This document shows, one piece after another, positions 1 through 64,000 of a stretch of 64,000 bases of DNA. Both the position numbers and the translations under genes were made by a program. The stretch is taken from positions 731,173-795,172 of the forward strand of contig JAQGDQ010000007.1 in assembly GCA_030141605.1 (NCBI GenBank), given 5' to 3'. This stretch comes from Tubiluchus corallicola (taxonomy: Eukaryota; Priapulida; Priapulimorpha; Priapulimorphida; Tubiluchidae). The first letter of the stretch is position 1; each line of letters starts with the position of its first letter. The notes under the pieces were generated by a model. The model was not told the DNA's origin. It worked only from the letters and a program-made list of their open reading frames with translations, and ran no database searches.

Positions 1-772
1 AAGCAAAATCGCATTATTTACAATAATTATAATTTCGATGATGATGATATATTTCAGAGCAAAACTGACATACACACTTCATGAAATCGAGATTTATATA
101 CATGATGGCATACACAATGATAAATGGCAGTGACAATTTCATGAAGACAACATATTTAATTAGATCTTACGCAATTATAATTTATATATAACTTCATTTG
201 ATTAATAAAACTTGCTAGGCCATCTAAAACAGTAACAATATCGTGCCAAGTAACATGCCAACATTCTCACAACCATACATCACAGAATGAGTGCTATAGC
301 ACTGCTAATTCCAGTAAAGAATAAACAGCATAGAATAGAATAAAATTTGTTGCGAATTCGTAGTCTAAATTGCTAAACTTTTTTTCTAGCAACATTAAAA
401 ACTGAGATTCTTACAAAAATGTTGTGGCAAGATAAATTTATTCAATGCTAATTTATATAAAAAACTCACAGATATACACATATATTTGTCAATAAAAAAG
501 CTTAAACATTATGGCAAAAGGGGTGACTAAATAAAAAAAGGAAATGGGGAAATCCTTTATTTGGTGGTTGACAGACTGGAATGAACAGACTTAGTTGATC
601 TGGCTCTACGACTTAAAGCAGAAACCGACATCATAAACAGTTTGGATGGCAAAAATTTACTTGATTGTGAATTTTCTGACCTTATTCGAAAATAAACTGA
701 TAACAGTACTATGAGCTCATGGCAACAGACAGGGAGGATAAAGCCTTTAACTGCTAAGTTTTACTAGAACAT
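1..772 (-). other. 3' UTR of the cadherin gene and possible poly(A) signals
   Basis: AT-rich sequence after the stop codon with no coding signature. AATAAA on the minus strand is seen at 556-561 and 437-442 and could mark alternative poly(A) sites. The real transcript end cannot be fixed from sequence and may lie beyond the window. Confidence 0.55.
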
Positions 773-910
773 TTACTCTTCGTCTCCACCGTACATGTCG
801 GCAAGCTTGTGAAATCGTGGTCCCCAGTTACTTAGTCCCTCAAATTCTAAATCTTCATCATCTGTGCCGCTGGCCAGCGAACTGAGTGATCCTGCTGTGC
901 TGCCACACCC
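773..910 (-). CDS. CadN: CadN coding exon 38: beta-catenin-binding domain end and stop
   Basis: Encodes residues 2960-3004 and the TAA stop (773-775). It starts [20 protein letters not shown], a phospho-Ser-rich catenin-binding core, then [15 protein letters not shown]. The first residues are usually GGGS, so Cys replaces one Gly here. The acceptor is GTGTTTCAG. Confidence 0.95.
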
Positions 911-3900
911 CTGAAACACAACAATTCATGATCAAATAAATGTAAAATCAACTTATGTTCGCTTTAAAAATGCTCGAACTACACAATAAGAAAGAAATGA
1001 CGCTTACAACAGTTAGCCTAATGGCTAATTAAATGAAGCCTTATTTGAAAGAGATGCTGAAGAACTGTGAGTCAGCTCGCATAGGATTTGAATGTAGAAC
1101 CTGTTCTTCCACGGCACATTCTCTAGCATATGAGCTACTGACTCAACATGGCAACGCTGGTCTGAAACCTCACCTAGGAGTACACTATCAATCAGAGCCA
1201 GCCACCAATATGCTGCTAGTGACATATCACTATATATTTCACTATAGCTACTAAAATGGTGAAATTTAGCTGCTTTCAATGCAAAGATGTAATTCTCATT
1301 GTAATATAGAAGCATTAAAGAATATATTTGCTTAGTTTTTTTATCGTGAGGCAGCTTTTCAACACGGTCCATATTTCCCCTGACTCTCTTTCAGTTAGTT
1401 TTTTCTTCAAGGTTCACTTTTGCCTTGGCTTTCATGTTACTTGTAGTTAATTTTGTAACAAAATTTAAATCTTAAACGTTGAAGATAAAAGCTACTTCAA
1501 GTACAGTAGGCGCTACTTAATAGACTCACTTTGGGATAGAAGTATTTTGACCCAATAAACTGACTGATTTAATTAGCCGACGGTTTTAGTATATTACTAC
1601 TATACAAGTATGAGTCATCACTCGTCACCTTAGTATGCATTGAAAAGGCTCTAAGTGAATTTTAGAAACGAATTAATGTCAAAATTCCTATGTGCAATTA
1701 TTTAAGACTAATTTCTATAAGTGAAGTAATAATAAAAGAAAATAAAAAATCGCACAAATCTGATTATTACCACTAAAAATTACAAAAATTCATGCAATTT
1801 TGGTTGCTTTTTTTACGAAGAATTTGGTTTATGAAATTCTCATAATGATAAAGACACTGAAAATCTGTTGCTGTATGATGCACATGTTCAGACAAACACA
1901 TAGTCACCTAGTGCCTGAGCTGCAGTTGGTGATTACCATTGGGCAAGTGATTAAATGTTTAGCTTCGAAAAACAATGAGGTTAATGGCAGCGGATAAGCG
2001 GGTGACAGATTCAAAGCAAAACCGCTACGCTAACATATTAGCACATAAGATAAATGTACTGCACCTGCTTAAAACAAAGCTTACTTAACAGCACTGTTTC
2101 TACGTATATTAGTGCACAAATTCAAAGTAAAAGCAATAAAAGTTCTTTTTTGTTACACGAAAGTATCTTATTTTAAGCGCGTGAAGGAAAAATGTCGAGT
2201 CAATTATGCGGTGTTATTTGAGTCAATTACCGACAGTTTTCATATACACTTAAATAGGAGCAGCCTATACCAGCTGTTTTTGAGTCAATAAAGCGACTGA
2301 TTCTATTAACCACGAGTGTTTACCTCATACGCATAGTTGCGGACATCATCCCTAGGCGGTGCTCCAGGGTCATCATCAGCTTCATCTTTACGGTTTTTTA
2401 TGAAATCTTCAATGTCTGGATGCTCTCCTGGTGCTACAAAACAGAAATCTAGTTAACAGAGCTCACCACAGCACTGCTGCTAACCGAACTCATGCTGTTC
2501 TCACTACTGTGTCTAAATTTTGCTTTGAACTAAGATTTAGTTTAGTTACAACTTGTATTTTTTTCTCACGTGTCAAGCTTACTCATTGCATGTTGTATAC
2601 AAGTAGCTTAAAATTTTTTTGACCTCATGTGTGCTTAACATTTGTACAAACATTCAATTTTTATTCATGTTATTCGTGTAATTCTTTTGACTATTAATCT
2701 AATTAAATATAATAAACTTTACATGTGTATTTATAATATACATTTGTGAATGCACCTTTACAATATATAATTTTTTCTTCAAAGAACATTTTTACACAAA
2801 AAATAATGGGAGTTTTAAGATTACAGACTTTCCATGTAGATTTTACTTCTGTCAATTTACAAAAAACTTACGATAATTCTGCGGTGGTGCTCGCTGTACT
2901 GGACGATCTTTCCGCTGTGCTACAGGTGGAGGGGGTGGCCGTTTGGCTGTAGAATTCTGACTATGCATGTCTGGATCAACAGGTTTGCGTAATCGGCTTA
3001 TGTCATAAGCGTCTTGATCATCTTCACCACCGCCTTCATCCTGTTAAGCAGCAATAGGAATCAAAGTAATTAACTGAGATACTAAGCAAGAGCTGTTGTT
3101 TTGACCAGAACTATAGTAGAATAAAATAGGGCCACTAGTAATAAGTTTCATATTAATAATTTTTTTGACAACCAAACAAAAATTTTGCTTATGTTTATTT
3201 TTCACTGCCATGCTTCACCAAAAAGCCAAGAGAAGCATCTAATTTAGTTTTAATTACATTTGCTTTACATTCACTGAAAACTCACCTGATAATTAATGAT
3301 ATTTTCTCGAATGTCGTCATCGGGATCGATGTCATATGGATATTTCTCCTTCGTACGTCTTCGATTGTATAGTATAAAAACGAGCACCAATACTGAAACA
3401 ATAGTGGGAGGTCAGAAAAGACATGAAACTACCAAGTTCACTGAAGTCTTAGTATTGTATAGCAACAGCAGAAAATGAATGACTGATTTGTAAATTTTAC
3501 AGCCACATCATTCAAACAAGCCAACTGATTATATTAACTAAAGTTAGTCAATTTCTTAATTATTTAATAAAAACAGTTGCTTAAGCTAGAATGGCACTCA
3601 GTAGGAGACAAATCTCCGACCACTCCTACAGACAATGGAGTGTGATTTATTAAACTATACAGTCTTTAACGTTATTACATCATCAGACAAGATTTATGAC
3701 TTGTACCACTACTTTTTGCAATAAAAATAGAATTTCTACCGCAATTGTTAATTAATCATTTTCAAAATTGATAATGTTCTTCCTGGCTCCACACCCCATT
3801 TTTCCAGAAGGTTTTGTGGAGGCTGGTGAAGTAGACGTAATCTTCTTAACTAATTAACTAAAAAATCAATGGTAAAAAACATAACCTTCTCGGTGGAGGT

Positions 3901-6900
3901 AATAAAATGACAACAACAAAAAACTTACTGAGTAAAAGGAGAAGACAGACTAAAATGGCTGCCAGCGCCCCGGTGCTGAGGTTAAGCAGCACTTCTTCAC
4001 GTTTAATGCCACACGTTTTACCCTCCCAGCCACCGATACAATCACAGGTGAAGTCGCCAAGGAGGTTTCTGCAGACTCCACCATTGAGGCAAGGGTTACT
4101 GATGCTGGTCAAACACTCATCAACATCATGGCAGTTAGAATGCTCATCTTGTGAGAATCCCGATGGACACCTGTCGGGTAGAAATTTAGAACTGATGTTA
4201 ATCTACTAGTCTGGAAAGCAAAGCATTGTGTTACCCGCTTAGTTAGTTATTTAACAGCCCTTTACAATGATAAGCAAAACCTAGGAAGTTTTGATCTCTT
4301 TGATGTTTACATTGCCGCTAGCTACATTCGCAGGCTGATGTCAGTCAAGATGCAACTTTTCCCTACTCCTTTCCCACTCTCTCCATTCCTCCATCTTTCC
4401 CCTTCTCTATTTCTCTCCTCCCTCCTTTCTGCTTTGCCTCTCTCCGTCTCTGCCCTTCCAGTCAAATGACTGGAAAGCTATTCAGTAAACATGAATGAAA
4501 ATGAGAATTTTGATGTTAAATTTAGTGATGAAAGACTTCATTTAAGAATCACATACTGCACTGAAGTTACAAACTAATATTGTATACCTGCATTCAGCAA
4601 GATTCCACAAATCCACACACACATGCATTGGCATGGTGCATGCTGGAAAAGCAAGACAGTCATTGCCGTCATGGCAACCATCTACAATGTTCTCTTCATG
4701 AGTAATTTTAGAATACTGTGAGTTGGCTTCACTGATGGACAGATGAAAGTCATCGTATCTCACGTCCTTTATACAACCTGCATGAAAAAACATTGATATA
4801 TACAGCCAAACCTCATTATAACACCCACTCCTCTTATGCCAACCTCGCTTAATGGTTAGTGAATTAAAATATCTATATATGCATAGATATATATGAACAC
4901 ACCTCATTATAACGCCAAAGTCTATATAATACCAAATTTTTGCAGTCCCAAAGTAGGCAGTATAAAGAGGTTTGATTGTACGAGAAAGGGACATTATAAA
5001 AGTGATATCACAGAAGAAAAAACATGATACTTTGGTTCAGCACTATGGATGAAATTCAGACCTAAAGATAGTGAACTGCAACTCATGCTTTTTCTTTGTG
5101 ATGTAATTTTTTTATTAATTAGCTTACCATTAAAATCTTTCTTAGCAGATGCAATCTGATAAATTCCTGTACTCTCAAATGTAATGGCAGTGATAGATGC
5201 TTCAGCACCAATGTACACCTCTTGCTGGTCTATTTCAATCAACCGATGATGCTCTAAATTAAAGTAAAAGCAAACACTAATGATGTCAAATTAAAAATGC
5301 ACTTGCTTCACTTTCATCAGGCAATGACAAATGATCAATAACACTACTGCATTGTTTGGCAAGACGATGAAGTGACAAATTATCAATAACACTAACGCAA
5401 TGTTTGGCAAGATGATGCAGTGGCAAATTATCAATAACACTAATGCTATGTTTGGCAAGGTGATACAATGACAAATAATCAATAACACTAATACATTGTT
5501 TGGAAAGATGATGCAGTGACAAATGATCTATAACACTAATGCGATATTTGGCAAGAAGATGCAAAGACAAATGATCAATAACACTAACAAATTTAACTGA
5601 ACTCTAAAATAAAAGATGGTAATATCATTGGATACAGAGATTTGCTCGTGCCATTCATATAATAAACATACCTAGCAATCCTAGTGTCTCGTTCTGTCTT
5701 CTACCACCACCGCCATCTAGTGACATGAAAACATCAGAACCAAAACGCTCTACCAGAATTGTGTGCCATTCTCCGTCTGATATGGTGACATTATTCAGAC
5801 TCAAAACTCGATTCTGGCTGCCAAGGTTGTATCGAAAATGCACACGGCTATCCTCTAGCTGTGCAAAGAGTTAAAGTAAATGTTCAATTGACCGAAGTTC
5901 AGTAATGGACGTTTTTAGTTTTAAAGGGAAGGCCAAGCCCGCTGGAAAGTTAGGCTTATTGCAACGTTTGTGAAAAATGTTAGAAGGATTTACTAATAAA
6001 AGTGTGATAAGCACCTCGAGTAATTACTAATAACACTTTAAAATTGTGATCATTTCATGTGTGGATGCTCCCTTTTGAATGCCCATTTTTTTTCATCGGC
6101 TGAAGAAAAGCAGCTTAATTTTCAAGTTAATGGTGGCTGTCACTGAGTCTAAAAATTTCTGTATGGTGGTAGCATAAATTAACTTTTTGCTTTATGGACA
6201 GCTTTTTACAAACTTCTTTGTTTTATTTGTCTATATTTAAGTGATAACAGTGAGATAAACCCAACACGCTAAGTGATTTGTCCTTTCCTTTAACATTAAA
6301 CTGACGGTTTCCCACTATACTTGCAGTAAACATGTTTTTGCATTACCAAATTATTCATTCTTCATGTAAATAATGCAAGAGAACACATCCATCCCACATT
6401 TATATTTTATATCTGACCATATTTGCTTAGCTACATGTTAAAGAATTTGAAATTTAACCGAAAAATAATCAAAATGTTCACATGAAATAAGACTGGCAAT
6501 AAGACTAGGTAAACTGGTTGTAAGTTTGCAAAACGTCAAAGGTATTTAGTATGATGTTGGGCATGGAGCAGAATTTTGCTTTGCTAATTGACAGATAAAA
6601 TACATCTTGCAATATGCCATGCCTAAAGCTCTTAACAAGTGAAGTTGTCACTACAAAGCTACTTTGACATTTTTAGTGTGGGGATAGATTTAGGTGAGGT
6701 TTTATGGGTGGAGGTGGGAATGGGTATAAATAAGACTCACACATCTTGAGGAGCATCTTAACCACTGTCAGTTTTCTGGCCACCTCCACCATAGAAATTT
6801 CATTTCAATAATAGCTGTAGATACAGACCAAGGGTACCCATTTTGGCCCTGAAGATCTTATCTTGTGAACAGTTCTCTTTACATATAACAGACATGCACA

Positions 6901-9900
6901 CCAATTGAACCTACGATACAACTGTCACCAAAGGTGATTTTTCACTTCCTCCTTTAAATCGCGCATCAATTTCAGATGACTCTGAAGATCAGGAAAACAA
7001 ACAAGGAAATTTACACTGCGTGCAAGGTAAACCATACCTCTACAGCCATATAGTCAAATCGGGCACCGGCAACCCGGAAGAGCACTCCATCTGGTTTCTT
7101 TGTTCTAAACATGAGATGAATTGTGGATTTGCGCTTCTTTAAAGGTAGTTTCTTCATTTGTAAGTGAATAAAGCTGTCTTTCTCAAAAAGTCTAGCTTCA
7201 GCTTCTAAATTAACAAATATAAAAAATTACATACCTTGGCTAAAGCATATTTTAAACCACAACAGTAACATCGTCATCATTATTAACATCATCACCATTA
7301 TCTTTCTGGATTCATTTTCATAATTATATTATCAGCATAAAATCTGACTAAAATTGAGACTCATTCAATTTTAATCTGATTTTAGGTCGATGATACAGAA
7401 AAAACTTTGTAAAATGTTCTGGGATTATAAAAAATGATTATAGGCTAATCACAAATCTTATCCAGTTTTTATTTAGCATTTCCAGAATTGAACACAAAAG
7501 AATATAGACTAAGTTATCAACTTATACGGGTTATGCATCAGCCTAAGAGCAGTATCCAAACCACAAGATATAAGAAAACTTTTTGTTAAACTTTCAAGGA
7601 AAATACAAAATTTAGCTCAATCATATTTATTACAAGTGCAGCATATTACCAAATTCACAGCTATGGCCATAGTATCCCGGATAGCACAGACAGTATGCGT
7701 CACGAAATGATCCGACACAAGTTCCATGTTCACACCGCAAACTGCGCGCCATGCACGTCTCATCCGTTCGCGAGCATCCGGGGGAACTGTCCTGTGCACT
7801 GCCTGGATTACCCAGATCATACATCTAAAATACATTTCACTGAGTAAATAATTAGAGAAGTTACATTCCCAGTATCTTGATTTCCTTCATTTTATAATAT
7901 ACTATTAAAGCAAAAGTACATTAATTTTATAGACAAATCAAAACTGCAGAGTCAAACAGACATGTAAACAAGCTTACCCTTCCATCTTGCACCACGTTTT
8001 TGATGCACCCTGAAAAACCGCGCCGCGTTTTGATCCTGGGGTAGCGTACTTCAGGATTAGACATCCCTCCAAGTTGCAGTGGCGTGTTCACATTAAGGAA
8101 TTTGTTACGTCCTGGTGTCTTGCCGGTTGCCTCGCAAATGGATTTGTCATAGTCTCCTCGTTCTGACATGCTCACCTTGCTGCATCGGTCCACCACAAGC
8201 ATCACTCGCTGAAATTAATTTTCTAACTTACTTGCTCTTGTTTAGTAATAACTAATAACTTGTATTTAAACTAATTTATCTAATTACGTATAACTAATTA
8301 TTATGTAAACAGTGTTGTTTTCATTAAGGTTTGCAAAAAATCAATAACTGTTTAGATTGTAAGGGACTTTATTAAACATTTAAAATGCATTGCTACTGCA
8401 AACGATCATTCCACATGACAAAAAAGTACTTTTTGGAATCATTTATCTTTTCCATACGCTCTTACAGCTTATAGAATTTGATAAGATAATTTAAACTTGT
8501 AAACACAATTAATAACAAGGTCAGGTTATATTCAATCTTTTAGTGAGAGTTGGCAGTCAAAAAACACAAATTGTTTGCAACTTATGATTACAACAAGTTT
8601 TCTATACTTTTAAAAGGTCATATTACAATTTACATACAAATTAAATCACTAAACAACAAAGTCTTTACTCACCTTATTTTTAATAATGATATCAAGTCTG
8701 TGCCATTCTCCATTGTTAAGTGTCTCTGACTTTTTCACGGAAACAGTAATAGCACCAGTGCCATGATCTAATGTGACCCTGGGCCGTCCGTTTATTAGCT
8801 CTACAGCTATGTAATCATTCTCGACATATTCTACACCATCGGAGTCGCGTAGCGGTCCATTGTACAACAACAGAGCCTCTGGCTGTTCAGTGACAAATTC
8901 GAAACTTAGACGGGTGCTATTGCACTGTTGTAGAGGTTCAAACCATGCCCAACCACCACCGTGGAAACTGCGTGTTGTCTGCTGACACTGAGGACCATCA
9001 AAACCTCTGGGACAGTCGCAACTAAAAAATAAACAGAAAGATAAAATCAAACAACAAGAAACGATAATAAAAAATTATAGATAAAAAAGTTTTCTTCCTG
9101 ATATCACTACTTTTGTTTTTTTATTTACACTGTTAGTCATTTTAGTCATATTAGTCAGTTATTAATCAGTTGTACATAAACTAATTGGGATACACAAGTG
9201 CCAAAATTATTTTTGTTAAAGTGAACTGTCCTGATGTTGACATACATGGTGACATAAAATATAATTTGTTTTGAAAATTATACAAAATCTTTAAAAACAA
9301 CAAGTTAAAAACACCATCTAAACTGCCTTTCCATAATTTCTAACAAGTTCATCAATTTCGTTTAATTTTTTTGGCTTATGGAGCTGATTTGACACACATT
9401 ATGATCTCACACAAAAATATGAGTTGGCAAAATGTACCTCTAAAATGAGAAACATTGAATCTAGCCTTACCGAATTCCATTAGGAGAGTCAGTACATGTT
9501 CCTCCATTCCCACACAGTACAGCATCTGGTGTGTTACACGTATCAACACGGCTGAAATCTTTTGCGGCACAAATGCACTCAGCCTCCACCTTGGTGGTCA
9601 CTACGACGATGGATGTCTTGTTGCTATTGACGATGGTGGGTTCCATGAAAGCACGTAGTCGATTGGCACACCCTCCTGTTTCGCAAGTCTCTTTGATGCA
9701 TTCGTCAATGTGTACCATTGTTATGTTAATACCAACATTCCTCTCAATCTAAATCAATAGGAACCAGTATGTCTTAATGCAACATGTTATGAATTATCTG
9801 CACAGTAAATATAAAAACAGACTACACGACTTTAATGTTCGAGAACAGCATAAATGTAGGCTACCCGAACTCTAATTTTGAGAACGGTTACATGTAGTTT

Positions 9901-12900
9901 CACACACATATCTAGCGGGCAATCAGTGCAAGAGCTGTCACACACAAAAAACAAAGCAGTAGCAAATAAAACAGTTGTTCCATTAATTTACATTTTGAAA
10001 ATGGGCAACTGGTTCTTTCAAAGACAGTTGACACAGATGTTCCAAGGTTTTATATGCACACCACTATACAAATATGGTATAATTGTTTCATGTGAAATGT
10101 CCAGAGTCATTTTAGTGAAACTGGCTGTAAATGCCGAATTTTTGGCATTCAGTATTTCACTGCGACTGTGGTTCCAAAAATTTCCATTAGTATAAAATTC
10201 TTACTGAACTGCAAGTGCTGTACAACATTTAAAATTATATATAGAATCATGCAAAATACTCAGTTTATATGTGCTATATAAAATATTAAATTGCTTAGCT
10301 AAGATGTGGCTAAAAATCACTAAATAGTGCTGCTTACCTCAACTAAATTAGCCTCCACTGCACCATCTAATTTGACAGCTTTATAGTAAGGCGACCCGCT
10401 AGCGGCAAATCTAACATCGATTTCCGGCGGCTCTTTTTTATCGACCGGTTTATCCATAATACTAAACACCTCCACTTTGTCCACCCGAGCTCCAGTTACT
10501 TTAGCTACCTCCTCCCGAAACAGCTCATATTTACTGACTCCGCCCGGACCTGGCGATACAAACTCCTCTGCCGTAATTCCGGATATCCGCACAGAGCCGG
10601 AGTTGAACACTGCATCGTCCCAGATGGCATGCACCTCCACGTTAACAGTAGAGACAACGCGATGATCGTGGTAAGTGTCATAAACTTCCACTTGAAAGCT
10701 GTACTTTCCTTCAGGTGTGTTTTCTTGGATGATGATTTGACCACTGTCTTCGTCAACTGCAAAGCGAGTAGGCTCCTCGCCAACAATGGTAAACTGCTTG
10801 TCCTTAAAATCCCAGTCATCTGCATCTTCAGCATAAACGGTACCAATGGGAGTCTGTGGAATGTTATCTGAAGAGACAATGGTCACTGGTGAAAAGATGT
10901 TCAACAAGTGATGCAACATGATGAAAATGTATTAAAGGTGTTGGACTTTCATAACCCAGATGGGAAAAAACGACAAAATAAACAACAATACCACACAACA
11001 GTTGAACAGACAAGTGAAAGTAACGTGACAATTATTAATTTAATAATATATTTAAATATTATTACAGTCATACCTCCGTTTTCGAACGCCTCCGTACTCG
11101 TACAAATCGGCTTTCGACCAGAAAATTCGAGCTGAAATTGTCTCCGCTTTCGACCAGAATTTCGGTACTCGACCAACCGCCAAACACGTGATGAACAAAT
11201 GCGCGGTGAGCCGAAGAGAGTCAGGCACAACTGACCGCGCCCGAGAGTGGTCACGCACAAGATTTAAATCGCCTAACATTGCTAAGTGCTTTCTACTCTT
11301 ATTTTTCTCTGCTTCTTCAAGCAGGAACAATTATGTTTTTCTTTCAAAGTAATTCTATTGTGTTTTTCTTATCAATTGTACCATATCTACAGTTTGAATA
11401 AACATTTTTGCATTATTATATTTCGTTTTAGTAATACTTTACAGTTGATTTGATGCTTGAGAACGGATTATTTGCTTTTACATTATTTCTTACGGGAATA
11501 AATGATTCGGTACTCAACCAAATCGGTTTTCAAACACTTTTCAGGAACGAATTATGGTCGAAAACAGAGGTATGACTATATATAAATACATATTAAGTAT
11601 ATAACTATACATAATACCTTTTACATTAAAGAAAGGCAAAATCATTGTATATTTGTCCATTGCAAAATTGGTCGAGTTAATGTACCAAATTTAGTGAATT
11701 CACTAAATGATGTCAACAGTTCTAAAAACTTGCTGTTTTCTGTCAAACAATGCTGTTCTGGCCAGAAAATGAAAAAAAAAACACTAAAATTTATCACAGA
11801 AATACAACTCCATGCATTATTTAAATCTTTCAACTCACTTTTGTAATTGTAGACAAAAATGTCTTTCGTTCCCGGATAATGAAGATTGTCGTTTTTGTCT
11901 CCGATCGTGATCGTGAGAATGTTTGTACCAGTCTGCGGTGGCTTCCCAGTGTCAGCCATTACGATGGGAACAAAATACTGCTTTTGTTTTTCACGATCAA
12001 ACTTTTGAAGAGGCGTGATTCGCACAGCACCGGTCAAATCTTTACCACCCCCTAAAATAAACACCACAGAAACGAAAACATAACAAACATTTTAAAAGAA
12101 TTCTACTGCTATTAGAAGTAACATATCACAGTATGTAAACAATCTTACATTTAAAAATGATAAAATTTTAGACAAGAATGAAGATGATGCTACTGATGAT
12201 GATGATGATAATGGCAACAGTGGTGATGATGATGACAATAACAGTAATACCAAGGATAATGATGACATTGAAAGCGTGTGAAGGAAACTTCAAAATATAA
12301 GGGACAACTTACTTTGAAGAAAATCGACTTTAAAAAACTCCCTAGTTGGATTGTTTTTCTTTGGAGACCACATCTTGAATGGAGCACCTCCAATGTCAGG
12401 ATCAGTAGCACTCACAAGTGGGGACAGAGCTTGAAATGGCGGCTTTTCATTCTCGTAAACAATGAAGTTGTAATCTTCGGCAAACTGTGGAAAATTGTCA
12501 TTGATGTCCTCAACGGTAACGGTGAGCTGAGCTGTACCCGTGTTGTATGGATATGCTAGAAGAGAGAAAACATAGAAATTAGAAGTAAAGTAAGTTTATT
12601 TAAATATTCACATTTTGAAGGAAACTGCAACCAGGTAACAAACTACTTAGCCATGCAGTATTGTTCAACTATATGAAAAAGCCGGTGCTTGTTTCACATA
12701 ACTTTAATGGATGGAACTAGCCTATTATAAAATATCACAAAGTAGTTTTACCAACAACTTCTATCAGACAAATTGCTTCTGAACAATTTTTCCCTTATTA
12801 CGACATAAACCCTGAGGCAGAGAAACTAATGAAAAGTATACAGCTAGATAAATTTAATATTGTAAGCAAAATTAAATGGTTTACTGGACATCTCACCTCC

Positions 12901-15900
12901 ATACATGTTCATAATAATAGCATAAAGAAAACTAGCTAGCAGCATGAACAAAATCAATAATTCAACTTCATTTGCTTTTGTTCACACACTAAGTGCTTCC
13001 CTTTGTTGCTTTATTGTAAAATTTTAGCTACATCATACCTTCATCGATAGCTAATATTCTAACCAGGTGAGTCTGAACCTTCTCTCTATCCAGTGATTTG
13101 TTGACATATACTACGCCCTCTGGATCAATGTGGAACAATTCGTCTGGGTCGGAATCAGAAGCATGATCAATTTCATATCTGCAAGAATTCTATTTACTGA
13201 CTGATTGTTTGACTATGCCTGACATTTATACACGAATCACTTGTACAGAGTAATCATACACAAGAAACAGGTAATATTGCATCACAACAAAATAAAATTC
13301 TGCAATTAGTAAATGCATTTTATATAACCATTTATTTATTTATAGCGGTGATATAAGTTGAAATTCTGATCATTTAAAAAAGCAGCCATAGCCAGGTGCT
13401 TACAAACACATATCAACTATGTCAAATAATCATGGGATAGATTCAAAACTTTGATTTTATGGAAAAAAACCACAATTGTAACTGCTCTGCATTGTAGTAA
13501 TGCTCAAAATTAAAAATTAACCAACGTTTCAATTAAATTTTGAAAACATATACATAGCCAGATTTCAGGCATAAGTACATATAACTAACATCCCTGCAGC
13601 TTAAAATCTCCACACTCACTGAAAACCTTAATTAGATCTCTCGAGATGGATGCTTCAAGAACTATAACAAATGGATTGGAAAATTGCAAAAAACCATCAA
13701 CATTATAATAAAATAATGCAAAGACACTAAATTGTAATTTTCAACCGTCCTGTTTTAATGAACGTTAATCACACTAAATCATCACCTACACCGATATCAC
13801 ATTATTAACAACAACTCACACTAGAGTAAGACAGCCTGTTTAAAATTTCCTCTTTATCATCTCACTAATGGATGCAGTGAACGATAATGGAGGATCTAGT
13901 AAATGAAATGATTGAAAATTTTCCATTATTCAGTACACAAGCATTATTGTAGGATAGGCACACAGAGCTTGCTACACAATGCCTGAAATGTTCTCTACTC
14001 TACAGCATTTTGATGTATACATTCATCTAGATAAGTGCTAGAGAGTAGCTATTTTAGGATAAGGGCCAAAAACCAGTTAAAAAAGCTGCAACATAAAACT
14101 ATCAGTTTTATTAGCCAAATAACTTTTTGGAGACAGTGTATTTAGTTTAACAGAAGCATTAATTGCTCAACTCAGCAAAGAGAACCTATCTACCAAACAT
14201 AAAATGAACCTGCTCCTTACCTGAATTTACCATTGATGCCGGAGTCTTTATCTTGTGCCCGGAACTGCACCAGCTGGGTTCCCGGAGACACGTCCTCCTT
14301 CACATTCTTTTCTTGATGTTTAATGAGAAAATCGGGAGGGTTGTCATTGTAGTCAGTGAGTGTGATCATGACCAAAGCAAAGTCGCTATGAGACGGCATG
14401 TCGTCTGTTACCTTAATCGTCAGATTCAAGTGCCGTTGCGACTCGTCTTCATAATCAAGGCCCTGAACCAAATATTTGATTAGTGATGGCTAGTGATAAA
14501 ATACGGAAGAAGAAAATACAAAATTCATAAACCAACGAGCAAAAAATGTTGGCACATTTTTCCTTAGCAAAATGACAATTAATTCAATCAGTTAAATCAA
14601 TAAGTGTAAATAAATTTCACTATATAGCAGAAATGGAGCTGATATCATTTAAAAATCAATATCTAAGTGCAAATAAATTCGATTGTAATAATATATGTAG
14701 CAGAAATAAGCTGCTAAAATTTAAAAATCAATAACCAAATCAATAAAATCAATAAAAATCAATCATTAATCGTTAAAATAAATTCCATTTTAATGACATA
14801 CATTGTGGCAAAAATAAGTCATGTTATCATTTTATAAATCATGCAGTTTCACTTTTTTATTCAAATTACTCACAGTTCCGGTTTGTCCGGGTTTTGGAGG
14901 ATCATTTGCTATTCGCAACACTGCACTGTTCGTCTCTGGATCATCAGTCAAGCTAAAGAACCTCTTTCCCTGCTCATCATTCAAGAAGTACCTCAACTTG
15001 GAATCCTGGTCCTTGTCTGTGGCAGAAACTGAAAGGACACTGGTATCCTTTGGCAAGTTTTCCGCTATCGTAGCCGTGTAGATTTTCTTCACAAACTCTG
15101 GCTTTTCGTCGTTTTTGTCCCCCACATGAATAATTGCTGTGCCAGTACCTTTACAAAAAATAAAAAAATCCGAATGATGGCTGTGCCAGCAAAAGCGGCA
15201 AAATTAAAAAATTAGTTAAAATTAGTTAGAACAGGCAGAGGGCAGGCAATACAATGTTTGCAGACTGTTGTCAGAATATTATCTCGGAAAATCCAATGAT
15301 ACTCCCAACATTAGCAAAATACATGTAAAATCTAACCGAAGGCTCTGATTGGAAATAGCTGCTATGTTTCCCAAGTAATTATATGCATGGCATATTCATG
15401 TTATTCATGCGATCTCAGATTTGAGAGTAGAAAAAGCGACCGAAACGTAAACCCTGGCTTACTCAATCAAAATAGTTTAAATTAATTATTACTGTGTTCC
15501 TCCCAATGACTCCAAGTGAGGTTGTGTTATGTATTGTACAAACCATACGAAGTGTTGTCTTGACAAGTTTGTATTTCTTTTGATAAGAAGTACAACAGAA
15601 AAGGCACAACATGTTTTCAGCACAAAACAACAATACCATACACATTACCTATAGAGTTTCATGTCCCATTCTACAAGCATGCGCACAGAAATAACGTCAC
15701 TTACCTGTCCTACCACCAGCGTCTTTGGCTTCCACGACAATTTTGTACTGATCGATACGTTCCCGGTCCAGATAGCCAACCCGTGTAGTAATGCGACCAG
15801 ACTTCGAGTTGATGTCAAAGATGTTAAGACCAGTGGCATCGTCGATCACATTCTCTGTGATTCTATACGACAACAGAGCATTGTCTCCGGCATCGTAGTC

Positions 15901-18900
15901 GACCGCGGTCATACGCATCACCTCTTTACCTAAACAATCAAACATTATGGAAACTGCAGATACTAAGAAAGAAAACGAAAATGTAGACACAGGATTTTAG
16001 ACATACTATCTTTAGCTGTGTTTCAAAACTTTGAACAAATCCGTTTTGAATATCAATTTTCAATTTTTCAAATTGCATTGATCATTAAGTTAAAAAACAG
16101 AATTACAGTAAACAACATATATAATTGAATTCTTAGTTATCTTGAGCAGATCTCGTGGAACGGGTCTTTCCCCATTCATTTTTCCCATTGATAAACAATG
16201 TATAACTGAAATTAGTAACTCGAATTTTTGCGTAACTTGAACCGAATTACCGGTACATTTCTTAAGAATCTGACTGAAATTACCTTGCCTATCTCGAACA
16301 GCTTCAAAAGCGAGAAATCCTACTTGAAATTGTGCACCAAATTATGATTTTAACTGCTAGTTTCAGCAAAAATGCTAAGATTTCTTATACAGCACTGGGC
16401 ACAACATGGCTTAGCGAAGATAGTTTAATGTAGATCACAATATTATTACTGCCGAATTCTATTAACCATGCTACTCAGACTATAATAGAGGTGAACAGTC
16501 ATTTTATTTTTCATTATCCATAAAAACTATTGTTTGATATTTGATTAAAGGATCAGTTTCTCATTTTCACAGGCTGTAGTGTATGTCCGATGTCGAGGAG
16601 CAATTCAATCTTTTTTTCTTATGAACATCGTTTAACTGTACTTTCACATAACTCGAACAAATTTCCTAGTCCTGAGGTGTTCGAGTTAGGTAGGACGTAG
16701 TTTACGTAGTAGGCAAATGACAATAACTTCTCAACTGTCCAAATCAAGCATACTTTTACTAAAGCAGCTACTATCTAACAAACCATGAAGTCCGAGAAGA
16801 AGAAAACAAGGGACAACTTTTTTATTACCTGGATCTTCATTTTCATCCACTGTTCCTTCAAAATTTCCTTCAAACACTGGATCATTGTCGTTAATGTCTG
16901 TGAGCTTGATCTTCACATCAGCGTAACCATAGTTACCGCGTCCTTTGTCATCTGTAGCGAGGGTGAGCAGCGTGTATACTTCCTGGCCAGCTGGTGGGTC
17001 TCTGTTCAGTGGCTTGTTCACATAGATCTGTCCAGTTTTGGCATTGATCGTGAAGATGCTGCCAGCACCCTGACCGCGAAGGGAATAACGAATATCATCG
17101 GGCGGAGCTCGGTCTTTATCAGTGGCACTTACCTGAAAGAAGAGAATTACTGATAAAGCTTAAAATTGTGTACCCTTTGCTTATGTTTTAAAAAAATACA
17201 AGCTCATGAAATTCGTATAATGCAAGATTAATGTTGGTGCTTTTGTTAATGCTTTATTTGTTTATTATTCTCACTCAACTATGTTACTGTAAACAAAAGT
17301 AAAGTTTGTTTATTTTTGTTTATCTTATTTAGTTTTCTATATCACCTTGAATGATATCTGCAGTACAAACAAGTTAAACTGACAAGTTATATGTTACTCC
17401 TGGCAGTTATACATGTATGTGTTTCATACATTACAACAATCTGCTTCAACTAAAATCAGTCAGTTCTCAAATATCTTTAAATTTTGCAAAATTTAAAGAA
17501 ATTCTCTTGCAGAAACATTATAGATAATCTCCATCATGATCATTTGTTTAGTTAGTGGTTAAGCAACACTAAGCATAGTTAGTAACCTCAAAAATCCTCA
17601 GAAAGGCCCTACAGATTCATTCATTAGACTCACATCTAGTATCCGCTTCGGCAGCTCATCAAGTGGCTGCTCCTCTGCGATGCTTGCTTCGTAATTAGAT
17701 GTTAGAAAGATAGGCCGGTTGTCATTGACGTCTCGCACGTAGATGCGCACCATGGTGTCATTCTCATTCTTGCCATCAGACGCAACAAGTGTCAGGTTGT
17801 AGACCTGGAATAAACAGTCCTAGAGGCTTACGGTCAGTCAACTCGCGAGCCAGCTAGTCTTGTTAGAAGCAAATAAATGCAAAGGCAGAAAAGAAAAAGT
17901 ATTCAATGTCATATGCAAGTCAGTAAATACCATACAGGGACAAAGTGGTGTTAGACATACTTATGACAAAACAGTTAATTATTGTAAATTAATTTCATAG
18001 CAGCACTTTCGATGCCAAAAAGTGTTAGTAAAAGTGCCTAGGACGGTGGTGGTGCCAGAAAACATAGGTTTAATACAGAACAACAACTCAAACGATTATT
18101 AATAGAAGTGACAAACTGACATAAATTAACCAAATTCTTTTGGGTAAAGCCAGAACTTGATATAGTTAAGAAGCAAGGCATGTAACTGCATTTCAAAAGG
18201 GCAAAAGTGTAGCAGACGCAAGCAAAAAATGTGAAATTTATTGAGTTCGCACAAATTACTGAGAGTATTGCACAGAGACCAATCCCTACAGCTGTCAAGA
18301 TTCTGCAAAATGATTTTAAATGAGAGCAAAACCTCCCAAGAGTGAAGAAAAAGTTTGTATCATCAGCTAGTGAAGTAGAAAGATAAAAGATTTTTAATCC
18401 ATTTTGCACCTAAACAACAAATGTTCTCTTATCTTTAGAAGACAATCACGCAGACACATATAATAAAAGTAAAGATGATATGCCATCAGACAAAAAGCTT
18501 CTACGGCTGTTAACAAACCATTTATAAAGGTAAAGTATATATATATATATAGTATATATAAGGTATATAGTAAAGCACATAACATTTGATCCCTGAAATA
18601 CATCTTATAGAGTTTTTAATCCTAAAAATCCACCTCAGACAGGAACTAGTTTTAAAACAGTATCACGATAGCCTGAAATAAATCAGAATCAGTCTTTTTT
18701 AATTTTTAGACCTTATATTTTTGCGCAGGATCTCTAAGCTATAAAAAGACTGAGTATGAGATAGCAACAGCAGATATAGCAGAGGTAAAAGTGATAGAAA
18801 AAGCAGAGAGAAAGCGAAACTCGCAGCAGCAAAGAGTTGATTGAAAGCAAAAACAGTCTGAGGAGCAATTTTAGTACTAAAAATTTAGTTGATGTAAGCT

Positions 18901-21900
18901 ATATTAGCGTATTTGAAGTTCTTTGAATCCGCACTCTTGAAGAAATGACCCACTCTATTCCAATAAAAAACACGTTTACAAAAACAAATTTCGATCACAT
19001 AAACGAGGTGAATTATACAGAATAATATACACATGCATTTAGTTCAAATAATTTCATTTCCTAACAAATCAGCCCGAGCTTTAAGCAATCAAATATTTTT
19101 GCCAGCAGGAAATAAACATTGCAAACTGCCTATAATTGAAAACAATGTTGTATTCTGGTAGCCAAACTTGTGCAGTAAAAGAAAGTATTAGGTAAAAAGT
19201 AAGGCAAAGCAGTTTGTCATAGTCGTACAACAGTTCAGTCATAGCATTGTTGCGTTTGATGCGTAAACGCCAAGAACGTAACAATGCCTTTAGCACATCA
19301 CTAACACATATAACTTCTCACTAAAATATGTTAGTAACTTGTTCGTAATCTTAATTTCAAGACTGCCAGTGAATGATGGAATAAACTCACAACTATTTGA
19401 TGCCAAGCTTGGCCAAAACAAATGAAAAAAGTGAGAACTGATCCTGAATTGATCCATTGGATTGGAAATGGGACACAAGATTTTAATTAAATGCTGATGA
19501 ACTTCAATTCCAAAATTGCATCCAGGATGAGTCTCAATTTTTTAACATTTTTCACATGGCAAAGTTTGGCTGTAAAATTCTCAATCGTGGGCTGATTTCA
19601 TCGCTGACAGTCACATACATAAAAGCAAACATTAGTAGCAATGCGCTTTTACTTGAAGGAGAAAAATTTCTGTGAAAGCAGCTTGCACATGTATTAAAAT
19701 TTGCAGAAATTTCGCAAAAATGGAACTCAGATTCAGAGCAACAGCTGAAATGCAAAGGCTGTAAAAAATGGAAATTTCTCTGTCCATTTCTAGCCTGTTG
19801 TTATCAACAAGCTGCAGCAGTCTTAATTACTAATCCCATTCTTCCAATTATTTGTAAATTCCTCAGAAACATACTTGGATATGTACTGGAGTTCATTAGG
19901 TGTTGTACAAGTAATTTTCTATACACTGTCACATATGTTATAATTCCAAGCGTTTCACTTAGCTTAAGGAACTATTACTTCAGTGTGCTATACTGTCATT
20001 AAGACTCGTTATAATTCACAAAAAAATCTTCCTTACCTGGGCAAAAGTTTTTCCATTCATCTATTTAATTAACCTGTAATGAGCTCAAGGAATAGCAAAT
20101 GTATAAAAAGCAATCAGAAAGGAGGGACCTTAAAGGTTTTGCATTTTCTGACAATCTTCAGAAAGCAGGACAGATCTAATTAAATGATTGTGGAGAAGTC
20201 AGAACCTAGCTAATTATGTTGTTTATTAAATTGCAGAGACATTTGCCTTTTCAGATTGCATGCATCGACTTTAGGCAATTCTTGGAAGAGTAATGATTTG
20301 CACGGGAATTATAATTGAAGACAACCATTTTAATAGCAATAAAGCATAAAACAAATTAAATTTTCATCACTGCCAAAACTAGCAATTGAATAATAAAACA
20401 TTTTCAGAAAAACAGAAATTGTGTATTTTTTATAAACATATTTCATTTATTATAAATTGGCTATTATCGCTGCATGTAGCTGTGAGTGTTATTAAACATA
20501 ATTGCGTATACTTTCTGTTTAGCATTTTTATGATGTTTTTTTGTGTTTACTTAAGTTTACAGAATTAAAATATAATATTAATAATGTCAAATTTCTTGAG
20601 TAAGGTTGTCCCTTATGACCAAGACAATTGTTTTCATGTTGTAAATGAGAAATGTAATCTGACACAAGAACAAGGTAAGAAAATGAGTGCTAATGTTATT
20701 ATTGTAGGACACTGCTGTGTATGGTTGCCATAGTAACATATATTATTAATCACTGGGACATAATGCAAATGTTCAGCTTGCCAGCACTTAACACCGCAAA
20801 TGGAAGCCAAATGATTCGCGTAAATGGACTAGCGATACTCACTTGTATGCCCTCGTCATAGTCGAGTTCTCCCTGCACCCGAATCTCTCCGGTTTCATTG
20901 TTGACATCAAAAACGCCACCAACATTTCCTGTGGTCAACTGATAACGCATGTTTGTAACTACAAGAAAAAAACGTCATTAATACTCCTGTAAAACAAACT
21001 AATGCGTCACACTTTTTCAATGGCACAGATACTGAAGTAAAGCGCAAACAATGGCAGCAGACAAAAATGGGAAGTTAATTATAGTAGTCATGAAGAGGAA
21101 TCAACTACAGACGATTTCTGCAACTTGCTAAAAATCATTCTGAAATGAGTAAAAAACTACAGACTAAACCTCATTTCTACAGTGATTACAAAATCTTTTA
21201 ACTGAATGACAGATTCTGTTGTAGCTTTTTTTAAAGATGTGTTCCAAATTCCAAAGGAAAGTTAAGATTGCAATGTAAGAAACATTAGCTTTGAAACAAA
21301 GATTCCAATTTCTACTGATTTGGCATCTTACGCTTCTCAGTCAGAATATTATTTAAACAAGCCTTGCAAGAGGTGTTTATTGAAATAACCGGCATATTAC
21401 TTTATGTGCCATTTTGTGATTTCAAAATAATTAGTCTAGCTTAGAGTGCCCCAACTAGTTAATTTCCCAAAGTTTTTCTTGCAAAAATGGCAGAAAAGCT
21501 CTGCAAGTCTACATACACCTGTGTTACTAGGGCCACTAAAGCAACACTGCACAGTATAAACCTTTCTCACAGACAGTAGATACACAGTTATACATACACA
21601 GTTATAGAATACTGCATCATAAACAATGTGAAAATTTTTTAAAATGAGCAGACCTTTAAAAAATTGTAGACCTGTTTTATAGCACATTTAATGATAATAA
21701 TTGTTGATTTATGCACTTTATAAATAAATTATCATTAAATAAGTTATCATTAAGTGGGAACGATCGCCAAAAATATCAAAGAAAATAACTCAAGCACAAC
21801 CAATCTGCAACTGTCAATAACTTCAAGTTTCCTCGAAAAAGACGTAGTTAGACATGAAGCTTATTTTCCAGTGCTGTTTCATAATACCGTAGGTTGCAGA

Positions 21901-24900
21901 TAGTTGTTAACAAATTGTAACAAACAATCACTGATATCAAATGCCACCCCAGGCACACATTAGTATGAACAACATTTTCAAATCTCAGTAATAGAATATT
22001 CCCAAATGGGATTTTCGATAACTGTTATTTTATCGCTCTTCTAAAAGTGCCTGTTGGTATTTCATCTGACTTACATGCAGCTTACACAGTACATTCTTTT
22101 CCTATTCTGACTGAAATTTTGCACAAATTCCTACCGACAAAAATTACTTTCTAGGGGCCAAGTCAAGTGTCTCCTGTGTGATAATCACAGGAGACCTTAT
22201 AAATCGTGAAAGCGAAAGGCAGAAACTAAACTAAATTTTATTGGCATAGGTAAACAATAATTATTAAGAAATGTGTGCTTAGCAGAAAGTTTGCTCAGAA
22301 GTTTCAAGTTTATGGGGTCTGACTCCATATGTCTGATTACCCCATTTAAAAAAAAAACTTAACAAATTTTTGCCATTGTTTGTGCTTTGCTTTGCACAAC
22401 AACTAAATTATGTTCGCTAATCTGTTATTAATCAAACTAGCGTTTATATTCTAATAATGTAGCGAAAGATGTTTGGAAATTTCTAGCAAATATTACTCGA
22501 CCCATTGTAAAATAGTGTTGTCACTGCAAATAAATTTTAAATATTCTCCTTTTAAGTTTCACTTTTGAAACTTAATTCTGATCAATCAATTTTGAAAAGT
22601 ATTTCAATGAATTTTAAAAAAAAATAATCAGTTTTGCAATATGCAAGAACTATGGTTTACCAACCGTTACATTAATAATGGAATTTGCCTTTATGCACCA
22701 CATCTATATGAAAGAATCTAAGATTCGTTGCACACCACAATCAAACAATAGTTTCAATGATTCTGCCACGTCTGTTCAACTGAGTTTATTCTACGGTGTC
22801 TAACGTTGAACAGAATTAAGTTTAGAATTCAAATTTTTTTTATTATAATGAATCAGATATCAGCTACAAATGCTTCTAGTCTGCAAAAAAAAACTCAAAA
22901 TGCCATGTAAGTTTTTCCAAGTGCTTTGAAGTCGATTGATTGAGACGGAGTTCAAAATCATGAAAAGCAGTAAGAGTAGATGCATATAATTTTTTCAGGT
23001 TCATGTTTTTTTCAGGTATGTATTGTTAACAGTTTAGGTGGCAATGATGAATATTGCTTACGTTCACAATGGGCTAACCAAGTGCAAATATACATGCAAA
23101 AACTTGGGCGAAAATGTGAAATTTAACTGGAGACTTGCCAGTCACATGAGAGAATCTTGTGTCCTGATAAATTTTCTTATGAAAGTTTCTAAAGAAGATA
23201 CCGCAGATTAAACTGAAGCTAGAAAGTATGATGACATAATCATTGAAACGCAGCAAATCTACTTAATGTGAATATTAAGTCAACAAACTAAATGCGTTCA
23301 CTAGCGCAAGTGCATGTCTATAGAATAAAATTTTAAAATACTAAGTCTACCAGAGTTAAAGACAAAAGTTGGACCTTTGTGTTGCCATCTGCCAAAACTT
23401 CATTATCAAAATTTGCAGTTTTTAAATTCTGGTAACCCTGGCAAGACTATTTTCTGAGTTATTCCACTATAAGCAAACAATGCGTTTCGAAATATTGCTT
23501 GTGCAGTATAGTGCTGGGTGTATGCGGGGCACACGTTCATGCAGTTCAACACCGTGTTCATGCGTCGCCCCAACTTGCACCCATGTTCAATAAACGACAG
23601 GAGATGGAAAAAGCCGTGAGCAGCGAGATTAGAAACAAATATGTCATCACATACGAACATGCCGCAAGACACGTAACATAAAGTAAATGTAATAATATAA
23701 TAATAATAATAATGTAAATATAATGTAAATATAAAGATAAATAGATAAAAACATGTAAAATAACTAATCGTACTGCAGCAGCGTGATCGGCATGATGCAG
23801 CCGCGATGCTAAATCAATTAGAACAATGATTAAAAAGTTCGTAAAGTCAAACAACTCGATCAATCAATCAACAAACAATCATAGTAAAAAATTCGTAAGA
23901 GATTCGTCTAAAAAAGTAGCAACTCACGGCAGTGACCACTTTCCGAATTGCACACGTCCATCCCTAACCCCAAAAAGAAAACCAAACAGTGGATTGTACA
24001 GATGCGAACTAACACAACTCCTCATATGTAAACACAACACTGTGCAAGCCGTACCAGTACGGTACCACTGTTTAGTGAGCGACATAGTGACACATGTTAC
24101 ACAATTTACAACAGTGATCTTAGTACCTTAATATTAGTTTTAGTAGTAGGTCACTCACTACCTAAACTGTGCTTACACAAAAAAGATAATTAAACGGGTG
24201 CGAAAATATAGTCAACAGAACTTTTGGCATGAAATTGTCTTCTACCAATTGATAGCATGCCTATTAATTAATTATGAACAAATAAAATGCAATAAAGAGC
24301 ACACGTAGCGATCTATATCAAAACCCCTTGGCATTAAGTGAAATACAAATTCGCATCGCGGAATTGGTGGTGATGACAGCAGTATCGTTACTATTGTGTT
24401 AGTCTTGTCTAGAGATGCTGCAGTTTTGTCGTCTTAGGTTTGAATGTTGTTGCTTTAGCTTATCTTGGTGTTTATTTTGGGCTTGGATGCAGCTGTCTTG
24501 ACTTTGTCTTTGTTTTGAAGATTATCATCTTGTTTTGAACATTGTGGTCTAAGTTTTATCTTGATTAACAAAGTCTTGTCTGGTTATAAACATAGTGGTC
24601 TTGGCTCCATCTTGATTTATTATGACTTCGAATGTTATCATATTGCTTTTCTTTTGGCTTATAATGTTGTCACCTTGGCTTTATGTTGGTTATGAACAGT
24701 ATCGTCTTAGTTGTGTGTTTATTTACAATGTTGTCACCTCGACTTTATCTTGTTTTTTTTTGGCTTTGAATGCTGTTGTCTTGATTTTGTCCTGGCTTTG
24801 ATAAAATATCTTTTTGGGCACGTCTGCTGTTAATTCATGCAGTGACCAAAACTGTCTCGCAGAAATCGACTTTATCTTGTTTTTTTTTGGTTTCGAATGC

Positions 24901-27900
24901 TGTTGTCTTGATTTTGATTTTGTGCTGCATTTGATTTTTAAATAGTTCATCGCTACTGAATTTATATTAAATGATAACCACTAATAATTTAATGTGTAAG
25001 CACAATTCTGGCTCAGCACTCAGTATTATAAATTATGAAGTTGTTAAATGTACAAAACCTCTGCAATAACCATGCTGCAAACGTATTACAGGTGGGTCCC
25101 AAACAGTGTGCATTGTATCTTATCATTATCATCTAGCAAGTGTTATGCCCCAATTAAATGATGCACACATCCAGCTACAGACTGCCACAATGATAAAACA
25201 TTTCTTGTCAACTTTACCACTCAAAGGTGACAGAAGTTTGAGACCCACCATCCTGTACTCACTCCATCAGCAAACATGATGCAACAGAGAGAGAGACGAC
25301 TGCTAGTTCCACAGATAACAATTCTGCGCTGACAGAAGAGTTCTAGAGATAACGGTGCACAACATGCCGCATGCACACGGCCCCCGCTAAGCACACCGGG
25401 CCACGCTCCTCGGAGGAGCTATCATCTCAAGAAGCATGTCTGCTAAGGCACAGTTTCCCTTCACAACATTATTGAACATGATGCAAACATCAGTGCAAAC
25501 CATGCAGTTTTATCGGCTCAAGATCTGATACAGTGGCTACTAGGGTTTAGACTGAAACCGTAATTGCATCTACAGGGAAGAGTAAGCTCACCTATTCAGG
25601 ACTATACATAACAATCAAATATGACGGTCAGATTGCATTGAGAAAAGAAGCCTATAGAGTTTACACTTCAACTTATACACTACAAACTCTACAGAATTAC
25701 AAATAAAAATTGCGCTTCATTATCAAATCTCTAACCACATGTTAAGAAGTCGGCAATATATTGTTGACATGAGATGCCTGTACCGATGAACACCTATACC
25801 ACTATCCACAAAGCACATCAAGAAAAAATCATACAGACTCGTCATAATGCTTGAAATGCTCACAATCATTTATGGGTATCTAATTTTATGATTATGCACT
25901 GTGAGAATGTTTACGCTGTGAACTTGAGATATATCCAATACAGAGAATCACAATTCACACAGCATTCCTAATACAGCACTATGAACTAATATAAAGGAAC
26001 AGCTATGATTTACTAAAGCCACTTTGACGTATTTGTATTATCTGTGAACTACGTAACGGGTTTTTGGGGTATAGATACGTAACCACTGTTTTTGATCTCT
26101 GGCCACGAGCTCGATCAGCATTCTTGTGCAGCACACTTTACAGCAAACAACAAATACGTGATAAGCAAGAGTGGAAATCTTGGCTTACCTTCGTCGTTGT
26201 CTTTGGCCGTTACCTCGATGACCACTGTTCCCTTCTCTGCATCCTCGTTTACTTCTGCTTCGTACAGTCTCTTATCAAAGTACGGGACGTTGTCGTTAAC
26301 GTCCTCTACTTTAACTCGTACATATGCACCACCTGCAAAGTAACAAACTGATTGCACATCGCACATATACTTACACCTTAATGCATTTTGGAATCCTGAG
26401 AACACAAACATGATAATATCTTCAAATGTATATATCGGGTGGCACAGAAAAATGTGCGGAAGTTTACAGTACAATAGTTTGAGAAGCAAGGATATTTCTC
26501 CACTCTTCATTTCAACTTCAAAATTTTGTTTTTTTTATAATTTGCTGTCGCATGCCGATTTCCTAGCTTGCGCAGATAAACAAGTAAGTGTAATTATTTG
26601 TAAACTGTAAGCAAGAAACTGTAACAACAGTGCGCTGTATTTACCAGACTTGCCAGTTCTTATGCATTAGGTGTGTGTCACACTCATTTTAAGTCTTTTA
26701 CACTCGCACACGCATCAAATTTCAGTTCTCACGCATTCCATAACTTCACATACAAGCTTGCAAATCTACTAGCTTGAATGGCTAACTTTGCCACTAGCAC
26801 CCAGCACAACAGAATTAGCATAATACTATTGTCAATAATACAGTAGCGTTCATGAGTATCTCGATGTATATAACACTGAAGGATATTACAATTATTGAAA
26901 ATTAAGCACTATTGGGTGCTATTAAGCTTTTTTATGGGGGTAAAAAAGAATTTATTTATATATAAAGCATGAAAGCATGGTAAACTCCAATAACAGCATA
27001 CGAATGCTGCTGACTGGTACCCAAAAATTATGTTAATTTTTTATTTTCTGCCTCAATTTTTTGATAATTTGATTTTGATACACAAAAAGCAGAAATTGCT
27101 GGGGCATAATCTGCCCTCCTACCAATGGTGAAATGAGCCCTGGGCCTTCTATGTTTTACACTCATTTTTACTACAAATGGTTAGCAGCTCTGCTTCTCTA
27201 TATGTTTTTTTAAACTGAATGTAATACTTAAAATGTAATATTCTGTATATTTTACCTTGTAAAGATTAATAAGCATTTAGTGAAACATTAAACAAATTAG
27301 TGCAATTAATCAATTTTCTCTCTGTCATCCAATTATTAACAATGCCGTTTGTTCGGTTAAGATGTTACTATCTGTTTTGCACATCACCATATGCATAGTA
27401 TGATAAACTTATTACTCATATCACCAACAAATTACGAGCATTGTGCCTACCTTCATTAGGTTCACCAGGAGGGCGATTTGGCCAAGTAGAGGGTGCTCCA
27501 TCCTTTGCAATTACCCGAATCAAGTATAGCTGTTTCTTCTCCCGGTCAAACATGGATGCCGTGCGCACCACCCCGGTGTCCGGGTCAATGCTGAAAGCCT
27601 TCCATTCATGATTGGTCGAATCTTTCTTGATCTCGTAAGTAAGCTAAAACAAAGCAATGTACAGTGAGCACTGTAAGATACATGTGCAGAAAACAATGCT
27701 CGATTGAGACTACTACATTTCAATACTAAACCCCAAAAGATAAACATGATTTTATCGACACATCAAACTCTTACATAGCTACAAAAGATGGCAATCGCTC
27801 ATTGCTGAATTATTATATAAACGTATCACAACTGCTGCCTATTACAGTGCCACCTGTTGAAAAAAATATGCATAGTTTTCTGTTGAGGCTGGCAGTACAG

Positions 27901-30900
27901 AATGATACAAAAAATACCATACTTCGTAAATTTACGTACCATACCTACAAAACTGAATCACACCGTATGGTACGATGACATGCTGCACCATTTCGTACTA
28001 AGTGCACAAAGGATCTACTACATTAGTTGTAAAAACGACTAATTTATCAATTTTATTATGACTTTATGCATAATATAAAAACAGAATATACTGCTATTCA
28101 AATTTCCATATTATTTATTTTAGGTTACAAAGACTACATATCTTTGGTTACAAAGAATAATTATGCACGAGATATAAATTTATTTTGAGCTAGTTTTACT
28201 TAGTTAATAATAAAGTGGCAGACACGATGAGTTAGGACTATTAACGAGTTTTGATTGTTGTCTTAAATTACGTGCTCAAAAATGAAAAATTAAATTGTAA
28301 CATATTTGTATACACAAAAATAATTATAGCTTTTATAAGAACAATAAGTCTACCGTGAGTAAAACAAGCCATCACACTGAGTTGCTGACCAACAAACCAT
28401 TATAAGTTGAGTAAATGGTACGGAAAAGGTAAGATAAAGGCCACGGAAAAAATACAGTAATTCCGCACCACACTCTTTTAAGAATTTTTTCGTACTGTAC
28501 TACAATGCCATACCGTATCGTACTGTACTGCCACCCTTGGTTACTGTCACTTAAATAGTGGCAAACTACTACCTTTTAAGACATCACAATGTTTGTGTAG
28601 TGTGATTAAGTATTTGAAACATTTCAGAGTAGCTGTCAGATCACTGTTACTCAGCATAAAATCACAGTATTAGCTACTTAGCTACAGAAACTCAGCATGT
28701 ACTTACTTTGCTATTTGGACCAACGCTGTCGAGATCTTCAGCCTTGACTTGTATTACAGATGTCCCGATTGGTGAGTCCTCGGGTACGCTAGCTGGATAT
28801 GGATCGAGGGTAAACTGCGGCGCGTTGTCGTTTTCATCTTTTAGATTGATGATCAGATATGTGACATTAGACAACTGTACTGGTGCATTATTCTAAACGT
28901 TAAACAGACATGTGAACCAAATAATTTAATAACATAGTCACATAAATTGTTTAACACTATAATCAACACCTAAAAAGAAACAGTTGTGAACTATGCAATA
29001 TGACTGTTAAATTATACTTCAATTACGTACAGTCGCATACATTTATAACATAAACAAAAGTAATTGGTATTCAACAACTCCCTTATGGTAGGCACTTAAC
29101 AGTGATAAATAAGTAAGCACAAATGTTTTCCCCAGTTCTTTTGTTGAAATCTTGTTTAGCAATTCGATAAAATTTACTTTCACCAAAATGGTTAAGTAAT
29201 TAATATACCTTAGCCCGGAGTGTGAGGTTGTACGTTGGCGTTTTCTCGTAATCTAGCGGTCTTTGCACGACAATGTTCGCTACATTTTCATTTTGAAAGT
29301 CTGGTTGAATGCCAAAATCATGATTCGAATTCTTATCCCTAAACGTAACAGAAAAATTATGATACACATACTTTTTGAGTGGCCTTTAAACTTTAAATTT
29401 AGATAATACCTAACAAACAGTCACATAATCGGAAATGCTTTCAACAAAACTCAAGTTTGTAGAAAAAAATAAAAACGAAAAAAGAAACATTGAAATAAAA
29501 TCAAATTTCTGGCGCACATAAGTTTATGTGCATACAAGATTGCTGTTAGTATTAGAAGAAAAAACACTGTTTTCAGCTTTGTTCTAATGAAAATTGTTAC
29601 ATCAAAACTTAGTAATTACTAGAATACATACCCTGTGCTGCCTGGGACAATATCATACAGCACACGTTTATCATTAAAGTAATCCGAAAAAGCTTCTACC
29701 CTTGCAATAATGCTGCCGATAGGCTTGTTCTCTGAAATAGGTACAGGCGGATAGGGGGTGCCGATCCACTGAGGTGGGGAGCTACCCGTCCTGTCCGTAA
29801 TCACAATTCTAATGTTAGCAGTACTGGAACGAGGAGGCACACCCTTGTCAGTTGCTACAGCCTGGGCAGCTACCTCAGTCACCTGTACATACAAAATTAA
29901 ATTTCAAATTTTAGTTGAACGATGAACAACGCTAGTGTTAAAAAAACCATGCTGTATAGTATATTCAAAATGATACATTTTTAAACCATGTCATATCAGT
30001 GCGATGTCTAAAATCCCTCATCTGGCAAAACTCTCACAGCCACTGATAGCCAATTAGTATAATTACAAGCTTAGGAATACTAACAAAGTTTGCAAAATGT
30101 TTTTATTACAAAAATGCATTGTGTCATCCAAAAATTTGACAGTTCTAAACCTGAAAAATAAATATTTATTTCAGAAAACGAAAAGTCTCACCTGTTTTTA
30201 TTAACTAAAGGAATATTAGTTGATATAAAACAGTGTTTAGCTTTCAAGTGTACAAGTGTACACTAAAAGTCACAATTTCCCCCAGTCTCTTACATGAAAA
30301 AGATGTTCACTCAGCATCACTTTTACGACAGGTAATATTACGATGAAGTATTGGGTATTAAATGAAGGTGTACCTCAAATAAATCAAAATAAATATCAAA
30401 TAACTTCTATGTTAATTAAGAACTTTTGTACAGTTATCGATCTCTGGATTTGAACCTGGAATACACGAGTTATAATTCCCAGACAAAAACGACAAAGATA
30501 CATGCACATTCAAATCGCTGCTTACATACCATGGTCAATGGTCGCTTGACAAACACCCATCCTGTCTGCTTGTTGATGTCGAAAAACCCAGTATTATCAT
30601 TTAACGAGTACTCGATCTCCGCGTTCTGGCCAACGTCCGCATCCTGAGCGGCGACACGCAAAAAGCTGCGACCAGTCTCTGCACGCTCTGGGACAGACAC
30701 ATCATATTCCGTAGAGGAAAACTTCGGTTCATTATCATTCTCATCTGGAATATTAATCAAATCAGTTTGTTGCTATAAATGAATTAATAAATATTTATCA
30801 ATTTTGATGAAAAGAGTAACAGCATACTGATCTTATGAAGGAATTTATTCATTATTCATTGAAAACGGTTTTCTGGATAGGGTAACTTCTATTATAATAG

Positions 30901-33900
30901 TTCATACAAGACTTCAAAGAAACTCAAACATCAAATAGGTTTGTTAAAAGTTTACATCTTTAGTTACATAAACCTGAAAATATTAAACAGCTTGTATCAC
31001 GAAAGTTCAACCACAATAATGCTTGTAATGCCTCAGATGGCACCACAAGACAAAACAAACCAACAATTTTTATTTTCAAGAAGCAGATAATTAACATCAT
31101 ACAGTACACAGAACATACCAGTTATCCGTACGGTGAAGGTGCAAACTCCTATCAGTTCTCTCGGCGCCCGATCCGTAGCCGTAACTGTGATCTGACGCTC
31201 GCTCCTCTCCTCGCGGTCAAACGGAATGCGCGTTTTAATTAAACCCGTGTCCTCGTCAATCCGGAACGGCTCCTGTGCAACAGTGTCGCGCGATTCAATC
31301 TTGTAACTGACACGCCCATTGTCTCCAGTATCGTCGTCCGTCGCCGTTACCTAAGCAACAAAGTCGATTAGCTGATCGGTAAGCGAGAGATGTACTTAAT
31401 GACACCAGGGAGTCACGCAAATGGAAACTAAACTTTCAGAAGAATCAAGCATTCACTGGGGAGGAAAACTCAAAGAAATTGGTTTGATTAACAGGCAGTT
31501 CAGCAAAGAGTGATCTCAGTGAAACTGTGTAACAAGGAATTAGTTCTTACAAGTAAAAAGTAACATACAGAATAATTTCAATAAAAATAAGGTTTGCATG
31601 TAAAAAGAGAATGTCCAACAAAATCAGCATTTTTCAATCTAATCTAAAGCTACACAAGCATCTATCGTTACAAAAATTCTTGCCTCTCCAGTTTTTCATA
31701 CAGTTTAACACACTGCACACCATAAAGCACACAAAGGCCTGTTCAAACAGATGTTTGTGACACGGCCAGATCCTAGCTCATTGTCAACGATTATAGCAGA
31801 GGTAACTCAGCAATTCGGGCCTACATACATCCTCCCTCCACGAGTTAAATAGTTTAGTTTTACGCATGATGCTATCTGAGGCAAGTATTGAACCTATGTG
31901 ACTCGCACAAAGCGTTGGAGCTCTACCACTAGGCTACAGAACTTGTCATGTCGGTTTAACGGTTCAAACAAAATGGTGAGTTTTAAGATTTACGCTAATT
32001 TTTTATGAATGAGAGTGGCAAACACTCCCTTCACATTTGTAACAACATTTGAAGCCCTTGAAATACTTATAAGACTGTATAATATATATCAGGCTTGCAA
32101 AATATGTATTTCATAAGGCATACTGTTATATATCATACAGGTTCATACAGGTGGACCATTTAAGCATATGAACAAATGTGATCAAACAAAAAGACTGCAT
32201 CTCAATTGTATGAAAAAAAGAATTGTCAGAAACACAAAATATTTATTTTCACAGTAAACTACGCATAACCCGAACACCTCGGAAATGGAAAATTTGTTTG
32301 AGTTATATGAAAGTACGAGTTAGACAATGCTCATAAGAAAACAAGATTGAGTCGCTCATCAACGCTGGACAATACACTAGTAACACTACAGCTTGTGAAG
32401 ATAACAAACTGAGCCTTTACTCAAATATCAAACAACAACTTTTATGAATAATTAAAAGTAAAATGACTGCTCCATCTCTACTGTAGTCTGAGTAACATAA
32501 TTAATAGAATTTGGCAGTAATAATATTGTGATCTAGTTATTAAACCACATTCATTAAGCCATGTTGTGTTCAGTGTTCTGCTAAAATCCTAGAATTTTTG
32601 CTGAAATTAGCAGTTAAAATCGTGATGCGGTGCCTACTTTCGCATAAGATTTCTCTGCTAAGGTTTGGGAGGCTGTTCGAGACAAAGGAGGTAATTTCAA
32701 TCAGATTCTCAAGAAGTGAACCTGGAATTCTATTCGAGTAAGGTGATAATTCGAGTTACACGATGTTTGTTAAAGGGAAAAATGAAAGGGAAAATCTATT
32801 CCACGAGATCTGTTCGAGATACGCAATAACTTGAGTTATACATAGTGTTTACCAGAGAGGTGAGCAGTGTTTGCTATGCTGGAAAAGGCTGCAATAACAC
32901 TAAGTAAATATATAACAAGCACACTGAACACAGGCAGCAGATTCCGCTGGAAACTAATATCCATTACCCTGCACTAAAACAAGAAGAACGAGTAAAACAA
33001 TTCAAAATAAAGCAATATTCAGCTAATGGCCAGAACACGTTGACAATGAAACCATAGCAACTGACTCCAATATGGTTTTATTATCACTACCGGAATATTG
33101 CATAAGCAACAAAAATAGCAAGGCAGGACTAGCGTTCTTTAAAGTTGAGAGGAAAAAAATTGAAATCTAAATAAGCTTTACCTCTACTTATATTTTCACA
33201 CTTTTTACAACACTCAGCTTCAGCAAATTGCTTAATTAATGTGAATAAACAGACTAAAAATTAATGATTAAAAAAAATAAAAATATCATTTATCATTTTT
33301 AGATCTACGCTTCCCTCACTGTAGGCTACAATAAAATGACCTTTGTATTATTGCGATTACTTGACTAATAAAATGGCTTTGTTTCCCAAAAGGGGGCACA
33401 CGATTATGGAAAGGACAAGGGAGTATGACCAAAGTTAACAATCGCTGAACGGATGGGTGATTATCTAGGTTCTGGTCCCTCTGCAACTAACTGCAAAAAG
33501 TAAATCTGCCACTTACTGCTGGATTCCAGCTTGCAGACACTTAGAATTTCCGGACCTTGAAAGTCGAGGAAGTAAAATACAAAAGCTCACCTGGATGACG
33601 TTATATCCTGCAGCTGCATTCTCCGGAACAGAAGGTGAATATTGGGAACAATTTGGAAAAACGGGTTTGTTATTGTTTACATCAATAACCCGCACGGTAA
33701 CCAGTGCCTCTGAATAATGTTCCGGAGATTCCCCAGGACAACACGATCCGTCATCTTTTGCAGTCACATTTAACGTATAATATGGCTCCACCAGGTGGAC
33801 ATCATGGTCTTTAAGCCGGAGCACTCCAGTGTTAGGGTCAATCTTAAACTCTCTGGACACAAGCTGACCGTCCTTGAACTGATAAGTCACTTTGTCTCCA

Positions 33901-36900
33901 TCTGGATCTATGGCATTTAGGGTTGTGACTAGTGCTCCAGGTTTAGCATCTTCTGCCACATTTGTCATGTAAACATTTTGAGAAAACCTGAAATGAAACA
34001 AAAGTATCAGTTCAGTAAGATAAGAAATAATCACTTCCCGGTTTTTTCAAATAGTTAAAAAAGCATTTTCAGCCCTGCAGAGTATAAAAACATTAATGCC
34101 AGAAATAGCGGATGAAGGTGGCCTGCCACAAGAAAAAACTTAGGACAAAAGAAATATCAACAGCACTCAGGAAAACAGCTGCTATCGTCAATGCTTTTCA
34201 GTAATCTAAAGAGGCGATTTTTATCAGCGAGGAAGCTGGTTGCCTAGCAACACCTAATGATCCAGAGTGCAACCGCTGGCAACTAGAGTAATTAACACCA
34301 ATTACGAGAATGTCACTAAAGACGACGAGACTGGCATGTCAGTTTAACACACAATGTAAGTTTACAGTTTAAACGCAGAAACTTAGTTCCTAAAATCATT
34401 TTCAAAATAATGACTTCCATTCACCAGTCTCATTATTACTACTAATTTTACTTCGTTTAAAGACTCAGAATGTCAAAATGTTAGCATTACTACAGGTTCC
34501 AAAAAATTACTTCAACTATTTTGTCTTCTGGAATTTTCTATAACAGACAAAAACGCTGTCCAAGAAATTGTATACAAAAAGATAAATAGTTGCACAATGC
34601 AAATAGCTGGACGGGAATAAGACAAAGCACTTGCATTACGTACAGCTGTTAAAAAAGTCAATATACTCCCATAGCATCCAAATGATTTCTTATACCAGGC
34701 TCACCGTTGTCAGGCAGTGTCCCAGACATTACATCAATACATTTGCTAGTTTCCCACCATCATCATACAGAAAGTTTAATGAAGATTTTATAAGGTTGTT
34801 GCAATGATTTACGATGAAAAAATAAGTTTACAAACAAAAACAAATAAATTTTTTTGTTATTCTGTTCTAAAAAACTTAAATTACATGGCACTTGTTTATT
34901 TTTTGGTTTTCTGTAAGCATTCATTTCTAAAGTTAGGGGAAGCAAGCACATAAAAAGGTGCAGTGACACATACCAAACAATTTTTGCACACTGATTATAC
35001 ATTTTAATTTTGTGTTTATAATCAAAACACGATAACGTACCTTACAGGAAGAACTTAAAATATGTGTATTATTTAACTGTTTTAATTATAAGTTTAAATG
35101 AAGAGCTAAAAAATGTTGAAAGGATGCTAATGTGCTTGGGGGAGTGGATACCCCCCCCCTTGTTCCCCTATTAGCTACACCAATAGATATATTTAATCAT
35201 GTCATTACAAAAACATACAATGTCAAAATGTTTTCATAGAAAAATACATGAATCTGATTTCATATTAGTACAGAGTTTTTGAGAAAACACATTACGTGTT
35301 GTTTTTATGTAGAATACATGTATCTTGGACAAATTCATTTTTCCACTTTATTCAAACTTAAGAAAAGCTATATTTAAAAAATGCTTATCAATCAGAGCAT
35401 TGTTTTGAATTGTATTACATATTTTAACCAGCTAAAGTTTCCAATTCCCTGCACACAAGCAATTAGTCATGAAGTGGATTAAGATTAGGGTAAGGGTTAG
35501 GGCTAGGGTCAAGGTTAGGATTAGGGTAATTAAATTCAGTGGAAAATTGAATTTAACAACATCAATGAAGCAACAGAGTGCAATGTAACCATAGCAACCT
35601 ACCTTGGAGCCTCATCATTTTGATTCTTCATGAAAATCCTTACCACAGCCTCTGACTTCAGCTGCGGGTCACCGCTGTCCCAAGCCGTGACACGGAATTC
35701 GTATTTCCGACCTGGAATCTCGTAGTCCAGCTTGCGCTTGCTGAGGATGGCTCCATCTTCATTTCGAATAGTGAAGTTTTGATTGTCAGTAAGTTCGTAT
35801 GTGATGCGACCATTCTCGAAGCTATCCGCATCCGTTGCCGTTACTAAAATCAAAACAAATTAAAATCTTAACCATGTCTATTATGAACCAAAGAAGGCAA
35901 GTACTTATCTTAGTAACCTACCTTAAAAAAGAAAACTTAATGACTAACTTTTGTTTAAAAGAGTTCGCTTACTAGAACCTCAATATTTAGGGCTTAATGT
36001 TTAAATTTTCAAAAACACCTTATCCCCAGTGGTAGTTTTATGGCTTCTAAAGCTAAGAGAATGTGACCACAGATGATCTCTTAAACCCTCCAACCACCCA
36101 TAGCATAAGAAGTTCACAACCAAATGCTTCTCAATTAAAAAAACTGATTTGCAAATAACGAATCTTTGATTACTTAACAACAAGACAGTCTCAAAACTAT
36201 CAGCAATTCTTTTTGTGACTGTATGGTATTCACTAAAAGAAACAAACGAAAATGAAACTTTGCTACAAAGGACTTCATGATAAAGCAAACAGCTATGAAG
36301 AGTAACCATGGTTTGTAAGTTTTTGAGGATTTGACTTAAAGTTCAGCTCTGTAGTCTGCATGGCATTCAGCGGTAAATCATGTACAGTTGTGCACAAACT
36401 CGGTTAAGCCAAACTGATTACCACCAGCTTATCACTGCCTGACATACTGTCGAGAACTACGCCAGTATGGCACATCTCGAGTTAAAGTGTTTTTCACTCT
36501 GTTTGCACAAATTTGCCCTTGCAAATTGGTTCTTGAGTGTAAACATAATGTTAAATTTGTATCGTAATCAATCAAGTCTTTCAGGTGTAATTGTCATTCA
36601 AGTCTATAGTATACTGGCATCATGCCCAATTGGCCATGTAATTAGCTGAATTAGGCTTCTTTCATAGTTCTATATACACACACACACATATATATAGTAA
36701 TTTTTCTGTGCCGAAGGCCTAGCTAGCCAGGAGTGACACAGCGCTGACAATCACTATGTTGCTACTTTGCTCATTATCAAGGATGGCCATGGGCACAGTA
36801 TAATAGGTATGTCTAAAGTTTTTCTGTATTAGACTTAACGTATGCATTTAATGAAAACGTATCGTAATTCAGTCATTTTGTAATTTCTTTTCTCTTTACT

Positions 36901-39900
36901 AAAACGTAGAACTAAAATGTAGGTCTCTTATAATAGACCAGTAAACCTTTATTACTAAACATTTACTAATTATTCTTGTTTCATCGCCATTGTAAATATC
37001 ATCTTTGTAAAAATGTAATATTCGTTAACAATTATGCACATACTTGTTTTCGATATAAAAGTAAAAGTACGTACATTTAGAAAATTGCTACAAATTAAAC
37101 TCAATTCAATATTTGTTTGCACCGAAAATGCAAAAGTAATTGAATCTTGGGCATTCAGTCGCCCAAGTTTTGCTCTCCCGCCTATTTTTACAAAATTCAA
37201 ACTTTTTACATAAAGTTAAAAAGTGTGTGGAAAAAGCAGTCAATTAAACTGTTAAAATCAGATAAAATACTTTCGAAGAATAAAAACCAACCATTCATCA
37301 TAATAAAATTAAGCGTTTTTGACATGATGCCTAAACCCCCTTCCGCTTGATTTTATGTTTCAAGTGGTAAAATTAAGCGTTTTCAACAAATACTTTCTAA
37401 TAGTTCAAAATGAATCACCCTTCTTTGAAAACGGTGCTGTAGCTTACCAGCTAAGATCATGCTTCCAACGGGTAAGTTTTCATCAACATTTTCTTTAACG
37501 TATTCGGGAAGGTTAAACACGGGAGGGTTATCATTCACGTCTTCAACTTTTACCGTGAGCTGAAAAAATAATTTACACATAATGAAAAACCAGCATTTTT
37601 CTACATTTAACAAGGTGGGGCTTTTATTTAGAAATTAGTATACAAAGTATGGCATATACAATATATGCTATATGATTATCGATTATACGTTTTCAAGCAC
37701 TTTCCTTAACATTTCATTACAGTTTTCATGAACCTGGGACTAATGTTGAAAAGATCTTTAGTACTTATAACCACTCAAAAATTGTGCCATGGAAAAAAAG
37801 CAAATTTGAACCTTGAGCATTATTTGTAGAAATGCTTTTGTAGAAATGCTAAAATGACTTATACAATTATTACTTCCCAATTGAATTTTCATATTTTATT
37901 CCAGTTTTGAATTATAGTGCTGCATATGGAAACTTATAAGAATATTTTCTAAACTTTTCTAAAGCAACTAATGCATGCAAGCAAAAATGATACATATAAA
38001 ATGATAGGGCTGTTTATAAAATATAAAAACTGATTTAATTCAATCTAATCTAATAAAAAATTGCACTGTCTACTCAAGAAATTATTTGAAGTCCACAAGA
38101 TCCAAACCGCCATTTACACCTGTCACAGTAGCACAAACACTAGTCGACATCAACAAATGACATCAAAATACTATGGGCAAAAAAGTTTCAGTAAGCTGTA
38201 TTAAAAACATATATTTCTAACATTAATTTATACAGGCACTTCAAAGCACTTATTATTAAAACAACACAACTTTTATTAAAACTTTAATTTACAACTGTTA
38301 AAAAATGTTGTAATGTTTGGAGATGTTTTTTAATACAATTGTAAATTCAAGTTTTAATAAAAGTTGTGTTGTTTTAATAAGAAATCTTTGAATTTATTAC
38401 TATTTACAATCTTGATTTTTAAAAAATAAATGTAGAAAAATTAACTCGGCTACGCAGTACATGCAAATTAACGAAAACATAAAACCAGAATTGAACATGC
38501 CACTAAAGTGTGGTTTCTCGGAGAGTAGAACTACATTTTTTTAATTAAGAACATTCTATATACTTGAACAAACTCATTACTACTTAGTTAAATCAGCCTT
38601 AATATTATATTCCCCAGTCCCGACAGATTCAGTACATTTCTTTTCCTCTGTTAACATGCAATTAAAAATTTACACGACATGCTTTATTGCATGCTTGGAA
38701 TGGATGGAAGCATGCTAATAGCTTTTAACCTCTTTAAGGGCAAAGAAAAGGCTATTTTAAAGTATGCTCCAAAAAACTTCCCACACAAAGTTATATTAGA
38801 AAAGAAAATGTTTAATAATTTGAGATATTCGCGCCACCTGAAAAAACGGCACTGCACTGCCATCCCAGTGTGCACCACTGATTCAGCAAAAAACATGTTA
38901 TTGATGTTAACGACAATATAAAGTAATTACAACTTTTTCTTAGTCAGTTTACTACTAATGGTCTGATTATTTCTTCAAACCTTATGCAATAATATCTAAA
39001 CTTATTCGAAATGACTTACCCTCAAAATGGCTGGGCCTAACGGGAGTTTAAATTTTCAAGTTTTATAGAATGTTACTGTTAACACAAGACCTGTATGCAA
39101 TAAGGTAGCAAGCTTTATTTATGAAAGCGTGTTTTCTTGTGCTTTAAAATAGGCTTATTTGAAATAAATGATCCACAGCAGTATTTAAAAGAAATACTTC
39201 TGTTCATATAACATTTATTTTCAGATTTATATTCACTAGCACGTTATTAGTTACTCAATGGCTAGAGTCCAGCATTGTGCACACTGTAGGCTCTAATGAC
39301 TGTGGCTTGTTTACATGTCTATAAACTAGAGAATACTAGTCTTGTTTACCATGTGCATAGATTTGACTTCAATAAATAAGCCACCATACCAGCCCATAAA
39401 TAATTACAGGAGAGTAGGTAGAGTGGACCAATAATAAATGGGAGATATTTTAGGCACTTGATAGAAATCGGCAAGTCTTATACATTTGGCCTCACTGATT
39501 TGCTGGATGGATACAAAATTGGCCTTTGAGATGGCATTGTAAGCCATGTGACAAAGTAATTTAACCCTGAAACAAAGAAGTTCTAAACTCTAATTTTCTA
39601 TATATGCAAAAATAAAAAAGAGAAGGTATCTGGCTATTCAGACGCAAAATATTTTAAGCACAAAACAAAAAAATATGTATTTCCTAAACACTGACGATTA
39701 AGGACACAGCCAAAATTATTTTTTAGACAAGTGAATTTGATATAACACTCTGAAAACAAATCAGATCACTATAAAATGAACTTTTTAGGAACTTATTATC
39801 TCAACTAAATCAGAACCCTACAAGTTGCCATGCTAGTCTGTCCTGCAAATCTTTACACAAAAAGGCATGTATATGTACAAATCTTTCTTGATTCTCAAAA

Positions 39901-42900
39901 TAACAAAAAAAAATGCTTTTGGTGCACTTAGCTGCATTCACATAGTAAACTGATGTATTTTTAATGTGCTTCATAAGCACAGTGCAAAAACCTTTATCAG
40001 GAGTTTAAACCACAACAATGATGTTAAACTTAGAGGGTATTGCTCGCGAAAAAGTATTAAAAAAATTAATAATAAAAAAACTGCAAAAAAGATAACCCAA
40101 TTTACTCATCAAGATATACTTCAAAAGTTGTGCCAAGTTTTTACTGCTGGAAAACCAAGTTAACACGCTTTAAACATGAATTTGCAAGGCATAAATCAAA
40201 TTAGCATAGCAGGATTACTGTGAAATTCTTGCCATGACAGCTTGCAAAATGAGGAGATGATATTGCATTCAAATGAGCTTGCATCCATTTCATACACTGC
40301 TGAACACAAATTATAAACGGTAATGGGATGAATAATTGAGGGAAGCTGAGGAGCACAGCGAGATTGAGTAACACGTACGAACGAAATGCAAAGAAATTCA
40401 AAAGCCTGCATCCCAAACTCAAAAATTTAAAGGCCTATATAATTCCAACAGACTCTGAAGTTTCTTTAACACATTATTATGATTATACAAGTAATTACAA
40501 AAAAGACTTATAAAGTAAATAACTTACCTTTTACTCACAAATTTCGCACAAGCGCATTGCCATAAAGATTGCCATTATTTGCAATTTTGTATCTTTGGTA
40601 TAAGTGAGTGTGAACGATGTGTGTAAAACAGAAAGCGCCTTTGGTTACCGATCTTTCTTTACCAATCTTTGGTAACCTTGTGATTGTATTTATCACGTCA
40701 TTCGTCTCGCGCAACTAAAAATGGCGGTTTTCCAAATTTAATACCGCTAACAACGAAGTAATAAAAACCAAAAGAAACAAGTTTTACAGTAAGTTCATAA
40801 TAAAAAAATGAATATTAGTAATGAAAGTGGGATTTTAAGTTGTAAAAGCTTATATTATAGTGAGAGTTAGTTTGACTTTAAATAATAGATTTTTAATGAT
40901 TTATGAAATATGGATTTACAAAAAAAAAGTCTGAAACTGGAAAACGAAAAACGAAATTTGTTAAAAAAATCCAAGAATGGAAACCTTTTATATAACACCA
41001 AAAAAGGAAAAGGTGCTACAAAAACCCAAAAGACTAAAAGGCTGTTAAATGCCAAAAATGAAAAGTTAACATGAAAAATTCCAGAAATGAAAGGTTATTA
41101 TAAAAACATCTACATTTTATAAGAAGAATAAGCTCCTGTAAAACTGTAAAATGAAAAGCATATATACAAAAACTCCACACAAATGAGATGCTATTGTCAA
41201 AAACTTCTAAGAAAATAGCTATTAAGAAAAGCTTTTGAGGATAAAAGACTAATATCCAAAACTTACAGAGAGACGAGATACAGATTTTTTGCACAAAAAA
41301 TATTCAAAAATTAAAATGTTATAAAAAAACTTCAAAAAAAAAACTGTATAGAAAAAAATGTTATAAGAAAAAAAACTACAAAGAAAATGGATATTACAAA
41401 AAACATTAATTAGAATTAATGAGTCAACAGAGAAAAATCAAATAAGACATGACATTCTCAATACAAAATTACGTACTACCATACAGAATACCAAATACCT
41501 GCTAAAAATTAATTTTTTTTACATTTTGCATTCCGAAACATTAATAAATTTAAATGTGAACAGAATAGCAATGACGGTTTGATATTCATTGTTAGAAAAG
41601 AAAGTTTAACTTACCAGCGTGCTAGCAGATAGACCTCCTTCCTCCTCTGCATGGACCTGCAGTCGGTACGTCTTTGGTTGGTTAAAGTCGTCAAAGTCCA
41701 GCTTCTTCAACAGCATCACCTCTCCAGTCAGCGGCTTCCGAATAGAGAACGCGTCCGAAGTGTGACCGCTCTCGGTCGTCACCTTGTACTTGATAGGTTT
41801 GCCAGAAAATGACTTGGCCTTGACCTTGGTGACACTGCAACGACACAAAGGTCACATGTGCACAGGAGATATTCTAGCAATGGTGGCTTGTTGGAACACA
41901 ATGTTCAAGAACTGAACAAAAATTGGGAAGAAAACAACAGGAAACAAAAAAGATCACTGCGGGAGTTTTTTCATCATGTTGCATAATACGAGTGTCTGCA
42001 GGCATGTGGTGTTATTATCACCACAGGCTCTTTTAGAAATTATCTAAACGTCAAAATGACAACAAAAAGAAACTACATCAATGAAAATGACTGGGGAAAA
42101 GCAACAATAAAAGAATGTAGGAAGTAAGAAAGCTGGATGGCCAGATTAGCATGCTCGCCATCAAAATAAGAAACTCAGATTTGCAAATGTAATTATGCAT
42201 GCAAACTGTTCTAATAATTTCAAATCGGTTCCGTTACCAACTCCTGAACAAGTCAATATTGTCGACACAAGCAGAAATTAATGCAATGCTTGCCATGCTG
42301 ATTTAATTCACTTTCAAACAACTCGGGGGATAATTAAAGATTATTTCAAATTTCACATTTCTTTATTTCCAAACTTCAGTGATTGCAAAACGGCGATACT
42401 GAAAAATATGCCACCACGTCAGTGAAAATATCACCAGTTTTCACAATTGAAAATGCTTTGTTTATTCACAGTAATAAATTGAACGTGTTTTAAGATGCTC
42501 AACCATGTTTCAAGTATGCTTCAAAGTGCAAATTAAACTTGCAAAATTACTGCTTATATCGACTAGTAAGCACTTAACCAATTCAGCACAGAAAATACCA
42601 CCATCAAAATCACAGTTAGCACAAAGAAGGCAAGGGCTATTAAGTAAAACACTCACACAAGGAATCAATATATAGCATATATACATAAAATACGCGATAT
42701 ACAGTGAACATATATCGCACGCTAAAGGCAGCAGCCTTTAAGCAGTAGATGCGTTTGTTTTCGAATAGTAAGCTGTCTTCCATTTCATGACCGGCCCACG
42801 TGTTTTGTCTGCGGATGCTAACACAAGGGGGCACCAGGGTAGCAACACCGCCTACACCGCATAAAACTTACCTCGAGGAAAGTTGCACGTTGTTGCTGAA

Positions 42901-45900
42901 AAACAATGACAGCAGTTAGTGGATGGGTGTGGGGGGAGGGGCGGTGTGGGCGGTGCCACACTAGACAAGCTTGCACGCGAGTCGGTCAGTAAAATGAAGA
43001 AGCTACTATTGCCACCAACAGTACCTGAACTGGTAGTCTGTCTCAATGGGAGATCTTTGCAAAAAATAGAAAGAGACGAAATTAAAATGATGATGCCAAA
43101 AACAGTTTGCCAGAACCAATACAGTCATGGTGGCACGTATGACTATACATGGTCGATTACCGGGTGCATTGTGGTCAGGCGGGAGAAAGGCTGTTGAACA
43201 AGCATCGCGGCAGAGCGAATCGACTCGAATTTTACATACACACATCTAAGTCTCAAGCTGCTCTCGCTTAGGAAATAATTTCTGATGGTAAACATGCTGT
43301 ACTTATTAGTAAAAAACTGTTAGTAGCAAACAATGCGGTGCAGCGTGCACCTCAAAGTTACGTTCCATTGCATACTCATACAGTACCTACCATGTAGTTT
43401 AAAAATAGTTAACAATAAAAATAACCACATTAAAACTTAGTAGTTGCAATTTCAGAAATATAATCTATCACATTGATACCACAATAGAAATACCACTTGG
43501 AAATCACAATAGAAGATAATGTCCTACATTTAGAATGCTATTATTTCAATATGAAAACTCGTGCATATTTTTAATTTAAATCTACTATTTTTACATAAGT
43601 TTTAATGTAAACTGTCTTTTCATATCTGTTTTAAAGATTAATTGTATTTAGTTTAACAAATGAAATTTTTTGCATGTATATAATTAATTTATTATCAACA
43701 TAAATACCTTTTTCTAGATAAAGCTACCACAAAATTACATTTCTTCTACCAAAAAAGGAGCTTTCAATTTTTACCTGAAATTCTAAACTTGCGAACAAAT
43801 AACAACAGAAAGTTAACGTTTACTATTTTAAATCAATTGTCAAAATGAGTCAAAATTGTAATGAACGTTTCAAGCAAATTTTGACTATATTCATATCATC
43901 TGAAACTACAGAATTTTCAATGACTGCAGAATTTTCAATGAATAAGTGACTAACAAACTTACAGTGACTGAGAAGGTGCATTTTCTGGAACAGTCTGGTA
44001 ATAATCGACCGAGTAAAACTGCGGAGGCCGATCACCGACTATAATTGAAAGGGTCTCCAGGTCGGACTTCTGTGGTACTCGATGACCATTTTTATCAAAT
44101 GCCACACCGTTTTTGTCAATGGCAACAACCCGCAACGCGTACTCCATCGGTATACGGAACTGTCCTGGACGACGTGTGCGGACATTTCCATTGTATTCAT
44201 CCACTTCAAACGCATCTTCGCTACCTTTATATAAAGAACATACATGATACAATGAACCCATGAAACTGATTTAATTACAGTGGATGGATTCTGAGAGATT
44301 AACACGCCTTGAACCACTTGAGAACAGGTTGTCCCACTCACTTAGATTAATGAGTTTATTTGATTATCTACAAAACTGCAGCAATATAACAAACAACACT
44401 TTATGCAACTAGAAAGAATGGCTAAAATACGAACTAGATGTACCATATATAGGATTGGCTAAGATGGCATTTTTAACAAGAGTTATTGGCAGTGAAAGAA
44501 TCCATGTACATAAACATGGTAATCTGTTGCCGTAGCATCATAACAAACGAATTTATAGCTTTTTGTCGGAATTATAACACGATAATTCAGAAAAATTATA
44601 TAAGAAGGGCATAGGTAAATTGTTATTCAAGCAAATGTGAATTATAGCTCATTTTTGTGTTCAGTCTAGCAACAAAATTTTCTATAGACCAGACCAGACA
44701 CTAGAAATTGGTGTTTATGTAAAAAACTAGTTATCATAATTTAGATAGGGCAGATATGTAATGACCTCTGTTTGCTGAACAATAGTTATTGAAGTGTAGC
44801 TACGCTGTTCGTATCATTTTGAACAAGTTAGCTGAATTGTTCATGGTGTATAAGTGTCACACAAAAACGGAAATTAGGTACTTTAAAGGTCCTAGGAGAG
44901 TGAGTTAATATAATACAAGTAATTTTCATTTTATTTCTCAAAAATAAAACAGGCCACATTATTATGGTATAAAAAGAAAACTTGAACTATCACCCACAGT
45001 CCCTCTCTCTCTTTCTCTCTCACTCTCAAAACAGAATTTTAACATTTCAGCCTTGTAAACAATTAAGCTTGCACTCAAAAAACTTAGGTCAGCCCCAGAG
45101 ATACAGGGTTTGATTAAGTTTTGTTAGGTTGGGAAAAATGTATCAATCTCATCATGAATGTCTGTATTGCCTAGCATTGCATTGCCTTTTAACTTGTGAT
45201 CTTAATGATCATAATGATTTATTAGCTAACCGTAATGATTTTATATATTGTGACTATCATGTTTACTGCTAACTTTTCATACCTCAATACCGCTAAGATT
45301 GTTAACATTTAAAACATATTGCCACAAATATACGGCTACCAAACATGGAGATTAGATGAGAAAATTAACACTCTTGCTCTTTTCATGCAATACAGAAGTC
45401 AGAAAACTGTGACAAAATTACCAAATCTCCTTTACAGAACACACACACACATATATATATACATATATTACGTTTATAGCTGATATGTTGCCTCCTCACA
45501 AACAGTTCCAGAAGCGATTTATTAAGCTTTATTTTTAGTGCTTAAATAACAGTAATCACAATATTTTATTTATTTTGTTCAGCAAGCTCAGTATTGTTTC
45601 ACTTCAATTATGGGATACGATTTAGTGACAATCTCTAACCAATATGGAATTGACAGTTCTTGTCACGAGTTTATATCAAAAGTGCTGCATCTCATTACTG
45701 GTAAAATGCTTAATATCAATGACAATTAGCTGGCAGTTGTTACATTTATAAAAGAAATTTCATGAAGTACAGAAACCAAGTATTTTTATTTCTTTAGAAA
45801 GTCTCAACTATAGGAAATTTTAAATTATTGACCACTTGTTGAGACCAAAATGCTAACATAATTGAAGGCTATGGTTTATTATTATTTTACTTTACTTTTA

Positions 45901-46952
45901 ACAAATTAACAAACTTTTTTCCTTTAACATGTACAGCTTGAACTAATTTATTATTATATTATAAACAACACCTTTTGTTGTTTTTGCCTGTGTATTTATT
46001 GTACCATTTATGAGTACGAATAAATGGTATAAATAAATAATAAATAAAAACGCAGCTACTAAGACAAAGAAAATAAATTAAAGGCCGTTGTCTATTAAGA
46101 ATGTCACCTCTCAAGTACTGTACTTTCATACAGCATAAAGAATGTTTCCACAATTTTATATTTCAACCATCTTATGATCACTCTACTTCATAAGTTGTTT
46201 GAATATGCGAAAACGAGTATAGCAGTAATACATACTCAAATCCAACTCAATCTTATATCTGATGTCCGCATCTTTGTCCGCGTCCGTGGCTTTGAGGACA
46301 TACACCAGCTCCCCCTGTGGCGCATTTGCACTGACGACGGTCTGAAATGGTCGCGGTGTGTTGATGAACACGGGCTTCTCGTCGTTGACATCTCGGACAT
46401 TGAGGACAACGGGTTGAACTTGCTCGACTGCAATAAAAACACACGTTCGTAATGAGCACGACTGAAAACGGAATTACAGGAAGGGAAAATAGATAGGATA
46501 ATTAGGGGTCCAAGTTCCTGCGCGTGGCGGTAAATGACTCTCCGGGGAAATGAAAACTTGTGAGCAGATTCTGCTGAGCTGCACGTCTGTTTCAGATTCC
46601 TACGGAATGTCACCAGACATCATCCGAGAAGCTGAAAAATGAGCAGGGAAGTAAATTGCATCGAGTGCTTTCCACAAGATAGGAGGTTTAGGGAAAATGT
46701 TTTCGAAGGACTTTCAATCATGATAGATAAAAACAGTAATAAAGACGCCAGGAAGAGAATTTTATATTTCTCTTTCCGAAATACAAATTTCCAGTGAAAA
46801 ATGGTAATCAACCAAGGTTTAATTAACAATATGTTTTTAAGTACAGTAGATTGTTATTAAAAATATCTGTGATCCGTGTGCCCACAGAGAGCATTAATGA
46901 AGGCTTATGTAATGGAACAACTTTTCAACCCACTGTTCTAAAGTTAGTAAAA

Positions 46953-47051
<99 letters not shown>

Positions 47052-50000
47052 TAGGTACGTAAGTATTTTATATATCGCCTATATACAATATATTCAATAC
47101 AAAAACCAAAGTTATTAGTTACAAAAAACAAAGCAAAATGACACGGCGATTAATAATTTAATACAGGGTTGGTTGGCGAAAAATTCTATGCGCTTGCAGA
47201 TTGGATAGATGTAACGTAACTGGTAGATAAAAACATCTGATGATGTCTGACGAACTATTAAAGAGAAAGTCTCACAGCCAATGGCATTCAGTTTAACTAA
47301 AAATACCACGGATATCATACAAAAATGTCAAGTACAGGGCAACACAAGAATAAGATCTGAAAAAAGAACCCCAATTCAAATTATTTCAATAACAAATAAG
47401 CTATTAAACTTCGGGTGCAAAAAAGGCTATTGGGTTATCAGCATTTGCCTGAAAACTGTCTTAAACGACTTTTTCAATTCTGTCGTCTTCGTGCCGTGTG
47501 TACATGATGTACAGAAAGAAAAACAGACAAAAGAGAAGCCCGCTCTAGACGTGAAACAGCTTTCCTCCACCCGCCACGCCAGAGCTAATCGATCAACAAG
47601 AGAAGACGTTGCCTCTACTCATGAGTCATCGCTTGGGAAGCCAGAGTAAAACCAGCAACAACAATAACCTTTCTGAGAATAGCCAATTACACTTCACAAA
47701 CATCGACGATTAGAAGAGCGTGGATCGATACCCATCAAAGGAAAATAAGAAACCATAACAAGAATTTGAAGGAGCGAGTAAACAACCAAGTATAATTAGG
47801 CGGCTGCCAAACGGCTATAATTCTAGATTTTTCGGATTCTACAGCCCTGGTATTTTCGCACGTTTTTGTGAAACGAGCAGGCGGGGTGCGAAGGTAATTC
47901 ACATGGGTCATAAAATGCCTGCAAAACATTTAAACACCAGATATTCCCAAAGGAATAAAAACCGCGAGGGAATCGTCCACAGACATCTGGCGACAACGAA
48001 AGAAAATTTTCAGGCGATAATTGCATTTTGTGAGCGACAGGTCTTAGCTCTATGAGTGATGCTGCCGCTGAGTCACGTACTTCTGAGTAAATAATGAACT
48101 TTAAAGGTGAAGAAACAGCATCAGACAGCATTTCTACTTCCTAGCAGCAGTACATATTATCAATAAGTAGTGTTTGTACACTAGAAACTATGAAGTCGGT
48201 CTAGAACCTCTAGGTGATCAAGACGCTAGAGGGTTAAAGAGCTTGAAGCAAGAGCTGAAAGAGGCTAGAAGACTAATTAAAGTCATGCGCATTGCACACA
48301 GTCATTTGTCCAATTTCACAATTTTTAAAAAGTATCTCCGGATATCCATTCCTAGCAGTTAATTTTTAAAAAGAATAACCTACTTAGGTGGATGAAATCC
48401 AAACATTCGTTCAAATCAGACGTTTCTGCTTGATCTATTTTCCCATCCTGAGTAGAAAGTTGGATCTGGTGTAACTAAATTTTAGTGGAACACTGAAGCG
48501 GAAGGTCAAAGGCCACATATAGTTTAAAAAAGGTGGCATCTAGACAAATGTAAAGTGATTTATTTAAAAACTAGGCACTTTTCACGAAGAAACGAGGACT
48601 TTCTAGAGGCTGGTTTAAGACTAACGAACGGCGAAAGATTGGGAATGAAGAGAGAGAAGGAAACATTGAACGTCAAGCTATTATTTCCAAACGTCGCAAG
48701 CCTAATTCCGGAAATAAGTCGTTTTAAATATACACTGCATTTACAGCTTAGACAGAATTATGAAAACTAGTAAGCTAATGGGGTACAAATCTGCCAAAGC
48801 ATACGAGTTTAAACATCGATTTTAAAGCAACGCCTAGAATAGTTTCGTAAAGTGCACAGAAAACCAGCAGCGAAAAATTCTGAAAAATAACATCTTCAAA
48901 CGAGCTAAGCATAACGACACTTACATATGATACTTTAATATAGAACCAATCATTGTCTATATCACAAACTTATGTAGCGTTTATGTAGCGTCCGGAATGC
49001 GGAGGTGGATAACGCATTCCGGATGCTACATAAGCGCAATTTTAACTTGTATTCATGGAATGTTGATGATTGGACAATGTGACGTATGTTTGTCTGTAGC
49101 TTTCATTTTCTTATAAGTGGGTAAAGATAGCTCCTAGTAAGGGGGTACTTAAAACAAATTGCAATAGAATTTTTCTCTTCAGATTCTGTTAGAACATGGT
49201 TTTAGGTGCCCTCAGCAAAGATCGGCCAAAATCGGCTTTGGTATTTTCGAGATATACGCATAAATCCAAGATGGCGCCCACTATAATCGCCTTATAATAG
49301 TATTGTGACGTCATCGTGACGTCACATTTGAAAAACGATCCTATTTTTGGAATCCCCGAGTGTCCTATCAGTCGATAATACATATTTTTCATCTCGGCTC
49401 GATGGTTTAGGAGATATAACTGATTTTTGGCCCTAGTATGCGCCATCTTGGCTTTATACATATATCTCAAAAATACCAAATCCGAGTTTGGCCGATTTAT
49501 TGTTGAGGGCACCTAAAACCACATTCTAACAGAATCTGAAAAGAAAAATTCTATTGCAATTTGTTCTCTATGTTCCTTGTTATCTTTACCCGCCTGTTAG
49601 TGGACTTTACTCTCTTTTGTTATCAGTGCCTCTCATCACTACAACAGATGTTTCATCAATGATTAGTAAAGTATCATGGCTTACTAACTTACATGGCTGA
49701 CTAAATAAACCCGTACGAAACACATATATCATAAAGACTGGATAAATTTTGAATAAATGATAATTTGGAGTAGTTTCAAAAATGTAGCTGGCTGAACTTA
49801 ATTGACAAATCACATAATAAAGCTGGTAAAGGAAATTAAAGAGTTCGTCAAAATGGAGTGAATTTTGTTGTAAGGTTAGGCCAAGCCTTATAATGCCACT
49901 GGCTTGACAAAAATCTTAAATACTGAATGTAGTTATCAAGGAGAAAAACCTCTCTCGAGTCTCGCATTCATCATTTCACAGAATAGAACCCCCGTATGAA

Positions 50001-51650
50001 AGAGCTAGATACAATTACCTCAGTGTATGCAAACTCGATTCTCAGTTGACTGAAAAGGGTTGCCAGCTTTGACAGCAGTGCGTGACGTCAATACAAAGAG
50101 TTGCTTCGCTAGCTGACAAGTCACCACAGAAACTTTATACAGACACCGTGCAGTTGGGTAAACAGAACGCCAAGTCAGCCCCAATAATTCGTGCTAAGAA
50201 AGCACTGGCAAGAGTAGATAAACAGGATTTTATAAAATCCGTATGACCGGTTGGAGGAAAATTGAATGGAACTCAAAGCAAATAACGAGGCTACTTATAG
50301 ATAAAAAGTTTTCACGGGGGTTCAGCGGAGTGAAAAAATAAATTGGACGAAGTAGCCGCTTTTAAATTCGTATGGACGAAATGCTTTGCTATGAGTCCAT
50401 AACATGCCAGGACTAGTGTAGGAGAAATAAGTACGGTGATAGAGAGTAATGAGTCCGATGAGTGTGGTGACAAATAATAATGTTGGTGTTATTTTTGTAC
50501 ACTTAGGAAGTGCTAAAAGTACTTAAACCACAGTAAACGGTTGGAATACGACATTAGTGTACACTTAGGAAGTACTTAAACCACACCAAACGGTTGGAAT
50601 ACGACATTAGTGTACACTTAGGAAGTACTAAAAGTACTTAAACCACAGTAAACAGTTGGAATACGCATTAGAAACACAAAATTTCGCAACTTTAAAAATA
50701 CTAATTTTTTTCACACTGGCGCACTAATACGCTGCGGCACGTTCACATAGAAAATAAGAAGCTGGCAAATATGAACTGTTAGTAGTGCAGCTGCACCTGA
50801 GTATTAAGCACCTCCACATTAAGCTGCAAATGACACTGCAAAATTAGTATTAGACCAAATATGACAAATTATAAAGAAGAAATGTATCGCTTCAAATTTG
50901 ACCTGCGATGGAATAAAACTAAAATTATTATTGATTAATTTCTGAAACTAAAACCGTTTTTCCCCTTATCATTCTTTTGCAACTTATTTATTTCCTCTTT
51001 CGTTTTTTTCTCACAACTACTACATCCTTCTCTTTAGCAAGATTGCCCCTTCCCCCACCAAAACAAATCAAATCCTTCACAAAATTTTAAATTCGATCTC
51101 GTTGAGCCGCGCTTGTTCTCTTCTACTCGACCGAGTTGCTCCCTAGATCTCATCAGAGATATGAAGCTACTTCCTGTCTCTCTCCGCCTTATATCAAGAT
51201 GCACAGAATCCTTGTGGCTCTTCGTGTATCGATCCACAGCCTCATTTACTGACCAGCAATTTCATACACTTCACTTCCACACCCCGGATTACATTCGATA
51301 TTACTAGCAATCGAGTGCTGTTCAAGAACACTTCGCTGAGCCAGTGGCATTCTGCATGGTTTAATGCTTGCGCCCATGCTTTTATTCAAGTATACATCAT
51401 TATACTGGACATCGATATTAAACTAGTAAGTACAGTGGCTTTCAGGCATAAATCATTGGACCTGCTGAGTTTAGTTGAATATAACACATATACAAAATTA
51501 ATTATTATCCTTCATGCTAAGACTTCAGAGAGTTCAACACAAGGATTATTGTTGTTGTTAAATGAATTAGTTGCTTCACTCAATCCTTCCCTCTCTCTCG
51601 CCCTTCCTCTCTTTGTCTCATTACTCAACCCTTCCTCCTTTTCTCTCTTG

Positions 51651-51712
<62 letters not shown>

Positions 51713-54700
51713 ATGAAGCCCACGGCACTTCTTTCAATTTTCTCGTTTTCAGCAACATTATTAATTCATAAAATTTCACGCATTTTCTCTGAGGTGCTCC
51801 TAATACCAGATAAAAGCATCGTAAAACATTTAAGCGTCAACGACAAGTAAATTCCGGATAGATATTTAATGAATTTTTAAGGAATGACGACGTCCAAAGA
51901 CAGCAGACAAAACATCCCCATCCGCTAATAGCCCGTACATGTAATCAGCTGCTCCAGTACATGACAGCTTCAATCAACAACGCTCCATCATCAACGACGA
52001 AAGCAAGAGTTACAGTGTAAGCAAATGGACGGACGGCAGAAAGTTTATTATCGTTATGCCTGCCCTAATGGCTGCCATGGCATTACTGTAGCAATGCATA
52101 TTATACTCACTGAGGCCAGCTTCTGTACTGTTGCTGCTGCTGCTGAATCTCGTGCTCAGTGGTATTGATTCTACAAAGGAGGCAGCATGGGTATTGATTG
52201 TTGAGTTTACAGACACGGTCGGTCGGTCGCAACTCACACTTCCCATACGACACGAGATAGCAGAGCCGTTCAACGCCCGATCCACTTTAATTTCACACAC
52301 TGATGAATACGAGGCTTACGATCACGTTCTTTGGTTACAAGACAAATAATACGGCCACGTAATTAAATTCAGGGATAAAAGTATGGGCTGGCGTCTGCAT
52401 TCCCGGTGTGTTGGAGCTCAGTGTATGTTGAAGACGGAAATAATGTTCAGGGCAACAATATCAGGTTATTTTCATTATTTTGAAAAATTTTCTGATAATC
52501 GACATAAAGCAATTCTGAGCAATGTTTTGAAAAGGATTACCGTAAGTGACAAGGATGATTTAAACGCCCAAACAACAACAGCAGAGGTTTTGAGAAAGCA
52601 AAGGCAACAGCAAAACGTTGACCAAGTGCACAATGAAAAATAGTGAAAAGTACTAGAGTAAGGGATTAGTAGTATCCTCGACATGCAGATAGCTGTGTGA
52701 ACAAATTGTAAAGTGACTACTGATAGTTAGGAACACCAAGCCTGATAAACAAATGGATAGATGAACGCCAGTACTTCACTTCAGCGTGTTTTCAATGAAT
52801 TGTCCTGGCATAGTCGCTTCTGCTTTGTGTGTTAAATATCAGCTTAACCACAACAAGTAAAAAAAACTACTATTATTGAAATTAGTTTACAAAAACCCAT
52901 CTCCCAGTGCTTCTTTGTTTAGACTGGAGCTGTTTTTGATGCTCTTTCTTCATTGACTTAAACATAATAGCTTCTGCTTTTCACTAGGCTTAAAGGACAA
53001 GTAAACCTTTTACTCACATAAAGCCAAAAAAATCGCCTCGATATTTTGTGTCACCTACATAAACCCTTTACTTACATAAAGCTAAAAAAATTCGCTTTGA
53101 AATTTTGTGTCACCCACATACTACTGCATTATTGTGAGCAGAGCTTTTATCTCCAGCAACGCTGTATAAAACTTAAAAGTTTAAAGTCCCGCGATGACCG
53201 TTAGGCCCAGCCATTTTGACGGTAAGTCATTTGAAACAAGTTTAGATAAAAATTTGGTAAGGTTTGAAAAAATAATCAGAGCATTCGTAGCATCTAATTA
53301 TGCAAAAGTATAACTTACTTTATCTTGTTAATAAGTTTAATAATGTTTTTGGCGAATCAGCAGTGACTCGGAAGTTGAGTCAGTGACATTTTACCAGTTG
53401 GCGTGAACAATAATTTTTTTTCCTAGTTATAAGACTTTGCAATAGGTAAGCGTACTGTAAGGTACAAGAAAACTTTGTACAGAACGTGTTTTGGACATAT
53501 TCTAAAATTAATTTCCATCCTTTAACTTGCAGAGAATACTATTAACCTATGTGCACTTTGATTTGCCGCTAATTTTCACAACAAAAGTTGAAAACTATTT
53601 CTGCATATTATTTGGTGATTCATTCCACCAATGAAATTTATACTCGACTAAGTTAGTAAAAACATCTGAAATTTTGATAATAAATGTGGACACGTAGCAT
53701 AGTATGAATAAAACGATTTCAAATGGAATGTTTATGCATTCATAAACGTCAGTAAGAAATTAATTACGATGCACGTCAAAATAAATTATAATTCTTATTG
53801 ATTATGAAGGTGATGACTCTCAGATGACTTTATACGCGCAGTTACGAAAATGATGGCTGACCTAGGATGATGATACACACGGGACATCTGGGAAGTCACT
53901 TATCCCTCTTCCCTCATTGCTTAAATAGCTGACTGCAATCTATCAGGAAGTAATGTATTTTTTTTCAGAGAGATCTAAGCCAAAAACCTTTTCACTGGAA
54001 AAGCTAAAGACAAGGCTTTATGCAAAAAATATATACATATTGCTTTTGCATTTTATTCTTAATGAGCAATGAAAAAGCATTATAAAGTTTTCATTTTTTG
54101 CGAAATCACCTACGTCTCTAAAACGGGGTTTTCATTAATGTAATTAGGAATAGTTAGCCTCTGCGAAGTTCATCATGTTGTCGCCCGGTCTCGATCATCA
54201 TACTCTAAAATATGATGGATGGCAATGATAATGATAAAATCACGATGAATTTTCAATCAATTTCGTATTGTCTACCAAACATGGACACTCTTATTTTTGT
54301 CTATATTGCCTTTTTTACTTTCTCGTATTCTGAGATCTTAGACTATGTAGTAAAATATTATAAAATTCACCAAAGTATGAAAAGTATTCTCTTACATGAT
54401 CTGATTGGAGGTTGCTTTGTCGGTGCCACCCACGTGGATCCGCCTAAACACTCTCTGCAGAGATGCGCCATTACAGACGCGCCTACACCACCTATGCAAT
54501 GATGCGCCATGATAGATCCACCTACACCCCTGTACGGTGATTCGCCACTGTGAATCCGCCTCAACCCCCTGCGCAGTGATGCGCCACTCTCTCTGTGTGA
54601 CTTTCCAACGCCAGGCCGGTTTGTTTGCAACAAGAATGCTAATCCGAACAAAAACTAGCCAATTCGTAGCTAGGAAGAAAGCAATAGTATGCTGGCAAGT

Positions 54701-57700
54701 CAAACAAAAACATTTTACAGTATTATGCTAAGATGTATGGGCTGTGCAGCGTACATCCTCTCTCTGCTTGCCAACTGTAGCAAAAAACGACGACAAATTT
54801 CTGAAGAATAACAGGCGTGGAGCTAAACGAATAATTCTGGCTAAAGAAAGTAGGCGATAAAATATAACGCCCGAAGGTTAAAAATCCTCTCTGAAAGGGA
54901 AGAAATCTCACAAAGTACCAAGTTACAAATTATTCAAATGCTGGTTCAAATAAAATTAATTAGATTTATGACTAATAAATATAAATAAAAATGACTGTTC
55001 GACAAGTAAAAATATTTCATCAAATATCATCAAAGTAAGTCGGTAAAGAATCAATAAAATTATCGAAAAAGCAACTTGACACATTTTCTCCTTGTTGACT
55101 ATATAAGTATATTTTGTAGTCCAATAAAGCTAAATTGTAATTTAGTGTAAATAATTAATTAACTGTACTTAATTGTGAAATACTACTAACCGACATTGGT
55201 ATACTGACTTGTTAATGTTTGATTATTAAAGGAAAACCGGACGATTGCTTAGACTCAATCTCATTTTATTTTACTGTCCAAAACATACATTTTCTTGCCT
55301 ATAAAAGTTAGCAATTGTTTCTTATATTTGAATAATTAGCTCAGAAAGTTTATTAACGGCAACCGAACACAGCTATTGCATACGTCAGAAACTAACCACA
55401 GTTTGTGCAATGACAGGCATCTCCCTTGCGCGTCAAGCACGCTAGCGTAAGTGTTACTGCTTAAACGCGTGATGCCCCGAAAATGGGCTCTACGTTACAT
55501 CACGTCAGAAACTAACACTGCAGTTATGGTTATCACGGTACCACCTTCTAGTTATTGGCCACGCGAAGGTGACAAAAGGCGCCGTTGCCAATCTTAGTAG
55601 ATTCACTGAGTCGCGCGTAGCTTTGAAAGTTTAACGAAATTTGAGTATCCAAGGTAACTATTATTTAATCTAAGCTTTGATTAAAAAACTATTGTAGTTT
55701 TCAATATTTTAAAGCATTCTTTATTCTTTATAATGTTTACACAATCATCCAGTTTTCCTTTAATTATGATGTGTTACATTGTTTTGTATTGATGTACTGC
55801 TTTGTAATATGGACTTTGTTCCGAAATAAAAGTAGTCAATAAAATATCAACCCAAGTAAATAAAAACGTCATTCTCTTTAACGTGTATTGTAATTTTGAA
55901 ATATATTCACCAGTTATCGCCCGATGTATAAGTTTATTACGATTAACCCATACAATCAACCATATCACGCATACAAAGCCATGCTAATGAAATGTCAAAT
56001 ACATGTATAGACTTTTGGCCAACTCAGCGTAAATGTAGTAGATACTGACTCGCCTTACAAGTGCAAAAATCGAAACAAATAATTTCACAAAGAATTGATT
56101 TCGTGAAAACTGCTGCTTTCATATATACAATTTCAAAGAACAGCCACGTTTTAGCTGCAAATCTAATGATCTTGATCAATCAAAGTTTTAAAATAGGCTA
56201 AAAATGATACAATGTGTTGTAATTCGACTTAATCAGTCTTTATCACCAATAAAAATTCTTTTATTGTACATCCGAGAGAAAATTTCTGAAGACGAAATTA
56301 CTGCAGTGCAGAGAAACTTATTTAGCTTTGGCTTTACATAAAAGCTAAACCTGAACAGAACACGTTACTTATTAAAAACTGTAAACTACACAAAAGTTTA
56401 ATGTCTCTAATAACTGTACTTCTCGTCTACAGCGTTACACTGCAGTCAATCCGTCCCACCCACAGCCCACACGTCTGATGTACCCTATTTTTACGAGTAA
56501 TAACTCTTGAAATGTGATAGGCCTATAACACGACCGCTTCAGTGCGGACAGAAAATCGTTTGACTACCAGACGTCTAGGCTAAATGAGATGTTGCAAAAA
56601 ATTAATCTTCCGTTGGAAGTGTTCTTGTCAGTTTCAATTTGATAAATATTTTGTAATCATTTAACATGTATAACTGCATGTATCTGAGCACAAGGCAGGC
56701 AAAATGAGGTTAAACGATTTTCCAAGCTAAATAGTCTGCTAAATTATGGCATTTTAATTCAAACAAACAACAAAAGTTTAGCAATTTTTTTAAATGGATT
56801 TTCATTTAGACTGTGACACAACAAGATTTTAAATGACGCTAAAGAGCTGACAAAGTAATGCTCGAACAAGTTCTACCTCTAGTTGTTAAAAAATTATGAC
56901 AAGCTTTTTTCAGTCGTTTAGACGAGTGTATGCCACATGCTCATGAATGTATTACAACGCGTGAAAGTTATTGTCAGTCTTTCTTTTCTTTTTGTTCTTT
57001 TAGCTTCACATATATGATCAAAGAACGTTTAACGAAGTCAGCGAACTCGGCTCGTTTGTATTTAACTTTTGAATTAAATTATTAAAGTTTCAAGTGTAAC
57101 AGCAGTGACTCACCACTCTCAGAATTTGTTACAGAAAAGTCGAAAATAATCATTTTACACAAAAAGATGTCACATGCTTTTAGCTTTTCACAGAACTGTT
57201 TCTCTGTGAACATCTGCTAGTTGTTTGATTATTTATACATGTATTATGACCACGTAAAATTAAAAGGAGCATCAAAGGTCATTTTCATTTATCTAGAAGC
57301 CACAATTTCCTGAATTCTATCATCCTCCTCAATTAGCTTATTTCTTGTTGAAACTTCCTCAATATAATTTGTATTCACCTTTTGAGAATTTGTAACTTTT
57401 AAAAGAAATACCTCTTTTAATTGCCCACCTTGATACTATGTGGGTATTGTAGTACTCTAATACAGGATAATGAAAAAATAATGTTTTAGTGCCTTAATCT
57501 ATGTCAAGATTTAGATGGTCTGTCATGGACTGGTAGGAATTTAATGGCAAAACAACCTAGGTAAGTATCTTTTAATGATGCAGTCTAGACAGACTCCAAA
57601 AATTTCATTCTGATCAAGAAACTATTGAAAAAAGCAACTTACTTTAAAACAAGTGTTTTTTCCGAGTTCAATCTGACTGCCAGTGACTAATAATTACTCA

Positions 57701-60700
57701 ATTTCAGACAATAAATTTCTTACGAATAAAAATGGCAAAAGCAATTACATGGCATCAACTTAATACTAAATAAATTTACAATTCGCACAAATCACGTTTA
57801 ACGTAAAGAACAGTTCCCGTTATTTGGAAAATTTTTGTGCCGGCATCACAACATATTTCAAATGTCATCACAATGTTCATGAAATTTCAAAAAATGAATT
57901 TCTTTAATATCTTTTTAAAATTTTATTTGTATATTTGTTAAAAAATCCAATAAAAGAAAACAATAATTAAGACAGACTTAGGCAACATATATTTGCACAT
58001 TTTTTGCACAAACATATGAATTCACGCAATTTTCTGCTATTCTTAATATTCTGTTCTATTCTAGCCTATTCTGACTTATGTCTTTTTCCACTGCATTCCA
58101 TTCTGTGCCAACCCAGTGTACTCTATTCAATTATAACTGTATCACACAATCTCACAATGCGGTGTTGTGAGCTCTGGCGTACTTTTTCAATCGTCTAAGA
58201 GTACCATTTTTTACATATTACACTCCACGCAAATTATACATCAACGCCAAAGAATTCAACAATATTCTGCCACGTATTCAAGCGGTAAAAAGCTATTATA
58301 CTGGATTACTGCCACACAACAAGGCAAGAAATTCACGCTGTGGAATTGTGTGCAGCAAGGAGGAAATCTTAGGCCTTCAGGTCTCGGGTTCAAAATCCTG
58401 ACTGGTCCAGTTTTTCAGTGTCTCATTTGTATAAAGTGTCTCCTTTTTGCAACTCATTATCCGCAATGGGTAATAATTGGTAAATGAACCGAATAGTTTA
58501 TAAAAATTCTGCCAATCACAGTCATAATTAATTAATGATATCGTTAGTTGCCAGCTAATTTGAAAAAGAATTTAGTTTCAGTTGCTTTAGTTTTGCTAAG
58601 TACTGCTTAAAACGGAAGCTACAGATTTGTAAAAATAGCTCTAACTCTATAACTATCACATTTACTTTTAAAAATTACAGGTGTCAGGTGCTACAACACG
58701 ACAAAGACCTCTCTCTGAGTGTGTACAATACCCAATTTTTCAAGAAGAACTGTCTTTTCCTTACCCAAGGGGCATTGGGTGACAAGTTGATTAGTGTGAA
58801 AATACGACAGCGTACAAAACGCCGGGCTCAAACAAAGTTGCACAAAACTACGAGCGCAACCACTTTGATCAACGATTCCCAATTTTCTGCCACACTGTTT
58901 AATTCAACAACTAACGTAATTACTATTATATAATTTATGAGTATTTAGCTAGGAGTAATTCCCAGTAATTAGGCATGACTGTACCAGACAATTAACAATG
59001 ACGAATGATAATCATATGGTAATGGCGTTATACAAATTTACATTGATAATTCATTACCAGTGTTGTGATTTTCACCACACCTAGGAGAAAACGTTCGTCA
59101 GCTTAATTACACTGAGCATTCCCAAATGAACTAGATCTGTTTCTTGATAATTATTAATAATAAATGTTACCTAGAAGAAATGACTATTTTATAAATACGT
59201 ATCAAAAGTTTGTAGCTATAAGACTTAGCAGAACCTTTGACGCCTAGAATTATAACAAGCAGAACCTGTAGCAGGCAAGCAGCTAGATTATAGCAAGCAG
59301 AACCTGTAGCAGGCAAGCAGCTTCTTTATAGCAAGTAGGACCTGTAGCAGGCAAGCAGCTAGAATTATACCAAGCAGAATAAAATTTTGGGCACATATTT
59401 ATGATAAAGAATGTGATGATGCCAGTGTTCTAATTAATGGCTCCGCCATTCAAACTCAGAGAGATCACAATGAATGACTTTATGCCTTGGAAGAGCATGG
59501 TAAATGTGCATTATATTTAAATTTCAAAATGGTTAGACACCATCGAATCAAGTTATGAAACAGCTCTTACCAATATACTTAAGTATTTAACAAACAATAG
59601 ATGTAGTACAAACATTCTTTCCAAATTTATGGAGGAAAACTATTCAATCAGCTCCCTCAAACTATCCCAGCTCTAACTGTCATGAATTTTAAAAAAAAGG
59701 GTGCTTCAAATACAATATTGAAGAATTTTTCTCGAAATCTGCAAATTAACTTCTCACATGTTTTAATCTAGGATGTGTTTTTAAACTTATAGGCTTACAA
59801 TGATATTGTAACTTGTATATTCAAAGATTTAGTTTTAATTTGTTTTTTATGCTTTATTTTTTCATTTAATCAATTTGTGCTCATTTTATCAGCTGAATTT
59901 AAACCCAAAATCTTTTATTTACTGGATAATTTTGTACATGCATGTAAAATTTATATATATGATGTACTTTTAAAAATTTTGTATTTCGCATTTTGCATTT
60001 TTTATGTTTATTTATACTATGTATTGTTTTAGTATCGACCTGGATGTAAAGGGGATGACTCATTCTAGCTACCTAGTTTAAATAAAGCTCTTATCTTATC
60101 CTATCTTATCTTATCTAGTTATAATTTATTTATCAGCGATTTCCTGTTCAAAAAAACCTGAAGGCATAAGAAATGCTCTTGTGAAGTGCAACGTTTTGAA
60201 GTAGAAAGATTTTGAAAAGATCGTGTGGGAGTTCAAAAGGTATCTTGCCGCTTATTAGAATTCCACCTATATTTACAAATCAAAATACATGTAGCGTTGT
60301 CATTTCTCCCACACCTTCCGACTGTGAACCATTACAGGACCACCCCTCCCCCAGGTGTGACTAAAAACAACCTCTTCATATTACATTCTGTCCCCAGGCA
60401 TCATTGAAACATACTTTACAATCATAATACTGCCATTGTAATGGCACTAATGCATGCCTTGGACAATATAACTCTTGTTAGTACACCCCCTCCCCGCATA
60501 AGACCACTCTGAGTAGATATAATAAAATATTAGACATGTAATAAATGAAGATACTAAATCAGCTGATGCGGCAAACTTGACGCCATCCATTTATGACATT
60601 TATAAAATACTTAACTGTATAAAAACTAAAAATATGTAAGTTTTAAGTATTAAAAAGTGATTTAAATACATGAAACAGAAGATGAAAATGAGACAGAACA

Positions 60701-62788
60701 GTTTTCCAAAAATGACAAAGACGCCACCTGCAGCTCGAGGGTAAAAAGATCTGTAATTACAGACGCCACCTGTCAAGACAGGACCCGACAAGTGTTCCAT
60801 TTTTCTTATATCCTAATTCAAATTTTTTGACTTTGTAATTGAAATATATACCAAGCTGTACTTTTTAATGTCACCAGTAGTTTTAGCTTCTGCAGAGCCA
60901 TTTCTGCCTGCAGCCTTTTTTTGCAAACAAAACTAACATCAACGGCTTATATACACTGTGACAGAATTACGAGTGCACTTAGTTTGTTTGCACCTTCACA
61001 GGTATGGATATGCATATGCTCAATCTCCAACTTACGTTTGAAATTTATACAAAGCAAAGCAAAATGTTCATAAGGCTGATTAAAAGACCCCAATCTATAC
61101 TATGCAATTGTTATATCAACAGTTTAATTTTTAAGAAACTAAAATTAAAAACTAACTGATTAACTCCAAAACAACTTAGACAAAAAAATAAAAATTTGAG
61201 ATTGGATGAGCAGATATAATAAAATCATATAAAATTTTGAAATGTAATATTATGCAAAGCAAAACATTCATAAGACCGATTACAAGGACACAGAATACTC
61301 TAAACTATACTACACAATGTATAATATTGACAGTTTAGTTTTTAAGGAACTAAAATTCGAAACTAACTGATTAATTTCAAAACTACTTGGATGAAAAAAT
61401 AAGAATTTGACATACTTACAAAACTATTTGGATATGAAAATAAAAATCTGAGATACTTACAAAACTACTTGGATAAAAAATAAAAATTTGAGATACTTAC
61501 AAAAGTCGTCATTAACGTCATGAACCAGTACGTTAAACGTGTGCACCTTCTGTGTCTCATAGTCGAGTTTGGCATTGTAGTTGAGGTTAATCTGTCCAGT
61601 TGTAGGGTCCACGCTCACAAAGTCATTCTCTTCCTCCATCTGGTAACGATGATTTTCGCTCCGCTGTGGAATCATGCCAATTATACCCGTTTTGTCTTCT
61701 GGAACATCTATGGTGATGGTTGACAGTGTGGTTGCTGCTCGACGGAGACGACTGTGACTGACTTCCACCGAATTGACTATGTCCATGATACGTTGTACGT
61801 GAGCTGGTTGTTGAATTACATTGACTAACACTTGTGCAGGTAGACTGGTCAAAGGTGGATTACCATTGTCTACAGCATAAATGTCTAATCGATGACCGCC
61901 TTCGTTTACACCAGCAGCAACAAAAATACCTCCAGTTCTAGGAGCAACAAAGAAAAATTCATTCTCAGGTTCTAGGTAATACTGAAGTTGTTGGTTTTCA
62001 TCTGCATCTTTGGCAGTGACGGTAATGACTTCCGTCATTGACACGACATCAGTATACAGCGTTGCATTCAACAGCGTCTCCTGGAAGTACGGAGCATTAT
62101 CGTTTTCGTCGAGTACTTTTATAGGAATAATAATTCGCGTCAAATCGGAATGATCTTCGTATTGTGCAATTATAGTCAATTTGTACATGGATCTCGATTC
62201 TCTGTCAATGTCACCATTTACAATCAACGTGGCACCATATTTACCTTGATTATTAATATCTTTTAATTTAAAAGCGTCACCATAGTTTCCAGATGCTATT
62301 TTGTATGTCACTGGCTTTTTACAAGTTTGAGCACAAGCCGTAATAAATGTTAGACCATGCACGGTTTTACCGAGTGGTGCATTTTCCCTGATTTTACCGC
62401 TATAATGGGAAGAGAATCGCAGTAAGTCGTTCGTGTTCAGCACATTGACACGTAGCGTTTCTAAGTGCACATCGGGCAACAAGTCATCAAAAACTTCTAG
62501 AGCTATTGGTTTGTCTATTAGATGTGACACATTTCCTACAGTTATTAAGCTACCATCATGAATTAATTTAAAACTGTTCGAATAACTGTCGCCTTTTAAT
62601 CGCACACCACTGCAGTGCACCCTGTGCACAAAGTATCCTGGTGGTGCATCGTGTGGTACTACCACCATGCGAGGCACGCCAATCATATCCATCATCCCTA
62701 TATGGGAGTTGATGCCGACGGCGAGGAGCAGAAGTACAAAAATGCACTTTAGTACAGTTGATAACGGACAGCATTCAGCAGCTGCCAT
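773..62788 (-). CDS. CadN: Type III classical cadherin, CadN-like, 38 coding exons, 3004 aa
   Basis: This gene encodes a calcium-dependent homophilic adhesion receptor of the plasma membrane that links neighbouring cells to actin through catenins. The hand-built exons are phase-compatible at all 37 junctions and total 9015 nt. Approximate layout in residues: signal peptide 1-28; diverged N-terminal segment 29-127; about 18 cadherin repeats 128-2100; PCCD-like region 2100-2230; EGF1 2240-2285; LamG1 2290-2465; EGF2 2480-2525; LamG2 2530-2710; EGF3 2765-2800; membrane helix about 2816-2839; cytoplasmic tail 2840-3004. The EGF-LamG-EGF-LamG-EGF order after many cadherin repeats is the known hallmark of Drosophila CadN and related invertebrate cadherins, and the length is close to theirs. 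DE-cadherin-type proteins have far fewer repeats. Orthology to CadN rather than another type III paralogue is inferred. No tandem second copy, as in Drosophila CadN2, is present here. Confidence 0.93.
911..2323 (-). other. Intron 37 of the cadherin gene
   Basis: A 1.4-kb intron between the two beta-catenin-binding exons. I see AT-rich unique-looking sequence and a GAGTCAG/CTGACTC inverted repeat near 1069-1147, but no further exon. Confidence 0.7.
2324..2433 (-). CDS. CadN: CadN coding exon 37: beta-catenin-binding domain, first half
   Basis: Encodes residues 2923-2959 (phase 1 to 0). It reads [20 protein letters not shown], then [16 protein letters not shown], the conserved beta-catenin-binding segment. 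The donor is GTAAAC. Confidence 0.94.
2872..3040 (-). CDS. CadN: CadN coding exon 36: p120-catenin-binding juxtamembrane region
   Basis: Encodes residues 2867-2922 (phase 0 to 1). It begins [20 protein letters not shown], matching the conserved p120-binding core of classical cadherins. It then has a Pro run ([12 protein letters not shown]) that could bind SH3, profilin or EVH1 domains (inference). The donor is GTAAGT. Confidence 0.93.
3286..3392 (-). CDS. CadN: CadN coding exon 35: rest of membrane helix and juxtamembrane tail
   Basis: Encodes residues 2831-2866 (phase 1 to 0). It reads [20 protein letters not shown], so the helix stops at a basic stop-transfer patch, then [16 protein letters not shown]. 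No ATG in frame. The acceptor is TATTGTTTCAG and the donor GTGAGT. Confidence 0.92.
3929..4170 (-). CDS. CadN: CadN coding exon 34: EGF3 and first part of membrane helix
   Basis: Encodes residues 2750-2830 (phase 2 to 1). It carries [13 protein letters not shown], then DVDEC (calcium-binding EGF start), [19 protein letters not shown] and GGWEGKTC. Then [16 protein letters not shown] begins the membrane helix, which exon 35 completes. Confidence 0.93.
4364..4461. repeat. Homopyrimidine-rich tract
   Basis: About 100 bp made almost only of C and T on the plus strand (purines on the gene strand), in intron 33. It is low-complexity DNA of a type that can form triplex structures. Confidence 0.7.
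4588..4777 (-). CDS. CadN: CadN coding exon 33: LamG2 end and Cys-rich linker
   Basis: Encodes residues 2687-2749 (phase 1 to 2). It begins [13 protein letters not shown] (end of LamG2), then has a Cys-rich stretch ([15 protein letters not shown] and [11 protein letters not shown]). The acceptor lies about 24 nt from the end of a MITE-like repeat (4801-4980). Confidence 0.92.
4801..4980. mobile_element. Short pogo/Tigger-like MITE in intron 32
   Basis: About 180 bp with inverted ends: TACAGCCAAACCTC on the left, and GTACAATCAAACCTC as the reverse complement of the right end, each followed by TTATA. Ends of the CAGTCAAACCTC type next to TA fit TcMar-Tigger/pogo non-autonomous elements. It lies about 24 nt upstream of exon 33 in gene direction, so it supplies or surrounds the branch-point region. 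The family call is inferred. Confidence 0.6.
5128..5253 (-). CDS. CadN: CadN coding exon 32: LamG2 strands
   Basis: Encodes residues 2645-2686 (phase 1 to 1). It reads [17 protein letters not shown], then [20 protein letters not shown]. This part diverges from usual LamG but joins in frame to the GCIKDV signature in exon 33. Confidence 0.88.
5325..5590. repeat. 48-bp minisatellite, about 5.5 copies, intron 31
   Basis: Tandem units that begin TGACAAATGATCAATAACAC and contain TTTGGCAAGA. The period is 48 bp, so every frame stays open and gives an artefactual 16-residue repeat on the minus strand. No evidence that it is translated. Confidence 0.85.
5672..5858 (-). CDS. CadN: CadN coding exon 31: LamG2 middle
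   Basis: Encodes residues 2583-2644 (phase 0 to 1). It reads [15 protein letters not shown], then [19 protein letters not shown] and a GGGGRR loop. The donor is GTATGT. Confidence 0.92.
5859..7037 (-). other. Intron 30 of the cadherin gene
   Basis: A 1.2-kb intron inside LamG2. I see nothing beyond AT-rich sequence. The stretch 6660-6900 is somewhat richer in GC and purines but has no recognised exon. Confidence 0.7.
7038..7204 (-). CDS. CadN: CadN coding exon 30: LamG2 start
   Basis: Encodes residues 2527-2582 (phase 1 to 0). It reads [15 protein letters not shown], then a basic patch (LPLKKRKS), then [19 protein letters not shown]. The donor is GTATGG. Confidence 0.9.
7650..7824 (-). CDS. 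CadN: CadN coding exon 29: EGF2
   Basis: Encodes residues 2469-2526 (phase 0 to 1). It carries one EGF module ([18 protein letters not shown], then PGYYGHSCE). The donor GTAATATG is weak. It is separated from exon 28 by only 153 nt. Confidence 0.92.
7978..8208 (-). CDS. CadN: CadN coding exon 28: LamG1 second half
   Basis: Encodes residues 2392-2468 (phase 0 to 0). It ends LamG1 with [15 protein letters not shown] and [14 protein letters not shown], the usual C-terminal LamG signature. The donor is GTAAGC. Confidence 0.93.
8673..9021 (-). CDS. CadN: CadN coding exon 27: EGF1 end and LamG1 first half
   Basis: Encodes residues 2275-2391 (phase 2 to 0). It starts [12 protein letters not shown] to close EGF1. 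LamG1 follows with [39 protein letters not shown] and [10 protein letters not shown]. The donor is GTGAGT. Confidence 0.93.
9471..9748 (-). CDS. CadN: CadN coding exon 26: PCCD end and EGF1 start
   Basis: Encodes residues 2183-2274 (phase 0 to 2). It has a Cys-containing segment ([19 protein letters not shown]), a short strand ([14 protein letters not shown]), then the EGF1 start ([15 protein letters not shown]). EGF1 is split by the intron. Confidence 0.92.
10338..10867 (-). CDS. CadN: CadN coding exon 25: last cadherin repeat and PCCD-like region
   Basis: Encodes residues 2006-2182 (phase 1 to 0). EC18 starts [15 protein letters not shown], with [12 protein letters not shown] and YSFQVEVYD. 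The second half ([15 protein letters not shown], then [20 protein letters not shown]) is the membrane-proximal non-cadherin region known from invertebrate classical cadherins, where proteolytic nicking is known in fly DE-cadherin. At 530 nt it is the longest internal exon. Confidence 0.93.
11065..11578. mobile_element. Pogo/Tigger-like MITE in intron 24
   Basis: A 514-bp element flanked by TA. Left end CAGTCATACCTCCGTTTTCG; right end, read inward, TAGTCATACCTCTGTTTTCG. Mammalian Tigger ends (CAGGCATACCTCG) are similar. It contains sub-repeats of CTCGACCA and CGACCAGAA type. No transposase frame was seen, so it is non-autonomous. Confidence 0.7.
11839..12051 (-). CDS. CadN: CadN coding exon 24: EC17 end
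   Basis: Encodes residues 1935-2005 (phase 1 to 1). It ends EC17 with [17 protein letters not shown] followed by KDIFVYNYK. From memory of the family, a linker followed by FVYNYK precedes the last repeat in classical type III cadherins, which supports the subfamily call. Confidence 0.92.
12178..12270. repeat. GAT-rich triplet repeat
   Basis: Imperfect GAT/GAC/AAT trinucleotide tract in intron 23, ending about 43 bp from exon 23 on the 3' intron side in gene orientation. Simple sequence, not coding. Confidence 0.7.
12313..12555 (-). CDS. CadN: CadN coding exon 23: EC16/EC17 linker and EC17
   Basis: Encodes residues 1854-1934 (phase 1 to 1). It reads [18 protein letters not shown], then [20 protein letters not shown]. 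The strand after [12 protein letters not shown] is unusually basic and Pro-rich. The donor is GTAAGT. Confidence 0.92.
13039..13178 (-). CDS. CadN: CadN coding exon 22: EC16 middle
   Basis: Encodes residues 1807-1853 (phase 2 to 1). It reads [18 protein letters not shown], then [19 protein letters not shown] and LAIDEG. No ATG. The acceptor is TTCTTGCAG and the donor GTATGA. Confidence 0.9.
14221..14462 (-). CDS. CadN: CadN coding exon 21: EC15 end and EC16 start
   Basis: Encodes residues 1727-1806 (phase 0 to 2). It begins [18 protein letters not shown], then [14 protein letters not shown], then [20 protein letters not shown]. The donor is GTAAGG. Confidence 0.93.
14874..15148 (-). CDS. CadN: CadN coding exon 20: EC14/EC15 linker and EC15
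   Basis: Encodes residues 1635-1726 (phase 1 to 0). It starts with [15 protein letters not shown], a linker with Gly-Asp-Lys at the usual Asp positions, then [20 protein letters not shown]. It ends GQTGT/GTGAGT. Confidence 0.92.
15705..15929 (-). CDS. CadN: CadN coding exon 19: EC14 body
   Basis: Encodes residues 1560-1634 (phase 1 to 1). It reads [18 protein letters not shown], then [25 protein letters not shown] and [11 protein letters not shown]. The donor is GTAAGT. Confidence 0.93.
16106..16706 (-). mobile_element. 601-bp dispersed repeat, copy A, intron 18
   Basis: The whole stretch matches the reverse complement of 32252-32853 along its length, sharing for example the segments TTTTAACTGCTA, ATCACAATATTATTACTGCC and GAGGTGTTCG. 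The ends are CAGTAAAC-like with TA flanks, fitting a pogo/Tigger-type non-autonomous transposon. No open frame of note. Strand is relative to copy B. Confidence 0.75.
16829..17132 (-). CDS. CadN: CadN coding exon 18: EC13 and EC14 start
   Basis: Encodes residues 1459-1559 (phase 0 to 1). It starts [18 protein letters not shown], then [12 protein letters not shown], then [15 protein letters not shown]. The donor GTAATA is non-consensus at +4 to +6 but joins in frame to exon 19. Confidence 0.92.
17634..17804 (-). CDS. CadN: CadN coding exon 17: EC12 end and EC13 start
   Basis: Encodes residues 1402-1458 (phase 0 to 0). It starts [16 protein letters not shown], then [15 protein letters not shown], then [18 protein letters not shown]. 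It was missed by simple ATG scans because the only Met is internal. The donor is GTGAGT. Confidence 0.92.
17805..20842 (-). other. Intron 16 of the cadherin gene
   Basis: A 3-kb AT-rich intron. I saw a short TA microsatellite near 18537-18570 and no recognisable exon, RNA gene or transposon. Confidence 0.65.
20843..20958 (-). CDS. CadN: CadN coding exon 16: EC12 middle
   Basis: Encodes residues 1363-1401 (phase 1 to 0). It reads [12 protein letters not shown], then [20 protein letters not shown]. It ends EGIQ/GTGAGT. Confidence 0.92.
20959..26188 (-). other. Intron 15 of the cadherin gene
   Basis: A 5.2-kb intron. It holds a degenerate T/G-rich array (24390-24940), a TAA microsatellite near 23690-23730 and a relatively GC-rich stretch near 25250-25440 with no coding signature. 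No cadherin-type exon was found. Confidence 0.65.
24390..24940 (+). repeat. Degenerate T/G-rich minisatellite
   Basis: Diverged units of about 45-50 bp built around CTTTATCTTG, GGCTTTGAATG and GTTGTCTTGATTTTG. The two best-conserved units lie near 24737 and 24868. The strands are strongly asymmetric in composition. Confidence 0.7.
26189..26332 (-). CDS. CadN: CadN coding exon 15: EC11/EC12 linker
   Basis: Encodes residues 1315-1362 (phase 1 to 1). It reads [15 protein letters not shown], then [18 protein letters not shown] and TAKDNDE. The donor is GTAAGC, followed by a 5.2-kb intron. Confidence 0.92.
27451..27643 (-). CDS. CadN: CadN coding exon 14: EC11 middle
   Basis: Encodes residues 1251-1314 (phase 0 to 1). 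It starts LTYEIKKDS, then [19 protein letters not shown] and [12 protein letters not shown] Pro-rich loop ([12 protein letters not shown]) precedes the donor. Confidence 0.92.
27887..28537. mobile_element. Inverted-repeat element in intron 13, hAT-like ends
   Basis: About 650 bp bounded by GGCTGGCAGTACAGAATGATAC on the left and, read inward from the right, GGGTGGCAGTACAGTACGATAC (both given in shortened form: GGCAGTACAG is the shared core). Internal ACCGTATGGTACG-type repeats occur. A hAT assignment is tentative because no clear 8-bp target duplication was seen. Confidence 0.45.
28707..28892 (-). CDS. CadN: CadN coding exon 13: EC10 end and EC11 start
   Basis: Encodes residues 1189-1250 (phase 0 to 0). 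It carries [13 protein letters not shown], a full calcium linker, then [19 protein letters not shown]. The donor is GTAAGT. Confidence 0.92.
29209..29338 (-). CDS. CadN: CadN coding exon 12: EC10 middle
   Basis: Encodes residues 1145-1188 (phase 2 to 0). It reads [17 protein letters not shown] and [18 protein letters not shown]. It has no ATG. The donor GTATAT is weaker than its neighbours. It is supported by the frame and by the typical LDYE strand. Confidence 0.88.
29632..29882 (-). CDS. CadN: CadN coding exon 11: EC9 end and EC10 start
   Basis: Encodes residues 1062-1144 (phase 0 to 2). EC9 ends with [20 protein letters not shown]. The next linker, [11 protein letters not shown], lacks the DxND motif. 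EC10 then opens with [17 protein letters not shown]. Confidence 0.9.
30530..30744 (-). CDS. CadN: CadN coding exon 10: EC8/EC9 linker and EC9
   Basis: Encodes residues 990-1061 (phase 1 to 0). It starts with the canonical DENDNEPKF, then [20 protein letters not shown] and [13 protein letters not shown]. The donor is ATG/GTATGT. Confidence 0.92.
31119..31350 (-). CDS. CadN: CadN coding exon 9: EC8 body
   Basis: Encodes residues 913-989 (phase 0 to 1). It has no ATG and was found by reading the minus strand. It reads [18 protein letters not shown], then [18 protein letters not shown] and ITVTATD. The acceptor is GTTGCTTAG and the donor GTATGT. The frame joins exactly to DENDNEP in exon 10. Confidence 0.92.
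31700..31945 (-). mobile_element. tRNA-derived SINE-like sequence
   Basis: On the minus strand, TAGCCTAGTGGTAGAGC (31936 to 31920) matches a pol III A box and GGTTCAATAC (31894 to 31885) a B box, at roughly tRNA spacing. The stems do not fold into a proper cloverleaf, so this is a SINE head rather than a tRNA gene. The 3' limit is uncertain. Confidence 0.45.
32252..32853 (+). mobile_element. 601-bp dispersed repeat, copy B, intron 8
   Basis: The partner of 16106-16706 in the opposite orientation and of almost equal length. The two end motifs (CAGTAAACTACG at the left, GTAAACACTATG read inward from the right) are imperfect inverted ends. It lies in the intron between exons 8 and 9. Confidence 0.75.
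33591..33987 (-). CDS. CadN: CadN coding exon 8: EC7 and EC8 start
   Basis: Encodes residues 780-912 (phase 2 to 0). It covers all of EC7 ([15 protein letters not shown], then [11 protein letters not shown]) and ends in [12 protein letters not shown], a linker with Asn in place of one Asp. EC8 opens with [14 protein letters not shown]. The donor is GTGAGC. Confidence 0.92.
35481..35527 (+). repeat. Interstitial telomere-like tract
   Basis: A short degenerate run of TTAGGG-like units (ATTAGGG, GGTTAGGG, GCTAGGG, GATTAGGG) in intron 7. Too short and diverged to be functional. Confidence 0.55.
35603..35843 (-). CDS. CadN: CadN coding exon 7: EC6
   Basis: Encodes residues 700-779 (phase 1 to 2). 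It starts [18 protein letters not shown], contains a KLDYE strand motif and ends in the atypical linker NQNDEAPRF, completed by exon 8. Confidence 0.92.
37448..37559 (-). CDS. CadN: CadN coding exon 6: EC5/EC6 linker
   Basis: Encodes residues 663-699 (phase 0 to 1). It carries [13 protein letters not shown], a full calcium-binding linker, then the EC6 start ([15 protein letters not shown]). The acceptor is TTATTTTTTCAG and the donor GTAAGC. Confidence 0.92.
38240..38393. repeat. Near-perfect hairpin (foldback MITE-like)
   Basis: The arms TTATTAAAACAACACAACTT (38253 on) and its complement in 38334-38380 pair for about 46 bp with two mismatches. Outer TTCAAAG/CTTTGAA arms extend the stem. The inner A-run and T-run also pair, leaving a small loop. 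Confidence 0.8.
38829..39075 (-). repeat. Dispersed repeat pair, copy 1 (intron 5)
   Basis: The reverse complement shares long blocks with 53164-53406: CCGTTAGGCCCAGCCATTTT, GGGTAAGTCATTT versus GGTAAGTCATTT, AGTTTAGATA, AAGGTTTGAA, AATAATCAGA and GGTGGCGCGAA versus GTTGGCGTGAA. The family is unknown and the borders are approximate. Confidence 0.7.
40880..41410. repeat. Degenerate A-rich repeat region
   Basis: Strongly A-rich on the plus strand, with loosely repeated ATGAAAAG, GTTATAAAAA and AAAACTTC units every 30-40 bp. It produces spurious Phe/Leu-rich frames on the minus strand. Confidence 0.6.
41615..41834 (-). CDS. CadN: CadN coding exon 5: EC5 middle
   Basis: Encodes residues 589-662 (phase 2 to 0). 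It begins [18 protein letters not shown] and includes a diverged LDRE-like strand motif (LDFDDFN). The acceptor is GTCGTTGCAG and the donor GTAAGT. Confidence 0.9.
41835..43962 (-). other. Introns 3 and 4, around the microexon
   Basis: Two introns of about 1 kb each (42896-43962 and 41835-42871) on either side of exon 4. Sequence 42780-43010 is more GC-rich than its surroundings. No other exon seen. Confidence 0.65.
42872..42895 (-). CDS. CadN: CadN coding exon 4: 24-nt microexon in EC5
   Basis: A 24-nt exon between a strong acceptor (GTTTTTCAG, with a CTAAC branch-like motif about 25 nt upstream) and a consensus donor (GAG/GTAAGT). It is phase 2 to 2, so including or skipping it keeps the frame. 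It adds NNVQLSSS to the start of EC5. Skipping joins CT/T as Leu-Val and gives the usual spacing between the PENAP motif and the next strand. It is therefore likely a cassette exon. No transcript evidence was available. Confidence 0.75.
43963..44224 (-). CDS. CadN: CadN coding exon 3: EC4 rest and EC5 start
   Basis: Encodes residues 494-580 (phase 1 to 2). It finishes EC4 and opens EC5 with VPENAPSQS. The EC4/EC5 linker reads VGDRPPQF rather than DxNDNxPxF, so calcium coordination there is probably incomplete. It ends with the two bases CT of a Leu codon before GTAAGT. Confidence 0.9.
44225..46235 (-). other. Intron 2 of the cadherin gene
   Basis: A 2-kb AT-rich intron with a short CT run (45001-45030) and a CA/TA microsatellite (45438-45468). 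Nothing else recognised. Confidence 0.65.
46236..46427 (-). CDS. CadN: CadN coding exon 2: EC3 end and EC4 start
   Basis: Encodes residues 430-493 (phase 1 to 1). It completes a Phe codon with exon 1 and gives [15 protein letters not shown], the calcium-binding linker closing EC3, then EC4 up to [15 protein letters not shown]. The acceptor is TTTTTATTGCAG and the donor GTATGT. A 15-kb intron separates it from exon 1. Confidence 0.9.
   Translation of the reverse strand, partial: SSKFNPLSSMSEMSTTRSPCSSTHRDHFRPSSVQMRHRGSWCMSSKPRTRTKMRTSDIRLSWI
46955..47051 (+). repeat. (GTAA)n microsatellite, about 24 copies
   Basis: A nearly uninterrupted tetranucleotide array. On the plus strand it repeats GTAAGT, the splice-donor consensus, but the gene reads the other strand (TTAC)n, so no splice effect is expected. 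Confidence 0.95.
48980..49033. repeat. Short perfect-type hairpin
   Basis: The arms TTATGTAGCGTCCGGAATGC and GCATTCCGGATGCTACATAA pair with a single mismatch around a spacer of about 12 nt. TATGTAGCGT is also directly repeated just to the left (48971-48980). Possibly the tip of a small palindromic transposon. Confidence 0.75.
49154..49564. mobile_element. Long-TIR MITE with two CRE palindromes
   Basis: Two arms of about 125 bp (49154-49277 and 49441-49564) are inverted copies starting ACAAATTGCAATAGAATTTT. A looser outer match (GGGTAAAGATA, 49119-49129 versus 49581-49592) suggests a wider element. The loop has TGACGTCA at 49306-49313 and 49317-49324. No transposase frame; superfamily not assigned. 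Confidence 0.85.
50497..50671. repeat. Three-copy minisatellite, units 53-62 bp
   Basis: Units start GTACACTTAGGAAGTAC and contain CCACAGTAAACGGTTGGAAT. The middle unit lacks 9 bp. Unit lengths vary and there are no unique spacers, so it is a simple tandem repeat. Confidence 0.85.
51585..51713 (+). repeat. (CT)n-rich tract
   Basis: C/T-rich sequence ending in an almost pure CT dinucleotide run (51651-51712). Low complexity; the Ser/Leu frames across it are artefacts. Confidence 0.9.
53164..53406 (+). repeat. Dispersed repeat pair, copy 2 (intron 1)
   Basis: The partner of 38829-39075, in the opposite orientation. It lies just right of a 59-bp tandem duplication (53008-53123) sharing TTACATAAAGC and AATTTTGTGTCACC-type sequence. 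Confidence 0.7.
54424..54593. repeat. 39-bp minisatellite, about 4 copies
   Basis: Units of 38-40 bp beginning TGCGCCA or TTCGCCA and containing GATCCGCCT-like and CACCCC-like blocks. More GC-rich than its surroundings. The near-39-bp period keeps long frames open by chance, giving 13-residue repeats. Confidence 0.8.
59251..59380. repeat. 39-bp minisatellite, 3.4 copies
   Basis: Units TATAGCAAGCAGAACCTGTA followed by GCAGGCAAGCAGCT. A diverged unit (AGCAGAACC) precedes the array at about 59227. Confidence 0.85.
60030..60117 (+). mobile_element. Possible 3' end of a non-LTR retrotransposon
   Basis: GATGTAAAGGGGATGACTCA, then AATAAAGCTC, then a short (TTATC)n tail resembles 3' ends of invertebrate LINEs that end in a short tandem repeat. 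No reverse-transcriptase motif was read upstream. This is resemblance only. Confidence 0.3.
61045..61500. repeat. Nested tandem duplications next to exon 1 donor
   Basis: A unit of about 200 bp (starting CAAAGCAAAATGTTCATAAG near 61054) is repeated near 61255. A 40-bp unit ending GATACTTACAAAA is repeated at 61414-61500. The last 40-bp unit contains the functional exon 1 donor. Confidence 0.75.
61501..62788 (-). CDS. CadN: CadN coding exon 1: signal peptide, N-terminal segment, EC1-EC3 start
   Basis: Encodes residues 1-429 plus one base. The start is the ATG at 62788 (GCAATGG, purine at -3 and G at +4). It opens a signal peptide with the core [12 protein letters not shown]. The open frame continues upstream through a GTG at 62800, but a eukaryotic start there is unlikely. 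A diverged segment (to the NTND motif) precedes EC1, which ends at [13 protein letters not shown]2 ends in a linker lacking DxND (VNVIQQPAH). An RLRR site lies at residues 347-350, and EC3 begins after it. The donor is TTTT/GTAAGT at 61500. The acceptor of this exon is at 62836-62837 (TTTTTACTTTCAG), so bases 62789-62835 are 5' UTR. Confidence 0.9.
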
Positions 62789-62835
62789 TGCTCTTATCAC
62801 AGCTACACTACAGCAACCGCTTCTACTATAGAAGC
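62789..62835 (-). other. 5' UTR part of the first coding exon
   Basis: Lies between the acceptor at 62836-62837 (branch-like TATTAAT, then TTTTTACTTTCAG) and the ATG. There is no in-frame stop, but splicing to the upstream exon places the first ATG of that exon in another frame, which stops here. Confidence 0.6.
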
Positions 62836-63008
62836 CTGAAAGTAAAAATTAATATTTACCAGATAACATAAATGATATTAAAGCTATAGTAATTAGGTAG
62901 CTCTACATAAAATTAGAAGTCCAAAATTAGAATCAGAATTAAAACTTAATGTTCAGTCACTACAAATCTTTAAACTTTATGAAGATGTTTTGCAACCTAA
63001 ACAACACT

Positions 63009-63043
63009 GCGCTATTACACTTTCGCACCGCCTAGCTTTTCCT
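63009..63043 (+). repeat. Left arm of inverted repeat around the promoter
   Basis: GCGCTATTACACTTTCGCAC then CGCCTAGCTTTT matches the reverse complement of 63688-63722 at about 32 of 35 positions, with weaker similarity for about 28 bp further inward. Confidence 0.75.
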
Positions 63044-63170
63044 GGCCTATTGGTAGTTTTCACGCCTGCAGGCCAGAAAGCAGACCAACAGGCGTAATAT
63101 ACACCATATTCCCATAATATTATAGGTTCTTAGGCTTTATAATACCAGATTAAAATCATACATTACTTAC

Positions 63171-63290
63171 TGCCGCCATTACGCAAAAAACTCCACGCGA
63201 ATAACCGTGTTTACACCACTAATGCGCAATCGCTCTCGCGCAGTGACGATGTGGCCCTTAACCTGTATTTTTAGTTTCTTCGCATAATTT
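63171..63290 (-). other. Probable 5' UTR exon of the cadherin gene
   Basis: A consensus donor (GCA/GTAAGT, 63165-63170) follows GCGTAATGGCGGCA on the minus strand, in a relatively GC- and CpG-rich patch. Splicing to 62835 gives a 13-codon upstream ORF (ATG GCG GCA ... TAG) ahead of the main start. The transcription start is unknown and the upstream limit is a guess. Confidence 0.45.
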
Positions 63291-63399
63291 ATGATTATTA
63301 GGGTTGCAGCCACGGGACCAAGCTGGCATATACGAGGAAATTATTTTAGACGACTACAGTTATTTATCATTAATTTTATTTATTACTGTAGTATTATTA

Positions 63400-63560
63400 C
63401 TATTAGATTATAAAAAAAGTAAATGTTTTTTCTTTATTTCGTAAATGCGGTGAAGATGAAAGTGTGTCACGTGCTTTTAAGCTAGGCCCTGATAATGCAT
63501 AAACTAGTACGAAATTCGTCACGTGACTACACACACAAACAAGATGGCGATACTGTGTAA
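63400..63560. promoter_or_regulatory. Possible promoter region with two CACGTG boxes
   Basis: CACGTG at 63468-63473 and within the perfect palindrome GTCACGTGAC at 63518-63527, then CAAGATGGCG (YY1-like) at 63539 on. These motifs are typical of animal core promoters bound by USF/MITF-type bHLH factors and YY1. The region sits just upstream of the putative 5' UTR exon. Assignment is by motif and position only. Confidence 0.4.
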
Positions 63561-63687
63561 AACTGTGAATACAGCGTAATTATACCTAAATATATTATTA
63601 AATTACAATTAGATTAGCGGAAACATTCACTGATGACGTAAAAATAATAGAATGATGACTTACGAGCCTAAAAACGAGTAATAACCT

Positions 63688-63722
63688 AGAAAAAGCTAGG
63701 CGATGTGAAAGTGTAATAGCGC
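63688..63722 (-). repeat. Right arm of inverted repeat around the promoter
   Basis: The partner of 63009-63043. The two arms enclose about 640 bp including the putative 5' UTR exon and the CACGTG boxes. No obvious target-site duplication, so a MITE origin is possible but not shown. The remaining right end (63723-64000) holds only a short GTAGCGTAGTACGCTAC palindrome near 63935. Confidence 0.7.
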
Positions 63723-64000
63723 CCAAAAGACCTGCCGCTCATATTGCCGATTTTAATCAAAGAAAAACAACTGATAATTAATACTAGACAATAAACTGGC
63801 GTTCGAGATCAGTATCAAGTATTTGGCAACATAAACAAGAATGTCAAATATCAAACAATAATTAGTTTACATATGAATCAACTTAACTCCCTCCCCCAAG
63901 TTTCATGAAACCTAAATCATTGTTTTCTTAATTAGTAGCGTAGTACGCTACGCATAATCAAAATAAACAATCGAAAGTGATAACAGTCGTAGCAGTTTAA

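Follow-up and report, generated by a model that had tools for sequence, protein, structure and literature searches.

A candidate 24-nt in-frame microexon within a predicted RNA hairpin of a CadN-like, probable type III cadherin gene in Tubiluchus corallicola

A 24-nt segment in a 2.1-kb intron of a classical cadherin gene is probably an in-frame cassette microexon, spliced and optional, which would be skipped by default and looped out in an RNA hairpin. The gene lies on the minus strand and occupies most of the window, by which is meant the whole stretch of 64,000 nucleotides of Tubiluchus corallicola DNA that was analysed. Skipping, which is probably the default, would give a standard mature EC3, and inclusion would make the EC3 A-B loop longer by eight mostly polar residues. 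In the predicted pre-mRNA hairpin, the exon would lie in the loop together with the branch region and its two splice sites, and a looped-out exon might be skipped preferentially until it is exposed, either by a trans-acting factor or through the time at which folding occurs. We infer that the 24 nt is spliced, that the hairpin would repress it and that its inclusion may affect adhesion. Four readings of the segment were weighed, and the likelihoods attached to them below are a matter of judgement and were not computed. The segment and its neighbours are as follows, in the order of transcription.

43963..44224, minus strand: upstream exon with the rest of EC2, a linker without DxNDN and strand A of EC3, aligned to 3UBH; its acceptor is uncertain
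42896..42919, minus strand: 3' splice site region of the microexon, with CTAAC at -24, TGC at -19, a T-rich stretch and CAG
42872..42895, minus strand: 24-nt candidate microexon, in phase 2 at both ends, adding NNVQLSSS, as judged from site scores and from both forms being open
42866..42871, minus strand: microexon donor GTAAGT, 11.77 bits
41615..41834, minus strand: downstream exon with EC3 from strand B onward, acceptor 7.19 and donor 10.8 bits, aligned to 3UBH

In the frames of the host gene we recognise a signal peptide and prodomain-like repeats, a basic RLRR site that appears furin-like in our reading, numerous cadherin repeats, an NC region, pieces of EGF and laminin-G type, a membrane span and the tail of a classical cadherin. 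Type III classical cadherins are characterized by EC repeats numbering above 14, by EGF-like domains and two laminin-G domains, and by a classical cytoplasmic tail; many EC repeats, EGF and laminin-G pieces, the membrane span and the tail were read directly from the frames here, in a model too incomplete to fix the EC count. This rough splice model has 34 exons, of which exon 2 is probably spurious, while some EGF, LamG and TM exons are missing from it and several acceptors are uncertain. Cadherin domains were confirmed by Pfam in the two N-terminal pieces submitted. The region around the microexon matched fly N-cadherin 3UBH at 2.5e-44, with a single stretch of 143.7 bits, and 3UBF at 4.9e-35, while the top match of the whole sequence was a CELSR1 chain (6.8e-48), reached through several repeats with a best stretch of 52.9 bits. 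EC2-EC4 are thus nearest to fly N-cadherin, including the linker without DxNDN, and the predicted protein is probably that of a CadN-like type III classical cadherin. Among type III cadherins, consecutive cysteines in EC7 have been described as common to arthropods and to annelids and molluscs, and a second pair, in EC14, as limited to arthropods (PMC5473995). The gene model holds one consecutive-cysteine pair and no second, so that in this respect the gene is probably of the annelid or mollusc kind, and a further CC stands in the signal peptide, outside the model. The exons around the microexon are present once in the genome; of 20 matches, the remaining 18 show no more than 41% identity, fall within long open frames and presumably belong to other cadherins. 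Viral and prokaryote contigs yielded no relatives.

At 24 nt, the segment is within the length of a microexon (27 nt or less), has canonical sites and keeps the frame whether it is skipped or included. The upstream intron reads CACTAACTGCTGTCATTGTTTTTCAG at its 3' boundary, directly before the segment at 42895-42872 (minus strand), and the acceptor, TTTTTCAG in short form, scores 9.21 bits, with no AG for 63 nt upstream. The segment itself reads CAACAACGTGCAACTTTCCTCGAG, a 24-mer with a single genomic occurrence, and is followed by the donor GTAAGTTTTA, where a score of at least 11.7 bits is found in 3 of 3308 intronic GTs, the microexon donor counted among them. The upstream exon closes at 43963 with TCA CT in phase 2, its donor scoring 6.39 bits, and the downstream exon opens at 41834 with T GTC ACC. 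The reading frame is open in both forms, and NNVQLSSS falls between ENAPSQSL and VTKVKA. The initial annotation had described 24 nt with a consensus acceptor, a GTAAGT donor and a symmetric phase 2, all of which proved correct on the minus strand, as did its insertion of NNVQLSSS at the start of a cadherin repeat, once both forms had been translated and found open.

The skipped form aligns to fly N-cadherin 3UBH with no gap over the exon junction, and the fly counterpart, PENQKKDSDIISIKAKSF, is equal to it in length. When a spacing ruler consisting of one regular expression was applied to the gene model, it gave 13 matches, eight of which measure 7 residues, the skipped form of the affected repeat included; the remaining five measure 5, 5, 8, 11 and 15 residues, some of these outliers being off-target matches and the value of 15 depending on an uncertain acceptor. 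The inserted form also measures 15 residues. The claim that skipping yields the standard repeat spacing therefore holds, both by the gap-free alignment and by the ruler. By cadherin topology, we take the insertion point to be the A-B loop, on the EC4-facing side of EC3, and not the calcium-free EC2-EC3 linker. The linker preceding the affected repeat carries no DxNDN motif. The repeat would be mature EC3 in fly numbering, because this linker resembles in that respect the fly EC2-EC3 linker, which has been described as calcium-free and kinked (PMC8325961); the label EC5, under which it was first annotated, was a numbering choice and is replaced here. That the insert tunes adhesion or cis contacts is a structural guess.

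Another repeat of the same gene shows tandem acceptors in the window at 15962-15929 (minus strand), namely 15953 (9.0 bits) and 15929 (3.4 bits), which are 24 nt apart, with a third at 15962 (7.8 bits). In our reading, the weaker acceptor at 15929 gives canonical spacing, and the stronger at 15953 adds eight residues in the A-B loop of that repeat.

The predicted hairpin that encloses the microexon was absent from the initial annotation. It would be formed by a GC-rich block whose GC is 0.54 over 200 bp against 0.34 in the surroundings, ranking third among 944 intronic 200-bp windows. Its parts are given below.

42783..42993, minus strand: GC-rich block with a predicted long imperfect hairpin, enclosing the microexon, its two splice sites and the branch region
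42974..42988, minus strand: outer helix, 5' arm, 15 positions, rank 10 of 94, with a score tied with the next
42941..42959, minus strand: inner helix, 5' arm, 19 positions, rank 4 of 94 in the sense-strand scan
42842..42860, minus strand: inner helix, 3' arm, 15 Watson-Crick, 3 G-U and 1 A.C
42788..42802, minus strand: outer helix, 3' arm, 12 Watson-Crick, 2 G-U and 1 A.C

The block (42783..42993) has a minimum free energy of -71.6 kcal/mol and a z of -3.24, and none of 200 shuffles was as stable; a shorter cut gave a z of -2.20, with 5 of 200 shuffles as stable. In a test that was post hoc, a z at or below this value was found in nine of 671 intronic windows and an energy at or below it in one, with no window combining the two; one of the nine low-z windows (49460-49250) is a dispersed element. 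The helix scan of the sense strand returned 94 helices, and those ranked 4 and 10 are nested around the microexon. Together, the two helices comprise 34 positions with 27 Watson-Crick pairs, 5 G-U and 2 A.C; selection on the RNA is not demonstrable from these, because the ratio of G-U to A.C is 5 to 2, is swapped on the other strand and involves too few pairs. The microexon hairpin is not among the entries of a repeat listing of the window made with a seed of 9, probably owing to that seed and to its interrupted arms. The strongest helix on the sense strand lies elsewhere in the window, at 38385-38248, with 51 positions around a 36-nt loop.

Whether such a pair of sites could be there by chance was judged on 31 exons chosen from the splice model and on 31 introns of 52,544 bases, in which AG..GT pairs of 6-51 nt were scored. 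The microexon has a site sum of 21.0 bits, which is equalled or exceeded in 2 of the 31 model exons, while its acceptor score is reached by six of them and its donor score by five. It is the best in-frame pair of the host-gene introns. When both sites are set at 7 bits or more, it is the sole in-frame pair on the sense strand, although the antisense strand also has one (48 nt, 18.2 bits); among in-frame pairs, it alone has CTAAY together with an AG-free zone of at least 40. An AG-free zone of 63 nt or more is found at 3.2% of 2700 intronic AGs, at 3 of 31 model acceptors and at 0 of 25 other strong intronic AGs, and so adds modestly, with an approximately threefold gain. The branch-like CTAAC that the initial annotation had pointed out is indeed present at -24, but CTAAY does not tell model acceptors from decoy AGs: it stands upstream of 2 of the 31 acceptors and of about 5% of the decoys, while TGC stands upstream of 9 of 31 against 39% of 251 strong decoys, the 31 acceptors being here a slightly different set (34 rows minus exons 1, 2 and 28). 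Both motifs, the branch-like CTAAC and UGC, were thus dropped as evidence, since they do not separate acceptors from decoys in the host gene.

The segment would, in the reading that competes most directly with a cassette exon, be a chance AG..GT pair of the 2.1-kb intron that is rarely if ever spliced in, and this we regard as possible but rather unlikely. An equally strong pair of 37 nt does occur in the 31 introns of the gene, at 20073-20037 (minus strand, 21.7 bits, out of frame); it has an 8-nt AG-free zone and no CTAAY, and may be a decoy or a frame-breaking exon. The antisense strand of the introns holds no equally strong pair under generic weights and one, out of frame, under weights taken from the gene. 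Order-4 Markov introns gave 0.03 in-frame pairs per gene under generic weights (60 runs) and 0.29 under gene weights (150 runs). Among 337,318 other genomic bases, from 17 of 20 fetched stretches and read on both strands, no equally strong pair was found in any frame under generic weights, and three were found under gene weights, two of them in frame, or 0.31 per 52.5 kb. Comparable in-frame pairs are therefore expected by chance at about 0.03-0.3 per gene, and a decoy is not dismissible on strength alone, the more so as the branch and UGC motifs are uninformative. Against it stand the rank of the 24 nt among in-frame pairs, its being the sole one with CTAAY (itself weak evidence) and a long AG-free zone, and its position at the centre of an unusual predicted hairpin. 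A sense-strand excess of in-frame pairs, which would have indicated further microexons, was not seen at 14 bits under generic weights (8 sense against 4 antisense); when each site had to reach 5 bits, there were 18 sense pairs, the 24-nt segment and a 30-nt candidate counted, and 10 antisense. This 30-nt in-frame block, at 43054-43025 (minus strand) in the same intron, has a sum of 11.7 bits, which is at chance level, and was rejected; its sites are weak, it has an 86-nt AG-free zone and it reads SPIETDYQF.

The same strength of both sites, which exceeds that of the upstream exon's donor, would also suit a constitutive or nearly constitutive microexon in a lineage with a longer EC3 A-B loop. 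We consider this improbable, as the canonical repeat is the skipped form and looping out has been reported to reduce inclusion (PMC8052449). The palindromic nature of the block and its high GC might instead suggest an exonised foldback insertion, i.e., an old palindromic element of which the exon is a by-product, and this appears the least probable of the four. A search of the 343.5-Mb genome with 42770-43010 returned only the self-match at E<=10, with very common words skipped by the search, while the same search with a control hairpin at 49240-49480, itself a dispersed foldback (MITE-like) element, returned at least 74 match rows (40 of 106 candidates scored). Since the control gives that many rows, a comparable family of the microexon block would have shown, and a dispersed-repeat or MITE-like origin of the block was rejected on this comparison, which is strong evidence but not absolute. 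Two contigs of the assembly, C2264 and C1787, are 1,053,078 and 1,053,064 in length and carry a repeat copy at matching coordinates; they are probably two haplotypes of one region. A cassette microexon, as first annotated, is judged the most likely reading; the anatomy, phase and frame are right, and skipping restores the canonical repeat.

Type III cadherins have been described as the ancestral bilaterian classical cadherins. If a hairpin-gated microexon is truly present in one of them, it would offer a simple and testable example of how splicing can readjust a single loop in a long adhesion protein; should the segment never be spliced, it would show how readily strong in-frame decoys arise, one being expected per few to thirty genes of such size. 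A structure-gated loop switch can be proposed for this ancestral-type cadherin, although in its entirety it is speculative and rather doubtful: the single-copy hairpin would keep the microexon skipped, its opening in some cells would lengthen, at the EC3-EC4 end, the A-B loop of EC3 and thereby change the rigidity or the contacts of the ectodomain by the conserved kink, and the tandem acceptors 15953/15929 may let the corresponding loop of a second repeat vary as well, likewise by 24 nt. Among the open-licence papers listed, with those on cadherins and microexons judged by title, no type III cadherin microexon outside arthropods was found.

Neuronal microexons regulated by the eMIC (Srrm2/3/4) are described as preceded by UGC and CUAAY motifs and by a long zone free of AG, and those dependent on the eMIC in the fly as having weak splice sites (PMC8797185). 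The candidate exon resembles them in its size, its long AG-free zone and the UGC and CUAAY before its acceptor, but differs from the fly targets in that its sites are strong and its motifs are at background in the host gene. A search for the eMIC family (PF15230) was silent, and so were its controls. On account of the shared features, the exon might be linked to the neuronal eMIC programme. Lower inclusion has been reported for human exons that conserved complementary pairs loop out, and such pairs are reported to be depleted around exons (Kalmykova et al. 2021, PMC8052449). The candidate exon likewise lies between predicted complementary arms of its intron, although the human pairs are conserved and the candidate hairpin is known from one genome. 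By analogy with the lower inclusion of the human exons, the 24 nt would probably be looped out and skipped by default, with relief in some cells.

The nearest precedent is found in insect N-cadherin, in which a 12-nt microexon, 7a', is tied to the mutually exclusive exon 7a, and the ME-7 exons bear DRE and DxNDNxPxF (Hsu et al. 2009, PMC2655722). Like 7a', the segment would be a very short in-frame exon in a CadN-type cadherin ectodomain; unlike 7a', which is elsewhere in the gene, it has 24 nt, and neither exon at its junction has DxNDNxPxF. In the masked window, neither the TM piece nor any one of the 34 model exons had a duplicate at E<=0.05, and positional identity with the arthropod ME-7/7a' was rejected because the flanking exons carry no such motif and no duplicated exon is present in the window at that threshold. 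Insect microexon 7a' is thus a precedent and not a homologue of the 24-nt exon, because the mutually exclusive exon to which it is coupled carries DxNDNxPxF, a motif absent at the junction. The closest structural parallel is Drosophila N-cadherin EC1-EC4 (3UBH), which shares the calcium-motif-free linker before the repeat and aligns gap-free over the junction; unlike the included form of the candidate repeat, it was crystallised with an A-B loop that carries no insert.
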